Positions 1 to 64,000 of a stretch of DNA of 64,000 nt are shown here, piece after piece. The DNA comes from Coriobacteriia bacterium (GTDB lineage: Bacteria > Actinomycetota > Coriobacteriia > Anaerosomatales > Anaerosomataceae): contig JAUSBK010000009.1 in the NCBI GenBank assembly GCA_030652115.1, forward strand, positions 1 to 64,000, given 5' to 3'. The notes under the pieces were generated by a model that worked only from the letters and a program-made list of their open reading frames with translations, had not been told where the DNA came from and did no database searches. The position numbers and the translations under genes are program-made. Within the stretch, counting starts at the first letter, position 1; each line of letters begins with the position of its first letter.

Positions 1-727
<727 letters not shown>

Positions 728-880
728 GTGTCTCCTCCTCCAAAGGACCTGATGCGACCGAGCCGGTCGCGGGTCACGGTCCCGTCTCCGGCCTGCCGAG
801 ATCGCGGCGCGATCGCAGCAGCATGGTGTGCTGTCTATTCGTTGCACGTCACGCGCCATGCGCGTTTCCGTGATGATGCC

Positions 881-957
881 TGGTAGCGGCGACTGGACTC
901 GAACCAGTGACATCACGGGTATGAACCGTGTGCTCTAACCAACTGAGCTACGCCGCC
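881..957 (-). tRNA. tRNA-Met (anticodon CAT)
   Basis: A complete 77-base cloverleaf with encoded CCA. The acceptor arm is GGCGGCG paired with CGCCGCT, the anticodon loop is TTCATAC, and the T-arm carries GGTTCGAGTCC. It lacks the GC-rich initiator anticodon stem (GGG/CCC) and the unpaired first base, so it is an elongator Met tRNA or the CAT tRNA that TilS converts to Ile; sequence alone does not settle this. It is the last tRNA before tuf. Confidence 0.93.
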
Positions 958-991
958 ACGACGCCGACATCGCTGCCGACGTGATGACACG

Positions 992-1067
<76 letters not shown>

Positions 1068-1101
1068 GGAATGACCCCGCGTGCGCGGGGGCGATGATTG
1101 C

Positions 1102-1186
1102 TGGTGGGAGCGCTAGGATTCGAACCTAGGTAGGCGTAGCCAACGGGTTTACAGCCCGTCCCCTTTAGCCACTCGGGCACACTCCC
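1102..1186 (-). tRNA. tRNA-Tyr (anticodon GTA)
   Basis: An 85-base class II tRNA with the long variable arm expected for Tyr. The acceptor GGGAGTG pairs with CGCTCCC, the anticodon loop is CTGTAAA, and CCA is encoded. It is first in the tRNA-tuf transcription unit, directly downstream of a good promoter. Confidence 0.95.
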
Positions 1187-1247
1187 AACAAAAAAAGCCG
1201 CACTCTATCACGTTTTCAAGTTGCTTGCCTGGCGACAGGCGAGAGGA

Positions 1248-1277
1248 ATACTACTTCATCGTGAGAAACAGTGTCAA
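1248..1277 (-). promoter_or_regulatory. Promoter of the tRNA-Tyr/Thr/Met-tuf unit
   Basis: On the minus strand a consensus -35 TTGACA (1272-1277) and a -10 TAGTAT (1248-1253) are separated by 18 bases, about 60 bases upstream of tRNA-Tyr. This is one of the best housekeeping-sigma promoters visible in the window and suits a tRNA/EF-Tu operon. Confidence 0.72.
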
Positions 1278-1346
1278 CGACTACAACGGTGCCGGGCGTA
1301 TCCAATGACGCAGTTCACAGATGCGTCGAAGGCGGCGCCGGATCCG

Positions 1347-1967
1347 CTACCTGACGTTCAGGCGGCTGTAAACGGGCGCGGTCACCGACACGCCCCGGAC
1401 CGCCGCCTCGAGGTCCGCCATCGGCACGATTCTGTACCAGGCTGACCTGCCGCCTGTGATCACCGGCCTCGGGGTGTACCGCTCATTGGAGCGCTCGAAC
1501 CACTCGCGCAGTTCGCGCATCGGCACGATCCGAAGCTCGTCACGATCTACGCCGAGCTCCGAGAAGAAGACACCATCGGGGCTTTCCAGCAGCGCTGCGA
1601 TCTCCCCTTCGGGTCGCGGAATAGCGAGGCGGTAGTAGAACAGCTGGTCTGCGAGTGATGTGAGGACCCAGCCCGGTGTACGCGTCGCGGTATCGGCCAT
1701 CGACTCGAGCGCGTAGCTGGCCGTGTCCTTCCGGTAGAACGTGAAGTCGCGGTTCGCGATCTTCGCCTCATCACTGCCGAAGTAGTAGTCGACCTTCACC
1801 TTCGCGGTGATTCTCGTCGGGCCCTCCAGGCGACGGATGTCGACTCCCGTGCCGTCGGCGCGCATCACGGGTGACAACTCGACGTCGCGAGATCCCGCCT
1901 GCTCCAGGTACCGACCGAGGATGCGCTTGCCCACCTCGTGGATGAGCGGCGAACCGGTAAGCAGCAT
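1347..1967 (-). CDS. Conserved-looking hypothetical protein
   Basis: A 206-residue soluble protein with no signal peptide or membrane segment. I do not recognise the family. It is rich in charged residues and predicted strands, with a central stretch KVKVDYYFGSDEAKIANRDF and a Tyr/Arg-rich C-terminal half. GC-rich third positions and a GGGGAG site before the ATG support real coding. It lies 23 bases downstream of the cyclic-nucleotide-binding gene on the same strand, so the two are probably co-transcribed and it may act in the same signalling response. A nuclease-like fold was considered but no catalytic motif is clear. Confidence 0.7.
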   Translation of the reverse strand: MLLTGSPLIHEVGKRILGRYLEQAGSRDVELSPVMRADGTGVDIRRLEGPTRITAKVKVDYYFGSDEAKIANRDFTFYRKDTASYALESMADTATRTPGWVLTSLADQLFYYRLAIPRPEGEIAALLESPDGVFFSELGVDRDELRIVPMRELREWFERSNERYTPRPVITGGRSAWYRIVPMADLEAAVRGVSVTAPVYSRLNVR

Positions 1968-1990
1968 CGTTAGAACTCCCCTTCGGACCG

Positions 1991-2404
1991 TCAGCGGGCC
2001 AGTCGTTCGTCGGCGACGCGCAGCCGACGGCTCAGCACTTCGAGTAGGCGGATGGCGATGGCCGGCATACGCTCGAGCAGCGACTTGAAGTCCCAGCTGG
2101 AGAGCATGAGGCAGTGAGTCTCATCGATCGCACGGATGGTGGCCGAACGCGGTGCGTTGTCGAGCAACGACATCTCGCCGAAGAAGTCGCCCGGGCCGAA
2201 CGCACCAAGTCCCTGACCGTCCCGCTCGATGGCGACGCGTCCCGAAGTGATGAGGTAGAACGCCTGACCAGGCGTACCCTGGGTCACGATGATCTGATCC
2301 GGTGCGTACGTGTGCTCCTGGGAGACAGCGAGGATGCTCGCGATCTGCTCGGGCAGACAGCTCTCGAAAATCGGCACCCGGGACAGAAACTCCTCGTTCG
2401 TCAT
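1991..2404 (-). CDS. Stand-alone cyclic-nucleotide-binding domain protein
   Basis: The 137 residues form one CNB (CAP-ED) domain and nothing else. The phosphate-binding cassette reads GEMSLLDNAPRSATIRA near residues 77-93, with the conserved Glu and Arg that bind the cyclic phosphate in active family members. No helix-turn-helix or kinase domain follows, so it should act by protein contact or as a cNMP buffer. It is transcribed away from the cyclase gene at 3268-4782, with only a DUF3307 gene between. Inference: the cyclase makes the ligand this protein reads. A GGAGG site precedes the ATG. Confidence 0.85.
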   Translation of the reverse strand: MTNEEFLSRVPIFESCLPEQIASILAVSQEHTYAPDQIIVTQGTPGQAFYLITSGRVAIERDGQGLGAFGPGDFFGEMSLLDNAPRSATIRAIDETHCLMLSSWDFKSLLERMPAIAIRLLEVLSRRLRVADERLAR

Positions 2405-2542
2405 GGCAGCCTCCTCCGCACGGTACCTGCGCCCATGCTAGCCCAACGACAGCCTGCGGTGAAGCGCGCTGTGCATCGGCCGCGTGCATGATGCACAATG
2501 ACCGCAGGTAACGGACCGTCACATCCGCAGGCGGGAGATGCG

Positions 2543-3250
2543 GTGGCGCTCTTCCTCGGTCTTTATCTCGGCCACGTCCTGGGCGACTTCGTCTTCCAGC
2601 CTGGTCGGCTCGTCGTCGCCAAACGACAGCGCCTGAACGCGGTCGTCCTTCATACGGCGATCGTCATCCTGTGCACTGCGCTCGTCTTGTTTGGCTCGCT
2701 CAGGCAGACGTGGCCGGCACTCGCACTCGCGGGTGGCGCGCACTTCGCCGTCGAACACCTCACCATCCGCGCCCGCCGGGCGCCCGGGACGTCGAACATC
2801 ACGGTGTTCCTGCTCGATCAGGCACTCCACGTGGTGTCGCTGGCGATTATCGCGGCCGTCAGTCACGGCTCGCCCGCAACACCTGTGCTCGGGATGTGGG
2901 TGGTCACAGTGCGCGAGTTGGCGATTGCGTGTGCCGTCACCACGGTCGCCTTCGGCGGTTCGATCTTGGTGTTCGAGGCACAGGTGGCGCTCGTGGGGAA
3001 CGCGACCGACCCCGACCCGATACTCGGATTCGACGCCGCCCGCGCATACGGGTTTGCGGAGCGGGGCGGCGCCCTGCTCGCGGCCCTCCTTCTGCCCTCG
3101 CCACTCCTGGGTCTCATCGTGTTCGCGCCGAGACTGGGGTTCGCGTCGTTCGGGCCGGCCGAACGCAGACGTTCGCAGCTGGCAGCCCTCGGTGTTGGTC
3201 TGGCGCTCTGCGTGGTTGCGTGGACGCTCGTGGGCGCCGTCGGCGCCTGA
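2543..3250 (+). CDS. DUF3307 family integral membrane protein
   Basis: About 235 residues, with roughly six hydrophobic helices. The N-terminal helix carries the family signature LGHVLGDFVFQP (HxxxDFxxQ), and a second His-rich helix reads HFAVEHLTIR. The family has no established function. I place the start at GTG 2543 because GGGAG stands 5 bases upstream; an in-frame ATG at 2498 would add 15 polar residues but has no ribosome site. The next gene, a membrane cyclase, begins 17 bases downstream, so the two are probably one operon. Start uncertain; family call firm. Confidence 0.78.
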   Translation: MALFLGLYLGHVLGDFVFQPGRLVVAKRQRLNAVVLHTAIVILCTALVLFGSLRQTWPALALAGGAHFAVEHLTIRARRAPGTSNITVFLLDQALHVVSLAIIAAVSHGSPATPVLGMWVVTVRELAIACAVTTVAFGGSILVFEAQVALVGNATDPDPILGFDAARAYGFAERGGALLAALLLPSPLLGLIVFAPRLGFASFGPAERRRSQLAALGVGLALCVVAWTLVGAVGA

Positions 3251-3267
3251 CTGTGAAGGGAACGCAC

Positions 3268-4782
3268 ATGGCTCGCTCGCTCGCGCGGAAGAACGAGTTG
3301 CTCGCACGCTACCTCGCCGCCGCGATGCTCGCCGCGGTCACCTGGCTCGCACTGCGCGCGATGCCCTTCTACCCGCCCTGGCTCGAAGCCGCGCTCGCGC
3401 TCGCGACCGGCGTACTCGCCGCATTCTCGCCCGCCACCGCGTCGCTGCTGTTCGTGATCGTCCTCGCTTTGCCGGTGATGTGGGCCGACCTCATCGCAGG
3501 ATTGGCGTTCCTCATCGGCGGGCTCATCGCCACGCAGTATCTGAGCATCGGGCGTGCCGGCGGGTTCCTCCTCGCAGTGCTCGGCGTGGCGGCGGTGCCG
3601 CTGCATGCCGAGTGGGCGGTGGTGGCAGTCGCCGGCTATCTGCTCGGGCGGGGCAAGGGTGCGCTGACCGGCGTGACCGTGCTGCTGACCGTCGTGGCCG
3701 CAGGCATCGCGCTCGGCGCGCCTGTGATCGGCACCGTGGCCACAGGAGGCAGCGCACCGGGGACGGTGGCCTTTGCGGCCTCCCCCGAGGGTGCGCTCGG
3801 CTTCGGCTGGCTCGCGCAGGCGCTCGAGTCCGCGGATCCCGGCCGGGCGCTCGACGCCGTGCTTGGGATCGACCGGCCACTACTCGTGGGCGCCCAGGCG
3901 CTGCTGTGGGCACTCGCGGGGGCTGTTGGCGCAGCCGTTCGACGGCCAGTGAATCGCGTCGTCGCGTTGGCCGGGCCCGCTGCGGCCGTGATGGTGCTCG
4001 CGCTCGGGAGCCTGGCGCTCGATACGGCGTTCGACGGGCCGGTCGCAGCCTCCAGACTGCTCGCGACCGCCGCAGTCTCGCTCCCGCTCGCGCTTGCCGG
4101 CACCGCCGTAGCGCTGTGGGTGTTCCCCGAGCGAGCGATCTCCCTCGGCACTGCCACCCCCGCTGCGTCGCGCGACGTGGACGACCTACTGCGCACCATC
4201 GCGGCCGCCGAAGACGAACTCGCATCACGGCACAACACCGAGGCCGTCGTCCTCATCACCGACATGAAGTCGTTCTCGGCCATGACCGAGGAGATCGGCA
4301 GCGTCGAGTCGGCGAAGATCGTCCAGCGCCACCGCGACCTCCTGCTCCCCATCATCGCTTCGCACCGGGGGAAGGGCGCGCCGACCGGCGGAGACGGCCT
4401 GGTCGCTGCGTTCGGTTCAGCCGCAGACGCAGTGGCTGCTGCTGCAGACATACAGGCCGCGCTCGAGGGGTACACCGGCTCAGACCGATCCCCGCACGAG
4501 CTGTCGGTGCGCGTGGGAATCGCCTCGGGCGAAGTCGTGCTCGATGCTGCCGGCTGCCCGTTCCTAGGGGGAGCGCTCAACCTCGCCGCCCGCGTGATGG
4601 ACCTCGCCGACGGCGGACACATCATGATGACGGGCCAGGTGGCGAGCGCGTCCGCACTGGCGCCCGACCGGTTGCATGCTCACGGAGAGTACAAGCTCAA
4701 GAACATCGCCGAAGCAGTGCCGGTAGCGGAGTACCTCTGGCGTGAGGGCATCATCGAGCCACAGGAGATCCGCGCCTCGTGA
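3268..4782 (+). CDS. Membrane-anchored class III nucleotidyl cyclase
   Basis: 504 residues. The first 300 or so form many hydrophobic helices (a membrane sensor or anchor). The C-terminal 180 form a class III cyclase homology domain. Metal-binding Asp332 (ITDMKSF) and Asp376 (GGDGLVAAF) are present, as are the transition-state pair Asn438/Arg442 (NLAARV). The residues that normally select adenine are not: the Lys four before the GDG Asp and the Asp seven before the Asn are both Pro (372 and 431). Substrate may therefore be GTP, or selectivity relaxed. The start is ATG 3268 behind GAAGGGA; a longer in-frame reading from 2671 is a shadow of the upstream gene. Confidence 0.85.
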   Translation: MARSLARKNELLARYLAAAMLAAVTWLALRAMPFYPPWLEAALALATGVLAAFSPATASLLFVIVLALPVMWADLIAGLAFLIGGLIATQYLSIGRAGGFLLAVLGVAAVPLHAEWAVVAVAGYLLGRGKGALTGVTVLLTVVAAGIALGAPVIGTVATGGSAPGTVAFAASPEGALGFGWLAQALESADPGRALDAVLGIDRPLLVGAQALLWALAGAVGAAVRRPVNRVVALAGPAAAVMVLALGSLALDTAFDGPVAASRLLATAAVSLPLALAGTAVALWVFPERAISLGTATPAASRDVDDLLRTIAAAEDELASRHNTEAVVLITDMKSFSAMTEEIGSVESAKIVQRHRDLLLPIIASHRGKGAPTGGDGLVAAFGSAADAVAAAADIQAALEGYTGSDRSPHELSVRVGIASGEVVLDAAGCPFLGGALNLAARVMDLADGGHIMMTGQVASASALAPDRLHAHGEYKLKNIAEAVPVAEYLWREGIIEPQEIRAS

Positions 4783-4806
4783 GGCACCACGCTGCCGACG
4801 CACAAC

Positions 4807-4828
4807 GGCCCGGGCATCTGCCCGGGCC
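4807..4828 (+). terminator. GC-rich hairpin after the cyclase gene
   Basis: A perfect 9-base-pair stem GGCCCGGGC with loop ATCT stands 24 bases past the cyclase stop, between it and the oppositely oriented tRNA-Thr. No clear U-tract follows on either strand, so it may end transcription weakly from both sides. Confidence 0.5.
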
Positions 4829-4838
4829 GCGTGTCATC

Positions 4839-4913
4839 TGGAGCCGGCGGAGGGAGTCGAACCCACAACCTATCGCTTACAAGGCGATTGCTCTGCCGTT
4901 GAGCTACGCCGGC
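4839..4913 (-). tRNA. tRNA-Thr (anticodon TGT)
   Basis: A 75-base cloverleaf with encoded CCA. The acceptor GCCGGCG pairs with CGCCGGC, and the anticodon stem ATCGC/GCGAT encloses CTTGTAA. It stands just downstream of sigH, where related genomes carry tRNAs leading into tuf/secE. Here it is separated from the Tyr-Thr-Met-tuf group by 3.6 kb of signalling genes. Confidence 0.95.
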
Positions 4914-4957
4914 GGCGCGCACCATTGTAGCTGGACGGTTGTAGGAACGGCCAGGTT

Positions 4958-5605
4958 CTAGCAGGCGTGAACGAGTTCGATCTGGAACTCGATCTTGCGC
5001 TTTATGCGCTGCAGCGCGTTGTCGACCGACTTCACGCCACGATCAAGCACCTCGGCCACTTCCTGGTACGACTTGCCGTCGACGTACAGGCGCAGCACCT
5101 CGGTCTCGAAGGGTGAGAGCACCTGGAGGAAGCCTTCGCGGATGCTCATCGTCTCCCATGCGGAGATCACGATCTCGGCAGGGTCACAGACCTCGCGTGC
5201 TGCGAGAATGTCGGCAAGCACCCGGTCGCCCTCTTCCTCGACCGTGGCCGAGCGGCTGAGTGAGACGTAGCTATTGAGCGGCGAATGCTTCTGCCGCGTG
5301 GCCGACTTGATCGCAGTGATGAGCTGGCGAGTGATGCACAGCTCGGCGAACGAACGGAAGCTCGCCTGACGCGACGGGTCGTAGTCGCGGATGGCCTTGT
5401 ACAGACCGATCATGCCTTCCTGGATGACGTCATCACGGTCGGCACCGGCGAGGAAGTAAGAGCGCGCCTTGCAGCGCACGAATCCCCGGTAGCGTGATAC
5501 CAGCGCAGCGCTGGCAGCCTCGTCCCCCCGCTGTGCAGCGACGATAAGTGTGAGTTCGTCGCAGCGGTCGAGTCTACGTCGTGAGTCCCCAAGTGTCCTT
5601 TGCAA
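4958..5605 (-). CDS. sigH: RNA polymerase sigma factor, SigH (sigma-30) type
   Basis: A 215-residue sigma-70-family factor very close in sequence to Bacillus SigH. Region 2 includes KARSYFLAGADRDDVIQEGM, followed by GLYKAIRDYD and FAELCITRQLITAIKSATRQ. The C-terminal region 4 helix-turn-helix reads LYVDGKSYQEVAEVLDRGVK. I choose the TTG at 5605 because GGGAGGG lies 8 bases before it and the length then matches SigH (218 residues). The longer reading from 5698 adds an unrelated-looking leader. The neighbours yacP-rlmB-cysS match the Bacillus order. In non-sporulating relatives SigH-like factors are linked to competence or stationary-phase genes; the role here is inferred. Confidence 0.93.
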   Translation of the reverse strand: MQRTLGDSRRRLDRCDELTLIVAAQRGDEAASAALVSRYRGFVRCKARSYFLAGADRDDVIQEGMIGLYKAIRDYDPSRQASFRSFAELCITRQLITAIKSATRQKHSPLNSYVSLSRSATVEEEGDRVLADILAAREVCDPAEIVISAWETMSIREGFLQVLSPFETEVLRLYVDGKSYQEVAEVLDRGVKSVDNALQRIKRKIEFQIELVHAC

Positions 5606-5701
5606 TTCGTGTTCCCTCCCACGAAGCCCCCCGGTCTCGAGGGGGAGGAGTGTGGCCAGCGTTCGCCGCTTGTGAATCGCGTTACTTGACGAACACAAAC
5701 G

Positions 5702-5729
5702 ACGATAGCATCGCGAGGGCCGGTGTCAA
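5702..5729 (-). promoter_or_regulatory. Promoter upstream of sigH
   Basis: On the minus strand TTGACA (5724-5729) and TATCGT (5702-5707) are 16 bases apart, in the 170-base gap between yacP and sigH. sigH can thus be transcribed on its own as well as by read-through from yacP. Confidence 0.55.
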
Positions 5730-5777
5730 CGCGTTCCGAGAAGCCTGAACAAGCCTGACCTGCACTACTGGTGTTCG

Positions 5778-6305
5778 TTAATCATCTTTCTGCATAGATA
5801 CGTCTCCGCGCACCCACCGTGCAAGCGTCGCCCCGACGTTCGCGTCGATGCGCTCGCTCACGGGAACGCGTCGCGGCACGGTCGTGCTCTCCGAACGGCG
5901 CTCGGCCTCCCCCGCCAGCTCGTCGACGAACGTGGCGGCGGAGAGCACCGACACGCTTCCCGAGAATACCGTATCTCGCGTGGCGCCGTCCGAGGTCACG
6001 ACCACCGCGCGCTCCCCACGCTCGCGGAAGCGGCGCGCAAGGCCTTCGATGACCGTATCGGCCGAGACGCCCGCTTTCGAGAAGATGACCGTGAGCGATC
6101 CCAGGTGATGGGGCGCGCCGTCCGAAGCGGGATTCCCCGCGCCGTCGAACACCACGATCGTCCGGGGGCCGCCCTGGGCGAAACCCGCCAGCTCCGCAAC
6201 CAGTCGCGCCCGCGCAGCATCGAGATCGTCGCTGAGCGCCGGGCCGAGAACCGGGTGCGCGTGGAGCACGTTGTAGCCGTCGATGATGTAGTGGTCGCGG
6301 CTCAC
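5778..6305 (-). CDS. yacP: NYN-domain (YacP/Rae1-type) ribonuclease
   Basis: 175 residues. The N-terminal IIDGYNVLHAHP is the NYN-domain entry motif with the first catalytic Asp. Later acidic positions lie in VVFDGAGN and VVVTSDGATRDTVF. In Bacillus the homologue Rae1 is a ribosome-associated mRNA endonuclease. The start is GTG 6305, whose GTGA overlaps the rlmB stop by 4 bases, so the two are translationally coupled; an ATG 18 bases further upstream lies inside rlmB. It precedes sigH, as in Bacillus. Confidence 0.9.
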   Translation of the reverse strand: MSRDHYIIDGYNVLHAHPVLGPALSDDLDAARARLVAELAGFAQGGPRTIVVFDGAGNPASDGAPHHLGSLTVIFSKAGVSADTVIEGLARRFRERGERAVVVTSDGATRDTVFSGSVSVLSAATFVDELAGEAERRSESTTVPRRVPVSERIDANVGATLARWVRGDVSMQKDD

Positions 6306-7033
6306 GCGTCCCGTCTCACCCACTCGAACGCAAGCACGGTCGTGGCCTGCGCGACGTTAAGCGACGAGACGTGGCCGGCAACGGGGATGCGAACGAGGAA
6401 GTCACAGCGCTCCCGTGTGAGCCGGGCTAGACCGCTGCCCTCGGCGCCCATGACGAGCGCCAGCCGACCGGCTAGCGGGGCGTCCCACAGATCCTGCTCG
6501 CCCCGCTCGTCAGCACCGGCGACCCAGTAGTCCGCGTCTTTGAGTTCCTGGAGCGCGCGGGCCAGGTTGCCCACCTGGACCACCGGCAGATAGGCGGTCG
6601 CACCCGCAGACGCCTTGTGGGCGACGGGCCCGACGGACGCGGAACGGTCCTTCGGGATGATGACGGCGTCAGCGCCTGCGACCTCAGCCGAACGGACCAC
6701 GGCACCCAGATTCCCTGGGTCGGTCACATGGTCGAGGACGACAACGAGGGAGCGCTCGCGACCAGCGGTCGCGCTCGTCACCTCGGCAAGCTCCGTGTAG
6801 AGGAAGGGACGCGCGGTCGCCACCACACCCTGGTGGGCGCCCCGCGCGCTCTGGCGGTCGAGCGCCTGTCGCGCGACAGTCTCGATGCGGACCCCCGCGC
6901 GGTCGGCCCGCTCGCGGATCTCGTCGAGCACGGAATCGGACCGCAGGCCGTCGGCGATGGCGATGCGCTCGAGCGTAACGCCGGCCCGAAGCGCCTCAAG
7001 TACCGCGTTACGCCCCTCGATCAGCTCGCTCAT
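6302..7033 (-). CDS. rlmB: 23S rRNA (guanosine-2'-O-)-methyltransferase RlmB (SPOUT family)
   Basis: 243 residues. A substrate-binding N-terminal domain opens MSELIEGRNAVLEAL, followed by the SPOUT knot motifs NLGAVVRSAEVAGADAVI, VMGAEGSGL and IPVAGHVSSLNVAQAT, which form the S-adenosylmethionine site and the catalytic knot. The family methylates the 2'-OH of a G in 23S rRNA, though some members act on tRNA. The ATG at 7033 lies 7 bases after the cysS stop. The mini-RNase III gene (mrnC) that sits between cysS and rlmB in Bacillus is absent. Confidence 0.92.
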   Translation of the reverse strand: MSELIEGRNAVLEALRAGVTLERIAIADGLRSDSVLDEIRERADRAGVRIETVARQALDRQSARGAHQGVVATARPFLYTELAEVTSATAGRERSLVVVLDHVTDPGNLGAVVRSAEVAGADAVIIPKDRSASVGPVAHKASAGATAYLPVVQVGNLARALQELKDADYWVAGADERGEQDLWDAPLAGRLALVMGAEGSGLARLTRERCDFLVRIPVAGHVSSLNVAQATTVLAFEWVRRDA

Positions 7034-7040
7034 CGCCGCT

Positions 7041-8526
<1,486 letters not shown>

Positions 8527-8546
<20 letters not shown>

Positions 8547-9249
8547 CGTCGTCCTCTCCTGCTTCCGGAGCTTCGCCGAAGACGGCCGTTCCGGCCTCGG
8601 CGCTCAAGTCCTCGTCCCGCGCGAGCCGTGCTTCGAGGCGGTCGATGCGGCGCGCCGTCGAGCGGTACATCTCCACGATCGGGTCGGGCAGGTCCTCGTG
8701 ATGGAGGTCGACCACATCGACCCGCTGGCCTTCGCGCACCACGACCCGGCCCGGAATACCCACGACCGTGCATGTCGCAGGCACGTCCGCGATCACGACC
8801 GCGCCGGCGCCCACACGGGAGCCGCGACCGATCACGATGTTGCCGAGTACCGTGGCCCCAACGCCGACCACGGCGAAGTCCTCGATCGTGGGATGCCGCT
8901 TGCCGTGTTCCTTGCCCGTACCGCCGAGCGTGACGCCCTGATAGAGCGTGACGTCGTTGCCGATGATGGTCGTCTCGCCGATGACCACGCCCATGCCATG
9001 ATCGATGAAGAAACGATCGCCGATGACCGCGCCGGGGTGGATCTCGATCCCCGTCCGTCGGCGCACCAGCTGACTGATGTAGCGCGCAAGCCATGTGTGG
9101 CCGGACCTGTGCAGCCGATGCGTCACGCGGTGCCACCATACCGCCCACAGACCCGGGTAGTTGGTGAGCGCCGAGAAGGTCGAGAGGCACGCCGGGTCAC
9201 GCTCTTTGACCGCAGCGATGTCTGCCTTGATGCGGGAGACCACGGGCAC
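8527..9249 (-). CDS. cysE: Serine O-acetyltransferase
   Basis: 240 residues. It makes O-acetylserine from serine and acetyl-CoA, the first step of cysteine synthesis. A short helical N-terminus is followed by left-handed beta-helix hexapeptide repeats with the CysE signature GIEIHPGAVIGDRFFIDHG and GVTLGGTGKE. The C-terminal 40 residues form an acidic tail ending in a run of Asp. The start is GTG 9249 behind GGAGG. It overlaps cysS by 20 bases, the Firmicute-like gltX-cysE-cysS order. Confidence 0.95.
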
Positions 9250-9315
9250 CCGACCTTACCTCCCTCTTCTCCCGGCCACAGGTCGCATTACTATCATGTC
9301 ACGTTGCGGACCGTG

Positions 9316-10734
9316 TCAACCGAGCGCGCGTTCCAGCCTCACGAGGCAGACCGAGCGAGGGATCACGTCGAGCAGAAGCGCGATGGGGAGCCCGTGGGCG
9401 GGACCGGTGAGCGCCGCTCGCAACGAGGGCAGCGCGATCCTGAGTGGCAGCCCGGCTCCGGCGTACGTGGCGCGCACACGATCTTCAAGGTCCTCGCCAG
9501 TCGACTCGCCGGGCGCTGTCGAGAGCGCCCGGATCGCGAGGTCGATCGAGCGAACACCCTCGGATGAACGGAGCAGTGTGACCGCCTCCTCGTCGGCGGG
9601 CGCCGTCCCCACGACCGCGTCCACCAGCGGTCCCACATCGGAGAGCCGCGCCAGGTCGGCGCTGATACGGGTGACGAACAGATCGAGATCCAGCCATTCG
9701 GGCACGTCCGGCACCATGGCACGCACCGCCGCCAGCAGCTCCGCGTGCGGAAGCGCATGCAGGTGACGCGTGGTGAGCGAGGCCAGGCGGGCGGGGTCGT
9801 GGACCGCCGACGCCACGGACACCCGGTCGAGCGAGAACGACGCGATGAGATCATCGGCGCTCAGAAGCTGCCGCCCCGCCGGGTCCGACCAACCGAGCTG
9901 GGCCACATGCTGGAGCACCGCGGCCGGCGAATGACCTGCAGCGGCCAGCGCGGCAACGGTAGTCGCGCCGCCGGACTTCGAGAGCGGGGAGCCAGTGGGA
10001 CCGGTCACGAGCGGCAGATGGGCGAAGCGGGGAGCCGATGCGGCAAGCGCATCGTAGATCAGCAGCTGGCGCGCCGTGTTGGTGAGGTGGTCGGCGCCAC
10101 GGAGAACGGTGGTGATATCCATCTCCAGGTCGTCGGTCACACAGGCGAGGTCATAGGTGGCGGTGCCGTCCGAGCGGACGAGTACGAAGTCGCCGATGTC
10201 GGCGACGGGCACAGCGATGTCGCCGAAGACGGCGTCCACGAAGCGGATCACGTCACCGGCCGGCACCCGAAACCGCCAGGCGTGAGGTTCACCGGCGGCG
10301 ATACGCGTCTCGGCGGCCGCTGCATCGAGTCCTCGGCAGCGCCCGCTGTAGCGCGGAGGCCGATTCGCCGCTGCAGCGACGCTGCGGTCGACGGCGAGCT
10401 GGTCGGTCGTGCAGAAACACGGGTAAAGGAAGCCGGCACCGCGGAGACGCGCAAACGTGGTCCGATAGCGCTCCTGGCGCTCGCTCTGCCGATACGGCGC
10501 GTGCGGCCCGCCCACATCCGGACCTTCGTCCCACGTCAGGCCGAGCCAGGCCAGATCGGATGAGATCGCCTCTTCGGCACCGGTGACGACCGAGGCGGCG
10601 TTCGTGTCCTCGATGCGCAGGATGAACGCGCCTCCGGTGGCACGGGCGAGCAACCAGTTGTACAGGGCCGTTCGGGCACCGCCGAGGTGAAGGCCCCCGG
10701 TCGGGCTCGGTGCGAACCGCACGCGCTCGCTCAC
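9316..10734 (-). CDS. gltX: Glutamyl-tRNA synthetase
   Basis: 472 residues. The HIGH motif lies in FAPSPTGGLHLGGARTALYN at the N-terminus. A Cys pair follows at YPCFCTTDQL, and the KMSKS-equivalent loop reads SPLSKSGG, shorter in basic residues than usual but keeping the active-site Lys. The C-terminal anticodon-binding half is divergent. It may charge only tRNA-Glu or both Glu and Gln tRNAs; this cannot be told here. It overlaps ispF by 4 bases (ATGA). Confidence 0.93.
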   Translation of the reverse strand: MSERVRFAPSPTGGLHLGGARTALYNWLLARATGGAFILRIEDTNAASVVTGAEEAISSDLAWLGLTWDEGPDVGGPHAPYRQSERQERYRTTFARLRGAGFLYPCFCTTDQLAVDRSVAAAANRPPRYSGRCRGLDAAAAETRIAAGEPHAWRFRVPAGDVIRFVDAVFGDIAVPVADIGDFVLVRSDGTATYDLACVTDDLEMDITTVLRGADHLTNTARQLLIYDALAASAPRFAHLPLVTGPTGSPLSKSGGATTVAALAAAGHSPAAVLQHVAQLGWSDPAGRQLLSADDLIASFSLDRVSVASAVHDPARLASLTTRHLHALPHAELLAAVRAMVPDVPEWLDLDLFVTRISADLARLSDVGPLVDAVVGTAPADEEAVTLLRSSEGVRSIDLAIRALSTAPGESTGEDLEDRVRATYAGAGLPLRIALPSLRAALTGPAHGLPIALLLDVIPRSVCLVRLERALG

Positions 10735-11219
10735 GGCGTCACACGCTCCAGCAGCACGACAGCCTGGGCCCCGATACCCTCTCCCCTGCCTTCGAAACCA
10801 AGGCCCTCGGTGGTCGTGGCCTTCACGCCCACACGCTCCACCTCGACACCGAGCGCCTCGGCGATCCGCGCGCGCATCTCGTGGCGATACGGTGCGATTC
10901 TCGGGCGCTCCAGCACGAGCACGGTATCGGCGTCGATGAGGCGGAAGCCACCCTCGGCCATGAGCGAGCTCACCCGCGTGAGCAGCTCCAAGCTCGAGAT
11001 GCCCGCATAGGCGGGGTCGGTGTCGGGGAAGAGGCGCCCGATGTCGCCCTTGCGCATCGCGCCGAGGATCGCGTCCATGAGCGCGTGCACGAGCACGTCG
11101 GCATCCGAGTGGCCCACAAGGCCCACGCCGTTGGGCACCTCGACTCCGCCCAAGACGAGCGCCCGGCCTTCGGCGAACGCATGGACGTCGTAGCCGATGC
11201 CGACTCTGAGGTCACTCAT
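10731..11219 (-). CDS. ispF: 2-C-methyl-D-erythritol 2,4-cyclodiphosphate synthase
   Basis: 162 residues, the usual length. It carries out the fifth step of the MEP isoprenoid pathway. Metal ligands lie in GYDVHAF and in the GHSDADVLVHAL segment; the family signature KATTTEGLGFEGRGEG is near the C-terminus. The start MSDLRVGIGYD at 11219 lies inside the end of ispD (8-base overlap). The pair ispD-ispF forms one translational unit. Confidence 0.96.
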   Translation of the reverse strand: MSDLRVGIGYDVHAFAEGRALVLGGVEVPNGVGLVGHSDADVLVHALMDAILGAMRKGDIGRLFPDTDPAYAGISSLELLTRVSSLMAEGGFRLIDADTVLVLERPRIAPYRHEMRARIAEALGVEVERVGVKATTTEGLGFEGRGEGIGAQAVVLLERVTP

Positions 11220-11922
11220 CGCTTGCCTCCGCTCTCGCCTCGAGCAGACGCTCGACGACAAGCAGGTCCTCGGGGACGGTGATCTTGAGGTTGTCGCGCG
11301 GACCGGTGAACATGGCGACCGCGCCACCGGCGCGCTCGACAAGTGAAGCGTCGTCGGTGCCCGGTATGCCGCTGGCGGCAGCCGAGGCGTATGCGGCGCG
11401 TAGCGCGGCGGCGCGGAAGATCTGCGGCGTCTGCGCCGCCCAGACCAGCGCACGATCGAGGGTCCCGGAGACGCGCCCCTGCGGGTCCACGAGCTTGAGC
11501 GTGTCGTAGGAGGGGTGTCCGACAACGATGCCGTCGAGCGACGGGTCCGCCTCGAGCGCCGCGACCGCATCGGTGATGAGGCCGGGCGTGACGAGCGGCC
11601 GAGCGCCGTCATGCACCATGATCACGTCCGCTTCGGTCGAGACAGCTTCGAGTCCGGCTGCAACCGACTCCTGCCGCGTGTCGCCGCCACCAACCACCGC
11701 AACCACCTTCGGGGAGCCAAGAGGCTCCACGGCCGCGGCGGTGTACTCGCCGATGCGTTCCGGGTGGACGACAACGACGATCTCATCGACCGCCGGGCAG
11801 ATGGCGAAAGCGGCGATCGTGTGCTGCAGCACAGGACGCCCGGCGAGCGAGGCAAGCTGCTTTCCGTCTGCAAGACCGGTGCGCTCCCCCGAACCGCCCG
11901 CGACGATGATCGCAGCGTTCAC
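11212..11922 (-). CDS. ispD: 2-C-methyl-D-erythritol 4-phosphate cytidylyltransferase
   Basis: 236 residues. It joins CTP to methylerythritol phosphate in the MEP pathway. The nucleotide-binding loop is IIVAGGSGERTGLADGKQ, with the catalytic basic residues; further family motifs are VMVHDGARPLV-like (IMVHDGARPLV), AAQTPQIF and TDDASLVE. It overlaps yacL by 4 bases and ispF by 8. Confidence 0.95.
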   Translation of the reverse strand: MNAAIIVAGGSGERTGLADGKQLASLAGRPVLQHTIAAFAICPAVDEIVVVVHPERIGEYTAAAVEPLGSPKVVAVVGGGDTRQESVAAGLEAVSTEADVIMVHDGARPLVTPGLITDAVAALEADPSLDGIVVGHPSYDTLKLVDPQGRVSGTLDRALVWAAQTPQIFRAAALRAAYASAAASGIPGTDDASLVERAGGAVAMFTGPRDNLKITVPEDLLVVERLLEARAEASDE

Positions 11923-12986
11923 GAGACCTCCCTGATGCGGGCGAAGACCATCCTGCCTGCGCTCGTTTGCAGCACCGAGGTCACCTCAGTATCGATATCC
12001 GTGCCGACGGCCGAGGCAGCCTCGGCCACCACGACCATCGTACCGTCGGCCAGGTAGCCGACGCCCTGCCCCGCTTCCTTGCCCTCCTTGGTGATGGCGA
12101 TGTGCAGCCCATCTCCGGGCAGGAGCACCGGCCGCAGGGCCTCGGCGGCTTCGTTGACGTTGAGGACCGCGGCGCCCTCGACGCGGGCCACCTTGGTGAG
12201 GTTGAAATCGACGGTCACGACCGTGCCGCCGCTCGAAAGCGCGAGCTTCACGAGCTTCGCATCCACGGTGGGGATCTCCGCGAAGTCCGACTCCATCACG
12301 AGCACGCTGTTCTCGCCGGTGGCGAGCGTGGTCAGCAGGTCGAGTCCGCGCCGACCGCGTGCCCTGCGCGCGTCGTCAGCCGAGTCGGCGAGCGTCTGCA
12401 GTTCGACCAGGACGAAACGAGGAACCCTGAGCGGGCCCTCGAGCATGCCGGACTTGGCCAGCTCGGCGAAGCGCCCATCGATGATGGCGCTCGTGTCGAG
12501 CAGCTTCGGCGGGCGTTCGTCAGTCGGAGCGGCGGCTCCGAACGACCACGTGAGGGTCTCGTCGCGGCTCGGCAGCAGGAAGAGGCTCGTGCTCGCATAC
12601 GCGCAGAACACGTAAAGGAGCACGGTCACGACGAATCCGAGCCACTCGGGCCTCTCGAGATACCTGAACAGCGATGACGAGATGAGGAACGCCATAAGCA
12701 GGCCTACGACAAAACCGACCGATCCCAGCAGCAAAGCCGGGGTGCGGAGTTCGGCAAGCTTCTGGTGAATGCGCCGGTACGCGGAGGTGGCCTCACGACC
12801 GATGATGCCGCCGAGGACGTACCCGATCGAAGCTCCCAGGATGATGAAGACGAAGATGACGAAGCCTTCTGAGAACCCGGTCTGTGCCGTCCAGTCGACT
12901 TGTTGCGAGACCGCGAATCCGCCGAGGGCGCCCACTGTGACGAGTGCCACACGAGTGAGCTGTACGAACATGGCCTCGACGCCCAA
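11919..12986 (-). CDS. yacL: YacL-type membrane protein with PIN and TRAM domains
   Basis: 355 residues. Four hydrophobic helices lie in the first 135 residues. A PIN nuclease-like domain (about 165-290) has acidic positions LLDTSAIIDGR, VLVELQTLAD and VTVDFNLTK, followed by a C-terminal TRAM RNA-binding domain. The family is a membrane-tethered putative RNase of unproven substrate. I choose TTG 12986 because AGAGGAGG stands 10 bases before it; an ATG at 12971 is the alternative. It leads ispD-ispF and follows disA, as in Bacillus. Confidence 0.88.
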   Translation of the reverse strand: MGVEAMFVQLTRVALVTVGALGGFAVSQQVDWTAQTGFSEGFVIFVFIILGASIGYVLGGIIGREATSAYRRIHQKLAELRTPALLLGSVGFVVGLLMAFLISSSLFRYLERPEWLGFVVTVLLYVFCAYASTSLFLLPSRDETLTWSFGAAAPTDERPPKLLDTSAIIDGRFAELAKSGMLEGPLRVPRFVLVELQTLADSADDARRARGRRGLDLLTTLATGENSVLVMESDFAEIPTVDAKLVKLALSSGGTVVTVDFNLTKVARVEGAAVLNVNEAAEALRPVLLPGDGLHIAITKEGKEAGQGVGYLADGTMVVVAEAASAVGTDIDTEVTSVLQTSAGRMVFARIREVS

Positions 12987-13054
12987 ACGTCAGATGCCTC
13001 CTCTGACGAGCGCCGTCACCTCCTTTGGGTCGCGGACCGTCTAACGGTCGAGCC

Positions 13055-13095
13055 AACGATACATATAATGGAATGGATTATACAATCTTAGCACA
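13055..13095 (-). promoter_or_regulatory. AT-rich promoter-like patch upstream of yacL
   Basis: A short, strikingly AT-rich stretch in otherwise GC-rich DNA holds a perfect -10 TATAAT on the minus strand (13077-13082). No good -35 stands 17 bases before it. It would start the yacL-ispD-ispF-gltX-cysE-cysS transcript separately from disA. Confidence 0.35.
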
Positions 13096-13111
13096 GCGAC
13101 CTGCAGCGGCC

Positions 13112-14167
13112 CTACAGCACGGCGCGTTCGCGCATGCGCCGGAGTCCCTCTCGAATCGCCTGGGCCCGCCGGGCGCCGACACCGTCGACGTCGTCAAGCT
13201 GCTGCTCGGTGGCCTCGAGGAGCGCCTTGACGGTGCCGAAGCGATCCACCAGACGATTGGTCACCGTGCCGGGAAGTAACGGCACACGATGCAGGAGCCG
13301 GTAGCCCTTTGGCCGCACATGCAGCTCGTCGACATCGCCCTTAGCAGCGAATCCGAGCGCGCCGGCAAGAGCCGCCGGGTCGAGCAGCTGCTCGGGCGTG
13401 AGCGCCGCAAGCCGCGTGAGCGCAGCTGCCGCCTTGCGGGGACCCTGATCGGGGATGTAGTCCCGCACGAGCATCAGGAAGTCCTCCTCAGCCCCAACGG
13501 TGAGTTCCTCGGCCTGCATGCGTACGAGCCGGCCTTCCGCCCCGAGCTCGATGACGTAGCGATTGAGCTCTCGGCCGACCCGGCGCAGCATCTCGAAGCG
13601 GTGGATCACGAGGGCGACGTCGCCGAACGTGACCATGTCCTCGAATTCGAGCGCTGTCAGATGTGCCGATACCTCGGTAAGGCGGGTCCGGTAGCGCTCG
13701 AGTGTCTGAAGCGCCTGGCTCGCTTTGGAGAGCACCACGTCTATGTCCTCGAGCCAGAGCCGGTCCCCGTCGCGGTAGAGGCTCACGACCTCGCGGCGCT
13801 GGGAGACGGAGATGACGAGCGCGTCGGTCTGACGGCTCACCCTCTCGGCCGTCCGATGCCGCATGCCGGTCTCCGAGGTAGGAAGCGCCGGGTTGGGCAT
13901 GAGGTGCACGTTGGCGCGACGGAGGCGGGTCGCGCCCGCGTCCAGCAGGATGGCGCCGTCCATCTTTGCGAGCTCGAACAGGCGCTGGGGAGTGAACGGC
14001 GCGTCGATCACGAAGCCGCCGTTGCTGAGCGAGTCGACGCCCTTCTCATCGCCGATGACGATGAGCGCTCCCGTGCGACCGGCGATGACATTGTCCAGCG
14101 CCTGCCTGAGCGGCGTCCCCGGCGCGACGGACTTGAGTGCCGCGAGCATCACGTCCTCACGCATCAC
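13112..14167 (-). CDS. disA: Diadenylate cyclase DisA (c-di-AMP synthase, DNA integrity scanner)
   Basis: 351 residues. It makes cyclic di-AMP from two ATP. The N-terminal DAC domain has both catalytic motifs, DGA (MDGAILLD near 70) and RHR (GMRHRTAERV near 105). A helical linker follows, and the C-terminal helix-hairpin-helix DNA-binding part reads VDGVGARRAQAIREGL. The GTG at 14167 is followed at once by ATG 14164; GGGGAGG is about 10 bases upstream. It follows radA, whose product restrains DisA activity in Bacillus. Confidence 0.96.
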   Translation of the reverse strand: MMREDVMLAALKSVAPGTPLRQALDNVIAGRTGALIVIGDEKGVDSLSNGGFVIDAPFTPQRLFELAKMDGAILLDAGATRLRRANVHLMPNPALPTSETGMRHRTAERVSRQTDALVISVSQRREVVSLYRDGDRLWLEDIDVVLSKASQALQTLERYRTRLTEVSAHLTALEFEDMVTFGDVALVIHRFEMLRRVGRELNRYVIELGAEGRLVRMQAEELTVGAEEDFLMLVRDYIPDQGPRKAAAALTRLAALTPEQLLDPAALAGALGFAAKGDVDELHVRPKGYRLLHRVPLLPGTVTNRLVDRFGTVKALLEATEQQLDDVDGVGARRAQAIREGLRRMRERAVL

Positions 14168-14239
14168 GCCCGGCTCACCTCCCCGTTACGACATCTCTAC
14201 CTGGATTCTGCCACGACCGCCGACGCCTCACCAGCGGTC

Positions 14240-15583
14240 CTATCCGAATGCTCGCTCCAGCGCGTCGCTGAGCGAGCGAACCGCAACGTGCCCGGGAGCG
14301 CTGATGCCCTTGAGCTCCGGCCCGAACGACCGTGAAAAGCCCATCCTCGCCGCCTCGCGCAGTCTTGCCTCGGCATGCGGCACACCACGCACGTCGCCGG
14401 TGAGACCGACCTCGCCGAACGCGACCGCGTCCGCAGGCAGCGGGCGATCGCTCCTGGACGAGGCGAGCGCGAGAGCGAGCGGCAGGTCGACGGCGGGCTC
14501 GGTCACCCGCACGCCTCCGGCAACCGACACGTACACATCGTACGTGCCGAGTCCGACATCGGCACGCCGCTCGAGGATCGCGAGCACCTGGAGGAGGCGC
14601 GCGTTCTCGATGCCCACCGACAGCCGCCTCGGCACCTGGAGATAGGTGGGCGTGACCAACGCTTGCACCTCGACCAGAAGCGGCCGACTGCCTTCCATCG
14701 TCGCCATGACCGCCGAGCCCGCCACGCCGCCCGCGCGGCCAGCGAGCAGAGCGCTCGACGGCTGCCCGACCTCGGCAAGGCCGTCTCCGGTCATCTCGAA
14801 GATCCCGATGTCGGAGACGGAGCCGAAACGGTTCTTCGCTGCCCGCACGATGCGAAACGCGTGATCGGCGTCGCCCTCAAAGTAGAGCACCGTGTCCACG
14901 ACGTGTTCCAGAACGCGGGGGCCGGAGATCGTGCCGTCTTTGGTGACGTGTCCCACGAGGATCAGCGTCACGTCGTGCGTCTTGGCCATGCGCACCAGCC
15001 GCGCAGCGGTGGCCCGGACCTGCCCGACGCTCCCCGGGACGCCATCGAGCCCCGGATCGAACAGCGTCTGCACGGAATCGACGATGACCACCTGCGGCCG
15101 CTCCGCGAGAACGGTGGCCTCGATCGCCGCTGCATCCACCTCGGGCAGCAACATGATGCCGTCCGACGCGCCCACGCGATCGGCGCGGGCACGAACCTGC
15201 TGCGCGGACTCCTCGCCGCACACGTAGAGCACCGGTACGCCGCGACCGCCGAGCGTGCCGGCGGCCTGGAGCAGGAGCGTCGACTTGCCGATGCCCGGCT
15301 CACCGCCGATGAGCACCGCCGAGCCGCGCACCAGTCCACCGCCGAGTACCGTGTCGAGCTCGCCGATGCCTGTAGGGAAGCGCATCTCCGGTGAAAGCGT
15401 CACGTCCGCGAGCGAGGTGACCGGTCGGGCCGTACCCACGGCCGAAGAACCGCCTGTCCGCTGCGGCGCCTGTGCCTCTTCGGCGAACGTGCCGTACTCG
15501 CCGCACTCCGGGCACCGACCCAGCCAGCGCGCAGCCGCATGGCCGCACTGCTGGCAGCGCCAGGAGCTGTGCGGCTTCGGCAT
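14240..15583 (-). CDS. radA: DNA repair protein RadA (Sms)
   Basis: 447 residues. It has the N-terminal zinc finger CQQCGH...CPECGEYGTF, a RecA-like ATPase core with Walker A GGEPGIGKSTLL and the RadA-specific KNRFG motif (AAKNRFGSV), and a C-terminal Lon-protease-like domain. It acts in branch migration of recombination intermediates. It lies 1 base after the clpC stop and upstream of disA. Confidence 0.96.
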   Translation of the reverse strand: MPKPHSSWRCQQCGHAAARWLGRCPECGEYGTFAEEAQAPQRTGGSSAVGTARPVTSLADVTLSPEMRFPTGIGELDTVLGGGLVRGSAVLIGGEPGIGKSTLLLQAAGTLGGRGVPVLYVCGEESAQQVRARADRVGASDGIMLLPEVDAAAIEATVLAERPQVVIVDSVQTLFDPGLDGVPGSVGQVRATAARLVRMAKTHDVTLILVGHVTKDGTISGPRVLEHVVDTVLYFEGDADHAFRIVRAAKNRFGSVSDIGIFEMTGDGLAEVGQPSSALLAGRAGGVAGSAVMATMEGSRPLLVEVQALVTPTYLQVPRRLSVGIENARLLQVLAILERRADVGLGTYDVYVSVAGGVRVTEPAVDLPLALALASSRSDRPLPADAVAFGEVGLTGDVRGVPHAEARLREAARMGFSRSFGPELKGISAPGHVAVRSLSDALERAFG

Positions 15584-15584
15584 G

Positions 15585-18140
<2,556 letters not shown>

Positions 18141-18195
18141 CTCGGGTCACTCCTATCGTAAGCGCCACGCGGGACGCAACGGGATTCGCACGCCT

Positions 18196-18225
18196 ATTCT
18201 ACCCCGCCCGCTGACATGGGTCGAA
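18196..18225 (-). promoter_or_regulatory. Promoter of clpC
   Basis: On the minus strand TTCGAC (18220-18225) and TAGAAT (18196-18201) are separated by 18 bases, 55 bases upstream of the clpC ATG. I see no CtsR heptad repeat or CIRCE element in this gap. Confidence 0.5.
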
Positions 18226-18266
18226 GCGTACGCGCGACGAAGCAAGCCTGATGCCACGGGATGTGA

Positions 18267-18291
18267 GCGCCCGGCACTCACATCCGGGCGC
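18267..18291 (-). terminator. Hairpin after lysS
   Basis: An 8-base-pair stem GCGCCCGG/CCGGGCGC with a 9-base loop begins 18 bases past the lysS stop. No U-tract follows, so termination strength is doubtful. Confidence 0.4.
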
Positions 18292-18308
18292 GGTGTCGGC
18301 GGCGGTGC

Positions 18309-19808
18309 CTACGCTTCCGGGCGCATGTTCGGGAAGAGCAGCACGTCCCGGATAGAGGCGCTGTCGGTGAGCAGCATGACGAGCCGGTCGATGCCGATGC
18401 CCAGGCCGCCGGCGGGCGGCATGCCGTACTCCTGGGCGCGCAGGTAATCCTCGTCGACCCACATCGCTTCGACGTCACCTGCGTCCTTGGCAGCGGCCTG
18501 CGCCTCGAAGCGGGCGCGCTGGTCAGCCGGATCGATCAGCTCCGAGAACGCATTCGCGAACTCGCGGCCGGTGATGATCAGCTCGAATCGGTCGGTGAGC
18601 GCCGGGTCGGCATCGTTGCGCCGCGCCAGCGGCGACGTCTCGGCCGGGTACAGCGTCACGAACGTCGGCTCGATGAGCGTGTGCTCCACGAGCTTCTCGA
18701 ACAGTTCGTTCAGCAGCTTGCCGGGGCCCCATGCGGATTCCACAGGAACCTCGTGCTTCGCGCACTCGGCACGAAGCTCCTCAAGCGGCGTATGAACCGA
18801 CAGCTCGCGTCCGGCCGCCTCGCTCACGAGCTCGGCCATCGGCGCCTGACGCCACGGCGAGACGAGCGAGACCGATGTGCCCTGGTACTCGAAGTCGAGC
18901 GTCCCGAGGACCTCGGATGCCACGCTCGTGATAAGCGATTCGGTGAGCTCCCGCATCGTCTCCATGTTTCCGAACGCCTGATACGCCTCGAGCATGGTGA
19001 ACTCGGGGTTGTGGCGTGGCGACATGCCCTCGTTGCGGAACGAGCGGTTGATCTCGAAGACGCGCTCGAAGCCGCCAACAAGCAGACGCTTCAGGTACAG
19101 CTCCGGGGCGATCCGCAGGTACAGGTCCATGTCGAGCGCGTTGTGATGCGTCACGAACGGCCGCGCGGTCGCGCCGCCCGGGATCGGCTGCAGCATGGGC
19201 GTCTCGACCTCGAGGAACCCACGCCCCGCCATGAACACCCGGATGGCCGAGATGACCGCGAACCGGGTCTCGAAAACGTCGCGTACCTCGGGGTTGGCGA
19301 TGAGATCCACGTAACGCTGACGATACCGGGTCTCCGTGTCTGCGAGGCCGTGGTACTTCTCGGGCAGAGGGCGGATCGACTTCGAAAGCAGCAGCAGCTC
19401 TGTCGGCGACAGCGAGAGCTCCCCCCGACGGGTGCGAAGCACCGAGCCGGTCGCCCCCACCCAGTCGCCGAGATCGAGGTCACAGGCGGCGGCGAACGCC
19501 TCATCGCCGAGCACGTTCGGCCGGCAGAAGAGCTGGATCTCGCCCGAACCGTCCCGGATGACGAGGAAGAGCACCTTGCCCTGGTCGCGCTTCGCGATCA
19601 CGCGTCCTGCAAGACCGATGGTGTCGTCGGTCTCGGCGCCTGCCTCCAGAGATGCATACGTCTGCGCAACGGCCGCAGCGACCGATGTCCGCTCAAAGGA
19701 GTCCCGGTACGGCTCTATGCCGTCGCGCCGCAGGGCGCCGACCTTGGCCAGCCGGACTGCTACCGCGTCCTCGGCCTGTCGTTCGTCTGTGCGCGGCTCG
19801 TCGGACAT
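18309..19808 (-). CDS. lysS: Lysyl-tRNA synthetase, class II
   Basis: 499 residues. An N-terminal OB-fold anticodon domain includes LAGRVIAKRDQGKVLFLVIR. The class II core has motif 2 FRNEGMSPRHNPEFTMLE and motif 3 GLGIGIDRLVMLL. It charges tRNA-Lys. It begins 9 bases after the greA stop and shares the greA promoter. No T-box leader was seen. Confidence 0.97.
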   Translation of the reverse strand: MSDEPRTDERQAEDAVAVRLAKVGALRRDGIEPYRDSFERTSVAAAVAQTYASLEAGAETDDTIGLAGRVIAKRDQGKVLFLVIRDGSGEIQLFCRPNVLGDEAFAAACDLDLGDWVGATGSVLRTRRGELSLSPTELLLLSKSIRPLPEKYHGLADTETRYRQRYVDLIANPEVRDVFETRFAVISAIRVFMAGRGFLEVETPMLQPIPGGATARPFVTHHNALDMDLYLRIAPELYLKRLLVGGFERVFEINRSFRNEGMSPRHNPEFTMLEAYQAFGNMETMRELTESLITSVASEVLGTLDFEYQGTSVSLVSPWRQAPMAELVSEAAGRELSVHTPLEELRAECAKHEVPVESAWGPGKLLNELFEKLVEHTLIEPTFVTLYPAETSPLARRNDADPALTDRFELIITGREFANAFSELIDPADQRARFEAQAAAKDAGDVEAMWVDEDYLRAQEYGMPPAGGLGIGIDRLVMLLTDSASIRDVLLFPNMRPEA

Positions 19809-19817
19809 GGCCCCCCG

Positions 19818-20291
19818 CTACTTGGTGATGGACACGACCTCATACTCGATGACCGCGCCGCGGGGGGTCGTGACGCGAACGACGTCGCCCTTCTTGGCAC
19901 CGATTACCGCCTGGCCCACGGGCGACTCGTTGGAGATGCGGTTGTGTGTCGGATCCGCTTCGGCCGAGCCGACGAGCTGGTACACGAACACCTCGTCCGC
20001 GCCCAGGTCCTTGAGGTGCACCCGCGTGCCGAGGCTAACGCGATCGCGGCGCTTCGGGGACTCGATGATCGTTGCGTTCGCGAGGATCTGGCTGATCTCG
20101 GCAATGCGGCTCTCGACCCAGGCCTGCTCGTTCTTGGCGTCGTCGTACTCGGAGTTCTCCGAGATGTCGCCGAAGTCCTTGGCCTCACGAATGCGCTCGC
20201 CCACCTCGTGGCGCCTGACCGTCTCCAGGTGGAGCAGTTCCTCCTCGAGCCGTGCCTGGCCTTCGGGGGTGAGTGCTATCTCCTTCTGCAT
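19818..20291 (-). CDS. greA: Transcription elongation factor GreA
   Basis: 157 residues, standard length. An N-terminal antiparallel coiled coil carries the acidic tip GDISENSEYDDAKNEQ that reaches the polymerase active site; a C-terminal FKBP-like domain follows (NRISNESPVGQAVIGAKKGD). It rescues backtracked RNA polymerase. Transcribed with lysS from the promoter at 20363-20391. Confidence 0.97.
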   Translation of the reverse strand: MQKEIALTPEGQARLEEELLHLETVRRHEVGERIREAKDFGDISENSEYDDAKNEQAWVESRIAEISQILANATIIESPKRRDRVSLGTRVHLKDLGADEVFVYQLVGSAEADPTHNRISNESPVGQAVIGAKKGDVVRVTTPRGAVIEYEVVSITK

Positions 20292-20362
20292 GTATGACTC
20301 CTGTAGATCGGTCTACAACGGTGACAGGCTTCGTGCGCCGCTGCCCGCGATTGGCTCACGAG

Positions 20363-20391
20363 AGTATAGCGGCGCCTCCTGACTCCGACAA
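20363..20391 (-). promoter_or_regulatory. Promoter of greA-lysS
   Basis: On the minus strand TTGTCG (20386-20391) and a near-consensus TATACT (20363-20368) are 17 bases apart, some 70 bases before the greA start. Confidence 0.62.
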
Positions 20392-20404
20392 GCAGGACAT
20401 GCAA

Positions 20405-20426
20405 GAGGGCGCCGTCGGGCGCCCTC
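20405..20426 (-). terminator. Hairpin terminator after tatA
   Basis: A perfect 9-base-pair stem GAGGGCGCC/GGCGCCCTC with a GTCG loop lies 26 bases past the tatA stop, immediately before the greA promoter. It is followed on the minus strand by only a short TTG run. Confidence 0.55.
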
Positions 20427-20452
20427 GATGCAGGTAGGTTGCCGCTCTCGCG

Positions 20453-20668
20453 CTATTCGTCCGAAGGTGTCTCGGGCTTCTCGACCTTCGTGACCGGCTC
20501 TTCGTCGTCGGTCGACTTCAGGCCCTCGTCCATGCCTTCCTTGAGCGCCTTAGCCGACTTGCCGAACATCTTCGCAAGCTTCGGGAGCTGCGTGGGGCCG
20601 AACAGCAGTAGCACTACCGCAAGGATGGCCCATATCTCCCATCCACCGGGCAAACCGAATGCCGCCAT
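20453..20668 (-). CDS. tatA: Sec-independent protein translocase subunit TatA
   Basis: 71 residues. One N-terminal membrane helix (WEIWAILAVVLLLF), the Gly-Pro hinge FGPTQLPKLAK, an amphipathic helix and an acidic tail are the full TatA/E layout. It forms the pore through which folded, often cofactor-loaded proteins such as molybdoenzymes pass. GGAGG lies 4 bases before ATG 20668. No tatC is in the window. Confidence 0.92.
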   Translation of the reverse strand: MAAFGLPGGWEIWAILAVVLLLFGPTQLPKLAKMFGKSAKALKEGMDEGLKSTDDEEPVTKVEKPETPSDE

Positions 20669-20742
20669 GTAGCCTCCTCGATCCAAGGCCCGCACCGCCG
20701 GGTGCCGACCCGTGTGAACGAACGTCAGCTTACCACCTACGA

Positions 20743-21396
20743 CTATACCCGCGCCACGCCCTCTCGGCGCGAGAGGTAGTACAGGGTGTGTAGCAACTCC
20801 TGCACCGGGTCCGTGTTGTGGAGCATCACGCTGTCGGGAACGCGGACGATGACCGGCGTGTAGTTGAGCACAACGCGCACGCCGGCACGGGCCAGCTCAT
20901 CGGTGACACGCTGTGCGGCCTCGGGCGGAACCGCGACGACACCGATGCGGATCTTCTGCTCCTTGAGCGTCACATCAAGGGCAGCGACGTCCTGGACCAC
21001 GATGTCGCCGATACGCGTCCCTATCTTCTTCGGGTCGTCGTCGAAGATCGCAGTGACGACGAACCCGTGCTGCTTCAGTCCGTTGTACCCGGCGATCGCG
21101 GAACCCAGGTTGCCTGCCCCCACCAGCGCCAACCGGTGTACGTGGTCCGAGCCGAGAATGTGCTGGATCCGCTCGACAAGCAGCGCGATGTTGTAACCGA
21201 CGCCCCGCTTGCCGAAGGAGCCGAAGTACGTGAGATCGCGCCGGATCTGCGCGGGGTTCACCGAGGTGAGCTCACCGAGTCGCGCGGAAGACACGGTGCA
21301 TGCACCGTCCGCCCGCAACTGGATGAGTATGCTCAGATACGCAGGCAGGCGCTCGATGACGCCTTCCGGGATGCGCGGTGCTTCGTGTTCGGTCAT
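20743..21396 (-). CDS. rex: Redox-sensing transcriptional repressor Rex
   Basis: 217 residues. A winged helix-turn-helix lies at the N-terminus (SSARLGELTSVNPAQIRRDL, then FGSFGKRGVGY). A Rossmann domain for NAD(H) follows (LVGAGNLGSAIAGY), and a C-terminal helix is swapped between dimer partners. NADH releases Rex from DNA, turning on fermentative and respiratory genes. The start MTEHEAPRIP at 21396 is chosen on homology; a longer reading to 21462 would run through the Rex-like operator. GGGGAG lies 13 bases upstream, rather far. Confidence 0.95.
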   Translation of the reverse strand: MTEHEAPRIPEGVIERLPAYLSILIQLRADGACTVSSARLGELTSVNPAQIRRDLTYFGSFGKRGVGYNIALLVERIQHILGSDHVHRLALVGAGNLGSAIAGYNGLKQHGFVVTAIFDDDPKKIGTRIGDIVVQDVAALDVTLKEQKIRIGVVAVPPEAAQRVTDELARAGVRVVLNYTPVIVRVPDSVMLHNTDPVQELLHTLYYLSRREGVARV

Positions 21397-21433
21397 TGTG
21401 CTGATGTCGCTCCCCGATTCGGCGTATGCGACA

Positions 21434-21452
21434 TGGTAACGCGCTGTTACAA
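21434..21452 (-). promoter_or_regulatory. Rex-operator-like inverted repeat upstream of rex
   Basis: On the minus strand TTGTAAC-AGCGC-GTTACCA is an almost perfect inverted repeat resembling the Rex consensus (TTGT-AA-n-TT-ACAA). It lies 38 bases before the rex start and overlaps a possible -35. Autoregulation is inferred. Confidence 0.55.
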
Positions 21453-21471
21453 AGTCGCACAAGCCCCGGAG

Positions 21472-22596
21472 TCAGGTGCGCCCGGTCGACTCCCGGATGA
21501 GCCGGATGACATCGGCGCGGGTGACGATCCCGGAGAGCCGACGATCCTCTACCACAAGGATCGCGCCGCGACCGCCGGGCTCGAGCTTGTGGAGCACGCT
21601 GTCGACCGAGGCGCTTGGTGCCGCCACGATGTCGGCGAGGTCCGCCGCGGCCACGTCCCTGACGTACGTGGATGGCCACGTGTCGCGCGGTATCTCACGG
21701 ACACGCGCCAGGTCGATGAGTCCGACCACATGGCCGTTCTCTACCACCGGATACCGGGTGTGCCTGCCGCCCAGGAAGTACGAGTGCGCCATCTCCTCGA
21801 GCGACGCGTCTGCGGGAGCAAGCTGCGCGGGCGACGACATGATCTGGCGGAGGGGGACCGCCGCCAGTGTGGAACGCACCACCTGCTGTTGGTACGCGCC
21901 TGCCGACATGTTCGACAGGAACCAGCCCATCACCGCAAGCCACACCAGATCGAAGGTCCCAAGCAGCACGCCCATGACCGCGGCGGCGATAAGGGCCAAC
22001 CCGATCGCCTGGCCCGCGCGGCTCGCCCATCGCGTGGCCTTGAGCATGTCCCCGGTTACGGCCCACAACAGCGCCCGTAAGACCCGTCCGCCGTCGAGAG
22101 GGAACCCCGGCAAGAGGTTGAACACCGCAAGCGAGATGTTGATGATGCCGAGATACTCGATGGGGACCCAGACCACATCGGTCACATCAAGCGCCGACAG
22201 GAGAGCGCTCGCGGCGAGCGCAGTGCCGCCGATGAGGACACTCGTGGCTGGTCCGGCCACCGCCAGAAGGAACTCGTGCCCGGGGCTACGCGGCTCGTCC
22301 TCCATCTGAGATACGCCGCCGAGCGCGAACAGCGTGACCTTGGAGACCCGCAGTCCCCCGGCCCGCGCAACGAGCGAGTGCGCCAGCTCGTGCAAGACGA
22401 GCGACCCAAAGAAGGCCAGGGCCGTGAGCACGCCGAGGACCACGTACAGCACGGACTCGCGATCAGGCAAGGCCGCGGGCAGATAGCTCAGAGTCAGCGT
22501 CGAGGCCACCAGAAAGAAGACGATGAGCCAGCTCGCGTCAATCTCAAGCGGGATGCCGAATGGCTTCCCGATCCGAACCGATGGTAGCCCGAACAT
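21472..22596 (-). CDS. Site-2-type (M50) intramembrane metalloprotease with CBS domain pair
   Basis: 374 residues. Several membrane helices hold the zinc site HELAH (VLHELAHSLVAR near 69) and the second motif NLLPGFPLDGGR near 162. The C-terminal 130 residues are a pair of CBS domains (LRQIMSSPAQLAP..., YVRDVAAADLADI...), which often bind adenine nucleotides. This layout is the S2P-CBS class; substrates are unknown. ATG 22596 has AGGTGA just upstream; a GTG stands one codon earlier. Confidence 0.9.
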   Translation of the reverse strand: MFGLPSVRIGKPFGIPLEIDASWLIVFFLVASTLTLSYLPAALPDRESVLYVVLGVLTALAFFGSLVLHELAHSLVARAGGLRVSKVTLFALGGVSQMEDEPRSPGHEFLLAVAGPATSVLIGGTALAASALLSALDVTDVVWVPIEYLGIINISLAVFNLLPGFPLDGGRVLRALLWAVTGDMLKATRWASRAGQAIGLALIAAAVMGVLLGTFDLVWLAVMGWFLSNMSAGAYQQQVVRSTLAAVPLRQIMSSPAQLAPADASLEEMAHSYFLGGRHTRYPVVENGHVVGLIDLARVREIPRDTWPSTYVRDVAAADLADIVAAPSASVDSVLHKLEPGGRGAILVVEDRRLSGIVTRADVIRLIRESTGRT

Positions 22597-22624
22597 CACT
22601 CACCTGCCTACGACGGACGGAGGC

Positions 22625-23422
22625 TCAGAACGCGGCGCCCTCAAGCGCCGTCGCACAGACGCACGGACGCTCGGCGGGAAGCGTGGGGATCATGGCGAAC
22701 AGCAAGTCCTTGACCTTCTGGTTGCTCGCCGCGAACATCCGCACCACCTCTTCGTTGGTGACGGGCTCCCCGAGACCCTCCACACCGGCGTCATGGTCGG
22801 TGATGATCGAGATGTTGCAGTAACACATCTCCAGCTCGCGCGCGAGGTACGACTCGGGGTACTGAGTCATGTTGATGACCTCCCAGCCATGGGAGGCGAA
22901 CCACCGCGACTCGGCGCGCGTCGAGAACCTCGGACCCTGGATCACCACGACGGTACCGCGCTCATGCACGGTGATGCCAAGCTCCCGCGCCTTCTCGGTG
23001 GCGACGGCGCGCATGGTCGGGCAGTACGGGTCGGCCGACGACACATGTGTGGTGGTGGGGCCGTCGTAGAACGTGTCCTTGCGCCCCCACGTCCGGTCGA
23101 CGAACTGGTCGCAGATCACGAAGTCTCCGGGCTTCACGCTGGCCTGAAGCGAGCCACACGCGTTCGGACCGATGATCCTGGTGACCCCCAGGTGCTTCAT
23201 CGCCCATACGTTCGCGCGGTAGTTGATCATGTGGGGCGGCAGCGTATGCTTGGAGCCATGCCGCGGCAGGAACGCGACCGTGCGGCCGCCGATCTCACCC
23301 ACCATCAGGCTATCGGACGGAGCGCCGTAGGGGGTGTCCACCTTCACCTCGACGGGGTTCTCCAGCAGTGAGTAGAAACCGCTACCGCCGAAAACGCCGA
23401 TCTCCGCCTGGGGCTGGCTCAT
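22625..23422 (-). CDS. mtnP: S-methyl-5'-thioadenosine (or thioinosine) phosphorylase
   Basis: 265 residues, purine nucleoside phosphorylase family 2. Motifs are GVFGGSGFYSLL at the phosphate site, FLPRHGSKHTLPPHMINYRA, and MTQYPESYLARELEMCY with the Met/Pro of the base and ribose pocket. It splits MTA from polyamine or SAM use into a free base and 5-methylthioribose-1-phosphate. Whether MTA or MTI is preferred cannot be judged by eye. GAGGAG precedes ATG 23422. Confidence 0.9.
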   Translation of the reverse strand: MSQPQAEIGVFGGSGFYSLLENPVEVKVDTPYGAPSDSLMVGEIGGRTVAFLPRHGSKHTLPPHMINYRANVWAMKHLGVTRIIGPNACGSLQASVKPGDFVICDQFVDRTWGRKDTFYDGPTTTHVSSADPYCPTMRAVATEKARELGITVHERGTVVVIQGPRFSTRAESRWFASHGWEVINMTQYPESYLARELEMCYCNISIITDHDAGVEGLGEPVTNEEVVRMFAASNQKVKDLLFAMIPTLPAERPCVCATALEGAAF

Positions 23423-23500
23423 CTCTCGCTCCTCACGCCCGGTGCGACCGGGAATCACTACGTCGTGTCACCCGAGAATTGTAGCCCATGCCACCGGCAG

Positions 23501-24502
23501 TCACGCGATCAGCGCGTACTGACCGTCCTCGACGGGTGCCGCCGGACGATCGTCCTCAAGCGCACGCGGAGCCCACAGGGGCCGACGGAAGAGGTTCCCG
23601 GCGTCGGTCCAGGGCTCCTCGATCCTCGAAGCCGAAGCCGCGGCTGCGATGAACCCGGCCGTCTTCGCATCGAGGTTGTCGGCGTGGTGGAGCATGAGCG
23701 CCTCGAGCGTGCACGGTCGCTTCGGCGAACCCCACTCCAGCTCACCGTGGTGCGCCAGCAGCACATGAGATAGCCTCGTGCCGGCCTCATGTGACACGAC
23801 AGAACCAAGCGACTCGATGGCAGCCCGGACCCGGCGCTCACCGAGCACAACGTGCCCGATCATCCTCCCGTCGTCGGTGTAGCCGATGCCAGTGGTGTAC
23901 TCGAGTTCATCGACTTTGCCGACATCGTGAAGCAGCGCGCCAGCCAGCAGGAGGTCCGCATCGGCGTGCGGGTACAGGCCGCACAATGCCTGGCACAGGG
24001 AGGCCACGCCAACGGTGTGCTCCATCAGGCCACCGATGTAGGCATGATGGTAGGCCTGTGAAGCCGGACACGCCTTGAAGCGCTTCATGAACGATGAATC
24101 CGCGAAGACCGACCGCACTACAGCCGAGAACCCGGGATCCGTCACGGACTTCACGAGAACACGCATCCCGGAGAGCAGCTCGGCCTGATCGCGCGTGCCG
24201 GACGGTATGAGATCGGCGGGGTCGTACTGCCTGACCTCGCGCATCGCCGTCGCCGTGACCCGCAAGATGCCACGGTACACCGTGGCAGCGCCCCGAACGC
24301 GTACTACCGTGCCCGCGGGTATCGCCGCGGCGTCTGGCGTCGGACGGAACATCACGGCGTTCACGCGGCCTGTCCGGTCTGACAGCTCGAGCGCGAGGTA
24401 CGTGTCTCCCGTACGGGCTGCCCGCAGCTCCCTGGCCGCCAGCGCGAATACCGCGTCGATCCGCTCGCCTTCGGTGAGTTCCGCGATGAACCGCCGACCC
24501 AT
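23501..24502 (-). CDS. YhaM-type 3'-5' exoribonuclease (OB plus HD domain)
   Basis: 333 residues. An N-terminal OB-fold nucleic-acid-binding domain (YLALELSDRTGRVNAVMF) is followed by an HD phosphohydrolase domain with HHAYIGGLMEHTVGVA, LLHDVGKVDEL and the later HH pair (LLAHHGELEWG) that bind two metals. This is the YhaM/CBF1 layout. The Bacillus enzyme trims RNA and DNA 3' ends. GGAGG lies 6 bases before ATG 24502. Confidence 0.88.
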   Translation of the reverse strand: MGRRFIAELTEGERIDAVFALAARELRAARTGDTYLALELSDRTGRVNAVMFRPTPDAAAIPAGTVVRVRGAATVYRGILRVTATAMREVRQYDPADLIPSGTRDQAELLSGMRVLVKSVTDPGFSAVVRSVFADSSFMKRFKACPASQAYHHAYIGGLMEHTVGVASLCQALCGLYPHADADLLLAGALLHDVGKVDELEYTTGIGYTDDGRMIGHVVLGERRVRAAIESLGSVVSHEAGTRLSHVLLAHHGELEWGSPKRPCTLEALMLHHADNLDAKTAGFIAAAASASRIEEPWTDAGNLFRRPLWAPRALEDDRPAAPVEDGQYALIA

Positions 24503-24580
24503 GATGCACCTCCGCCGCCTCGTTCACTCCTACACGCCAGGAGCATAGCGGGGTGCACTGACATCGTACCCCAGGGGGGG

Positions 24581-25387
24581 TCAGGGTAGCAGGCGTATCC
24601 GTGCGAGCATCCCCGGCTCGACCGAGTAACGCTCGGCCGCACTGCCGAGGTGGACCGCGACCGTCAGCCAACCGGAGGAGTCGACGAGTGCGACAGGTTC
24701 GCCTTCGGCGACATCCGAGTAGGTGCTTCCGAAGGGCAGTTCGAGCATCGCGTGTCCGAGCGCGATCTCAAGTCGGCCCTGGTCCAAGCCTCGCGCCAGC
24801 ACCTCCTGCGCGGACACCGCTACCCGTATAGAACCAAAGCGGTCCGTGTCGATGACCTCCGCGACAGTCGTGTCGCCCTCAAGGTGGCCCGGCTGAAACG
24901 GCGCCTCGGCGAGCGTCGAAGGATCCACGGACGAACCGAAGGCGGCGACGTCGACGCCGCATGCAAGCAACGCGGCGGCCGGGGCAAGGACATCCCGGGC
25001 GTGGAAGGTGGCCAGCGGCGCATGAAAGTCCAGGTGGCTAGCGTCTATCGCATAGGCGCCCTCGACGCCGCCGAGACGCCACGTTGCGGGCAGAAGTACA
25101 CCGTTGTCCGGGCCGACAAAGACCGTCCCCATCCCCGTCACCAGCACCAAGTTCCGACGGCCGCCCCCGACGCCGGGATCTGCAACCACCAGATGGATGG
25201 CATCCGGAAGCTGCCAGGCACCCGCCGCGGCGACCGCGGACGCTTTGCGGATGTCGTACGGCGGGATGTCGTGGGCCATATCGACGACGCGGACTTGCGG
25301 GCACGCGCGGTAGATGACCGCATGACAAACGCCCACCCACGCGTCGCTCGTTCCGAAGTCTGAGGTGAAGCACACGATCGACTGCAT
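24581..25387 (-). CDS. S-adenosyl-L-methionine hydrolase (adenosine-forming), DUF62 family
   Basis: 268 residues. The N-terminal FTSDFGTSDAWVGVCHAVI, DPGVGG and GPDNGVLLPA motifs define the SAM hydroxide adenosyltransferase family related to fluorinase, with the Asp-Arg/His water-activating site in the N-terminal domain and a C-terminal beta barrel. It cleaves SAM to adenosine and methionine. Start MQSIVCFTSDFG at 25387 behind AAGGA. It lies near mtnP, another enzyme of SAM by-products. Confidence 0.88.
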   Translation of the reverse strand: MQSIVCFTSDFGTSDAWVGVCHAVIYRACPQVRVVDMAHDIPPYDIRKASAVAAAGAWQLPDAIHLVVADPGVGGGRRNLVLVTGMGTVFVGPDNGVLLPATWRLGGVEGAYAIDASHLDFHAPLATFHARDVLAPAAALLACGVDVAAFGSSVDPSTLAEAPFQPGHLEGDTTVAEVIDTDRFGSIRVAVSAQEVLARGLDQGRLEIALGHAMLELPFGSTYSDVAEGEPVALVDSSGWLTVAVHLGSAAERYSVEPGMLARIRLLP

Positions 25388-25466
25388 CAGGTGTCCTTCG
25401 TCATCGGGCGGACCCGCCATCCGCTAGTATGGTCCCATACGGCAACCAGTGGAGGTGGGAACCATC

Positions 25467-25913
25467 ATGCGCAAGCGCCGGTATGCGTTCTGCCTCGTTG
25501 CTCTGCTCACCGCACTCAGTGCTGTTGGATGCGCGTCGGCATCGCGCGTCACCTATATACCCGAGGGCGCTTCGTACACCGCCGAGAGCCTGGCCGAGGC
25601 GCTTGAAGCGTCTGATGCAGGTTCGGCGGCCGATGTGACCACCGAGGAAGCCCCGGACGTTCGGCAGGCGGCACTTGCAGACCTGCGTTCACACGGCGAT
25701 GAAGCCGCCCGTCTCGCGGACGTGCTGACCTCCGAGTTCCCGGCAGGCGTCGCTGCGGTGCCGTATTCGGTCGAACGCGGCTCGTACGAGGACCAGGATG
25801 CATGGATCGTCTTCGAGGCCTGGGGGGATGAGGGCGGAACGTTGTCCAACCGTCGGGTCTGGGTCTTCGCCAACGACGATCTCGCGGTCCTCGCCGCACA
25901 GTCCGCCCGCTAG
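25467..25913 (+). CDS. Small lipoprotein of unknown function
   Basis: 148 residues. A basic N-terminus (MRKRR), a hydrophobic helix and the lipobox SAVGC give a lipid-anchored Cys22. The mature part is acidic, with no family I recognise; it includes a predicted globular segment ADVLTSEFPAGVAAVPYSVE. GGAGGTGGG lies 7 bases before the ATG. The gene stands alone and its stop overlaps the converging gene by 4 bases. Confidence 0.75.
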   Translation: MRKRRYAFCLVALLTALSAVGCASASRVTYIPEGASYTAESLAEALEASDAGSAADVTTEEAPDVRQAALADLRSHGDEAARLADVLTSEFPAGVAAVPYSVERGSYEDQDAWIVFEAWGDEGGTLSNRRVWVFANDDLAVLAAQSAR

Positions 25914-26293
25914 GCGGCTCCTGCGCAGCCGATCGCGCCTCCTGTCGCCCGCACAGCCTCGGCGGCCGCACGATCTGCATCCCATCCCGCGCTCAGCAGG
26001 TCGGCTTCGATCGTGGCTGCCACCAGGCGCTGGCGTGCCCTGAGCCCTGCGGCATCGTTTGCGCGCATGGTGGCGCGCCGGACGACACCGCCGAAGTACT
26101 CCGCAACGCGCGCCTGCTCCCGAAAGGTGAGCTCCCGCGAGCCCCAGCCGGAGAACTGTGCGCTCGTGGCACGCGCAGCCACGGCAACGTGGGGGCCGTC
26201 GCCGAGCCGACGCACCCACTGCTGCACGAGAAGCGGTACGGTCGCTGCAAGCGTGCGGCTGTCATCGCGGCCCATGAGACTGAGTTGTACCAA
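25910..26293 (-). CDS. Hypothetical protein, Ala/Arg-rich
   Basis: 127 residues, soluble, mostly helical and Ala/Arg-rich. I do not recognise it. TTG 26293 is chosen because GAGGAGG lies 8 bases upstream; earlier in-frame starts lack a site. It is 69 bases after the DUF2085 gene on the same strand. The reality of this gene rests on the ribosome site and coding bias only. Confidence 0.55.
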   Translation of the reverse strand: MVQLSLMGRDDSRTLAATVPLLVQQWVRRLGDGPHVAVAARATSAQFSGWGSRELTFREQARVAEYFGGVVRRATMRANDAAGLRARQRLVAATIEADLLSAGWDADRAAAEAVRATGGAIGCAGAA

Positions 26294-26362
26294 CGGAATC
26301 GCCTCCTCACGAACACCTGTTCGCAAGAAGCGTACCTGCCCGCTCTGACACGCAGTGTGAAG

Positions 26363-27040
26363 CTAGAGCAGGCGCTCTGCGATCGAGCGCAGCCAGGCTG
26401 CCGCGGCGAGCTCCACCACTGTGAACCCCGTCGCCAAGAGCATCGCGAGCCAGAGGTCACGCCACCGCTCCGCACGACGCTCAAAGCGCGGCATCAGTCC
26501 CACGAAGACCATGTTGACCGCGTCCAGGGTCACGATCACTGCCACGACGAGCAGCAGCGGGTAGACCACGCCCAGGAGCGGAAGAGCCCAGCGCACCACG
26601 ACGAATGTCGCGACGAGCATCGCGAGCCACTGCAGGACCTGCACCCGTCCATCCGGCGTGCGGCCGAATCCGGGCCGCATCCAGATCTCCGTGTTGAACA
26701 TCGGGAACGTCAGCGCGGAAAGCCCCCAGCCGGTAACGAGACCGGTGGCGAGCCGGAGATCGTTGGTCGTCGCGCGCAACCCCGCATACGATGTGACGCC
26801 GTCGAAGCCCATCGCCGCGACGAAGAGCCCGATCAGCACGAGCACCGGCCACCGGGGAAGCTCCGATGGACGCGACTTGCGCGCGAGGATCGACAGCGCG
26901 ACAAGGCCAAGAGCGAATCCGAGGTAGATGCCGGTGTCGCGCGCGCAGACCGGCAACTGGTAGCCGCCGCTGAAGAACGAGCGCTCGGGCAGCTGATGGC
27001 ACAGTCCATATCCGATGGCGTGAAAGAAAGCGTCGAGCAC
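26363..27040 (-). CDS. DUF2085 family membrane protein
   Basis: 225 residues. An N-terminal Cys/His motif GYGLCHQLPERSFF and PVCARDTGIYLGF are the DUF2085 signature. About five hydrophobic helices follow, one containing the charged FDGVTSYAGLR. Function is unknown; the conserved Cys and His may bind a metal. GTG start with AGAGGAG 4 bases upstream. Confidence 0.85.
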   Translation of the reverse strand: MLDAFFHAIGYGLCHQLPERSFFSGGYQLPVCARDTGIYLGFALGLVALSILARKSRPSELPRWPVLVLIGLFVAAMGFDGVTSYAGLRATTNDLRLATGLVTGWGLSALTFPMFNTEIWMRPGFGRTPDGRVQVLQWLAMLVATFVVVRWALPLLGVVYPLLLVVAVIVTLDAVNMVFVGLMPRFERRAERWRDLWLAMLLATGFTVVELAAAAWLRSIAERLL

Positions 27041-27060
27041 GATACTCCTCTGGATACGCC

Positions 27061-27084
27061 GACAGGCCGGTCTCCCGGCCTGTC
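27061..27084 (-). terminator. Hairpin between tRNA-Pro and the DUF2085 gene
   Basis: A perfect 10-base-pair stem GACAGGCCGG/CCGGCCTGTC with loop TCTC begins 15 bases past the tRNA-Pro 3' end on the minus strand. There is no U-tract, so it may be a processing or weak termination structure. Confidence 0.5.
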
Positions 27085-27098
27085 AGGTGTCTCAATGA

Positions 27099-27175
27099 TG
27101 GTCGGGATGGCGGGATTCGAACCCACGACCTCTGCGTCCCGAACGCAGCGCTCTACCAAGCTGAGCCACATCCCG
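27099..27175 (-). tRNA. tRNA-Pro (anticodon CGG)
   Basis: A 77-base cloverleaf with encoded CCA. The acceptor CGGGATG pairs with CATCCCG, and the anticodon stem CTGCG/CGCAG encloses TTCGGGA. It stands alone between the multiheme cytochrome and the DUF2085 gene. Confidence 0.95.
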
Positions 27176-27248
27176 TGAGCCGCTATCATACATGGTCGTT
27201 CGGCCGAGGGCAAAGGCCGGGATCAGTCACTTCTCGCCACAATAGGAA

Positions 27249-27276
27249 GGGGCCCGGCCACTGCAGGCCGGGCCCC
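27249..27276 (-). terminator. Terminator hairpin of the multiheme cytochrome gene
   Basis: A perfect 11-base-pair stem GGGGCCCGGCC/GGCCGGGCCCC with a 6-base loop lies 22 bases past the cytochrome stop on the minus strand. It is followed by a short mixed pyrimidine run. Confidence 0.6.
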
Positions 27277-27297
27277 TCATAGTCACACTCCTTGGGC

Positions 27298-29469
27298 CTA
27301 CTGGCGCCTCAGATCGGCTGCCTTGTTCACGTGGCAGAAGGAGCAGAACGTCGGCTCGTGGCAGTCGAAGCACGACTGTGCTCCGTCTGACGCTACCGCG
27401 TTCGGGTGATAGAACACCCACTGCTCTTCAGCAACGGACTTCGGATGGTGGCAGCTGTCGCACATGGGCTGCGCGTGGCAGTTCAGGCAGACGGCCCGCG
27501 GCACAGCGTTGGTCGTCAGGTCGGCCTGGTGGCCGGCGGTATCGTACGCGTCAGCGTGAGGCATCCCCAACTGGTGGCAGTTCTGGCAGAACGCCGCCGC
27601 TACGCCACCATCACCGTGGCAGTAGTCGCACGAGTCGGTCGCCGCCTTGTAGGCAACCTGGTGTGCGGCACCCGCATCAGTGGCCCGATGCGTCCAGTCG
27701 CCCACGGTGTGCGATGTCGGCACCGCGTTAAGCGTGGTGTGGCACGCGACACAGAACTGCTTGTCCTGATGGCACTTCTCGAAGCACGGGTTCGCACCAT
27801 CAGCAGCAACCGTCACCGGGTGCTGGCGCTGCCACGGCGTGCCATTGACGGCACCCTTGTGATGGCAGTCGGAGCAGAGCTCCGCAGCCTTGTGGCAGTT
27901 TGCGCACACTTGCGGCGTGCTGGCACCGGAAACGTGGTTCGTCTTGAACTGATCGGGGTGCGGCATCTCGATGCCGTGGCAGTTCGCGCAGAACGCTGCG
28001 CTGATGCCGCCGGGACCGTGACACACGTCGCAGCTGTCGATCGACTTCTGGGCCGACAGCGCGTGCGCAGCACTCGGCACCGCAGGGGTGTCGGGGTACG
28101 ACGTCACGGTCAGGCCACCGTGGAGCCAGTCGGCTGCAGTGTGCGACGTGGGCAGCGGCTGGAGTGCCGTGTGGCAATCCACGCAGAACTGCTGCTCGTG
28201 GCAGGCGCCGAGGCATCCTGCGACGCCCTTCTCAACGACGGTCTTCGCGTGCTGGTTCTGCCACGGCGCGGCCGGATCGAACGTCCAGTCGACCTTGGTG
28301 CCATGGTGGCAGCTGTCACAGAAGTACGTGGCGGACTGCTGGTGGCAGAACTCGCACTTGTCGATCATCGTCGCCGCGGTCTCGGGGTGGGTCTTGGTCT
28401 CGAACTCCTCCGAGTGCGGCATCTCCATACCGTGACAGCCAAGGCAGAACTGGTTCTCGATGTGGCAGGTCTGGCAGTAGTCGACGTCCTGGACCGGGAC
28501 GAGTTCGAGGACCTCACCGTGACCGCCCTCTTCTTCGGCCTCGTGCTCGGCCTCTTCGCCTTCGCCCTCGGCTTCTTCGCCCTCAGCTTCGCCCTCCGCG
28601 CCCTCCACGGCGCTCTCGTACGGCTCGCCGTGGGCGACCGGACGGATGATGTCCTCAGCCGGACGACCGGAGTAGTGGTCGACCTCCATCATCGCAAGAT
28701 CAGCGTGACCCTTGGGATAGAAGTCTGACCCGTCATGATTGGCGGGCTTCAGATCGAAGTCGGCGGGGTGGCACGCCGAGCAGGTGCCCGGGGCCTTGAA
28801 CTCCGCACCGGAGGGGGACTCGTCGGTGAGGGTGTGGCAGCGGAAGCACGCAGTCATCGTCATGAAGTCCGCGTGGTAGGCTGCTCGGTCGCCCGTCACC
28901 GGGTTCACCGTCATGATCTCGATCTCATCTTCCGGATGCGCGACACGGTTGTGGCAGGCCGTGCAGTGGATCTCACGGTCGGTGTGCGTGTCGTGGTTGA
29001 TGATGATGCCTTCGCTCGGCGTGATCTTACGGTTCTCCAACGTGTGGCACTGCGTGCAGTGATCGTCCGAGAAGCCGCTGAACGCGCTCTGGTTGAGGGC
29101 AAGGTGGCTGGTGGCGTTGAGCGGCAGCGCATAGGTGGTCGTGGCCAGCTCGTAAACGCCGATGACACCCGCCTCTACCTTGCGGTAGGTGAAGCTGAGC
29201 GGATCCCCGTTGACCGGTTCATGGCACGTCAGACAGCTCACCTTGTTGTGTGCGCCGTTGTCGTACGCAGCGACAGCGTCACCCTGTACTGAGTGGCAGA
29301 AGCTCCCGCAGAACCAGTACGTCGAAGAGCCGATGAAGCCGACGACGAGGAAGGCGCAGATGCCGATGAGGGCAACGCCCGTCCACATGATGAACCGAGG
29401 CCGCTTCACCGGGTCTTTGAATCCGGCGATCAGCCCCCACTTCTTCTTCTCTTTCGACTCTTTCGCCAT
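27298..29469 (-). CDS. Membrane-anchored 24-motif multiheme c-type cytochrome
   Basis: 723 residues. One N-terminal membrane helix (about 27-47) is followed by an exported part with 24 potential heme c sites: 21 CXXCH and 3 CXXXCH (CGSFCH at 54, CLGACH, CFEKCH). Six motifs lie in an NrfH/NapC-like N-terminal part. A Glu-rich linker (about 283-320) follows, then three tandem repeats of about 120 residues with six motifs each. The repeats share CHGxxMPH-like, CDSCHH-like and PTSHT elements. It probably carries electrons from the membrane quinone pool outward. No catalytic partner gene adjoins it. ATG 29469 has GGAG 9 bases upstream; a GTG two codons earlier is possible. Confidence 0.93.
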   Translation of the reverse strand: MAKESKEKKKWGLIAGFKDPVKRPRFIMWTGVALIGICAFLVVGFIGSSTYWFCGSFCHSVQGDAVAAYDNGAHNKVSCLTCHEPVNGDPLSFTYRKVEAGVIGVYELATTTYALPLNATSHLALNQSAFSGFSDDHCTQCHTLENRKITPSEGIIINHDTHTDREIHCTACHNRVAHPEDEIEIMTVNPVTGDRAAYHADFMTMTACFRCHTLTDESPSGAEFKAPGTCSACHPADFDLKPANHDGSDFYPKGHADLAMMEVDHYSGRPAEDIIRPVAHGEPYESAVEGAEGEAEGEEAEGEGEEAEHEAEEEGGHGEVLELVPVQDVDYCQTCHIENQFCLGCHGMEMPHSEEFETKTHPETAATMIDKCEFCHQQSATYFCDSCHHGTKVDWTFDPAAPWQNQHAKTVVEKGVAGCLGACHEQQFCVDCHTALQPLPTSHTAADWLHGGLTVTSYPDTPAVPSAAHALSAQKSIDSCDVCHGPGGISAAFCANCHGIEMPHPDQFKTNHVSGASTPQVCANCHKAAELCSDCHHKGAVNGTPWQRQHPVTVAADGANPCFEKCHQDKQFCVACHTTLNAVPTSHTVGDWTHRATDAGAAHQVAYKAATDSCDYCHGDGGVAAAFCQNCHQLGMPHADAYDTAGHQADLTTNAVPRAVCLNCHAQPMCDSCHHPKSVAEEQWVFYHPNAVASDGAQSCFDCHEPTFCSFCHVNKAADLRRQ

Positions 29470-29554
29470 ACGCACCCTCTCCTCGCCTGGATCCCAAGGT
29501 CATGCGCCAACCGCAGAACAAACAGAGACAGCCCCCTCGGCCGCCCTGCGACAC

Positions 29555-29583
29555 ACGATAGCCGAACCCCTGTACACGAACAA
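29555..29583 (-). promoter_or_regulatory. Possible promoter of the multiheme cytochrome gene
   Basis: On the minus strand TTGTTC (29578-29583) and TATCGT (29555-29560) are 17 bases apart, about 85 bases before the gene. The 180-base gap between ridA and the cytochrome gene holds nothing else I can identify. Confidence 0.4.
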
Positions 29584-29655
29584 TACGAACGCGCACGCTA
29601 CAACGTCCGCTCTCAGCCTATTCGGCAAGCATCTCCGCATTCCTGCCTCGGTCGC

Positions 29656-30117
29656 TCACTCCACCTCGAGAATGAGTGAAATCTCCACGGGCGCGCCAAG
29701 AGGCAGCGCGGCGACACCCACGGCCTCACGCGCGTGCGCCCCGGCGTCGCCGAAGGCGGCACTCATCACGTCGCTCGCGGCGTTGATGACGCCCGGCTGC
29801 CCGCCGAAGTCCCGAGCGGAGGCGACGTAGCCCACGAGCTTGACGACGCGCACCACCGCGTCGAGATCGCACACGGACGAGGCGGCAGCAAGCGCGTTCA
29901 GCGCACACTGCGCAGCACAGGTCGCTGCTTCCTCCGGCGTGACGTCGGCCCCCACGACACCGCACGCAAGCAACTCGCCCTTGCGCACCGGCAGTTGGCC
30001 CGAGGTGAACACGAGAGAGCCGGTGCGGACCGCCGGCACGTAGGCGCCCAAGGCGGCGGCCGGAACGGGCAGTGCGAGTCCGGCGGAGTTCAGCCTGGAT
30101 GCAACAGCGCCCGGCAT
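29656..30117 (-). CDS. RidA family protein (YjgF/YER057c/UK114)
   Basis: 153 residues. RidA motifs include LVFTSGQLPV, the run around ALAAASSVCDLDAVVRVVKL, and the C-terminal VEISLILEVE. The member with Arg at the usual position hydrolyses reactive enamines or imines. Here that position near the C-terminus is hard to align by eye, so a RidA-like subgroup is possible. The ATG overlaps the stop of the chemoreceptor gene (TGATG). Confidence 0.88.
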   Translation of the reverse strand: MPGAVASRLNSAGLALPVPAAALGAYVPAVRTGSLVFTSGQLPVRKGELLACGVVGADVTPEEAATCAAQCALNALAAASSVCDLDAVVRVVKLVGYVASARDFGGQPGVINAASDVMSAAFGDAGAHAREAVGVAALPLGAPVEISLILEVE

Positions 30118-31271
30118 CAGCGCGACGCCAGCGAGTCCGCGAGGCGTGTGAGTTCGGAGATTGCGGATGTGATCTTGCGCGATGCGCTCGCGGCTTGCTG
30201 CGACACCTGCGCCACCTCGCGCATCGAGACCACGACCTGGTCCGATGCGGTCCGCTGCTGCTGTGTCGCGATCGAGATCTGCTTGGCGGCGTCCGTGGTC
30301 TGCTCGACCTGGCTCACGATACGCTCGAGCGAGCTGGCCGTGTTCTGGGCGAGTTCCTGCCCCTCGGCCACCTTGTTCGCGGCCTTCTCGGTCTGCATGA
30401 TCAGCGCCGAGGCCGACGCCTGGATCTCGCGAACCACACGGCCGATCTCATTCGTCGACTCGGTGACCGAATCGGCCAACTTGCGGATCTCCTCGGCCAC
30501 GACCGAGAAACCCTTGCCAGCCTCGCCGGCCCGGGCCGCCTCGATGGCGGCGTTGAGCGCAAGTATCTTCGTCTGCTCCGCGATCTCGTCGATGATCGAC
30601 AGAACGCGGCCGATCTCCTGGCTACGCTCGCCGAGCGCGAGGATGCGGTCAGATGACTGCATCGTGGTCTCGCGGATCTCTTCGATGCCTGCGGCCGTAG
30701 CCGCAACAGCAGTCATGCCATCTTCGGCGGTCGCGAGCGTCCGCTCGGCGATGCGTACGACCGCCTCGGAGTTGTCGGCGATCTGGCTCGAGGTCTGCGC
30801 GAGCTCTTCGACTGTGGCGGAGGTCTGCGTCACTGCCGCCGCCTGCTCGGCGGCACCGGAGGCCTGCTCTTCGGTCGCGGCAAGTACCTCGGCGCTCACA
30901 GCACGGATGTTCTCGGTGGCCATACGAACTTGCCCGAGAAGCTGCGCGGCCGATGCAAGAATGCGCGCGATCTCCTCGGTGAGTGCGGCCTCACCTTTCG
31001 CCTCGGTCGCAGCGATGCCGAGTTGCGAGCTCGTGTTGCGGAGCGCGCCACTCAGGGTGTGCTCGACCTCCCGCTTCAACAGCCTCAGGCACACGAAGCC
31101 GACACCGGTGCCTGCGGCGATTGACATGAGCCAGAAGAGCACCAGCGCAAGCATGCTCTTCGGCTCGACCAGGAGACTCGCCACAAGGGGGAAGACCGCT
31201 CCCGTCGCGGCGCCCAATCCGATCACGATCGTGCTTGCGCGCTGCGCACCATCCCGTACTTGTGTGCTCAC
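30117..31271 (-). CDS. Methyl-accepting chemotaxis protein without a sensory ectodomain
   Basis: 384 residues. Two hydrophobic helices (about 14-36 and 40-62) are joined by only a few residues, so no extracellular ligand domain exists. A long coiled coil follows with the signalling hairpin tip [20 protein letters not shown] near 250. It may sense membrane state or a cytoplasmic cue. GTG start behind GGGGG. It is separate from the che operon at 39-48 kb. Confidence 0.9.
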
Positions 31272-31401
31272 AGTGAGCCCCCTGCTCGCGTGCGGGTCGG
31301 CCGACCGCCCCAGTCCCGGCTATGGTACCAGCACCGGGGCCCCGGCGTGAACGCTCGGGCCATCCACGTAGCGCAACCGGCCGCGTCACCGCTTGCGCTC
31401 C

Positions 31402-31417
31402 ATACCCTATGGGGTAT
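31402..31417 (+). promoter_or_regulatory. CsoR/CstR-type operator in the ferredoxin-selenoprotein promoter
   Basis: ATACCC-TATG-GGGTAT is an inverted repeat of the kind bound by CsoR-family repressors (copper CsoR, persulfide CstR), which favour a TACCCC...GGGGTA core. It lies between a possible -35 TTGCGC (31393) and -10 TATACG (31415), where a repressor would block polymerase. No CsoR gene is in the window. Confidence 0.5.
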
Positions 31418-31457
31418 ACGATGCGCGTGTTAGCCGATGCGTGGAAGGACTCGAAAC

Positions 31458-31661
31458 GTGCGTACCGTGACCATCGATATCTCTGCCTGCGACCGCTCCC
31501 CCATGTGTCCCGCTCGCCGTGCGTGCCCAAGAGGCGCTATCGTACCGGTATCCGGCGGGTTCTTTCCGGGCTCGCAGGGTTACATGATCGACGAAGAGCG
31601 CTGCACCGGCTGTGCAGTGTGTGCGCTCAGTTGCCCTGGCGGTGCAGTGCGTGTTGGATAG
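31458..31661 (+). CDS. Small iron-sulfur ferredoxin-like protein
   Basis: 67 residues. The C-terminal half holds a full [4Fe-4S] motif CTGCAVCALSCP. The N-terminal half has three further Cys in an odd spacing, C-x5-C-x5-CP (ACDRSPMCPARRACP), one short of a second standard cluster. GTG 31458 has GGAAGGA 8 bases upstream. It lies 10 bases before the candidate selenoprotein and is probably its electron partner, both under the operator at 31402. Confidence 0.8.
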   Translation: MRTVTIDISACDRSPMCPARRACPRGAIVPVSGGFFPGSQGYMIDEERCTGCAVCALSCPGGAVRVG

Positions 31662-31671
31662 GAGAAACACC

Positions 31672-32004
31672 ATGACCGAGCCCAAGGTCAACGTAGAGGT
31701 CTTTGACTACCCCGCCGAGACCACCTGCTGGAGCGGCGGTTGAGGCCCCTCCTGGTCTCCGGAGGAGATCACCGCGATCATCCGCTCCGAGGTCGAGCAC
31801 CGCTTCGGCGACAGCGCGAGCATCGTCTATCACGACACGAGCCGACCAGAGGTCCTTGCAGCACACCAGGCCATGGTGCAACTCATCCAGGACCAGGGTC
31901 TGGTCTACCCGGTGACGGTCGTTGACGGAGAGCCCATGTACGATGGAGCCGTCTCGTACCCGGCGATCCTGCGGGCCGTCCAGACGCGTCTGAGCGCGTC
32001 CTGA
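31672..32004 (+). CDS. Candidate selenocysteine-containing thioredoxin-like protein (in-frame TGA as Sec24)
   Basis: Reading from ATG 31672 (AGGAG 7 bases upstream) gives 110 residues if the TGA at 31741-31743 is read as selenocysteine. The redox motif is then C19-W-S-G-G-U24-G-P. The 86 codons after the TGA stay open with the same GC-rich codon use and end in a thioredoxin-like strand-helix-strand pattern (GLVYPVTVVDGEPMYDGAV), with the Pro before the strand as in thioredoxin folds. A bSECIS-like hairpin follows the TGA. The overall pattern resembles the YuzD/DUF1462 group, a tentative match. A nonsense mutation or sequencing error is the alternative. Confidence 0.72.
31741..31771 (+). promoter_or_regulatory. 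bSECIS-like hairpin after the in-frame TGA
   Basis: From 31753 to 31771 the mRNA can form an 8-base-pair stem (31753-31760 with 31764-31771, one G-U pair) closed by a GGA loop. The loop begins 18 bases after the TGA. Bacterial SECIS elements are described as a short hairpin about 16-37 bases downstream with a G in the first two loop positions; this one fits. Confidence 0.55.
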
Positions 32005-32094
32005 CCGAGGCCATCTGGCCGCGCCACCCCCGCCTCGGCCCTGCTCGGGTAGACTGACACTCGACCCTGCCCGACAGTGCGGAGGCGCCGCACC

Positions 32095-32763
32095 ATGATG
32101 GACGAACCCCACGCTACCGACGGCGTCGAGTCCGACACGGACACCCCGCCGCTGCGCGCTGTGCCCTACGGCCTCTTCTCCGCATGGCGTCGCATGGTGA
32201 ACTCGATCGCTGGCGTAGTCCCCCGGGTCGTGAACGGTGCGCGCTCGGCGGTCCGCACCTGGATCGGACAGTGGCGACGGGTGCGCGAGTATCACCGGCA
32301 CGCCTCCGAGCCCTGGACGGTAGCAACCGCGGCGGACCGCGAGACTGCAGCCGCTGTGGGCACGCGTGCGTTCCTCTTCGGCGTGGTCATCGCCGGCATC
32401 GTCACGGCGCAATCCTCCGGACTGTGGGGCCCTGCGGTCGTCACGACCGGGACCGAGGTGCTGTGGGCCGGTGCCCGGTTCATCATCATCGCCATGCTCA
32501 TGCCGCGCGGCACGATAACCCGCACCCGGCTGTCGATCGCGTTCCTCGCCGGTCTGTTGCCCTACGCATTCGGCGCGACGTGGCCGCTGCGGATGGTAGC
32601 GCTGGGTGGGTCCGCCCTTCTCACCCGGCGCGGACTCCTCGGCGCGGGGGTATCCGCACGCGACGTTCGAGTCACGGTGGGCTGGTCGTTTGGCGGGCAG
32701 GCGGCGATCCTCGTCGGAGGCTGGCTCGTCCGGGCGGTCATCGCACTCATCACGCTGAGCTAG
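32095..32763 (+). CDS. Hypothetical membrane protein
   Basis: 222 residues. The first 85 are polar and basic with no recognised domain. The rest holds four or five hydrophobic helices (for example FLFGVVIAGIVTAQSSGLWG and AAILVGGWLVRAVIALITL). I do not know the family. GGAGG lies 9 bases before ATG 32095. It follows the selenoprotein gene by 90 bases and converges with the transporter gene, overlapping it by 4 bases. Confidence 0.7.
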   Translation: MMDEPHATDGVESDTDTPPLRAVPYGLFSAWRRMVNSIAGVVPRVVNGARSAVRTWIGQWRRVREYHRHASEPWTVATAADRETAAAVGTRAFLFGVVIAGIVTAQSSGLWGPAVVTTGTEVLWAGARFIIIAMLMPRGTITRTRLSIAFLAGLLPYAFGATWPLRMVALGGSALLTRRGLLGAGVSARDVRVTVGWSFGGQAAILVGGWLVRAVIALITLS

Positions 32764-33662
32764 AGGCCCGCGGGCACATCCGGCGTCTTACGCGGCCTCT
32801 CGGCAAGCGCGATCCCTCCGATCACCAGCGCAGCGCCCGCCGATTGCGCGATGGTGAGCCGCTCCCCGAGCAGCAGTATTGCGAGAACGACGGTGAATAC
32901 CGGCTCCATGGCAGAAACGAGCGATGCCTGCGACGCCCCGAGCTCACGTACGCCACGCAGGAACAGCGTGACGGCGGCGTAGGTGGGCACGAGCACGATC
33001 AGGGCCAGGATGAGCCACAGCCGCGGCGTCCATCCGGCCGGCGAGAGCGGCTCTCCCACGACTACCGTCACGAGGCCCACGCCCACCGCTGACAGCGCGA
33101 ACGTGTAAGCCATGAGCACCAATCGGGATCGGTCTCCGACAAGCCGATCGGAGAGCACGGTGAAGAGCGCATAGCCGAGTGCGGCCCCGAGCGCTAGAAC
33201 GATGCCGGTGCCGTTCACCTCGACCGCACCATCGAGCACGCCGGCGGCCAGCGCGCAACCGAGGAAGGTCATCACGATCGCTCCGAGCCGGGAGGGCGCG
33301 ATGCGTTCACGATCGAGCGCGGACTCGATCAGCGCCACGATCGCAGGATAGGCGTAGAGCAGAACGGTCGCCACAGATGCGGTGATGTGCTGAAGGGAGA
33401 AGAAGAAGCACACCGACGCGGCGCCATATCCGGTGAACGACAGGGCGGCGTAGCGCGGTAGGTCCTTCAGCCCGTCACGAAGTGCGCCCGGGCGACGGAC
33501 GGCAAGCAGTCCTATCATGAGCACACCGGCGATCGCGAAGCGCCACGAAAGCAACGGCAGGGGCCGGCCCCCTTCGGCGTACGCGAGGCGGGTCAGCACG
33601 GCCAGCGTGGCGAAACACGCGGCCGAGGTGATGACGACAAACAGCGCGGTCCTGCGGCGCAC
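32760..33662 (-). CDS. EamA/DMT-family transporter
   Basis: 300 residues with ten hydrophobic helices in two EamA repeats; each repeat ends in the typical helix before a small-residue motif (SVATVLLYAYPAIVALIES; SLVSAMEPVFTVVLAILLLGE). The family exports or imports metabolites such as amino acids; the substrate cannot be read from sequence. GTG start at 33662. Confidence 0.9.
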   Translation of the reverse strand: MRRRTALFVVITSAACFATLAVLTRLAYAEGGRPLPLLSWRFAIAGVLMIGLLAVRRPGALRDGLKDLPRYAALSFTGYGAASVCFFFSLQHITASVATVLLYAYPAIVALIESALDRERIAPSRLGAIVMTFLGCALAAGVLDGAVEVNGTGIVLALGAALGYALFTVLSDRLVGDRSRLVLMAYTFALSAVGVGLVTVVVGEPLSPAGWTPRLWLILALIVLVPTYAAVTLFLRGVRELGASQASLVSAMEPVFTVVLAILLLGERLTIAQSAGAALVIGGIALAERPRKTPDVPAGL

Positions 33663-33735
33663 AGGCCCTCCATGATGGGCGAAACGGTAGAATCACGCTG
33701 GCAGAGGTCGAGCGGCAGGTCAATCGGAGGGACGA

Positions 33736-34125
33736 ATGCCCCCTGTGAATCGCACCCGAACGATACGCACTACCGCAACGGTCTTCGCGGTCGCTTGGAT
33801 GGGCGTGATCTTCGGCCTCTCGTCCCTGCACGGTTCGTCGGTTCCCGGGCGCTACAGCACGCTCGGTCACTTCATCCTCTACGCGGTGCTCGGGACGCTC
33901 TACTTCACGGCGCTGCCGGCCGGCGGCCGATGGGCGATCGTGGCGGTTGCGCTCGCGTCGCTCTACGGCATCTCAGATGAGATCCACCAGTCGTTCGTGC
34001 CCGGCCGGATGCCCGATCCGGTCGACTGGCTCGTGGACACGGCAGGGGCGCTCACCGCAGTGATGCTCGCCGAAGGACTACGGCGCCTCATTGCGAGACG
34101 CGACGCACGCTCTGACCCGGCCTGA
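33736..34125 (+). CDS. VanZ-like family membrane protein
   Basis: 129 residues with four helices and the VanZ family motifs SSLHG, HFILYAVLGTLYF and SDEIHQSFVPGRMPDPVDWLVDTAG. The family is linked loosely to glycopeptide resistance, but most members have no known role. GGAGGGA stands 4 bases before the ATG. Confidence 0.9.
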   Translation: MPPVNRTRTIRTTATVFAVAWMGVIFGLSSLHGSSVPGRYSTLGHFILYAVLGTLYFTALPAGGRWAIVAVALASLYGISDEIHQSFVPGRMPDPVDWLVDTAGALTAVMLAEGLRRLIARRDARSDPA

Positions 34126-34129
34126 CGTC

Positions 34130-35233
34130 CTAGTAGATGCCGGTTTGCGCGGCCTGCTCGGCGGACATGCCCAGCTGACGCACCTTGATCTTGAAGTCGT
34201 GCGCGTTGCCCGCCATCGCAATCGCATCGTCCAGCGTGATGCGGTTCTCCGAGTACAGACGCAGCAGACTCTGATCGAACGTCTGCATGCCGTAGTACTC
34301 GCCCTCTTCCATGGCGTCCCGGATGAGGTAGGTCTTCTCGGAGTCCGTGATGTACTCGCGAATCGTGCCGGTCATCACCATGACCTCCACCGCAGGCACC
34401 AGACCGCCGTTGATCGAGGGTATCAGGCGCATCGAGATGATGCCCTTGAGCGTCGAGGCAAGCATCAGGCGCGTCTGCTTCTGCTGATACGGCGGGAAGA
34501 AGTCGATGATGCGGTTGATCGTCTCAGTGGCGTCGATGGTGTGCAGCGTCGACAGCACGAGGTTGCCGATCTCGGCGGCCGTGAGCGCGGCGGCCACCGT
34601 CTCGTGATCGCGCATCTCGCCGATAAGCACGACGTCGGGGTCCTGCCGCACCACATGGCGGAGGGCATCGGCGTAGCTCTCGGTGTCGATGCCGATCTCG
34701 CGCTGATTGATGATGCACTTGACGTCTTGGTGCAGCACCTCGATCGGGTCCTCGATCGTGACGATGTGGCCTTCTCGAGTATGGTTGATGTGATCGATCA
34801 TTGCGGCAAGCGTGGTCGTCTTGCCCGAGCCTGCGGTGCCGGTCACCAGCACCAGGCCCCGGGGCTCCTCGGCAAGACGCCTGACCACCGAGGGCAGGCC
34901 GAGCTCCTCGATGCCGGAGCGCTCAGTGGTGACGCGCCGCAGCGTGATACCCACACTCCCCCGCTGATGGAACACGTTGACGCGGAAGCGGCCGACGCCT
35001 GAGAGGGAGTACGCGAAGTCGAGCTCGCGGTGGTTCTCGAACGAGGCCTTCTGGCGGTCGTCCATCATCGACGTCGCGAGCGCGCTCGTCATCTCGGGCT
35101 TCAGCACCGGCAACTCGCGCAGAACGATGAGTTTGCCGTTGAGCCGTACCGCCGGCGGACTCCCGACCTTGAGGTGCAGGTCGGAACTCCCGTTGTCGGC
35201 CATCATCTTGAGAAGTCCGTCTATGTCCGCCAT
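34130..35233 (-). CDS. pilT: Type IV pilus retraction ATPase PilT
   Basis: 367 residues. A PAS-like N-terminal domain is followed by a secretion-ATPase core with Walker A GTAGSGKTTTLAAMI, an Asp box, Walker B VVLIGEMRDHET and the His box. The C-terminal AIRSGKA-type helix is not obvious, but the length and order fit PilT. It powers pilus retraction and twitching. No other pilus gene is in the window. Confidence 0.92.
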   Translation of the reverse strand: MADIDGLLKMMADNGSSDLHLKVGSPPAVRLNGKLIVLRELPVLKPEMTSALATSMMDDRQKASFENHRELDFAYSLSGVGRFRVNVFHQRGSVGITLRRVTTERSGIEELGLPSVVRRLAEEPRGLVLVTGTAGSGKTTTLAAMIDHINHTREGHIVTIEDPIEVLHQDVKCIINQREIGIDTESYADALRHVVRQDPDVVLIGEMRDHETVAAALTAAEIGNLVLSTLHTIDATETINRIIDFFPPYQQKQTRLMLASTLKGIISMRLIPSINGGLVPAVEVMVMTGTIREYITDSEKTYLIRDAMEEGEYYGMQTFDQSLLRLYSENRITLDDAIAMAGNAHDFKIKVRQLGMSAEQAAQTGIY

Positions 35234-35313
35234 GCGGCGCTCTCACCTTCGAATCGGGACACAGGAGGTACTTCGACGTGAAAGGCGCTGTCCTTTAGCT
35301 ACCCGCACGTAGT

Positions 35314-36549
35314 CTACTGCAGGTCCAGCGTGCCTGACAGGGGGACCGTACGCCGAAGCGCCGGACGCAGCCAGCCGATCGCCGCAACCGTCACCATGAA
35401 ACCCCCCACCAGGATGATCGACGTCTGGAGTCCCAGCTTCTCCGTGAGCGCGCCGGCGGCGAGATACCCGCCGACCGAAAGCGTGCGGCTGAGCGTCTGC
35501 TTTGCCGCAAACGCGCGCCCGGTCATGGAGGGGACCGTCATCGTCTGGAGCACGGTCGACATCGGCACGTAGAAGAACATGTTGGCGACACCCATCACCA
35601 GCAGCAGCGGTATGGACCATGCGACCGTTGGTACGACAGCGAGCAGCCAGTACAGGCCGGCGAAGACCGTCAGACCCCACAACAGCTTGCGCACGGCGCC
35701 GGCAGCCCCCGTACGGCCGATCAGGATGCTGCCGATGAGCAGACCGACGGTGATCGCGCCGTCCATGACCGCAAGTCCCGGTGCCCCCCCATCGAACTTC
35801 TCGAGCGCGAGAACGTAGAAGAAGAGCCCTGCCGCGGCAACCGCGGCCGTCGCGGCAGAGTACACGAGCAGCAGGTCGCGCAGCAGGTCGTGCTGCCAGA
35901 TGTACCGCGTGCCCTCCACGACGTCCGCCCATACCCCACCCGTGGGGGCGACCTCCCCCGACTGCCGCGTTTCGCGATGGCCGATGCCGAAGATGAAGAG
36001 CGCCGACACCAGGAACGTGGCCGAATCGAGGAAGAATGCCAGCCGTGTGCCCATGCTCGCCACAAGTCCGGCCGCGAATGCGAGTCCGGCGAGCTCGGCG
36101 GCGGAGACCGTGGCGTTGTCGAGCGAGTTCGCAGCCATGAGCTGCTCCTCGTCGACCAGCTTTGGGATGAGCGAGAGCTTGGCAGGCTCGAAGAAGAGGC
36201 TGACCGTGGCCACGAGGAGGGCGACCGCGTAGACCGCCACGATGCTGTACTCCGCAACGAACGGCACGCTCAGGACGAGCACCGCGCGAAGCAGATCGGC
36301 GACGATCATCGTGCGGCGCTTGTCGAACCGGTCGACGTACGCACCGGCGACCATCCCGAACAGCGCCGCGGGCAGCATCGACAGGGCGAGCACGATGCCC
36401 ATCTGCAGTCCGGAGCCGGTGGCCTCATAGACGAGGATGCCAAGAGCGATCTGGTTGACTTTGTCTCCGATGACGGACACAAGCTGACCGAGCCAGAGGC
36501 ATCGGTAGTCCCTCGAGCGCAGTGGCTCGGCCAATCTCCCCCCGAGCAT
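35314..36549 (-). CDS. Major facilitator superfamily transporter
   Basis: 411 residues, about 12 membrane helices. The loop after helix 2 carries AGAYVDRFDKRRTMI, an MFS motif A variant, and motifs repeat in the second half. It resembles the enterobactin-exporter-like / MFS_3 group of drug or siderophore exporters; substrate unknown. ATG start 40 bases after the NlpC/P60 gene, same strand. Confidence 0.9.
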   Translation of the reverse strand: MLGGRLAEPLRSRDYRCLWLGQLVSVIGDKVNQIALGILVYEATGSGLQMGIVLALSMLPAALFGMVAGAYVDRFDKRRTMIVADLLRAVLVLSVPFVAEYSIVAVYAVALLVATVSLFFEPAKLSLIPKLVDEEQLMAANSLDNATVSAAELAGLAFAAGLVASMGTRLAFFLDSATFLVSALFIFGIGHRETRQSGEVAPTGGVWADVVEGTRYIWQHDLLRDLLLVYSAATAAVAAAGLFFYVLALEKFDGGAPGLAVMDGAITVGLLIGSILIGRTGAAGAVRKLLWGLTVFAGLYWLLAVVPTVAWSIPLLLVMGVANMFFYVPMSTVLQTMTVPSMTGRAFAAKQTLSRTLSVGGYLAAGALTEKLGLQTSIILVGGFMVTVAAIGWLRPALRRTVPLSGTLDLQ

Positions 36550-36588
36550 GGCCCCCCCCGTACCGTCGTCGACCCCTTGGCGCGAGGC

Positions 36589-37614
36589 CTACGGCCTGCA
36601 CGCCCCCACGTAGTCGCTGCGCGCATCCAGGCTCGAGATCTTCACGACGTCACCGGTGTTCGGCGCGTGCACGAAGTTGCCCCCACCGATGTAGATTCCG
36701 ACATGGTGAATCGTGCTCCTGCCGAAGAACACGAGATCGCCCGGAGCCAGATTGTCCCGGGAGACGCGCTGGCCGACGCTGATCTGCGAGCGTGAGCTGT
36801 GCGGAAGGCTCACGCCGACCCGCGCATAGCACCACATGGTGAAACCGCTACAGTCGAATGAGTCGGGACCTGCAGCCGCCCACTTGTAGGGAGAGCCCAG
36901 CTTCGAGAGCGCGATGTTGACGACCTCGGACCGCGGCGCGTTGGTCGGGTTTCCGTAGTCGGTCGCGGGGCGGCTCTTTGCCTTGGCGGCCGCCGCCCTG
37001 CGCTGGGCGGCCTCCTCCTCTTCCCGCTGGATCTGGGCGATTTCCGCCTCGATCCCCGAGAGGAGATTCTGCCGCTCGGCGACCTGCGCCTCGATCGTGT
37101 CCCTGTTCGCCTTCATCGCGTCCGAGTACGCCTTCGCCTCGGCCTGCTGCGCGGCGAGATCCTGCTGCACGATCTGGAGATCGGTACGCGTCTCCTTGAG
37201 TTCGGCGACGGTCGACGCGTCGTTGTCGTTCAGAGTCTGAAGGAAGTCCCAGAGCGTGGCGAACTCATCAAAGGACGAGGCGCCCAGGAGTACTTCGAGC
37301 GCGCCGAGCGGACCCTGCCGGTACATGCTGGACACGCGTGTGGCCAGGTTGGCCTCGAGGACATCCTGACGAGCGGAGAGCTCGGCCTGGCGCGCCTCAC
37401 TCGCTGTGACCTCGGCACTCACGGCGTCGTAGGCGCTCTTCGCCTCGTTGTACTGCTCGGCGGCGATCTCGAGCTGCACGTCCAGCTCGTCGATCTGCGT
37501 CTTGATCTGCGCGGCCTGTGCGCGCTTGTCGTCGATCGGAGCGCCGAATGCGGGCACGGCAAGTCCGACGAGCAGTGTCATGATGATGAGCGGGCACAGG
37601 GCCCGTAGGGTCAT
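36589..37614 (-). CDS. Secreted NlpC/P60 cell-wall hydrolase with coiled-coil domain
   Basis: 341 residues. A signal peptide ends near AFGA at about 24. A long coiled coil (about 30-200) resembles the CwlO/RipA regulatory domain, with an Ala/Arg/Lys hinge. The C-terminal NlpC/P60 peptidase has catalytic Cys in DSFDCSGFTMW, His in IHHVGIYIGGG and the third residue in FVHAPNTG. It cuts peptide stems of peptidoglycan (D-Glu-diaminopimelate endopeptidase type) during growth or division. Confidence 0.93.
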   Translation of the reverse strand: MTLRALCPLIIMTLLVGLAVPAFGAPIDDKRAQAAQIKTQIDELDVQLEIAAEQYNEAKSAYDAVSAEVTASEARQAELSARQDVLEANLATRVSSMYRQGPLGALEVLLGASSFDEFATLWDFLQTLNDNDASTVAELKETRTDLQIVQQDLAAQQAEAKAYSDAMKANRDTIEAQVAERQNLLSGIEAEIAQIQREEEEAAQRRAAAAKAKSRPATDYGNPTNAPRSEVVNIALSKLGSPYKWAAAGPDSFDCSGFTMWCYARVGVSLPHSSRSQISVGQRVSRDNLAPGDLVFFGRSTIHHVGIYIGGGNFVHAPNTGDVVKISSLDARSDYVGACRP

Positions 37615-37667
37615 TCGTGTCAGGCTTCTCGCCTCCTCGTGCGCTCCACGGTGGTCGAGCAGCCGGG

Positions 37668-38576
37668 CTATGATACCACAGCGATCGGGCCCTCAGACAG
37701 GACGGCGCATACCCCGTCCAGTATCTGCACGGCGACGCTCTGCGCCTCGTGCTCGTCGGCGGTAACCGTCTCGGGCACCAGCACGACAGCCGAAGCGGCG
37801 TGCGGCGCCCCCTTGAACGCTGCTATGAATCGCCCTTCGGAACGTGCGCCCGGTGCGATCGAGATCACGGGCAGCCGAGCCACGCCGACAGGCGCGCCGG
37901 AGCCCACGAACAGCCGGAGGCCGCCGGAGTCCCGGTCCGAATCGACCGAGACGCCAAGGCGCGCCGCGGGCTCGGCGGCGCGCGCAAGGTTCTTTACGCG
38001 CTCTGCCACCACGCGCCCGCACTCGTCGCCGTACACGAGAACGATGACCGCATGGCGCAGCACCTCGGCGGCGCGCGCCGGGGCCACCGCGAGCGACGCC
38101 GGTGCGGATGGATCCTTGCCGCTCCAGACGTGGTGCAGTCGCTCTATCGCGGCGACGGTTTCCGGACCGGCGATGCCGTCGACCGGCAGCTGAACGTTGG
38201 CCTGGAACTCGCCCACGGCTCGCTCGGTGAAGGCGCCGAAGATGCCGTCGGGCTCGCCGCACGCGAACCCGAGCACGTTGAGCGCCCCCTGAAGCAGGCG
38301 CACGTCCGCTCCGTGCAGAAACGGATACTTCAGGTAGAGGAGGCGGTCGCCGAGGCGGAAGGTCGCGTCGACGAGCGCAACCCAGGTCTCGTCGCCCACC
38401 ACGCCGTCCTCGGAGAGCCTGTGCTCAGCCTGGAAGCGGCGGACAGCCGTGAGCGTAGCGCCGAAGAAGACGCCGTCGACGCCCGTCGGGCCAAGATCGA
38501 AGCCGAGACTCAGAAGACGCTTCTGAACGTCCTCGACCGCGGGGCCACGATCGCCCTGAGCGATGGGTCGAACCAC
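37668..38576 (-). CDS. Protein with two peptidoglycan-binding (PG_binding_1) domains
   Basis: 302 residues, no signal peptide. Two PG_binding_1 repeats lie in the N-terminal half: GPAVEDVQKRLLSLGFDLG...AVRRFQAEH and DVRLLQGALNVLGFACG...AVGEFQANV. The C-terminal 150 residues are an alpha/beta domain that looks like the N-acetylmuramoyl-L-alanine amidase companion region of CwlM-type proteins but lacks a clear zinc site. Without a signal peptide it may act inside the cell, as CwlM does; this is inference. GTG start behind GGAGG. Confidence 0.75.
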   Translation of the reverse strand: MVRPIAQGDRGPAVEDVQKRLLSLGFDLGPTGVDGVFFGATLTAVRRFQAEHRLSEDGVVGDETWVALVDATFRLGDRLLYLKYPFLHGADVRLLQGALNVLGFACGEPDGIFGAFTERAVGEFQANVQLPVDGIAGPETVAAIERLHHVWSGKDPSAPASLAVAPARAAEVLRHAVIVLVYGDECGRVVAERVKNLARAAEPAARLGVSVDSDRDSGGLRLFVGSGAPVGVARLPVISIAPGARSEGRFIAAFKGAPHAASAVVLVPETVTADEHEAQSVAVQILDGVCAVLSEGPIAVVS

Positions 38577-38612
38577 ACTGCCTCCGATCGGTACGCCCCC
38601 GTACCGTGGGGC

Positions 38613-38951
38613 CTAGTAGCTGTGCCGCTCCCGGAATCGGGCGACGTTTGCGCGCACGTGGCTCTGATGCAACTCGGCGCGGCGCATGAACGTATCGATC
38701 TCGAAGCCGAGCACGACATCGCCACTATAGCGGTAACGCGCATCGGCGCGGTCGAAGTCGAGCACATACGCGTCGGAGAGCACGGGAAGGATCCTGTCGA
38801 GATCCTGGCGGGTCCTGCCGGTCTTTGTCTGTACGTCCGCTTCGCTCAGCCACTCGGCGGTGTGACGCCCAAAGAGCACGAGGACATCTCGGAGCACGCG
38901 CTCGGTGTGCTCATCATCTGAGAGGGTGGCTAGCGCGCGGCTCAGACTCAC
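38613..38951 (-). CDS. Hypothetical protein, possible winged helix
   Basis: 112 residues. The helical N-terminal half (EWLSEADVQTKTGRTRQDLDRILPVLSDAYVLDFD) looks like a winged helix-turn-helix followed by a strand pair, with a basic C-terminus. I do not recognise a family. GTG start. An inverted repeat 12 bases upstream could be its own binding site. Confidence 0.6.
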   Translation of the reverse strand: MSLSRALATLSDDEHTERVLRDVLVLFGRHTAEWLSEADVQTKTGRTRQDLDRILPVLSDAYVLDFDRADARYRYSGDVVLGFEIDTFMRRAELHQSHVRANVARFRERHSY

Positions 38952-38963
38952 AACGTGGGCCCC

Positions 38964-38983
38964 TTATCCTTGGACCAGGATAA
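38964..38983 (-). repeat. Inverted repeat upstream of the putative winged-helix gene
   Basis: TTATCCT-TGGACC-AGGATAA has perfect 7-base arms. It lies in the 60-base gap between the GGDEF gene and the 112-residue protein gene, just before the latter's GTG. It reads as an operator rather than a terminator, since it is AT-richer than local hairpins. Confidence 0.5.
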
Positions 38984-39010
38984 CGTTGAAATGCATTCTA
39001 CGCGCCTGCT

Positions 39011-40501
39011 TTACGACGCGACAACCACCTGGTTCTTGCCCGCCCGCTTCGCCCGATACATCGCCTGGTCCGCCGCCTCCACAAGCGCTGCGGCAGTCGA
39101 TGCGTGGGTGGGGTAGTTCGCCACGCCGAGCGACACCGTCTGCGTGACGCGCTCGCCGCCATCGCCGGTGATATGCGGATACTGCGCCATGCTCGCCCGA
39201 ATCCGCTCGGCAACAGCCGCAGCGCCGGCAATGTCGGTCTCGGGAAGCATGATCACGAACTCCTCGCCGCCGTAGCGCGCGGCTACGTCGATCTCGCGCA
39301 GGTTCTGCTTGATGATGCCGCTCACGGCCTTGAGGACAGTGTCGCCCTTCGGATGGCCGTAGCGGTCGTTGAACTTCTTGAAGTCGTCGATGTCGAGCAT
39401 GATGAGCGACATCTCGTGATCGAATCGTTGGCAGCGCTCCATTTCCTCGTCGAGGCGCTGGTGCAGATAGCCATGGTTGTAGAGGTCCGTCAGCCTGTCC
39501 GTGACGGAGAGCCGCTCGAGCTCCTCGTGGAGCAGGGCATTCTGCAGCGCCAGCGAGGACTGGTTGGCGATGCCCTGGAGACGGTCGCGCTCGGCGTGAG
39601 TGAGGTCGCGGAACGTAGCCGAGGCGATCAGTAGCACGCCCACCACCGAGTCGCCTGAGCGCAGAGGCGTGGCCGCCTGAGAACGGATCTCCTCAGGCCT
39701 GGTCGACCAGTCAGCGAGCTCGGAGCCCGGCTGCACGTCGCTCTGCTGGACGAACCCGTCCCGAAACGCCGCACCGATGATGGTCTCGGAGACGGTGACC
39801 ACCGGGCGGAACGTCTCCTCCGGGCGGCCCTGACTGGCGCACAGCCGAAGCGTCCAGTCTTCCGGAGCGAAGAGGTAGATGGCCGAGATCTCCGCGCCGA
39901 GGATGCCGTTCGCCCCGTCCACGATGAGGCTCGTGACGTCTTCTATGGAGCTGAAGGTCGTGAGGGCTTTGAAGAACTCGTGTGTGAAGAAGATCTCTGC
40001 AAGCCGCCCTTCGAGCTCCTCATTCGCCTTCTCGAGCGCCTCCTTGCTGGACTGCAGCCGTCGTTCGTGGCTCCGGATCTTGTCGTAGGCCACCTGCAGC
40101 TCGACGAAGATCTTCTCCTGCTCCTCGCTGCGCTTCTTGGCGATCAGGAGATCCCAGACGAGCTCGGCGCCGGCTCCTGTGACGATGCCGACACTGCTGG
40201 AGCGCTCGGCTTCGAGCATGTCATGGATGGCCGAGTCCTCGGAGAGGTCCAGCACCAGGTCGAGCCCGCCGATCTGGTAGAGCTCGGAGATCTCGGTGGT
40301 CGTGAAGATGCCCAGATCGTCGGCGAGCCTGACTGCGGGCGCGGAGCGCACGGTATCGTAGACAGCAACGACGCTCAGGTTATCGACATCGTTCAAGAGA
40401 CGCAGGACGGATGTGGCCCGAAGGCCACCCCCCGCGATGGCGATGCTGATATGGCCGTTGCGGGTCGCCATGAGAGCCGCCGACCCCGCCCGTTCCTCCA
40501 T
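39011..40501 (-). CDS. Diguanylate cyclase with Rossmann-like N-terminus, coiled coil, GAF and GGDEF domains
   Basis: 496 residues. The N-terminal 110 look like an NAD-binding Rossmann half-domain (ISIAIAGGGLRATSVLRLL; VVAVYD). A coiled coil follows (about 130-190), then a GAF domain (about 195-335) and a GGDEF domain with active-site GGEEF in RYGGEEFVIMLPE and the inhibitory RxxD site (REID). It should make c-di-GMP with product feedback. Start ATG 40501 has AAGGG upstream; the longer reading to 40642 runs into cheD. It ends the chemotaxis operon. Confidence 0.88.
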   Translation of the reverse strand: MEERAGSAALMATRNGHISIAIAGGGLRATSVLRLLNDVDNLSVVAVYDTVRSAPAVRLADDLGIFTTTEISELYQIGGLDLVLDLSEDSAIHDMLEAERSSSVGIVTGAGAELVWDLLIAKKRSEEQEKIFVELQVAYDKIRSHERRLQSSKEALEKANEELEGRLAEIFFTHEFFKALTTFSSIEDVTSLIVDGANGILGAEISAIYLFAPEDWTLRLCASQGRPEETFRPVVTVSETIIGAAFRDGFVQQSDVQPGSELADWSTRPEEIRSQAATPLRSGDSVVGVLLIASATFRDLTHAERDRLQGIANQSSLALQNALLHEELERLSVTDRLTDLYNHGYLHQRLDEEMERCQRFDHEMSLIMLDIDDFKKFNDRYGHPKGDTVLKAVSGIIKQNLREIDVAARYGGEEFVIMLPETDIAGAAAVAERIRASMAQYPHITGDGGERVTQTVSLGVANYPTHASTAAALVEAADQAMYRAKRAGKNQVVVAS

Positions 40502-40538
40502 CAAGTACCCTTCGTTGGCATTGCCACTATACCCGTCA

Positions 40539-41057
40539 TCAGAGGTCCTTGATGCCGTACCGGTAGCTTCGCACGACCACCAGCCCGGTATCGAGATGCA
40601 GTTCCATGGTTCTGGCGTGTGCACCACCGGTATCTTCGGCAACTAGGGGTATCCGCAACAGTGCGAGCTGCCGCTTGACCTCGATGATGTTCCGGCCGCC
40701 AATGCTCGGCGCACCGTTCTCGGAGCCGAACATCACCGACCCGCCGGCGATCTTCGCTACCAGCCGACGGATCGTGGAGCCCTGCGTGACCTCCTCGACG
40801 AGCGCGGGTATTGCGATCGATGCGAACCGGTTCACGAGTCCGTCCAGCCGCGTCTCGCTGGGCGTCGGCAGCATCACGTGCGCCATGCCGCCACGCCGCG
40901 CGAACGCGTCCCACAGCGTGACCCCGACGCATGAACCGAGGGCGGGCGTGACGATGACCTTCGGGTGCTCGGCGACCGCGATCTCGCCGGTCGCTACCAG
41001 CACCGTGTTCTCGTCCGGATCGGCCCAATGGCCGCCTATTTCGGTGACGCTGGCCAT
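40539..41057 (-). CDS. cheD: Chemoreceptor glutamine deamidase CheD
   Basis: 172 residues. The catalytic triad of the family is present with the spacing of Thermotoga CheD: Thr37, Cys43 (LGSCVGVTLWD) and His60 (GGMAHVMLP). It deamidates receptor Gln and binds CheC. ATG 41057; a GTG directly before it at 41060 follows the cheC stop (TGAGTGATG). Confidence 0.95.
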   Translation of the reverse strand: MASVTEIGGHWADPDENTVLVATGEIAVAEHPKVIVTPALGSCVGVTLWDAFARRGGMAHVMLPTPSETRLDGLVNRFASIAIPALVEEVTQGSTIRRLVAKIAGGSVMFGSENGAPSIGGRNIIEVKRQLALLRIPLVAEDTGGAHARTMELHLDTGLVVVRSYRYGIKDL

Positions 41058-41060
41058 CAC

Positions 41061-41672
41061 TCAGACGACGCCGAGTCGGCCGAGCAGGACGTCGAGGCTG
41101 TCCGGATCGGGCAGGTAGAAGAGTGCGCCGTCGACCACGATCTCGGTCGAGAGGAACCGCGTGACGATCAAGAGCGCGGAGTCGGCCTTCATGCCGATCT
41201 CGGCGGTAACGAACTCGAGGATGCCCCCGAGCATGTCGAACGCGAACTGCGGCGGCCCGGGCAACACGGCGAGCTCGGTGAGCCGGGCGATCGCCGCCAG
41301 GTAAGCCGACTGCAACACGCCGGCCGCGTGTACCACGAGTCCCTCCTCGGCCACGCCCAGCGACTTCGAACTCCCCGGCTCCCGGGAACGCAACAGGTCG
41401 GCGAGAGCAAGAAGGTCGGCGCGAGGAAGGACGAACAGGAGCGCACCCGACAGATCGCCGAGCAGGCGACTGTAGACGGCGCCGACAAGGTTCTCCGGAC
41501 CGCCGAAGACCATCGGAACCTCGCTCACGGGGAGCAGCCGGGTGTCCGGCACATTGATTTCCACCGAGGCGCCGAGCAGCTGGGAGAGCGCCGTGGCCGC
41601 ATGACCCGCGCCGATGCTCCCGACCTCACCGAGAGCGTCGATCTGGAGTTCTGTGAGGTGTCGCGGGTCCAT
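41061..41672 (-). CDS. cheC: CheC-family protein with both phosphatase sites degenerate
   Basis: 203 residues aligning end to end with CheC. Each CheC half normally has E-x2-N, which hydrolyses CheY-P. Here the first reads GEVGSIGAGHAAT (E-x2-S), and the second, at VHAAGVLQSAYLAA, reads H-x2-G. Phosphatase activity is therefore doubtful. Its main role may be to bind or regulate CheD, encoded next. Confidence 0.9.
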   Translation of the reverse strand: MDPRHLTELQIDALGEVGSIGAGHAATALSQLLGASVEINVPDTRLLPVSEVPMVFGGPENLVGAVYSRLLGDLSGALLFVLPRADLLALADLLRSREPGSSKSLGVAEEGLVVHAAGVLQSAYLAAIARLTELAVLPGPPQFAFDMLGGILEFVTAEIGMKADSALLIVTRFLSTEIVVDGALFYLPDPDSLDVLLGRLGVV

Positions 41673-41673
41673 G

Positions 41674-43626
41674 TCATACCTCCAACTGGAACAGGGTCCG
41701 GGGATCGAGGATCAGCGCGACACGCCCATCGCCGAGCACGGCTGCGCCACTGAACCCCTTGAGGCCGCGGAAGAGGGGCGAAAGCGGCTTGATGACGATC
41801 TCACGACGACCGATAAGCTGGTCGACGGCGAGCGCGCGCGTCTCGCTACCGGAGCGCATGAGCACCAGCTGCTCCGCGGATGCACTCCGCTCGGTGCGGC
41901 GGTCGTCGTCCTCGCATAGCGCGCTCAGACGCTGCAACACCACCGCGGTGCCGTCACGCAGCACGACGACCGGCTTGCCGTCGACCGTGGAGGAGCGGAC
42001 CTCATCGGGAGGCAGAACCTCGTCGACGGCGTTGAGGGGCAAGGCGTAGACCCGGTCACAGTTGCCGACCAAGAGCGCCTGGATGATCGCAAGGGTGAGC
42101 GGCAGGATGAGGGTGACCTTCATCCCCTCACCAGGGGCCGAGGCCACGTGGATCGTGCCGCCAAGATACTCGATCTTGCCCTTGACCACGTCCATACCCA
42201 CGCCACGGCCCGAGACTCGCGTCGCGGTCTCCTTCGTGCTGAAGCCCGGCACACACACCAGCATGAACACGTCTTGTTCGGAGCACGTCTCCCGCGCCGA
42301 GCGGTCGACGATCCCCCGCTCGACGGCCTTGGCCCAGATGCGCTCCACGTCCATCCCGCGACCGTCATCGGACACGGTGATCCGGATCTGATCGCGTTCC
42401 CGTTCGGCGTGCAGCCGGACGGTGCCACGAGCGGGCTTGCCCGCAGCGGTACGGTCCTCGGGGGACTCGATGCCGTGATCGATGCTGTTACGGAGGAGGT
42501 GGACGATGGGATCGCCGATCTCATCGAGCACCGTGCGGTCGAGTTCGATGTCCAGACCGCCCATCTCGAGCGTGATTTCCTTGCCCAGGTCGCGAGAGAG
42601 ATCACGCACCATGCGCGGGAACCGGTTGAAGATGTTCCCCACCGGGACCATGCGCGTTTGCATGACCCCCTGCTGCAGATCGACGCTCACTCGCTCGAGG
42701 GTCGCAAGCGCGTCGTCGAGGTCCGCACGGGCCACATCGGCGGCGATGCGATCGAGACGTGAGCGAACGATGACCAGCTCACCCACGAGATTGACGATCT
42801 CATCGAGATGCCCGATGGAGATGCGCACCGTCTGCGTTTCGCTCAGCTTGGGCACCGAGCGGGAGCGCTGGGCCGCCAGGGGCTGGGCGGCGCTGTCTGC
42901 GGTCACGGGAACAGGCACGCCATCGGCCACCTCCACAGTGACCGAATCGACCTCGGTGACCGCCATGCCGGCTTCCTGCACCGCCTCGGCTGTCGAGCGG
43001 GTGCGCAGCACGATGTCGAAGGAGCGGTCGAACTGCTCGTCTTCGATCTCGCGCGCGCCGGGGACAGTCTCCACGACAGTGCCCATGTGGCTCAGTCGCT
43101 TGATCGCCATGTACGCCCGGACGCCCTTGAGCACACACCCCGCCTCCAGGGTGATGCGCGCCCTATACAGCGTTCCCTCCTCGGACTCGGCGAGTGCGGC
43201 CGCGCTGCTCCCCAGACGGGGCTGCACTTCGGCTTCATCGCCTGCGCTCTCGGTACGCGCGACGAGCGCCGCAACCATCTCGGCGATCTCGACCGAAGTG
43301 CCGCCCGACGACTCGTCGGCGATCACGTCCCGCACCGTGTCGGTGGCGCGCAGCACGAGGTCGATGAGCGTGTGGTCTGCCACCTGACGGCGGGAGCGGA
43401 CGGTGTCCATGAGGGACTCCATCTTGTGCGTGAGTTCCTGCGTCCGACCGTAGCCCATCGCCGCGGCCATACCCTTGAGAGAATGCGCGCCACGGAAGAC
43501 GGTCTCGACCGGTTCGAGGTCGTTAGGATCCGACTCGAGTGCCAGCAGACCCTCGGTTATGGCCTGGATGTAGTCGGCGCTCTCGCTTAGAAAGACATCG
43601 CGATAGGCTGACATGTCGTCACTCAC
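41674..43626 (-). CDS. cheA: Chemotaxis histidine kinase CheA
   Basis: 650 residues. The phosphorylated His48 lies in the HPt domain (FRGAHSLKGMAAA). A short P2-like region, the dimerization domain (near 270-335), and the HATPase domain with N, G1 and G2 boxes (LLRNSIDHGIES; VSDDGRGMD; VSGRGVGMDVV) follow. The C-terminal part is CheW-like. Phosphate goes to CheY and CheB, encoded just upstream. GTG 43626 has AGGGG upstream. The P2 region is short. Confidence 0.96.
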   Translation of the reverse strand: MSDDMSAYRDVFLSESADYIQAITEGLLALESDPNDLEPVETVFRGAHSLKGMAAAMGYGRTQELTHKMESLMDTVRSRRQVADHTLIDLVLRATDTVRDVIADESSGGTSVEIAEMVAALVARTESAGDEAEVQPRLGSSAAALAESEEGTLYRARITLEAGCVLKGVRAYMAIKRLSHMGTVVETVPGAREIEDEQFDRSFDIVLRTRSTAEAVQEAGMAVTEVDSVTVEVADGVPVPVTADSAAQPLAAQRSRSVPKLSETQTVRISIGHLDEIVNLVGELVIVRSRLDRIAADVARADLDDALATLERVSVDLQQGVMQTRMVPVGNIFNRFPRMVRDLSRDLGKEITLEMGGLDIELDRTVLDEIGDPIVHLLRNSIDHGIESPEDRTAAGKPARGTVRLHAERERDQIRITVSDDGRGMDVERIWAKAVERGIVDRSARETCSEQDVFMLVCVPGFSTKETATRVSGRGVGMDVVKGKIEYLGGTIHVASAPGEGMKVTLILPLTLAIIQALLVGNCDRVYALPLNAVDEVLPPDEVRSSTVDGKPVVVLRDGTAVVLQRLSALCEDDDRRTERSASAEQLVLMRSGSETRALAVDQLIGRREIVIKPLSPLFRGLKGFSGAAVLGDGRVALILDPRTLFQLEV

Positions 43627-43632
43627 GATGCG

Positions 43633-44685
43633 TCACCCCCTCACCGCGCGCCGGATCTCAGCCGACACACTGCCGAGTGGGACCACGTGCAACGCAGCAC
43701 CCGAGCGGGTGGCAGCGCCGGGCATGCCCCACACGACACTCGTCTCCTCGTCCTGTGCGATCGTCTCGCCGCCGGCATCGCGGATCAGCTTCAGCCCGGC
43801 GGCACCGTCGGCGCCCATCCCGGTCAGCACTACCCCGACCGCGCGTTCACCGTAACTCGAGGCCACGCTCTCCAGCAGCGGGTCCGCGGCTGGTCTCACA
43901 CCGTGCAGGGGCGGACCATCCCCAAGTCCGAGCCGCTTCACGCTCATGCCGACGATCCGCATGTGCGAGCCGTGGGGCGCGAGGTAGGCGACGCCCGTCT
44001 CAACCGGCATCCCGGCCTCGACCTCGGTGACCGGGATGTCGGTGACGCGTGACAGCCGACGCGCGAGGGACGCGGTGAAACCCGCCGGGAGATGCTGGAC
44101 GATGACGTAGGCGGCCGGAAGATCCGCGGTAAGACCCGAGAAGACCGTTTCGAGCGCAGGCGGCCCGCCAGTCGAAGCGGCGATCGCGACAACGCGGTCG
44201 GCGGGAAGACCACGACGAGCGGGCGACACGGTCGTCCCTTTGCCACCCTCGAGCTTTTCGGCCGGGGAGGAGAACCGATGCTCGGGAGAGATGCGGTTCG
44301 CGATCTTGATCTTCTTGATGAGCGTTTCGCTCAAGTCCGCGAGCGAGAGCGCTACGCCAGCGGCCGGCTTCACGAGGAAATCGACCGCGCCGCGGTCGAG
44401 CGCCTGGTAGGTGGTGTCGTGATCGCTCAACGACGAGAGCATGACGACCCTGGCCAAGGTTGTCTTGACGATGTGCGGCAGCGCCTCGAGCCCACTCAGC
44501 TCGGGCATCTCGATGTCGAGGGTCACTACGTCGGGCTGAAGCGCGTTCGCCTTCTCGATTGCCTCGAGGCCGGTCTTGGCGGTGCCGACGATCTCTATCG
44601 ACGGGTCGACTGAGAGCGCGCGCGTGAGCATCTGCCGGATGAGCGCAGAGTCATCGACGACCAGGACCTTGATCGGCGACCGCAT
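43633..44685 (-). CDS. cheB: Chemotaxis response regulator and receptor methylesterase CheB
   Basis: 350 residues. The receiver domain has VLVVDDS, the phosphorylated Asp in VVTLDIEMPELSG and Lys in FLVKPA. After a linker, the methylesterase has its Ser (IAASTGGPPAL), His (VQHLPAGF) and Asp (LTGMGADGAAG). ATG 44685 is preceded by GGGGGG. A GTG at 44703 inside cheY is the alternative. Confidence 0.95.
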   Translation of the reverse strand: MRSPIKVLVVDDSALIRQMLTRALSVDPSIEIVGTAKTGLEAIEKANALQPDVVTLDIEMPELSGLEALPHIVKTTLARVVMLSSLSDHDTTYQALDRGAVDFLVKPAAGVALSLADLSETLIKKIKIANRISPEHRFSSPAEKLEGGKGTTVSPARRGLPADRVVAIAASTGGPPALETVFSGLTADLPAAYVIVQHLPAGFTASLARRLSRVTDIPVTEVEAGMPVETGVAYLAPHGSHMRIVGMSVKRLGLGDGPPLHGVRPAADPLLESVASSYGERAVGVVLTGMGADGAAGLKLIRDAGGETIAQDEETSVVWGMPGAATRSGAALHVVPLGSVSAEIRRAVRG

Positions 44686-44695
44686 GGCCCCCCAA

Positions 44696-45070
44696 TCAGG
44701 CACGCGCCGCAGACTGCAGGCACTTCTTGACCGTCTCGAGGACCTTGGTCGGCTGGAACGGTTTGACGAGGAAGTCCATCGCGCCGTACTCCAGTGCCTC
44801 GACGATCATCTTCTGCTGACCCATGGCGCTCACCATCAATACCCGCGCAGTCGGATCCGCGTCCCGTATGGCACGCAGAGCCTCGAGTCCGCTCATCTCG
44901 GGCATCGTGATATCCATGGTCACGAGGTCGGGACGGACCTCGGCGTACTTCTCGATCGCATCGCGGCCGTTGACCGCCTCGTGGATGACATAGCCTTCCT
45001 TGGCGAGGATGTCCCTGATCATCATCCGCATGAACGCGGCGTCGTCGACGACGAGCACGGACCTAGACAT
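44696..45070 (-). CDS. cheY: Chemotaxis response regulator CheY
   Basis: 124 residues, a single receiver domain: VLVVDDAAFMR, phosphorylated Asp in VTMDITMPEMSGL, Thr/Ser in VLMVSAMG, Lys in FLVKPF. It overlaps cheW by 8 bases. With no flagellar motor genes in view, its target may be the pilus system. Confidence 0.94.
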   Translation of the reverse strand: MSRSVLVVDDAAFMRMMIRDILAKEGYVIHEAVNGRDAIEKYAEVRPDLVTMDITMPEMSGLEALRAIRDADPTARVLMVSAMGQQKMIVEALEYGAMDFLVKPFQPTKVLETVKKCLQSAARA

Positions 45071-45554
45071 CGGGATCAGCCTCCTGGGCGCCGGCAGCCG
45101 TCGAGAAGACCGGCTTGGGAAGCGCCTTGTCGGGATCGAGCAAGATGATGAGCCGTTCACCGTAGTTCGCGACACCCTCGAACGCGTCCGCCATCTCGCT
45201 TGCGACCGCCGCCTGCGGGGCGGGGCGGATATCGGCGACGTTCAGGCTTGCGACCTCGCGGACCACGTCGACCGCAAGCCCGACCGCCCCGAGGCCACTG
45301 TCCGCCACGATGATGCGCGATGCGGGCGTCGGCTCGATCGCCGCACCCCTGAGACGCCTGCCGAGATCGATCAGCGGGAGCACCTGCCCCCGGAGGTTGA
45401 ACACGCCCTCGATCCCCTCGGGCGCGTGCGGAACCGGCGTGGGCTGCTCAAAGCGGATGATGCTCTGAACGCGCGCGATCGGCAGCCCATACTCCTCGCC
45501 GCAGAGGTCGAAGAGCACATACTGACGCTGTTCGGTGCTGACGCTCTCGTCCAC
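45063..45554 (-). CDS. cheW: Chemotaxis adaptor CheW
   Basis: 163 residues, one CheW domain: YVLFDLCGEEYGLPIARV, the conserved VFNLRGQVLPLIDLGRR and IIVADS. It links CheA to receptors. The last 20 residues extend past the usual end. GTG start behind GGAG. Confidence 0.95.
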   Translation of the reverse strand: MDESVSTEQRQYVLFDLCGEEYGLPIARVQSIIRFEQPTPVPHAPEGIEGVFNLRGQVLPLIDLGRRLRGAAIEPTPASRIIVADSGLGAVGLAVDVVREVASLNVADIRPAPQAAVASEMADAFEGVANYGERLIILLDPDKALPKPVFSTAAGAQEADPDV

Positions 45555-45556
45555 GC

Positions 45557-46879
45557 CTATTTCTCCTCAAGGTGGAACTGCAGCGCCGACTCCTCGAGCC
45601 GACGTGCCATGTCCGCAAGGTCCTGTGCCGAGGATGAGATCTCCTCCATACAGGCCGTCTGCTCTTCGGCTGCTGCCGCGGTCTCCTGTGCGCTCGCTGC
45701 GTTCTGCTCGACGACCGCCGCGATGTCGTGCATCGCCCGGTCGACTTCGGAGGTCCGCCGCGCCTGTTCCGACGTCGCAGCGGCAATCTCCTGAGCGAGG
45801 GCAGCCGTTCGCGACACGGACTCGTTGATCTGACGCAGCGCCTCTCCGCTGCGCTCCACGACCTCTGTTCCCACACGGACCTCTTTCGTGCCGAGTTCCA
45901 TGTACTTGAGTGCTTTGGCGGTCTCCTGCTGAACGTCCTTGATGAGCTCACCTATCTGCTCGGCGGCCTTGCCCGAGCCTTCGGCAAGCTTCCTGACTTC
46001 CTCGGCCACGACCGAGAAGCCGCGTCCGGACTCGCCGGCACGAGCCGCCTCGATCGCGGCGTTGAGCGAGAGGAGGTTCGTCTGGTCGGCGATGGTCGTG
46101 ATCACGTCGACGATGCTGCCGATCTCCGCCGAACGGTGACCGAGCGTCTCGACCGAGCCCGCAAGCGTCTGGATCGCGTCGCGCACCTCGGCGATCTTCT
46201 CGATCGCTTCATGCGTGGCCTGCTCGCCGAGCGCGGCCGCACGCGCCGCCTCGTCGCTCGTCCCGCTCGCCTCCAGGGCACGGCGCGCCACGTCGTCGAT
46301 GCTGGATGAGATCGACTGCATCGCGGCCGAGGTCTCTTCGACCTTGCGCGACTGCAACTCGGCGCCGTGCGCGATCTGCTGCACGGAGGAGGAGATCTCC
46401 ATCGAGGACGCGTTGATCTCCTGCGAGGAAGCTGACAGCTGCGTGGCAGCGTTGGTGACCGACTCCGAGGAACGCCGCACCTCGCCCGCGATCTCCGAGA
46501 GCGAGCTGATGAGAGCGTTGCACTCGTTCACGAGCAGCCCGATCTCGTCATCGTGCGGGGCGATTGCCCGCACGGTCAGGTCGCCCTGGCCGGCGTCGAC
46601 CATCACGCCGCCCAGATCGTGCAACGGCTCGAGGATGCGGCGACGGAACGCCCGCCACCAGAGGATCTGGCCGGGAACAGCACAGATGAGCATCGCCATC
46701 CCGCCGAAGAGGGCGGTGTAGAGCAGATTGACATGATCGATCCTCAGCACAAACCACGCGAACAGCCCGGTGGCTGTCAGACCGATGGCCACTGCCGGAC
46801 CGATGGTGGCCCATGTCAGCAGCGTGAACGTCAACGACAGCCCGCGCATCACCTGACTAGGCCGGTTGGCTTGCGGCAT
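45557..46879 (-). CDS. Methyl-accepting chemotaxis protein of the che operon
   Basis: 440 residues. Two helices (about 12-40 and 53-75) separated by a short loop mean no periplasmic sensor. A HAMP domain follows ([23 protein letters not shown]), then the signalling coiled coil with tip [20 protein letters not shown]. The C-terminal Glu/Gln methylation regions include [10 protein letters not shown]. It lies between cheR and cheW. Confidence 0.93.
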
Positions 46880-46946
46880 CCGGATCCCTCCTCGAACGGT
46901 GTCCCCACACCCGATGTATCCGCCCTACGATAGCAAAACGAGCCGT

Positions 46947-47795
46947 TCACGACAGTCCTAAAGGCTTGCGGTACACACGCTCGCGACCGCTGACCAGTTC
47001 GAAACGCTTCGCCAGCGCCGGTGCCAACCGCTCCGAACGACCGAGAACGAGGTAGCCCCCCCGAGTGAGGGCCTCCCAGAACGACTCGATCAGACGTGAC
47101 TGGTCGCCGTGGTTGAAGTAGATGAACACATTGCGGCAGAACACGACGTCAATCCCGTTTATCGGCGGGTCTTCGAACAGATTCAAGTACTGGAACCTGG
47201 TGACCTTCGCAATCTCGGGCTTCATGCGGAAGACTTCGCCGTCAACATCGACATACCGGTGTCGGTCGGAGGTCGGTATCTGGTTCAGCAGCCGCACGGA
47301 GTACTCCCCCCGCTTCGCTACGGCGAGGGCCTTGCGATCGATGTCCGTCCCGATCACGGAAAGCATCGCGTCGTTCGACCTCGTCCGGACGATCCCGTCG
47401 AGCATGGACATCGCGAGCGAGTAGGGCTCCTCCCCGGTCGCACACCCTGCCGACCACAGTCGCACGAGCCGCTGCTTGCGCGACTTCTTCGTCGCAAGCA
47501 GTGACGGCACCACCTGGTCCCGAAACAGCGCGTAGACCGTCGGGTCGCGGAAGAACTGCGTCACGTTGATCGTGAGCGTGTCGAGCAACTTTGCGTACTC
47601 CTCAGGATTCCCATCGAGGTACGCCGAGTACTGCTTGTACGTGTGCAGCCCGAGCGCGTTGAGCCGCACCGCGACCCTGCGGGCCACGTAGTTCTCACGG
47701 TACTGAGAGAGATCGAGACCACGCTCGGAACGGACCTTATCGAGCAGCCGGCTGAGGTTGCCCCTGTATGCGGGATCCGTTGTCTGCTCGGGCAT
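46947..47795 (-). CDS. cheR: Chemotaxis protein methyltransferase CheR
   Basis: 282 residues. An N-terminal helical domain recognises receptors; the SAM-binding domain has RLWSAGCATGEEPYSLAM, GTDIDRKAL and DVVFCRNVFIYFN. It methylates receptor Glu residues. First gene of the che operon, divergent from the L,D-transpeptidase. Confidence 0.96.
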   Translation of the reverse strand: MPEQTTDPAYRGNLSRLLDKVRSERGLDLSQYRENYVARRVAVRLNALGLHTYKQYSAYLDGNPEEYAKLLDTLTINVTQFFRDPTVYALFRDQVVPSLLATKKSRKQRLVRLWSAGCATGEEPYSLAMSMLDGIVRTRSNDAMLSVIGTDIDRKALAVAKRGEYSVRLLNQIPTSDRHRYVDVDGEVFRMKPEIAKVTRFQYLNLFEDPPINGIDVVFCRNVFIYFNHGDQSRLIESFWEALTRGGYLVLGRSERLAPALAKRFELVSGRERVYRKPLGLS

Positions 47796-47821
47796 CCGCC
47801 GCGTCGTCTCCTCCCGCGCAC

Positions 47822-47850
47822 TTCACGAAAGACGTTCCCCTGAGTAGAAT
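47822..47850 (+). promoter_or_regulatory. Promoter of the L,D-transpeptidase gene
   Basis: TTCACG (47822-47827) and TAGAAT (47845-47850) are 17 bases apart, about 40 bases before the ATG at 47889. Confidence 0.5.
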
Positions 47851-47888
47851 ATGCGGAACTACGCCCACCGAACCCTGGGGGACCGATC

Positions 47889-48926
47889 ATGCACCGTGCG
47901 TCACTTCCACTACGTATCATCGCACTCATCGGTGCTATCGCGCTGTTCATTCTTGCGGGCGGCGGCGCGTTCGCCGTTGCCGACGACTACCTGACACGCG
48001 AGATCCTCCCCGACGGCGCGACTGTGGCCGGCGTGGAGGTGGCCGGGCTCACGCGCGACGAGGCTCGCGCACTGGTCGAAGCAGAGGTGGCCCAGCCCCT
48101 CGCCGAGCCGGTAACGGTCACGTACCGCGACCGCTCCTTCACGCTCGACGCCGGCTCGATGATCTCGGTGGACGTGGACGGCATGGTCGAGACGGCATTC
48201 GAGCCCAGGGCCCAGTCTGCGCTCGTCAACCGTGTCGTGGACCGCGCGCTCCAGCGCGAGACCGGCGGCGACGCCGAAGTGGCCCTGTCCCTCGACGACG
48301 CCCAGATCGCAGCATGGCTCGACGAGGTCGCCGCATCCGTGGACACGACGCCGCAGGACGCGACCATGACGGTCGAGGCCGACAAGATCGTGCTCGTCCC
48401 GTCCCGCACCGCAGAGACTGTGGACCGCACACGTACCACCGAGATGCTGGAAGATGCGCTCACCCAGGGCGTGAAGACCGTCGAACTCTCGGTCACCTAC
48501 ACGGAGCCTGCGGTGACGGAGAGCAGTCTCGGCCCCGCGATCCTGGTCGACCTCTCCGAGCGCAAGCTCTACCTCTACGATAAGGGCGCGCTCGTGAAGG
48601 AGTATGGCGTCGCAGTGGGCGCCCCCGGGTTCTCGACACCGCGCGGCAACTTCACGATCGTGCTCAAGCGCTACATGCCCACATGGTCCAACCCGGGTTC
48701 GGCGTGGGCCGCAGGCATGCCCGCGTCCATTCCGCCGGGCCCGAGTAACCCCCTCGGAACGCGGGCGCTCAACCTCGACGCGCCGGGCATCCGCATCCAC
48801 GGCACCAGCAAGGACAGCTCGATCGGCACCGCCGCGTCACACGGGTGCATGCGCATGCACCGGTGGGACATCGAAGACCTCTACGATCGCGTCGAGGTCG
48901 GCACGCCGGTCTTCATCGTCCGCTAG
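47889..48926 (+). CDS. L,D-transpeptidase with peptidoglycan-binding-like domain
   Basis: 345 residues. An N-terminal membrane helix or signal anchor (IIALIGAIALFILAGGGAFA) precedes a PG_binding_4-like region (about 35-210) and a YkuD catalytic domain with IRIHGTSKDSSIGTAASHGC ending in the catalytic Cys of SHGCMRM. It forms 3-3 cross-links in peptidoglycan. GGGGGA lies 6 bases before the ATG. Confidence 0.94.
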   Translation: MHRASLPLRIIALIGAIALFILAGGGAFAVADDYLTREILPDGATVAGVEVAGLTRDEARALVEAEVAQPLAEPVTVTYRDRSFTLDAGSMISVDVDGMVETAFEPRAQSALVNRVVDRALQRETGGDAEVALSLDDAQIAAWLDEVAASVDTTPQDATMTVEADKIVLVPSRTAETVDRTRTTEMLEDALTQGVKTVELSVTYTEPAVTESSLGPAILVDLSERKLYLYDKGALVKEYGVAVGAPGFSTPRGNFTIVLKRYMPTWSNPGSAWAAGMPASIPPGPSNPLGTRALNLDAPGIRIHGTSKDSSIGTAASHGCMRMHRWDIEDLYDRVEVGTPVFIVR

Positions 48927-49180
48927 CGCCTCCGGGACACGCGGTCCCGCATCTCCACCTCGCCGCCGGGCTCAAGCCCCGAAGCCTTGAGCGCTTCGAG
49001 CGCACTCGCGCGCTCGGCGATCGGAACGCGCACGGCGAATCCGCAGAGCGAACCGAGGGCGCGCGGCGTGGGGATGAGCACCACATCGACCTCGGCTGCG
49101 ATCAGCACTTCCTCGGCACGGATCGCTTCGTGAGTGCCCTCGAAGCCGAAGACGGCGAACGCCTCCCGCTCCGCGCTCAT
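48923..49180 (-). CDS. DUF3343 protein (putative Se/S carrier)
   Basis: 85 residues. The N-terminal FAVFGFEGTHEAIRAEEVL and the Cys in RALGSLCGFAVRVP match the DUF3343 pattern, a family named a putative selenium/sulfur carrier because of its gene context. It overlaps by 4 bases the EF2568-type desulfurase gene that would supply it, and forms the tail of the Mo/W operon. The carrier role is from family naming, not shown here. Confidence 0.85.
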   Translation of the reverse strand: MSAEREAFAVFGFEGTHEAIRAEEVLIAAEVDVVLIPTPRALGSLCGFAVRVPIAERASALEALKASGLEPGGEVEMRDRVSRRR

Positions 49181-50331
49181 CGGCAGAGTTCCCGCATGGC
49201 GGCCACAGCGACGTCCACGTCCTCGTCGGTAAGGTTCCAGCCGACGCTGAAGCGCAGCGCGCCCGAGTCGCTCGTGCCGACGGCCTCGTGCGTCCAGGGC
49301 GTGCAGTGCAAACCGGCGCGAACGGCGATCCCCCAGCGACGGTCGAGCGCGAATGCCATCTCGTCGGGAGCGAGCTTCTCGTGGACGACGCTCACCACGG
49401 GCACGCGTTCCTCGGCGATCGGCGGTCCGAGCACGGTGACCCCGGGGATGTCGCTCAGGCCGTGGTACAGCCGCCGGGTGAGCTCACGCTCGCGCGATCG
49501 GATCTCTACGGCGTTCGCCGCGAGATAGTCGGCAGCGGCACCCAGGCCGGCGGCGGCGATGACGTTGCCCGTCCCCGCCTCGTACCGATCGGGACGGACG
49601 CGCGGCTGCTCGATCTCCTCCGAGCGCCCGCCGCTTCCTCCCTGCACCAGCTCCCTGGGATCGAAACCGGGCGCGAGGTACAGCACGCCGATCCCCTGTG
49701 GGCCGAGCAGACCCTTGTGGCCCGGCGCGACGTAGGCGTCTGCGCCGAGCACGCCGAGCGCGAGCGGAAGGTGCCCTGCCGCCTGAGCGCCGTCCACCAC
49801 GACGATCGCGCCGTGCTCGTGCGCGATGTCCACGATGTCGCCGATCGGCTGGATGGCACCGGTCAGGTTGGAGGCATGCTGACAGACGACCATCCGCGTG
49901 GGCGCGGCAGCGACAGCGCGTTCGATGTCGTCCAGATCGATCCGACCCTGCGCGTCGACAGGCACTCGCGCTACCTTGACCCCGGATGTTGCGAGAAATG
50001 CGAGCGGACGCGCGACCGCGTTGTGCTCCACGGACGACACGACCACCCGGTCGCCCCGCTTGAGCGTTCCTTTGAGCACGAGATTGAGCCCGTACGTGCA
50101 TCCAGGAACAAAGGCCAGGTCCCGTGGATCGGCGATGCCGATGAAGGCCGCCACCTGCGTCCGGGCGTGCTCCACTGCGCGAGCCGCGGCGAGCGCCAGC
50201 GAATGCGCGCTACGGCCGGGATTGCCGCCCGCGACGTCCATCGCGCCCATCATCGCCTCGGCCACCACAGGCGGCTTCGGCCACGACGTGGCGGCATGGT
50301 CGAAGTAGCGGATGCGGGGCGTGTCGGTCAT
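49177..50331 (-). CDS. Cysteine desulfurase family protein (EF2568 type, class V aminotransferase)
   Basis: 384 residues. The PLP Lys lies in YVAPGHKGLLGPQGIG, the PLP-binding Asp in IVVVDGAQAAGHLPL, and a conserved Cys in RAGLHCTPWTHEAVG near the C-terminus could carry persulfide or selenide. This subfamily occurs beside DUF3343 and selenium-linked molybdenum hydroxylase genes in other bacteria. It probably frees S or Se from Cys/Sec for a cofactor. The opening motif is IRYFDHAATSWPKPP. Confidence 0.9.
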   Translation of the reverse strand: MTDTPRIRYFDHAATSWPKPPVVAEAMMGAMDVAGGNPGRSAHSLALAAARAVEHARTQVAAFIGIADPRDLAFVPGCTYGLNLVLKGTLKRGDRVVVSSVEHNAVARPLAFLATSGVKVARVPVDAQGRIDLDDIERAVAAAPTRMVVCQHASNLTGAIQPIGDIVDIAHEHGAIVVVDGAQAAGHLPLALGVLGADAYVAPGHKGLLGPQGIGVLYLAPGFDPRELVQGGSGGRSEEIEQPRVRPDRYEAGTGNVIAAAGLGAAADYLAANAVEIRSRERELTRRLYHGLSDIPGVTVLGPPIAEERVPVVSVVHEKLAPDEMAFALDRRWGIAVRAGLHCTPWTHEAVGTSDSGALRFSVGWNLTDEDVDVAVAAMRELCR

Positions 50332-50334
50332 CGG

Positions 50335-50814
50335 TTAGCCGTGCCCCCCGCCGGCAATCATCTCGACCGCGTGCTCGAGTTGATCGGCGACGATGCCGAA
50401 GCTCTCGCGCGCACCCTTCTCGCTGCCCGGCAGGTTGACGATGAGCGTGCGGCCCCGCTGCGCCGCGACCGCCCGTGAAAGCATCGCCCGCCTGGTGATG
50501 GCGAGGCTCATCGAGCGGATCGCCTCGGCGATACCGGGCACCTCGCGGTCGGCGATCGCGAGCGTCGCCTCCGGGCACTGGTCGCGAGGCGAGAGGCCGG
50601 TGCCGCCGGTGGTGAGCACCACGTCGCAGCGGTCCTCGTCGGCCATCCGCACCAGCGCCGAGGAGATGGCGTCGGCGTCGTCCGGGACGATCGCGTAGGC
50701 GGCCGTCTCCCAGCCGCGCTCCTCACTCAGCGCGCGCAGCGCCGCGCCCGAGGTGTCGTTCTCCTCGGTTCGCGTGTCCGAGCACGTGAGTACTCCGATC
50801 CTGAGCACAGCCAT
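50335..50814 (-). CDS. mogA: Molybdopterin adenylyltransferase (MogA/MoaB family)
   Basis: 159 residues. Family motifs are GVLTCSDTRT, VVLTTGGTGLSPRDQCPEAT and IVNLPGSEKGA. It adenylates molybdopterin before metal insertion by MoeA. MogA and MoaB cannot be separated by eye. It lies 1 base from the MOSC gene. Confidence 0.92.
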   Translation of the reverse strand: MAVLRIGVLTCSDTRTEENDTSGAALRALSEERGWETAAYAIVPDDADAISSALVRMADEDRCDVVLTTGGTGLSPRDQCPEATLAIADREVPGIAEAIRSMSLAITRRAMLSRAVAAQRGRTLIVNLPGSEKGARESFGIVADQLEHAVEMIAGGGHG

Positions 50815-50815
50815 C

Positions 50816-51256
50816 TTAGGAAGCCGCCTCCACCACGATCTCGTCGCCGACGTTCACCGGGCCACCTTCGACAACGACGGCGAAGATTCCTTCCTTCGGC
50901 ATGACGCAGTCGCCGGCCTGGTAGTAGATCGCGCACTTGGTGTGACACTCCTTGCCGATCTGGGTGACCTCGAGGAGTGTGGCGCCCACGCGCAGGCGCG
51001 TGCCCACGGGCAGCGAGACCAAGTCGATGCCGCTCGTGGTGATGTTCTCGGCAAAATCGCCGGCATCCACGTCCAGTCCCTTGGCCTGCATCTTGGCGAT
51101 GGACTCCTCGGCCAGAAGGCTTACCTGCCGATGCCAGTCGCCTGCGTGCGCATCGCCGTCGAAGCCGCGATTCTCGATGAGCGTGCCGGCCGCGCCAGGC
51201 GTCTTGCGCACCGTCTTCTTCGCGGAGAGGTTGACCGAAGTCACCGTCGCTGCCAT
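50816..51256 (-). CDS. MOSC domain protein
   Basis: 146 residues, a stand-alone MOSC domain. ENRGFDGDAHAGDWHRQVSL and GKECHTKCAIYYQAGDCVMP include the conserved Cys (HTKC) proposed to carry sulfur to metal centres. Its place between mogA and moaC supports a role in maturing the molybdenum cofactor. ATG 51256. Confidence 0.92.
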   Translation of the reverse strand: MAATVTSVNLSAKKTVRKTPGAAGTLIENRGFDGDAHAGDWHRQVSLLAEESIAKMQAKGLDVDAGDFAENITTSGIDLVSLPVGTRLRVGATLLEVTQIGKECHTKCAIYYQAGDCVMPKEGIFAVVVEGGPVNVGDEIVVEAAS

Positions 51257-51258
51257 TG

Positions 51259-51768
51259 CTAGTCCTCCTTGGGGGTCTTGCGCGGGACGTCTTGCCGTTC
51301 CCAGGTGCCCGAAGCGCCGCCGGTCTTCTCGAGCAGGCGCACCGAGGTGATCTCCATGCCGCGGTCGACCGCCTTGCACATGTCGTAGAGCGCGAGCGCG
51401 GCCACCGACGCAGCCGTGAGCGCCTCCATCTCGATACCCGTCTTGCCGTCGGTCTCGACCACGGCGGTGATACGCACCGCGGAATCGCACGGCTCGAGCT
51501 CCACGCTTGCGTGCGTGATCGGCAGCGGGTGGCACAGCGGGATCAGATCGCTCGTGCGCTTCGCGGCCTGGATGCCGGCGATGCGCGCCACGGCGAAGAC
51601 GTCGCCCTTCGGCGCCCGGCCCTCGACGATCATCGCGAGCGTTTCGGGCTGCATGCGGATGAGCGCTTCGGCCACCGCGCGCCGGTGCGTGACCGGCTTG
51701 TCGGCCACATCGACCATGTGTGCGGCACCGTGCTCGTCAAGGTGCGTGAGGTGCGAGCCGTCCTTCAT
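51259..51768 (-). CDS. moaC: Cyclic pyranopterin monophosphate synthase MoaC
   Basis: 169 residues. The motifs [33 protein letters not shown] and the [20 protein letters not shown] helix with KAVDRGMEI hold the active-site Lys, His and Asp. It completes cPMP formation with MoaA, whose gene ends 1 base before. Confidence 0.96.
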
Positions 51769-51769
51769 G

Positions 51770-52792
51770 TCAGCCTCCGATCTGCGACATGCGTCGCACC
51801 GTGCCGAGCTGCATGTGATGCCCCTCGGGCTTGGCCGCCAGCGCTTGCTGGATGATGTCCCGCACGTCGGCATCCGTCCCCGCGCGCAGGACGCCGCGGA
51901 CATCGATCTCCTCGTCGGAGAAGAGGCACGTCCGCAGCTTGCCGTCCGCGGTCAGACGTAGCCGGTTGCACTCGCCACAGAAGTGATGCGAGAGCGGCGA
52001 GATCACGCCGATCGTGCCGAGCGCCCCGGGGAACTGGTAGTAGCGCGCGGGACCCCAGCCGCCGGGCGCGTCATCGCGCGCCACCGCCGTGAGCTCGCCC
52101 AGCCCCGCGGCTGCCCCGTCGGCGGCGATGCGCTCGAGGATCTCATCTGTCGAGACGTGGTCACCCTCGCTCCATCCGTCCGCCTCGGCGCTCGTGCACG
52201 AATGCTCGCCCACGTCGCCGACCGGCATGTATTCGATGAAGCGCACGTGCAGCGGACGATCGAAGGTCATGCCCGCGAAGCCGACGAGATTCTGGTCGAG
52301 CGAGCGCACGACCACCACGTTCAGCTTGACCGGATCCATACCCACCTCGAACGCCGCTCCGAGCCCGTCGAGCACGTCGGCGAGGTTCCCGCCTCGCGTG
52401 ACCCGCTTGTAGACCTCGGGGTCGAGGGTGTCGAGAGAGATGTTGATGCGCTTGAGGCCTGCTTCGGCCAGGTCGGCCGCATACCGCCGAAGAAGCGTGG
52501 CGTTGGTGGTGAGCGCGATCGCCTCGATCCCGGTGGTCTCGCGCAGGCGGCGCACGTGATCCACGATGCCACGCCGCACGAGCGGCTCGCCGCCGGTGAG
52601 GCGGATCTTGCTGATGCCCTCACTTGCAGCGACCGCCGCGAATCGCTCGATCTCCTCGAAGGAGAGGACCTCCTCGTGCCCTTTCCACTCCACGCCGTCG
52701 GGCGGCATGCAGTAGACGCACCGCAGGTTGCAGCGGTCTGTGACGCTGATGCGCAGGTAGTCGATCCGTCGGCCGAACGCGTCAGTCGCCAT
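51770..52792 (-). CDS. moaA: GTP 3',8-cyclase MoaA (radical SAM)
   Basis: 340 residues. The N-terminal radical-SAM cluster is CNLRCVYC, the C-terminal second [4Fe-4S] motif is CGECNRLRL...C, and the protein ends in the Gly-Gly that acts in catalysis (SQIGG). An in-frame insertion of about 10 residues between the clusters ([16 protein letters not shown]) is slightly unusual. It overlaps mobB by 11 bases. Confidence 0.96.
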
Positions 52793-53306
52793 GGGGGCTG
52801 CCCTTCAGGAACGTCGCTTCCACCAAGTCGGCCAGCCCCTCGGCATCGTCCAGACCGAAGACCGGCACCTCCCCCAGATCGATCTCATCGTTGTCGGTGA
52901 CGAGCGCGAACAGCTCGGCCGCTTCGCACACGAGCTCGGTCGAGCGGGCGCGCCGCGATACCTCGATGCGCACGTTGCCCGCGCGGCGGTAGCCCTCCGT
53001 GAGCAGGATGTGCACGTCGTTGGCCAGCGCGAGCAACTCATCGAGCGAGGCCTCATGATCCATCGTGCGCACCATGCCGAGCTTCGAAGGCGTGCTCACG
53101 AGCGTGACGGCTGCGCCGGCCTTCGCATGGCGCCACGAGTCCTTGCCGGGCACATCGATGTCGAAGTCGTGGACGTGATGCTTGACGCTGCCCACGCGGT
53201 AGCCGCGCGCGACGAGCGCGCGGATCAGCCGCTCCATCAAAGTCGTCTTGCCCGAATCGCTCTTGCCGACGACGGAGACGACAGGGATGCCCGCCCCGGA
53301 GGTCAC
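52782..53306 (-). CDS. mobB: Molybdopterin-guanine dinucleotide biosynthesis protein MobB
   Basis: 174 residues. Walker A GKSDSGKTTLMERLI, switch VKHHVHDFDIDVPGKDSWRH and VHILLTEGYRRAG are the MobB GTPase signature. It helps MobA attach GMP. GTG 53306 follows the TAG of the preceding small gene by 1 base; an upstream GTG at 53339 would overlap it by 30 bases. Confidence 0.9.
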   Translation of the reverse strand: MTSGAGIPVVSVVGKSDSGKTTLMERLIRALVARGYRVGSVKHHVHDFDIDVPGKDSWRHAKAGAAVTLVSTPSKLGMVRTMDHEASLDELLALANDVHILLTEGYRRAGNVRIEVSRRARSTELVCEAAELFALVTDNDEIDLGEVPVFGLDDAEGLADLVEATFLKGSPHGD

Positions 53307-53307
53307 G

Positions 53308-53529
53308 CTAGAAGCACCCGAGGTCGCAGTTGTGGACACGCACGCCGGCTGCGTCGGCAGCGGCGCCCGCGACTTTGTACGGCACTCCCTGGTCCTCGGC
53401 GAACTTCCGCAGCACGGGGCAGGTGATCTTGCCGTTCTCGTCCGCCTTGGCCTTGATGGCGTCCTTCATGTCGTCGGTCACCTGACCGGCCCACCTGGGG
53501 TCGGCGAACTTCTGGTTCTCGCTGCTCAT
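53308..53529 (-). CDS. Small conserved-looking protein ending in CDLGCF
   Basis: 73 residues, no membrane segment. A helical segment GKITCPVLRKFAEDQGVPYK precedes AGAAADAAGVRV and the terminal HNCDLGCF. Three Cys (one after the first third, two in the C-terminal C-x3-C) suggest metal or sulfur handling, and the helix pair looks like a small helix-turn-helix. I recall similar short proteins ending in a Cys-x-Leu-Gly-Cys-Phe tail near Mo-cofactor genes, but cannot name a family. It sits between moeA and mobB, overlapping moeA by 4 bases. Confidence 0.8.
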   Translation of the reverse strand: MSSENQKFADPRWAGQVTDDMKDAIKAKADENGKITCPVLRKFAEDQGVPYKVAGAAADAAGVRVHNCDLGCF

Positions 53530-54767
53530 GCCGTACCTTCTTCCATGTCGAGTCGGATGCACATCACCGACGTGCCGGCGGGGACGAACGACTCCCCCTC
53601 CGGCAGCGATATCAGGCAGTTGCCGCGATGCATCGCTGTCAGCAGCGCCGAGGACTGGTTGCCCGAGACTGCGGCCGAGTAGCTCCCGTCGCCGCTTGCG
53701 GTGAGTCGTCCGCGCAGGAAGTACCGCCGGTCCGCCTTCTTCTTCACGTCGTGCGTGAGCGTCGCCACCGCACGCGGCCGTGCGAGCGACGTGTAGCCGG
53801 CCATCTTGCGGATGGTCGGGCGAACGAACATCTCGAACCCGACCATCGTCGAGGTGGGGTTGCCCGGCAGGCCGAAAAACGGCGTCCCGTCGATCGTGCC
53901 GAAGGTCTGCGGCGCGCCCGGGCGCATGGCGACCCGCCAGAAGTCGAGCTCGCCGATCTCCTCGAGAACCTTCTTCACTACGTCGAAGTCGCCCATCGAG
54001 ACACCGCCGGTGGTGACCATCAGGTCGAACTCGGACGCCCGCGAAAGCAGCGCCCGGGTGTCGTCCTCGTTGTCGCGCGCCACGCCAAGGACGTGCGGCT
54101 CCCCGCCTGCCTGAAGCACCTGCGCGGCGAGCGAGTGCGAGTTGGAGTTGCGGATCTTCCCCGGCCCCGGCTTCTCGGTGACCTCCACGAGTTCGTCCCC
54201 GGTGGAGACGATGGCGACCCGGGGACGGCGCCGCACCATGAGCTGGTCGTGCCCCACCGATGCCGCCAGCCCGATCGCCGCTGGACCGATAAGCTCGCCG
54301 CTCAGGAGAACGGTCTCACCGGCGCGGACCTCCTCGCCGCGGCCCCGGATGTTCTCGCCGGGTTTGGCCGTCGCGAGGATCTCAACCGTCCCGCCGGCAC
54401 CGCCGGCGTTCTCTCCCACCCGCGTGAGCTCCACCTTCACGACCGCGTCGGCTCCTGTCGGCACAGGAGCACCCGTCATGATGCGTGCGGCCTGCCCCGG
54501 ACCCACGGACCGTTCTGGCGCCACACCCGCCGGGATGTGCTCGATCACGTCGAGCTTCACCGGGGTGTCGTCGCTCGCGCCTGCGATGTCGGCATAGCGA
54601 AGCGCATAGCCGTCCATCGCCGAGTTGTCGAAGGGCGCGACGTCGATGTCCGAGATCACGTCTTCGGCGAGCACGCGTCCAAGGGACTCGAGGAGCGATA
54701 CCCGCTCCGGCTCGAGAACCGGGATGCGCGACAGAACCTGCGCGGTCGCCTCTTCGACGGTGATCAC
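53526..54767 (-). CDS. moeA: Molybdopterin molybdenumtransferase MoeA
   Basis: 413 residues. Motifs are APFDNSAMDGYALR at the N-terminal active site, TGAPVPTGADAVVKVE, STGDELVE, and VTTGGVSMGDFD with GLPGNPTSTMVGFE near the C-terminus. It inserts molybdate (or tungstate) into adenylated molybdopterin. Start GTG 54767 has GGAGG 7 bases upstream and overlaps the MobA-FdhD stop by 4 bases; a longer reading to 55010 is a shadow of that gene. Confidence 0.95.
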   Translation of the reverse strand: MITVEEATAQVLSRIPVLEPERVSLLESLGRVLAEDVISDIDVAPFDNSAMDGYALRYADIAGASDDTPVKLDVIEHIPAGVAPERSVGPGQAARIMTGAPVPTGADAVVKVELTRVGENAGGAGGTVEILATAKPGENIRGRGEEVRAGETVLLSGELIGPAAIGLAASVGHDQLMVRRRPRVAIVSTGDELVEVTEKPGPGKIRNSNSHSLAAQVLQAGGEPHVLGVARDNEDDTRALLSRASEFDLMVTTGGVSMGDFDVVKKVLEEIGELDFWRVAMRPGAPQTFGTIDGTPFFGLPGNPTSTMVGFEMFVRPTIRKMAGYTSLARPRAVATLTHDVKKKADRRYFLRGRLTASGDGSYSAAVSGNQSSALLTAMHRGNCLISLPEGESFVPAGTSVMCIRLDMEEGTA

Positions 54768-56170
54768 GAGTGTGCCTCCTCGCTCGGGATGATGCGCTGC
54801 GGGTTCGTGTAGACGACCAGTTTTCCGCCGCGGGCGTACCCCACGAGCGTGATAGCGGCGCGCTCGGCGACCTCGGCGGCCAGATCGGTGACCGCCGTGC
54901 GTGACGCAACCACCGGGACGCGCGCCTTGGCGGCCTTCACGGCCATCTCGTAGCTGATGCGGCCGGTGGTGAGCAGGAGCCCGTCTTGGGTGGGGGTGCC
55001 GTCGAGCCACGCGCGGCCGAACAGCTTGTCGAGCGCATTGTGCCGGCCCACGTCCTCACGCATGAGCACGAGCTCGCCGTTCACGCCGAGACCGCAGGAG
55101 TGGACGCCGCCCGTGTCGCGGTACGCCGCCGCCGCACGGGCGAGCTGGCCCATGAGGTCGTAGATCACATCCGGCGACACGGTGGCCGAGGAAACGACGG
55201 GCTCCACGCCACGCGCGTGCCCGACCGACGCGAAGGTCACGCCCTTGCCGCACCCGGAGGTCACGTAGCGCTTGCGCTCGGCCACGTCGGCTGGCGCTTC
55301 CTCGCGACTGCGTACGTACACGAGTCCGCGCTTGTGGTCGATGTCGACACTCTCGAGCGCGTCGCGATCGGTGAGGAATCCTTCGGAGACCAGGAAGCCG
55401 ATGCCCAGGTCGTCGAGATCCTCGGGCGTGCTTTGCATCGTGGCGATCTCGTCGTCATTGAGGAAGATCGTGATCGGCCGCTCGGAAGGCATCCCGCGCT
55501 GTCGGCGCGCGCCCACCTCGATCACCGAGACGCGCGGAGCGGCTGTGGATACGTCGCTCGCGGCCTCATCGCGCACCTCGAGGAGCTCCTCGGGGGTGTT
55601 GACGTTCACAAGACTGCGCAGCCCAGGATCCACCCGGCGCAGGGTGTCGAGCGACACCTCGACGGTCTTGACCTTGGGCAGGATCGCGACCAGCCGGCGC
55701 CGACCCGACTCAAGAACGCGCCGCGCCTCCGGCAGGCAGCTTGTGTGGTAGAGCGCGAGCAGCGGCTCGGGGCCCTTCTCGGAGGTGGGAAGCACGACTT
55801 GCGCGCCGTCGCGCGCGTCCCACAGCGCGCGAATGACCGAAGGCTCGAGCCACGGCATGTCGGCTGCGAGTGCGAGCACCCACTCGTCCTCCGACCGCGT
55901 GAGCGCGGTGACCAGGCCCCCGAGGGGTCCTTGGTAGGCGACCTCGTCGGCGAAGACGGCTACGTTGGCCGGCAGGCCGGCCTCAGCGATGGCCTCGGGG
56001 CGGTTCGTCACGACGATCACGTGGGCGCACACCTGCGCGGCGATGTCCGCGACGCGCGCCACCAGCGACTCACCGTCGAACTGCAGCAGCGTCTTATCGA
56101 CGCCCATCCGCTGCGAGCGGCCGCCCGCCAACACCGCGGCGGTCACCGGTATGTGTGTGGTGTCGTTCAC
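54764..56170 (-). CDS. MobA-FdhD fusion: Mo-cofactor guanylyltransferase joined to formate dehydrogenase sulfurtransferase
   Basis: 468 residues. Residues 1-205 are MobA (VLAGGRSQRMGVDKTLL; VLALAADMPWLEP; LVNVNTPEEL), which adds GMP to the cofactor. Residues 210-468 are FdhD (FLNDDEIATMQSTPEDLDDL; SEGFLTD; MREDVGRHNALDKLFG; TTGRISYEM), which carries sulfur from a desulfurase to formate dehydrogenase. The FdhD Cys loop reads TSGCGKG: one Cys where some homologues have C-x2-C. A single reading frame joins both, so the fusion is real and not a miscalled stop. Confidence 0.93.
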   Translation of the reverse strand: MNDTTHIPVTAAVLAGGRSQRMGVDKTLLQFDGESLVARVADIAAQVCAHVIVVTNRPEAIAEAGLPANVAVFADEVAYQGPLGGLVTALTRSEDEWVLALAADMPWLEPSVIRALWDARDGAQVVLPTSEKGPEPLLALYHTSCLPEARRVLESGRRRLVAILPKVKTVEVSLDTLRRVDPGLRSLVNVNTPEELLEVRDEAASDVSTAAPRVSVIEVGARRQRGMPSERPITIFLNDDEIATMQSTPEDLDDLGIGFLVSEGFLTDRDALESVDIDHKRGLVYVRSREEAPADVAERKRYVTSGCGKGVTFASVGHARGVEPVVSSATVSPDVIYDLMGQLARAAAAYRDTGGVHSCGLGVNGELVLMREDVGRHNALDKLFGRAWLDGTPTQDGLLLTTGRISYEMAVKAAKARVPVVASRTAVTDLAAEVAERAAITLVGYARGGKLVVYTNPQRIIPSEEAHS

Positions 56171-56231
56171 TCAACCTCCATCGCGAGTGCCGGCCCGCGA
56201 GCCCGAGCACGAGCGTCGGGCAACTCTCGTA

Positions 56232-57362
56232 TCATACCCCGCCGGGTACGTCGTGGGCAGGTGCCACGCGCACGGCGGTCGCCTTGAACAGGGCGATCGT
56301 GTTCGCGCCATGCTCGAGCCCGAGTTCCCGCGAGGATGCGCGAGAAACCGAAGCAGCAAGGCGCAGCCCGTCAGCAATCAGACTCACCCGATCGGTGCTG
56401 CCGCGATGTTCGACCGCAGCCACACGCATCACCAGCTGATTGCGTGCCGAAGACGGCGGCAGCGCCGCATCAGCTCCGAAGAGCGTGATGTCTTCGGGAC
56501 GGATGCCGAGGAGAACGTCGGATCCGGTGGGCAGATCGGTGCGGGCGAACAACACGGCGCCCTCGACCGCGATCTCGGCGATGCCCTCCTCCGTGGCCGC
56601 GATGCGCCCACGGAGCGACCCGTCCATCCCGATGAAGTCAGCGACCCACTCGTCTGTGGGAACACCCATCACGTCGTCCACGCTGCCGCTGCGCACCACG
56701 TGTCCCTCGTTCACGATGCTCACACGGTCGGCGACCACCATCGCCTCGTCCTGGTCGTGCGTGACGTACAGCGCCGTCACGCCCTCGCCCGCCAGAATCT
56801 CCGAGAAGTCACCGACGAGACGTCGCTTGATGAGCGGGTCGAGATACGACAGCGGCTCGTCGAGCAGCAGGATGCGGGGCTCGAGCACGAGCGCCCGCGC
56901 GAGAGCCACGCGCTGGGCCTCGCCGCCCGACAGTCTAAGCGCCGAGGACTTCTGCGTGCCGCCCAGCCCCACGCGCTCGAGCGCGGCCGCCACGCGTTCG
57001 GTGCGCTCGGCCTTCGAGACGCGGCGCAGCGCAAGGCCGTACTCCACGTTCTGCTCGACCGTACCCTTGAAGAGATACGGGTTCTGGAAGACGGCTGCCA
57101 TCATCATACGGGCGGGTTTGTCCCCCGCCACGACCTCGCGGCCGTCAAGGAGGATCCTGCCGGACGTTGGCTTCTCCAGAAGTCCCAGAATGCGCAGAAG
57201 CGTTGACTTGCCCGAACCCGACGGTCCGAGCACCACGTGCGACTCGCCGTCACAGAGCTCGAAGTGCCCGACGTCGAGCACGGTGCGCTTTCGGTAGCGC
57301 ATGGTGACGTTCTCCGCGGTGATGATCGGCTGGCCGCCGCAGCGCCGTTGCCTAGCGTTCAT
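56232..57362 (-). CDS. tupC: Tungstate/molybdate ABC transporter ATPase
   Basis: 376 residues. Walker A GPSGSGKSTLLRIL, signature LRLSGGEAQRVALARAL, Walker B ILLLDEPLSYLDP and His-loop YVTHDQDEA. The C-terminal 130 residues are a TOBE/oligonucleotide-binding-like regulatory region with VLLGIRPEDITLF, which in related importers binds oxyanion to stop uptake. Overlaps the permease gene by 11 bases. ATG 57362. Confidence 0.92.
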   Translation of the reverse strand: MNARQRRCGGQPIITAENVTMRYRKRTVLDVGHFELCDGESHVVLGPSGSGKSTLLRILGLLEKPTSGRILLDGREVVAGDKPARMMMAAVFQNPYLFKGTVEQNVEYGLALRRVSKAERTERVAAALERVGLGGTQKSSALRLSGGEAQRVALARALVLEPRILLLDEPLSYLDPLIKRRLVGDFSEILAGEGVTALYVTHDQDEAMVVADRVSIVNEGHVVRSGSVDDVMGVPTDEWVADFIGMDGSLRGRIAATEEGIAEIAVEGAVLFARTDLPTGSDVLLGIRPEDITLFGADAALPPSSARNQLVMRVAAVEHRGSTDRVSLIADGLRLAASVSRASSRELGLEHGANTIALFKATAVRVAPAHDVPGGV

Positions 57363-58086
57363 AGCGCCCACCCGACTGCTGGACGCGCGTGAAACCGTTC
57401 ATGATGACGAAAGCGATGCCGATCAGGATGAGTCCGAGACCGAGGGCAAGCCCGAAATGTCCCTGACCGGTCTCCAGTTGGATCGCGGTGGTCATCACGC
57501 GCGTCTGTCCCTCGATGTTGCCGCCGACCATGCTGACGGCGCCAACCTCCGAGATGATGCCGCCGAAGCCGGCCGCGATCGCCGCCATCACGCCCCACCG
57601 CGCCTCTTTGATGGTGAGCGCCGCCTCGTGAAGTCGGGACGCGCCCAGTGATCGCGCCTGCAGGCGAAGCTCCGCGGGAACAGACCCTACTGCCGCAAGC
57701 GTCACGCCGGTCACAATCGGCGTGGAGATGATGACCTGCGCCATCACCATCGCGGGCACCGTGTACAGGATCCGGGGCATGATTCCGCCGGTCAGACTGA
57801 GATAGGCATCGTACAGCGGTCCGCTTCGTGAGATGAGCATGTAGACGACGAGCCCTACCACCACCGGTGGCAGCCCCATCCCGGTGTTGACCAGTGCGAT
57901 GATCAGTCCCCGCCCCGGGAACCGGCGCGAGCCGATCACGTAGCCTGCCGGGATGGCGATCGCCATCGCAAGGAGCAGGGACACGCCAGACACGCGCAGG
58001 GAGAGCCCGATGATCTCGAACGTCCCTGCGTCTCCGCCGAAGAGCAGTCCGACCGCCTCGGCGATCGCATTCCAGAAGATCTCCAT
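57352..58086 (-). CDS. tupB: Tungstate ABC transporter permease
   Basis: 244 residues, six membrane helices. The ABC-coupling loop reads EARWGVMAAIAAGFGGIISEVGA. This short permease with the cytoplasmic EAA motif is typical of TupB. AGGGG lies 4 bases before ATG 58086. Confidence 0.92.
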   Translation of the reverse strand: MEIFWNAIAEAVGLLFGGDAGTFEIIGLSLRVSGVSLLLAMAIAIPAGYVIGSRRFPGRGLIIALVNTGMGLPPVVVGLVVYMLISRSGPLYDAYLSLTGGIMPRILYTVPAMVMAQVIISTPIVTGVTLAAVGSVPAELRLQARSLGASRLHEAALTIKEARWGVMAAIAAGFGGIISEVGAVSMVGGNIEGQTRVMTTAIQLETGQGHFGLALGLGLILIGIAFVIMNGFTRVQQSGGRYER

Positions 58087-58105
58087 CTCGCCCCTCAATC
58101 ACACG

Positions 58106-58135
58106 CGGGGCGTCGCCGCATGCGGCGACGCCCCG
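58106..58135 (-). repeat. Perfect 30-base palindrome between tupA and tupB
   Basis: CGGGGCGTCGCCGCA is followed at once by its exact reverse complement. It stands 26 bases after the tupA stop and 20 bases before the tupB start. As RNA it makes a 13-base-pair hairpin, fit to end or reduce transcription past tupA, or to protect the tupA message so that binding protein outnumbers membrane subunits. Confidence 0.75.
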
Positions 58136-58160
58136 TCGATGAGCGGTTCAACAAACGCCG

Positions 58161-59042
58161 CTACTGCGCGTTCGGGAAGAAGAGCGGCTCCCCGAACTCC
58201 TCCACGCCGTACTCGGCGATGACGGCCTGGCCCTCTTCGCTCGTGATCCAGTCGGCGAAGGCCTGCGCGCCCTCCATGTTGGTGGCGTCGGTGACCGGGA
58301 TGACACCGTACTGGTTGAACAGGGCCGTGTCGCCCTCGACGAGGATCTCGAGGCCGAGTGAATCCCGCATGTTGTAGTACGTCGCACGGTCGGTGAGCGT
58401 GTACCCGCCCATTTCCGAGGCCATCGTGAGGCAGTCACCCATGCCCTTGCCAGCAGAGATGTACCATGCGCCGGCTGGCGTGATGGCGGCCTTGGTCCAC
58501 AGGGCCTTCTCGGCCGTGTGCGTTCCCGACTCATCACCGCGGGAGATGAACGAGGCGCCGGCGGCGGACAGCTTCGTGAGTGCCTCAGCAGCCGTCGCGG
58601 TCCCCTTGAGACCCGCCGGATCGGCAGCGGGACCTACGATGATGAAGTCGTTGTACATGACGTCCTTGCGCTCGGTACCGTAACCGTCGGCCACGAACGT
58701 CTCTTCCTTGGCTTTCGCGTGGACGAGCAGAACGTCGGCGTCCTTGTTCTGGCCGAGTTCAAGCGCCTCGCCAGTACCCTTCGCGATCACGTTGACCTTG
58801 TACTCCGGATAGGCCTCCTCGAATGCCGGGATCAGCACGTCGAAGAGTCCCGAGTCCTGGGTGGACGTGGTCGAGGCGAGGATGAGGTCGGTGGTTTCGA
58901 CCGGTTCCTCAACTACCTCTTCTGTCTCTTCCTCGACTGGCTCCTCTTCGGTCGCGCACGCGGCAAGCGAGAACACCAGCGCGAAGGCGAGAAGAACAGC
59001 GACGAAGCGCCAGACGGCAGTACCCCTCAAGCGGTCGATCAT
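58161..59042 (-). CDS. tupA: Tungstate-binding lipoprotein of the ABC transporter
   Basis: 293 residues. A signal peptide with lipobox SLAACA gives a lipid-anchored Cys near 29, followed by a Glu-rich spacer. The mature protein opens LILASTTSTQDSGLFDVL, with the TTTS-type oxyanion motif of TupA, and later holds FISRGDESGTHTAEK. TupA is highly selective for tungstate. Its leader RNA (59101-59190) probably controls the whole tup-to-DUF3343 transcript. Confidence 0.93.
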   Translation of the reverse strand: MIDRLRGTAVWRFVAVLLAFALVFSLAACATEEEPVEEETEEVVEEPVETTDLILASTTSTQDSGLFDVLIPAFEEAYPEYKVNVIAKGTGEALELGQNKDADVLLVHAKAKEETFVADGYGTERKDVMYNDFIIVGPAADPAGLKGTATAAEALTKLSAAGASFISRGDESGTHTAEKALWTKAAITPAGAWYISAGKGMGDCLTMASEMGGYTLTDRATYYNMRDSLGLEILVEGDTALFNQYGVIPVTDATNMEGAQAFADWITSEEGQAVIAEYGVEEFGEPLFFPNAQ

Positions 59043-59069
59043 GTGTGCTCCTTTCCAAGTACGGGAGGC

Positions 59070-59086
59070 GGACCCGTTTCCGGTCC
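59070..59086 (-). promoter_or_regulatory. GAAA-tetraloop hairpin between the leader RNA and tupA start
   Basis: On the minus strand a GGACC/GGTCC stem with an inner G-C pair, a one-base bulge and a GAAA loop stands 27 bases before the tupA start. AAAGGAG, the ribosome site, follows the hairpin and a pyrimidine-rich stretch. It may be the switching part of the leader. Confidence 0.45.
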
Positions 59087-59100
59087 CACCCTATGGGCCC

Positions 59101-59190
59101 TACTGCCATAACGGCCGCTCTACCGTGACAGGCCTGCAGGGCTCGGAGGCTATGGCCCGCGCATCGGGCGCGGGTTGCTAGGAGGCAGTG
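59101..59190 (-). ncRNA. Structured leader RNA of tupA, candidate Moco/Tuco riboswitch
   Basis: The minus-strand RNA folds as a closed junction. An outer stem CACTGCC (59184-59190) pairs with GGCAGT (59102-59107). Inside are a 7-base-pair hairpin CCCGCGC/GCGCGGG, an arm around GCCTCCGAGCC...GGC, and ACGG/CCGT. Purine-rich joining strands (CCATAG, TTATGGCA) look like ligand-binding segments. Its place before a tungstate importer and Mo-cofactor operon, and a GCCTCCGAGCC core that resembles the Moco motif as I remember it, suggest this riboswitch class. Not confirmed. Confidence 0.5.
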
Positions 59191-59254
59191 TAACGCAACG
59201 CCACAAGGAGCGCGCAAGTCCGAGCGTCAACCGGCACGCGCAGGGCCCGTTCGC

Positions 59255-60367
59255 TCAGCCCTGCTGGGGCCGCGTGGCCAGCGTTATGAGCCTATGCGCG
59301 ACGAGGCCAGCCAGAAAGCCGAACGCCATGTTGGTCAACAGCGCCACCAGCACGGTCACCGCCACCACGGCCATGTCCCTGGCCAGCCTCAGGTGGCGGA
59401 CGAACCTGATGAGCTCGAGTCCCACCATGAACATCATCGCCCCCACGATGGCCTGTGGGAACGCGGCGAACAGCCCCGCGATGGAACCGGCGAAGAAGAG
59501 GCCGAGCACGATCTCGATCGTACCCTCGATGAAGTTCGTCCCGGCCGTGCGGGCACCGTAGAAGTACTGCCCCACGAGCCCGCCTGCCCCGTGGCACATG
59601 GGCATCCCTCCGAAGACCGGCGAGACGAGATTCATCACGCCGTGGCTGAACGCAAGCTTCCGCGGGCTCACGTGCTCATCAGGCCAGTAGCTCGTGATCA
59701 GCGAGGAGGTGGAGATGACCGCGTTCGCCGCAGTGAGCGGCACCTGTGCGAACCCCGCCAGCAGCAGGGTCTCCCATACCTCGGTGGGGGTGAACGTGGC
59801 GATGGATGGCAGGCGGAACTGCACGGGAGCCAGCCCGTCGAAGCCGCCCTGCAACAGCATGATGAGGATCCCGCCACCCACGAGCACGATAGCCGCAGGA
59901 GCGTACCTGTTCTTGCGCAGCGTGAGCACGATGATGACGCCCGCGATGGCCAGCAGCCACGAGGCGGAGCTCAGCTTGATCGCTTCGGCTGCGAGCAAGA
60001 CGCCGAGCGTCACCTGGACTCCCATCACGACCGGCTTCGGCGTGACGCGCGCGATCCACGTGATGGCCCCGGTGGCGGCCAGGAGGAGCCACACGATACC
60101 CATGCCGAACCCGGAAGCGCTGATCATCGAGGGTGTCCAATGCTGCGCGATCGCCACCACCGCGAGCACCTTCATCGGCTCGATCGGCATCGGCAGGCGG
60201 TAGACGAGCCCGGTCGCGATGTTCGCGAGCCCCATCATCACGAGGAAGCCCGCCGGGTCGAGATCGCACACGACGATGTAGCCGATCGCAAGCGGCAGCA
60301 GGGTGCCGAAGTCGCCCATCGAACCGGCGAACTCGCCGAGGCTAAGCTTGATGTCCTGCTTCGGCAT
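59255..60367 (-). CDS. MOT1-type molybdate/sulfate transporter
   Basis: 370 residues, about ten membrane helices. It has the MOT1 signatures SMGDFGTLLPLAIGY, YRLPMPIEPMKVLAVVAI and SPVFGGMPMCHGAGGLVGQY, found in the SulP-related molybdate transporter family. It probably brings in molybdate, complementing the tungstate-selective ABC system downstream. It lies 18 bases after the LysR gene. Confidence 0.9.
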   Translation of the reverse strand: MPKQDIKLSLGEFAGSMGDFGTLLPLAIGYIVVCDLDPAGFLVMMGLANIATGLVYRLPMPIEPMKVLAVVAIAQHWTPSMISASGFGMGIVWLLLAATGAITWIARVTPKPVVMGVQVTLGVLLAAEAIKLSSASWLLAIAGVIIVLTLRKNRYAPAAIVLVGGGILIMLLQGGFDGLAPVQFRLPSIATFTPTEVWETLLLAGFAQVPLTAANAVISTSSLITSYWPDEHVSPRKLAFSHGVMNLVSPVFGGMPMCHGAGGLVGQYFYGARTAGTNFIEGTIEIVLGLFFAGSIAGLFAAFPQAIVGAMMFMVGLELIRFVRHLRLARDMAVVAVTVLVALLTNMAFGFLAGLVAHRLITLATRPQQG

Positions 60368-60385
60368 AGGCGTCGTCTCGCCCGT

Positions 60386-61273
60386 TCACATCTCCACGCG
60401 CAGGTAGTCCGCCAGCGCCGCGCCTGCTCGCACGAGGGTGCGTCGCGGTAGGACGAGAAAGAGCGGACGCGCGACCGGGAAGCCTGCGCCCTTCACCTCG
60501 GCGACAGTGCCGAGGTTGAGCGCCTGGTGCGCCACCTGGAGACTCACGATGCCGAGACCCATGCCGCCTTCGACCGCGCTCACGATCGCCTCGTTCGTGC
60601 CGAGCTCCATGACGACATCGAGATCCGCGGGGTCTACGCCGCCGCGGCGGATGACTTCCTCGACGGCCATACGGGTGCCCGAACCCTGCTCGCGGACGAT
60701 GAAGAGTTCACCGGTGATCTCGCTGAACGAGATCGGGCTGTGCGCTGCGAGCGGATGGTCGGGGGGGCAGATCAGCGTGAGGTCATCGGAGCCCAGCCGC
60801 TCGTAGACGACCCGGGCGCCGTGAACCTCGGCGCCGGTCATCCCCAGGTCGGCCTCGCCGCTCTCCACGTGCGCGACCACATCGGTGCTGTCGTAGACGC
60901 GGAGCGTGACGCCCACTTCGGGATAGAGCTTCAGGAAGCCGCCCAGCAGGCGCGGCAACAGGTACTGTCCAGGCGTCGTGCTCGCGGCCACCGTGAGCCG
61001 ACCGCTGACCGTGCTCGACACGGCGTCGATCGCGCTACGGGCGTCGTCGAGCTCGGCGAGGACCTTGCGCGCGTGAGGCAGCAGCGCGTGGCCGGCCTCG
61101 GTGAGCGCTACCTTGCGATACCCGCGATCGAGCAGGGTCGCGTCGATGTCCGCCTCGAGCGCTTGGACCTGCATCGTCACGGCCGGCTGCGAGATGCCGA
61201 GCATGCGGGCGGCCTCGGAGAAGGAGCCGTGATCCACCACCGCGACGAAGGTCCTGAGCTGGCTGACGTTCAC
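60386..61273 (-). CDS. LysR-family transcriptional regulator of the Mo/W block
   Basis: 295 residues. A winged helix-turn-helix (LRTFVAVVDHGSFSEAARML, then SQPAVTMQVQALE) is followed by a two-lobe ligand-binding domain (LTVAASTTPGQYLLPRLL; GEADLGMTGAEV). The ligand domain resembles the periplasmic oxyanion-binding fold and may sense molybdate, tungstate or sulfate. GTG 61273 has GGAGG 5 bases upstream. It is cotranscribed with the MOT1 transporter. Confidence 0.92.
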   Translation of the reverse strand: MNVSQLRTFVAVVDHGSFSEAARMLGISQPAVTMQVQALEADIDATLLDRGYRKVALTEAGHALLPHARKVLAELDDARSAIDAVSSTVSGRLTVAASTTPGQYLLPRLLGGFLKLYPEVGVTLRVYDSTDVVAHVESGEADLGMTGAEVHGARVVYERLGSDDLTLICPPDHPLAAHSPISFSEITGELFIVREQGSGTRMAVEEVIRRGGVDPADLDVVMELGTNEAIVSAVEGGMGLGIVSLQVAHQALNLGTVAEVKGAGFPVARPLFLVLPRRTLVRAGAALADYLRVEM

Positions 61274-61364
61274 ACGCGCCTCCCGCCGTATAAGCACCCG
61301 TGATATGCATGCTAGCGCAGTGACCGGTGTTTGCCACCGTCCGGCTTGTGGCACACTCCACTAA

Positions 61365-61381
61365 GTGAGAAGCGTTCTCAC
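61365..61381 (+). promoter_or_regulatory. Fur-family operator upstream of the fur-cbiMQO operon
   Basis: GTGAGAA-GCG-TTCTCAC is a perfect inverted repeat with 7-base arms, 21 bases before the regulator's start codon. The TGAGAA...TTCTCA layout is typical of Fur/Zur-type boxes. Confidence 0.68.
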
Positions 61382-61402
61382 CTTGAAGGGTGGCGCGGAA
61401 CA

Positions 61403-61885
61403 GTGCCGAATCGGATGGCGGACAGCACGAGCGCACGAGCGCGAGGCGCGACGCCATCGGCGCGCCCGGACCTCCGTTCGCTGTACGGCACCGCCCGCAT
61501 GAGCCCGCAACGGGCGCTCATCGCCGAAGCGGTCAGCGCGCTCCCCGGAGCCTTCACCGCGGAGGAACTGCACTGCTCCGTGGGGCGCACGGCCCCCGGT
61601 GTGGGACTCGCGACCGTCTACCGCGCGCTGGCCGCCATGCAGGCAGCGGGCTCCATCACCTCGGTCGGCGAGCGCGGCGGCTCGGCGCTTCTGGCTCACT
61701 GCGCCCGGAACGACCATCACCACCATCTCGTGTGCACCGAGTGCGGCGCCGTCGTGGCAATAGACTGCCCGCTCAGCGCGGAGGCGCTCGCGTCGGCCGA
61801 GCACGCCGGCCACCTCGTCACCCGGCACGAGATCACGCTCTACGGGCTCTGCGCGCACTGCCGGACCCGGCGGGAGGACCGTTAG
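61403..61885 (+). CDS. Fur-family metal-responsive repressor
   Basis: 160 residues. A winged helix (SPQRALIAEAVSALPGAFTA; VGLATVYRALAAMQ) is followed by the metal domain HHHHLVCTECGAVVAIDC and a second CxxC (LCAHCR), which forms the structural zinc site. Which metal it reads (Zn, Ni, Co or Fe) is not clear; the downstream ECF transporter suggests Ni, Co or Zn. GTG 61403 has AAGGGTGG 9 bases upstream; ATG 61415 is an alternative. It directly adjoins cbiM. Confidence 0.9.
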   Translation: MPNRMADSTSARARGATPSARPDLRSLYGTARMSPQRALIAEAVSALPGAFTAEELHCSVGRTAPGVGLATVYRALAAMQAAGSITSVGERGGSALLAHCARNDHHHHLVCTECGAVVAIDCPLSAEALASAEHAGHLVTRHEITLYGLCAHCRTRREDR

Positions 61886-62707
61886 ATGTCGCACATCCAC
61901 ATCCCGGACGGCGTGCTCCCCTGGTGGCTGTGGCTCGGCGGCTGGGCGCTCGCATTCGGCCTGCTCGCGGTCGCATCCCGCCGGGCAAAGCAAGCCGAGT
62001 CACGCCGGGCGGTGCCGCTCATCGGGGCCGTCTCCGCGCTCGTGCTCGTTTCGATGGGGAGCGAGATCGTCCCGCTTGCCTACCACATCAACCTCACCGT
62101 GATCGCCGGTGTACTGCTCGGCCCGTGGCTCGGCGCGATATCGGCGTTCATCGTCGTGCTCGTACTGGCGCTGATGGGGCACGGCGGCATCACGGTGGTC
62201 GGGCTCAACACGCTCGTGATCGCGACCGAGATGGCGCTGGGCTGGGCGCTTGTGCGCGGCGGGGCACGCCTGCTCGGGCCGACGCGCATCAGGCCGCTCG
62301 CCGCCGTGGCGACCGTACTGACCCTCGCGATCACCACCACGATGCTCGTCGGCATCGTGGCGCTCGCCGGCACCGGGGCGACCGCGCGCGAGACCGGAGC
62401 GCTCGATGCCGAGACGCTCGAGTTTCGGAACCCGTTCTCCGATGGCGTCATCGCCGTCGGCCTGCTCGGCGAGCACCACGGAGAGACCGAGGATGAGCAC
62501 GCCGAACATGCGGGTGAAGGCGGGCTCTCGGTGGCACGCTTCGCGGCGATCGTGTACACCCTCGGGCCGATCGGGTGGCTGCTCGAGGCGTTGGTGACCG
62601 CAGGCATCCTCGGCTACGTGGCGCGGGTGCGCCCCTCGCTCGTGTTCGGCGAGCCGACCGCCGAAGACCACCACCCCCACTACGGCGACGAACACGGGAG
62701 GCACTAG
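61886..62707 (+). CDS. cbiM: ECF-type metal transporter substrate-specific component, CbiM-like
   Basis: 273 residues, about seven membrane helices. The N-terminus MSHIHIPDGVLP keeps the metal-binding HIPDG element but carries two or three extra residues before it, unlike the usual Met-His start that co-ordinates metal. A His/Glu-rich loop (near 195-210) and a His-rich C-terminus (EDHHPHYGDEHGRH) may also bind metal. No separate cbiN gene follows; the extra C-terminal helices could take its place. The start abuts the regulator's stop. Confidence 0.88.
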   Translation: MSHIHIPDGVLPWWLWLGGWALAFGLLAVASRRAKQAESRRAVPLIGAVSALVLVSMGSEIVPLAYHINLTVIAGVLLGPWLGAISAFIVVLVLALMGHGGITVVGLNTLVIATEMALGWALVRGGARLLGPTRIRPLAAVATVLTLAITTTMLVGIVALAGTGATARETGALDAETLEFRNPFSDGVIAVGLLGEHHGETEDEHAEHAGEGGLSVARFAAIVYTLGPIGWLLEALVTAGILGYVARVRPSLVFGEPTAEDHHPHYGDEHGRH

Positions 62708-63507
62708 TGGACATCACTGCTGTCGACCGCTCGGCCGTGCTCGGCGACACGCTACTCCACCGCGCCGCACCCGCGAGCAAGCTCATCGCCGCCGGCCTGC
62801 TGCTCGGCGCTGTTGTGAGCGTGAATGACCCGCTCGTCGCGGCCGGGCTTGCGCTCTCGCTCACCGGTGCGGCGGCGGCCGTGCGCCTTCCGCTCCGGCA
62901 GATGCTGCCGCTGGCGCTCTACCCGACGCTCTTCGCGCTGGTCTTCGCCTTCGCAGCAGCCCCCGGACCGGTGACCGGCGCGCTCTTCGTCCTCAAGGCG
63001 GTGACCGCCGCGCTCGCAGTGGTGACGCTCATGTTCTCGACCCCCTACCCGCAGGTCTTCGCGCCCATCCAGCGCATCACGCCGACGATCGTCGGCGACG
63101 CCCTGCTGATGACGTACCGATCTCTGTTCATCCTCGCCGAGAAGTTCGGCGACCTGCTGCGCGCCGTGCGTCTGCGCTCGGGCATCTCGGCGCGCCAGCC
63201 GGTGAGAGCGGCGCGCGCGACCGTCCGCGCACTCGGCGGACTGCTGCTTTACTCCTTCGACCTCTCGCAGCGCGAATACGACATCTTGCGTCTGCGCGGC
63301 TACGAGGGCGGGCTGCGCGTGAGCACCCGCCGCAGCGTCGAACCTGCGGCCGACGTCGCAGCCGTGGCGTACGCCGCGATCGTGCTCGCCGTGGTGCTCG
63401 TCTTCCGCACCTTCCCCAACAACCTCGGCGGCTACTCATGGCTCGTGACCGCGGCGGGCACACTCGACCTCGCACTCGGCTTGCTGATCGGACGGAGACG
63501 CGCATGA
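62707..63507 (+). CDS. cbiQ: ECF transporter transmembrane component CbiQ
   Basis: 266 residues, five or six membrane helices. The coupling motif with Ala-Arg-Gly is seen in SQREYDILRLRGYEGG, contacting the ATPase. GTG start overlaps the cbiM stop (TAGTG). It overlaps cbiO by 4 bases. Confidence 0.9.
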   Translation: MDITAVDRSAVLGDTLLHRAAPASKLIAAGLLLGAVVSVNDPLVAAGLALSLTGAAAAVRLPLRQMLPLALYPTLFALVFAFAAAPGPVTGALFVLKAVTAALAVVTLMFSTPYPQVFAPIQRITPTIVGDALLMTYRSLFILAEKFGDLLRAVRLRSGISARQPVRAARATVRALGGLLLYSFDLSQREYDILRLRGYEGGLRVSTRRSVEPAADVAAVAYAAIVLAVVLVFRTFPNNLGGYSWLVTAAGTLDLALGLLIGRRRA

Positions 63508-64000
63508 AGGGGCACATTCACGACCACGGACCGCTTGCAGGGGCCGAGGAGATCGTCCGGATCTCGTGCATCCGCCACACCTACGAGGACGGCACCTCGG
63601 TGCATCTGTGCGGCCTCGACTTCCTCGCGCACACCGGCGCGCGCGTGGCCGTACTCGGCCCGAACGGCTCGGGCAAGACCACGATGCTCTTCCACATCCT
63701 CGGCCTGCTGAAGAGCCAGGAGGGCGAGGTGCGGGTGTTCGGCATGTCCCCCGCCGACGAGTGGACGAGCATCCGCCGACGCATCGGCGTGGTGCTGCAG
63801 AACGTGGACGAGCAGTTGCTCGCTCCCACCGTGATCGACGACGTGGCGTTCTCGCCGCGCCAGTACGGGCTGCCTGAAGGCGAGGCGCTCGACCGGGCGC
63901 ACGTGGCGCTCGGCCTGCTCGGCATCGAGCATCTTGCCGACCGGGTACCGCACAACCTCTCCGGCGGCGAGAAGCGCAAGGTCGCGCTTGCGGGCGCGCT
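63504..64000 (+). CDS. cbiO: ECF transporter ATPase CbiO, N-terminal part (cut by window edge)
   Basis: The visible 165 codons open MKGHIHDHGPLAG and include Walker A GPNGSGKTTMLFHIL, Q-loop VVLQNVDEQLL with the ECF-type DEQ pattern, and the signature NLSGGEKRKVALAGA at the very end. The Walker B and the rest are beyond the window. A His-rich opening (HIHDH) is unusual for an ATPase and may sense metal. Confidence 0.92.
   Translation, partial: MKGHIHDHGPLAGAEEIVRISCIRHTYEDGTSVHLCGLDFLAHTGARVAVLGPNGSGKTTMLFHILGLLKSQEGEVRVFGMSPADEWTSIRRRIGVVLQNVDEQLLAPTVIDDVAFSPRQYGLPEGEALDRAHVALGLLGIEHLADRVPHNLSGGEKRKVALAGA

Follow-up and report, generated by a model that had tools for sequence, protein, structure and literature searches.

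A predicted selenoprotein with a C-x4-U motif, encoded beside a ferredoxin gene and behind a CsoR-type operator in Coriobacteriia

Positions 31672 to 32004, on the forward strand of the 64,000-nucleotide stretch analysed here (the window), almost certainly hold a genuine UGA/selenocysteine gene, which, judged by sequence comparison, founds a selenoprotein family absent from the catalogues. The frame, its homologues and the predicted structure describe a product of 110 residues with a thioredoxin-like fold and the motif C19-x4-U24. The explanation that best covers the locus as a whole is a new selenocysteine gene in a ferredoxin operon, controlled by a CsoR-type switch and serving a reactive-sulfur function; we give this combined reading a slight preference over its being wrong in some part. 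All features described below lie on the forward strand unless stated otherwise.

The gene, its TGA codon and the SECIS hairpin

The frame contains a single internal TGA, codon 24 (31741-31743); the terminal codon is also TGA. Its translation reads MTEPKVNVEVFDYPAETTCWSGG-U-GPSWSPEEIT..., with the active-site motif C19-W-S-G-G-U24, and the gene is preceded by the ribosome-binding site AGGAGA (31660-31665). The initial annotation had described an open frame with one TGA at codon 24 after C-W-S-G-G, an intact ribosome site and a C-x4-U selenoprotein. Its coordinates were correct, the ribosome site is as it stated, and the selenoprotein assignment agrees with the homologues, the hairpin conservation and the fold.

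Of the 61 related genomes searched (own genome, genus, family and order, the order being apparently Anaerosomatales), 54 had a homologue; these represent 35 genera, and all 54 carry TGA at the aligned codon, far more than chance would allow. The homologue matches in the order contained no stop other than TGA, and one match had a second TGA. The codon of Cys19 (31726-31728), a putative resolving or ligand cysteine, is invariant across the order, and the pattern C-x-[SG]-G-G-U-G-P-[STA]-W-[ST]-P-E-E is almost invariant in the protein alignment of the order. TGA was also present at the Sec site in 40 named contigs (labelled Coriobacteriia, Actinomycetes, Anaerosomatales bacterium and similar, one Aeromicrobium), which overlap partially with the 54 genomes. 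When 396 Actinomycetota genomes were searched with a profile, diverged homologues came to light in 18 more genomes of other lineages, including versions such as CSGGUGPSWSLEE, CGFGUGSYGLSQAE and CRGGGUAPPLSLEE, all with TGA at the Sec site, and no close Cys form was seen. Thus the search for Cys or TGA at codon 24, proposed in the initial annotation, returned TGA in 54 of 54 genomes of the order and in 18 beyond it, and Cys in none. The sole Cys residues that align with Sec24 belong to distant proteins: Cys18 of ArsD and the second Cys of the YuzD CxxC. No homologue was detected in the viral contigs searched, and the plasmid search returned only the ArsD of Enterococcus (E 3e-3). That Sec is retained throughout the order suggests that the task is one which Cys could not perform well enough. 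Because no Cys form was found, predictors based on Cys homologues should miss the family; the authors of deep-Sep acknowledge that prediction relying on such homologues is limited (PMC12013277).

Two TGA-free matches of the phylum search were considered as Cys forms and rejected. One (L135) is a true ArsD, the other (L136) resembles YuzD and has a TGA of its own immediately beyond the edge of the match. The in-frame TGA of the latter (G108:C25) lies in SGU-RSC (UxxC), and the protein is apparently a Sec form of DUF1462. In a diverged homologue (L134, G243:C19) Trp replaces the Cys and the TGA is retained (MDMWRGGGU-RPS), leaving Sec without a partner Cys.

Downstream of the TGA is a hairpin of 8 bp with a GGA loop, UGGUCUCC-GGA-GGAGAUCA (31753-31771), whose loop starts 17 nt past the UGA. 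According to the bacterial SECIS model in the literature (PMC13188914), the upper stem has 4-16 bp and the loop 3-9 nt, including a G among its first two; the spacing is 16-37 nt and the energy -7.5 kcal/mol or lower. Folded in isolation, the hairpin (-9.3 kcal/mol, z -3.1) falls within all these limits, and the 8-bp GGA hairpin at SECIS distance noted in the initial annotation was upheld. Within its 42-nt surroundings an alternative pairing was preferred (z 0.34), therefore we base the case for the hairpin on conservation and not on single-sequence energy. Among 50 distinct sequences the hairpin codons following the Trp were nearly fixed: TCT for Ser (47/47, background 8%), CCG for Pro (49/50), GAG for Glu (47/47 and 50/50) and ATC for Ile (49/49). 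Codons flanking the hairpin showed normal synonymous variation. Between subfamilies the stem is preserved through paired changes; a C-G pair at the loop, for instance, is replaced by U-A, as is a G-C pair further down. In a covariation test of 13 distinct, hand-chosen hairpins 95% of the cells were paired as compared with at most 58% in slid controls, and 15 cells were altered on both sides as compared with 5.5 in shuffles.

Genome searches of the own assembly found no selA, no selB over the cut-off and no tRNA-Sec. The tRNA-Sec candidates (best 47.6 bits) were rejected as tRNA-Ser/Leu and other tRNAs by ARAGORN, and the selB-like matches as elongation-factor-type proteins below the cut-off. 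Among the 61 relatives selA was found in 48, selB over the cut-off in 45 and tRNA-Sec in 50. A single contig of the congener G001 carries the gene and, about 73 kb downstream, selC, selB and selA, followed by sequence corresponding to that end of own contig C3 where selD lies. The contig of the window (C9) runs collinearly with G001 up to position 63,847 of the latter, where C9 ends; C12 and the selD-yedF-bearing end of C3, both from the own assembly, match G001 from approximately 97 to 104 kb. For the G001 region of 80-97 kb, unrelated genes included, the own genome gave only short matches. Because of the position of the C9 end, the C12/C3 synteny and the missing counterpart of G001 80-97 kb, the assembly appears to lack a block of about 33 kb that starts at the C9 end and includes selC-selB-selA, as read from synteny with this one close relative. 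The selD gene was identified in the own genome (TIGR00476, 380 bits). Of the four sel genes that the initial annotation proposed to look for, selD is therefore present, whereas selA, selB and selC, whose absence it had named as a refutation, are literally absent from the assembly; a gap in the assembly is the best explanation, the genes being present in relatives.

Could the TGA be a true stop, so that the frame is a pseudogene, or else encodes a peptide of 23 residues and continues downstream only as a fossil? The missing selA, selB and tRNA-Sec would agree with this, but protein-level conservation extends past the TGA order-wide, with that stop alone in nearly all 54 genomes, and the synonymous freeze is confined to the hairpin. 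Moreover, the relatives own the Sec machinery, and its syntenic place coincides with the assembly gap. On these comparisons the true-stop reading is effectively refuted; we consider it scarcely conceivable. It is also highly improbable that a suppressor tRNA inserts Trp or Cys at the TGA. Opal tRNAs inserting Cys are known in other organisms, and the tRNA-Sec is missing from this assembly, but 50 of the 61 relatives have a standard tRNA-Sec, and selB and selA likewise, a SECIS is present, and in the own SelD the classical Sec position is encoded by TGA.

That SelD (L170, G000:C3 end) is a Sec form with the TGA in its active site (AGU-AAK), and its gene adjoins yedF. The initial annotation had pointed to DUF3343 and EF2568-type genes in the window as signs of selenium use. 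An EF2568-like aminotransferase gene is indeed present, but it is a weak argument for Sec: EF2568 and DUF3343 genes are known as markers of selenium-dependent molybdenum hydroxylases rather than of selenocysteine. The selD-yedF pair at the end of C3, with a SelD of the Sec type, is better evidence. The aminotransferase belongs to a molybdenum cofactor cluster on the reverse strand (49177-57371) with MogA/MoaA/MoaC/MoeA-like, MobA-FdhD-like and ABC-ATPase genes; these names come from their translations, and the aminotransferase alone was compared with a family.

Fold and family relationships

The AlphaFold model is thioredoxin-like (pLDDT 88, pTM 0.82), in line with the thioredoxin-like product supposed in the initial annotation. 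Its weakest part is the C-x4-U loop, where residues 21-23 have pLDDT values below 50. In the model Cys19 and Sec24 are located in the loop that leads from strand 1 into the first long helix. The best structural match was 1xg8, the YuzD/DUF1462 protein SA0798 of S. aureus (VIA Z 9.7 over 104 residues), followed by designed and natural thioredoxins and by ArsD. Foldseek also ranked 1xg8 first, with the ArsD structure 3ktb at the top as well and the ArsD structures 3mwh and 3kgk among the top fold matches. A sequence search of the PDB gave no credible match except 1xg8. The likeness to thioredoxin is one of fold only: there was no Pfam match to classical thioredoxin (PF00085), and the WCxPC motif is absent.

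In Pfam the protein scored 30.3 against DUF1462 (PF07315), above the cut-off of 25; one sister subfamily scored 21.8, below the cut-off, and the others gave no match. Sec24 falls on the second Cys of the YuzD CxxC. Unlike YuzD, the protein has C-x4-U (C-x3-U in sister groups) instead of CxxC, Sec in place of Cys, and a ferredoxin operon. Scores against ArsD remained below the cut-offs (NF033727, 19.5 vs 90; PF06953, 23.2 vs 27). Besides the shared fold, the ArsD motif CCSTGVCGPSVDPE resembles TCWSGGUGPSWSPE, and the Sec occupies the position of ArsD Cys18. However, ArsD has the vicinal pair Cys12-Cys13 where Thr18-Cys19 stands here, and the gene has no ArsA neighbour. Of the three ArsD residues Cys12, Cys13 and Cys18, the first has no counterpart here, the second has one, and the third is matched by Sec. 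Because both the ArsD Cys pair and the YuzD CxxC are absent, we place the family, on its sequence features, as a sister of YuzD and ArsD and a member of neither.

The catalogued thioredoxin-like bacterial selenoproteins (SaoT, HUIPC, Sec.1/Sec.2, SelW-like, Prx, Grx) also carry Sec in the active-site loop, but within UxxC, CxxU, CxU, UxC or TxxU motifs and not C-x4-U. The 2026 selenoprotein table (PMC13188914) lists 119 families, none of them YuzD/ArsD-like or C-x4-U, NCBIfam 20.0 gave no match except the sub-threshold ArsD, and we found no papers on CX4U/YuzD/ArsD selenoproteins in the openly accessible literature. The predicted family would add to the selenoproteins one that annotation pipelines truncate, and ArsD and YuzD, Cys proteins in the sources searched, would gain a Sec relative.

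The ferredoxin gene, the operator and its regulator

Immediately upstream lies a gene for a 2[4Fe-4S] ferredoxin (31458-31661; Pfam Fer4 families), probably starting with the GTG at 31458, although the ORF is listed from the ATG at 31437. The protein has the motifs C-x5-C-x5-CP ... CxxCxxCxxxCP, of which the first is unusual. Ferredoxin directly precedes the selenoprotein gene in 35 of 40 homologous loci, which substantiates the ferredoxin operon of the initial annotation, and is found near it in seven loci from two other Actinomycetota lineages. We regard the ferredoxin as a probable direct partner of the selenoprotein, gene adjacency by itself being no proof that it reduces the protein. The gene neighbours are the ferredoxin, a chemotaxis-type receptor and membrane proteins; there is no ars operon among them. 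The surrounding shared synteny (cytochrome, RidA-like, MCP, EamA, VanZ and PilT-like genes) resembles general gene order of the order, for which reason we left it out of the functional argument.

The palindrome ATACCC-TATG-GGGTAT (31402-31417), a putative CsoR/CstR-type operator, is located upstream of the ferredoxin gene. It overlaps a -10-like box TATACG (31415-31420; most commonly TATAAT in the aligned promoters of relatives), and a -35-like box TTGCGC occupies 31393-31398, the two boxes forming a sigma70-like promoter. A perfect ATACCC-N4-GGGTAT site was present in 39 of 41 homologous loci, its right half overlapped by the TATAAT-like box, with TTG 16-17 nt earlier; TTG was found at the -35 site in 35 of 39 aligned promoters. 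In loci L076 and L090, where the ferredoxin pattern was not found, the operator directly precedes the selenoprotein gene.

Four perfect operator sites occur in the own 2.4-Mb genome, as compared with none for the reversed control. They precede the ferredoxin-selenoprotein operon, a heliorhodopsin gene, a thioredoxin-FmdB-DUF302 operon and another DUF302 gene. The sole CsoR-family gene of the genome (C7:202905-203135) follows the thioredoxin operon and is preceded by an N5 variant of the palindrome. Its product keeps both sensor Cys residues and has Ser for the His of copper CsoR (...GKDC...IIGHSMKTC, this Ser preceding the second Cys by four residues). ScCsoR of Streptomyces coelicolor, a two-Cys sensor of sulfane sulfur, binds ATACC-n6-GGTAT (PMC7533328), a sequence that fits the site found here.

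In six other genomes 3-7 operator sites were found per genome and none in the control. The genes that follow encode thioredoxin, rhodanese-thioredoxin fusions, CcdA, TlpA, DUF302, TusD/DsrE, ACR3/SBF permeases and Fe-S/cytochrome b pairs. The rhodanese-thioredoxin fusions and TlpA contain in-frame TGA codons (WU-PTC and similar). The set resembles CstR/ScCsoR regulons in having a two-Cys regulator without the copper His, in the operator, and in the presence of rhodanese, TusD/DsrE and thioredoxin among the controlled genes. It differs from them in including selenoproteins, ferredoxin and heliorhodopsin, and in the lack of SQR or persulfide dioxygenase among the sites examined.

Membrane-anchored rhodanese-thioredoxin fusions with TGA (FFTDWU-PTC and similar) follow perfect ATACCCN4GGGTAT sites at L200:3576 (G006), L197 (G012) and L202, on the minus strand (G056). 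By its sequence this fusion is likely to be a second selenoprotein under the operator. At L208:15171 (G103:C11) a TlpA-like gene reading ASWU-PTC through TGA, then CcdA, follows the same operator type.

Possible function

We propose, at even chances, that the protein functions in the reduction or trafficking of reactive sulfur species. The two-Cys CsoR/CstR-like repressor (C7:202905-203135) would leave the operator when sulfane sulfur (persulfide, polysulfide) rises or under similar thiol-reactive stress. The ferredoxin would supply low-potential electrons. The Sec selenolate would attack an S-S or S-X bond of the substrate, Cys19 would resolve the intermediate as a Se-S bond, and this bond would be re-reduced by the ferredoxin, with the net result that reactive sulfur species are reduced or trafficked. 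Regulator binding to the operator, the sulfane-sulfur signal, electron donation by ferredoxin and the sulfur chemistry of Sec24/Cys19 are steps that we infer. Against the sulfur reading, copper CsoR proteins share very similar operators, and the heliorhodopsin and ACR3/SBF-type permeases encoded after the operator would suit oxidative or metalloid stress equally.

The protein might instead be a Sec-bearing metallochaperone of the ArsD type, whose Cys19 and Sec24 bind As(III), Sb(III), Hg(II) or Cu(I) and pass it on to an efflux pump or reductase. Sec24 aligns with ArsD Cys18, within similar motifs, and Cys18 belongs with Cys12 and Cys13 to the As(III)-binding site of ArsD as cited in PMC4562236. 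ArsD structures among the top fold matches, ACR3-like permease genes after the operator in two relatives and the CsoR-family regulation point in the same direction. We nevertheless think a metallochaperone rather unlikely: the Cys12-Cys13 pair is replaced by Thr18-Cys19 and the ArsD cut-offs are missed, no ArsA or ars gene adjoins, the regular neighbour encodes a ferredoxin, for which a chaperone has no need, and most genes after the operator concern disulfide or sulfane-sulfur handling. A further candidate is a ferredoxin-dependent Sec thioredoxin or peroxidase for general thiol-disulfide or peroxide stress, which would repair oxidised thiols in an anaerobe exposed to oxygen or light. Such a role would suit the thioredoxin-like fold and the thioredoxin and heliorhodopsin genes behind the same operator in the own genome, heliorhodopsin having been connected with photo-oxidative stress (PMC8612252). 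It is unlikely as well, because the motif is neither CxxC/UxxC nor the peroxiredoxin TxxU, and the rhodanese and TusD/DsrE of the wider regulon indicate sulfur.

Extending the reactive-sulfur reading, we tentatively suggest, as a possibility held with less than even confidence, a selenoprotein-centred sulfane-sulfur regulon in anaerobic Actinomycetota. In such a regulon a CstR-like repressor would govern the obligately Sec-containing YuzD/ArsD-like protein with its ferredoxin and the UPxC rhodanese-thioredoxin and TlpA selenoproteins, and the protein with C-x4-U would act as a novel kind of polysulfide/persulfide reductase that depends on ferredoxin. Through the common operator further genes can be listed, and a role in sulfur stress can be tested directly.

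The heliorhodopsin gene of the own genome (PF18761, E 3e-95; G000:C1:46248, L145:5249) starts directly after a perfect operator, which may offer a clue to the physiology of heliorhodopsin.
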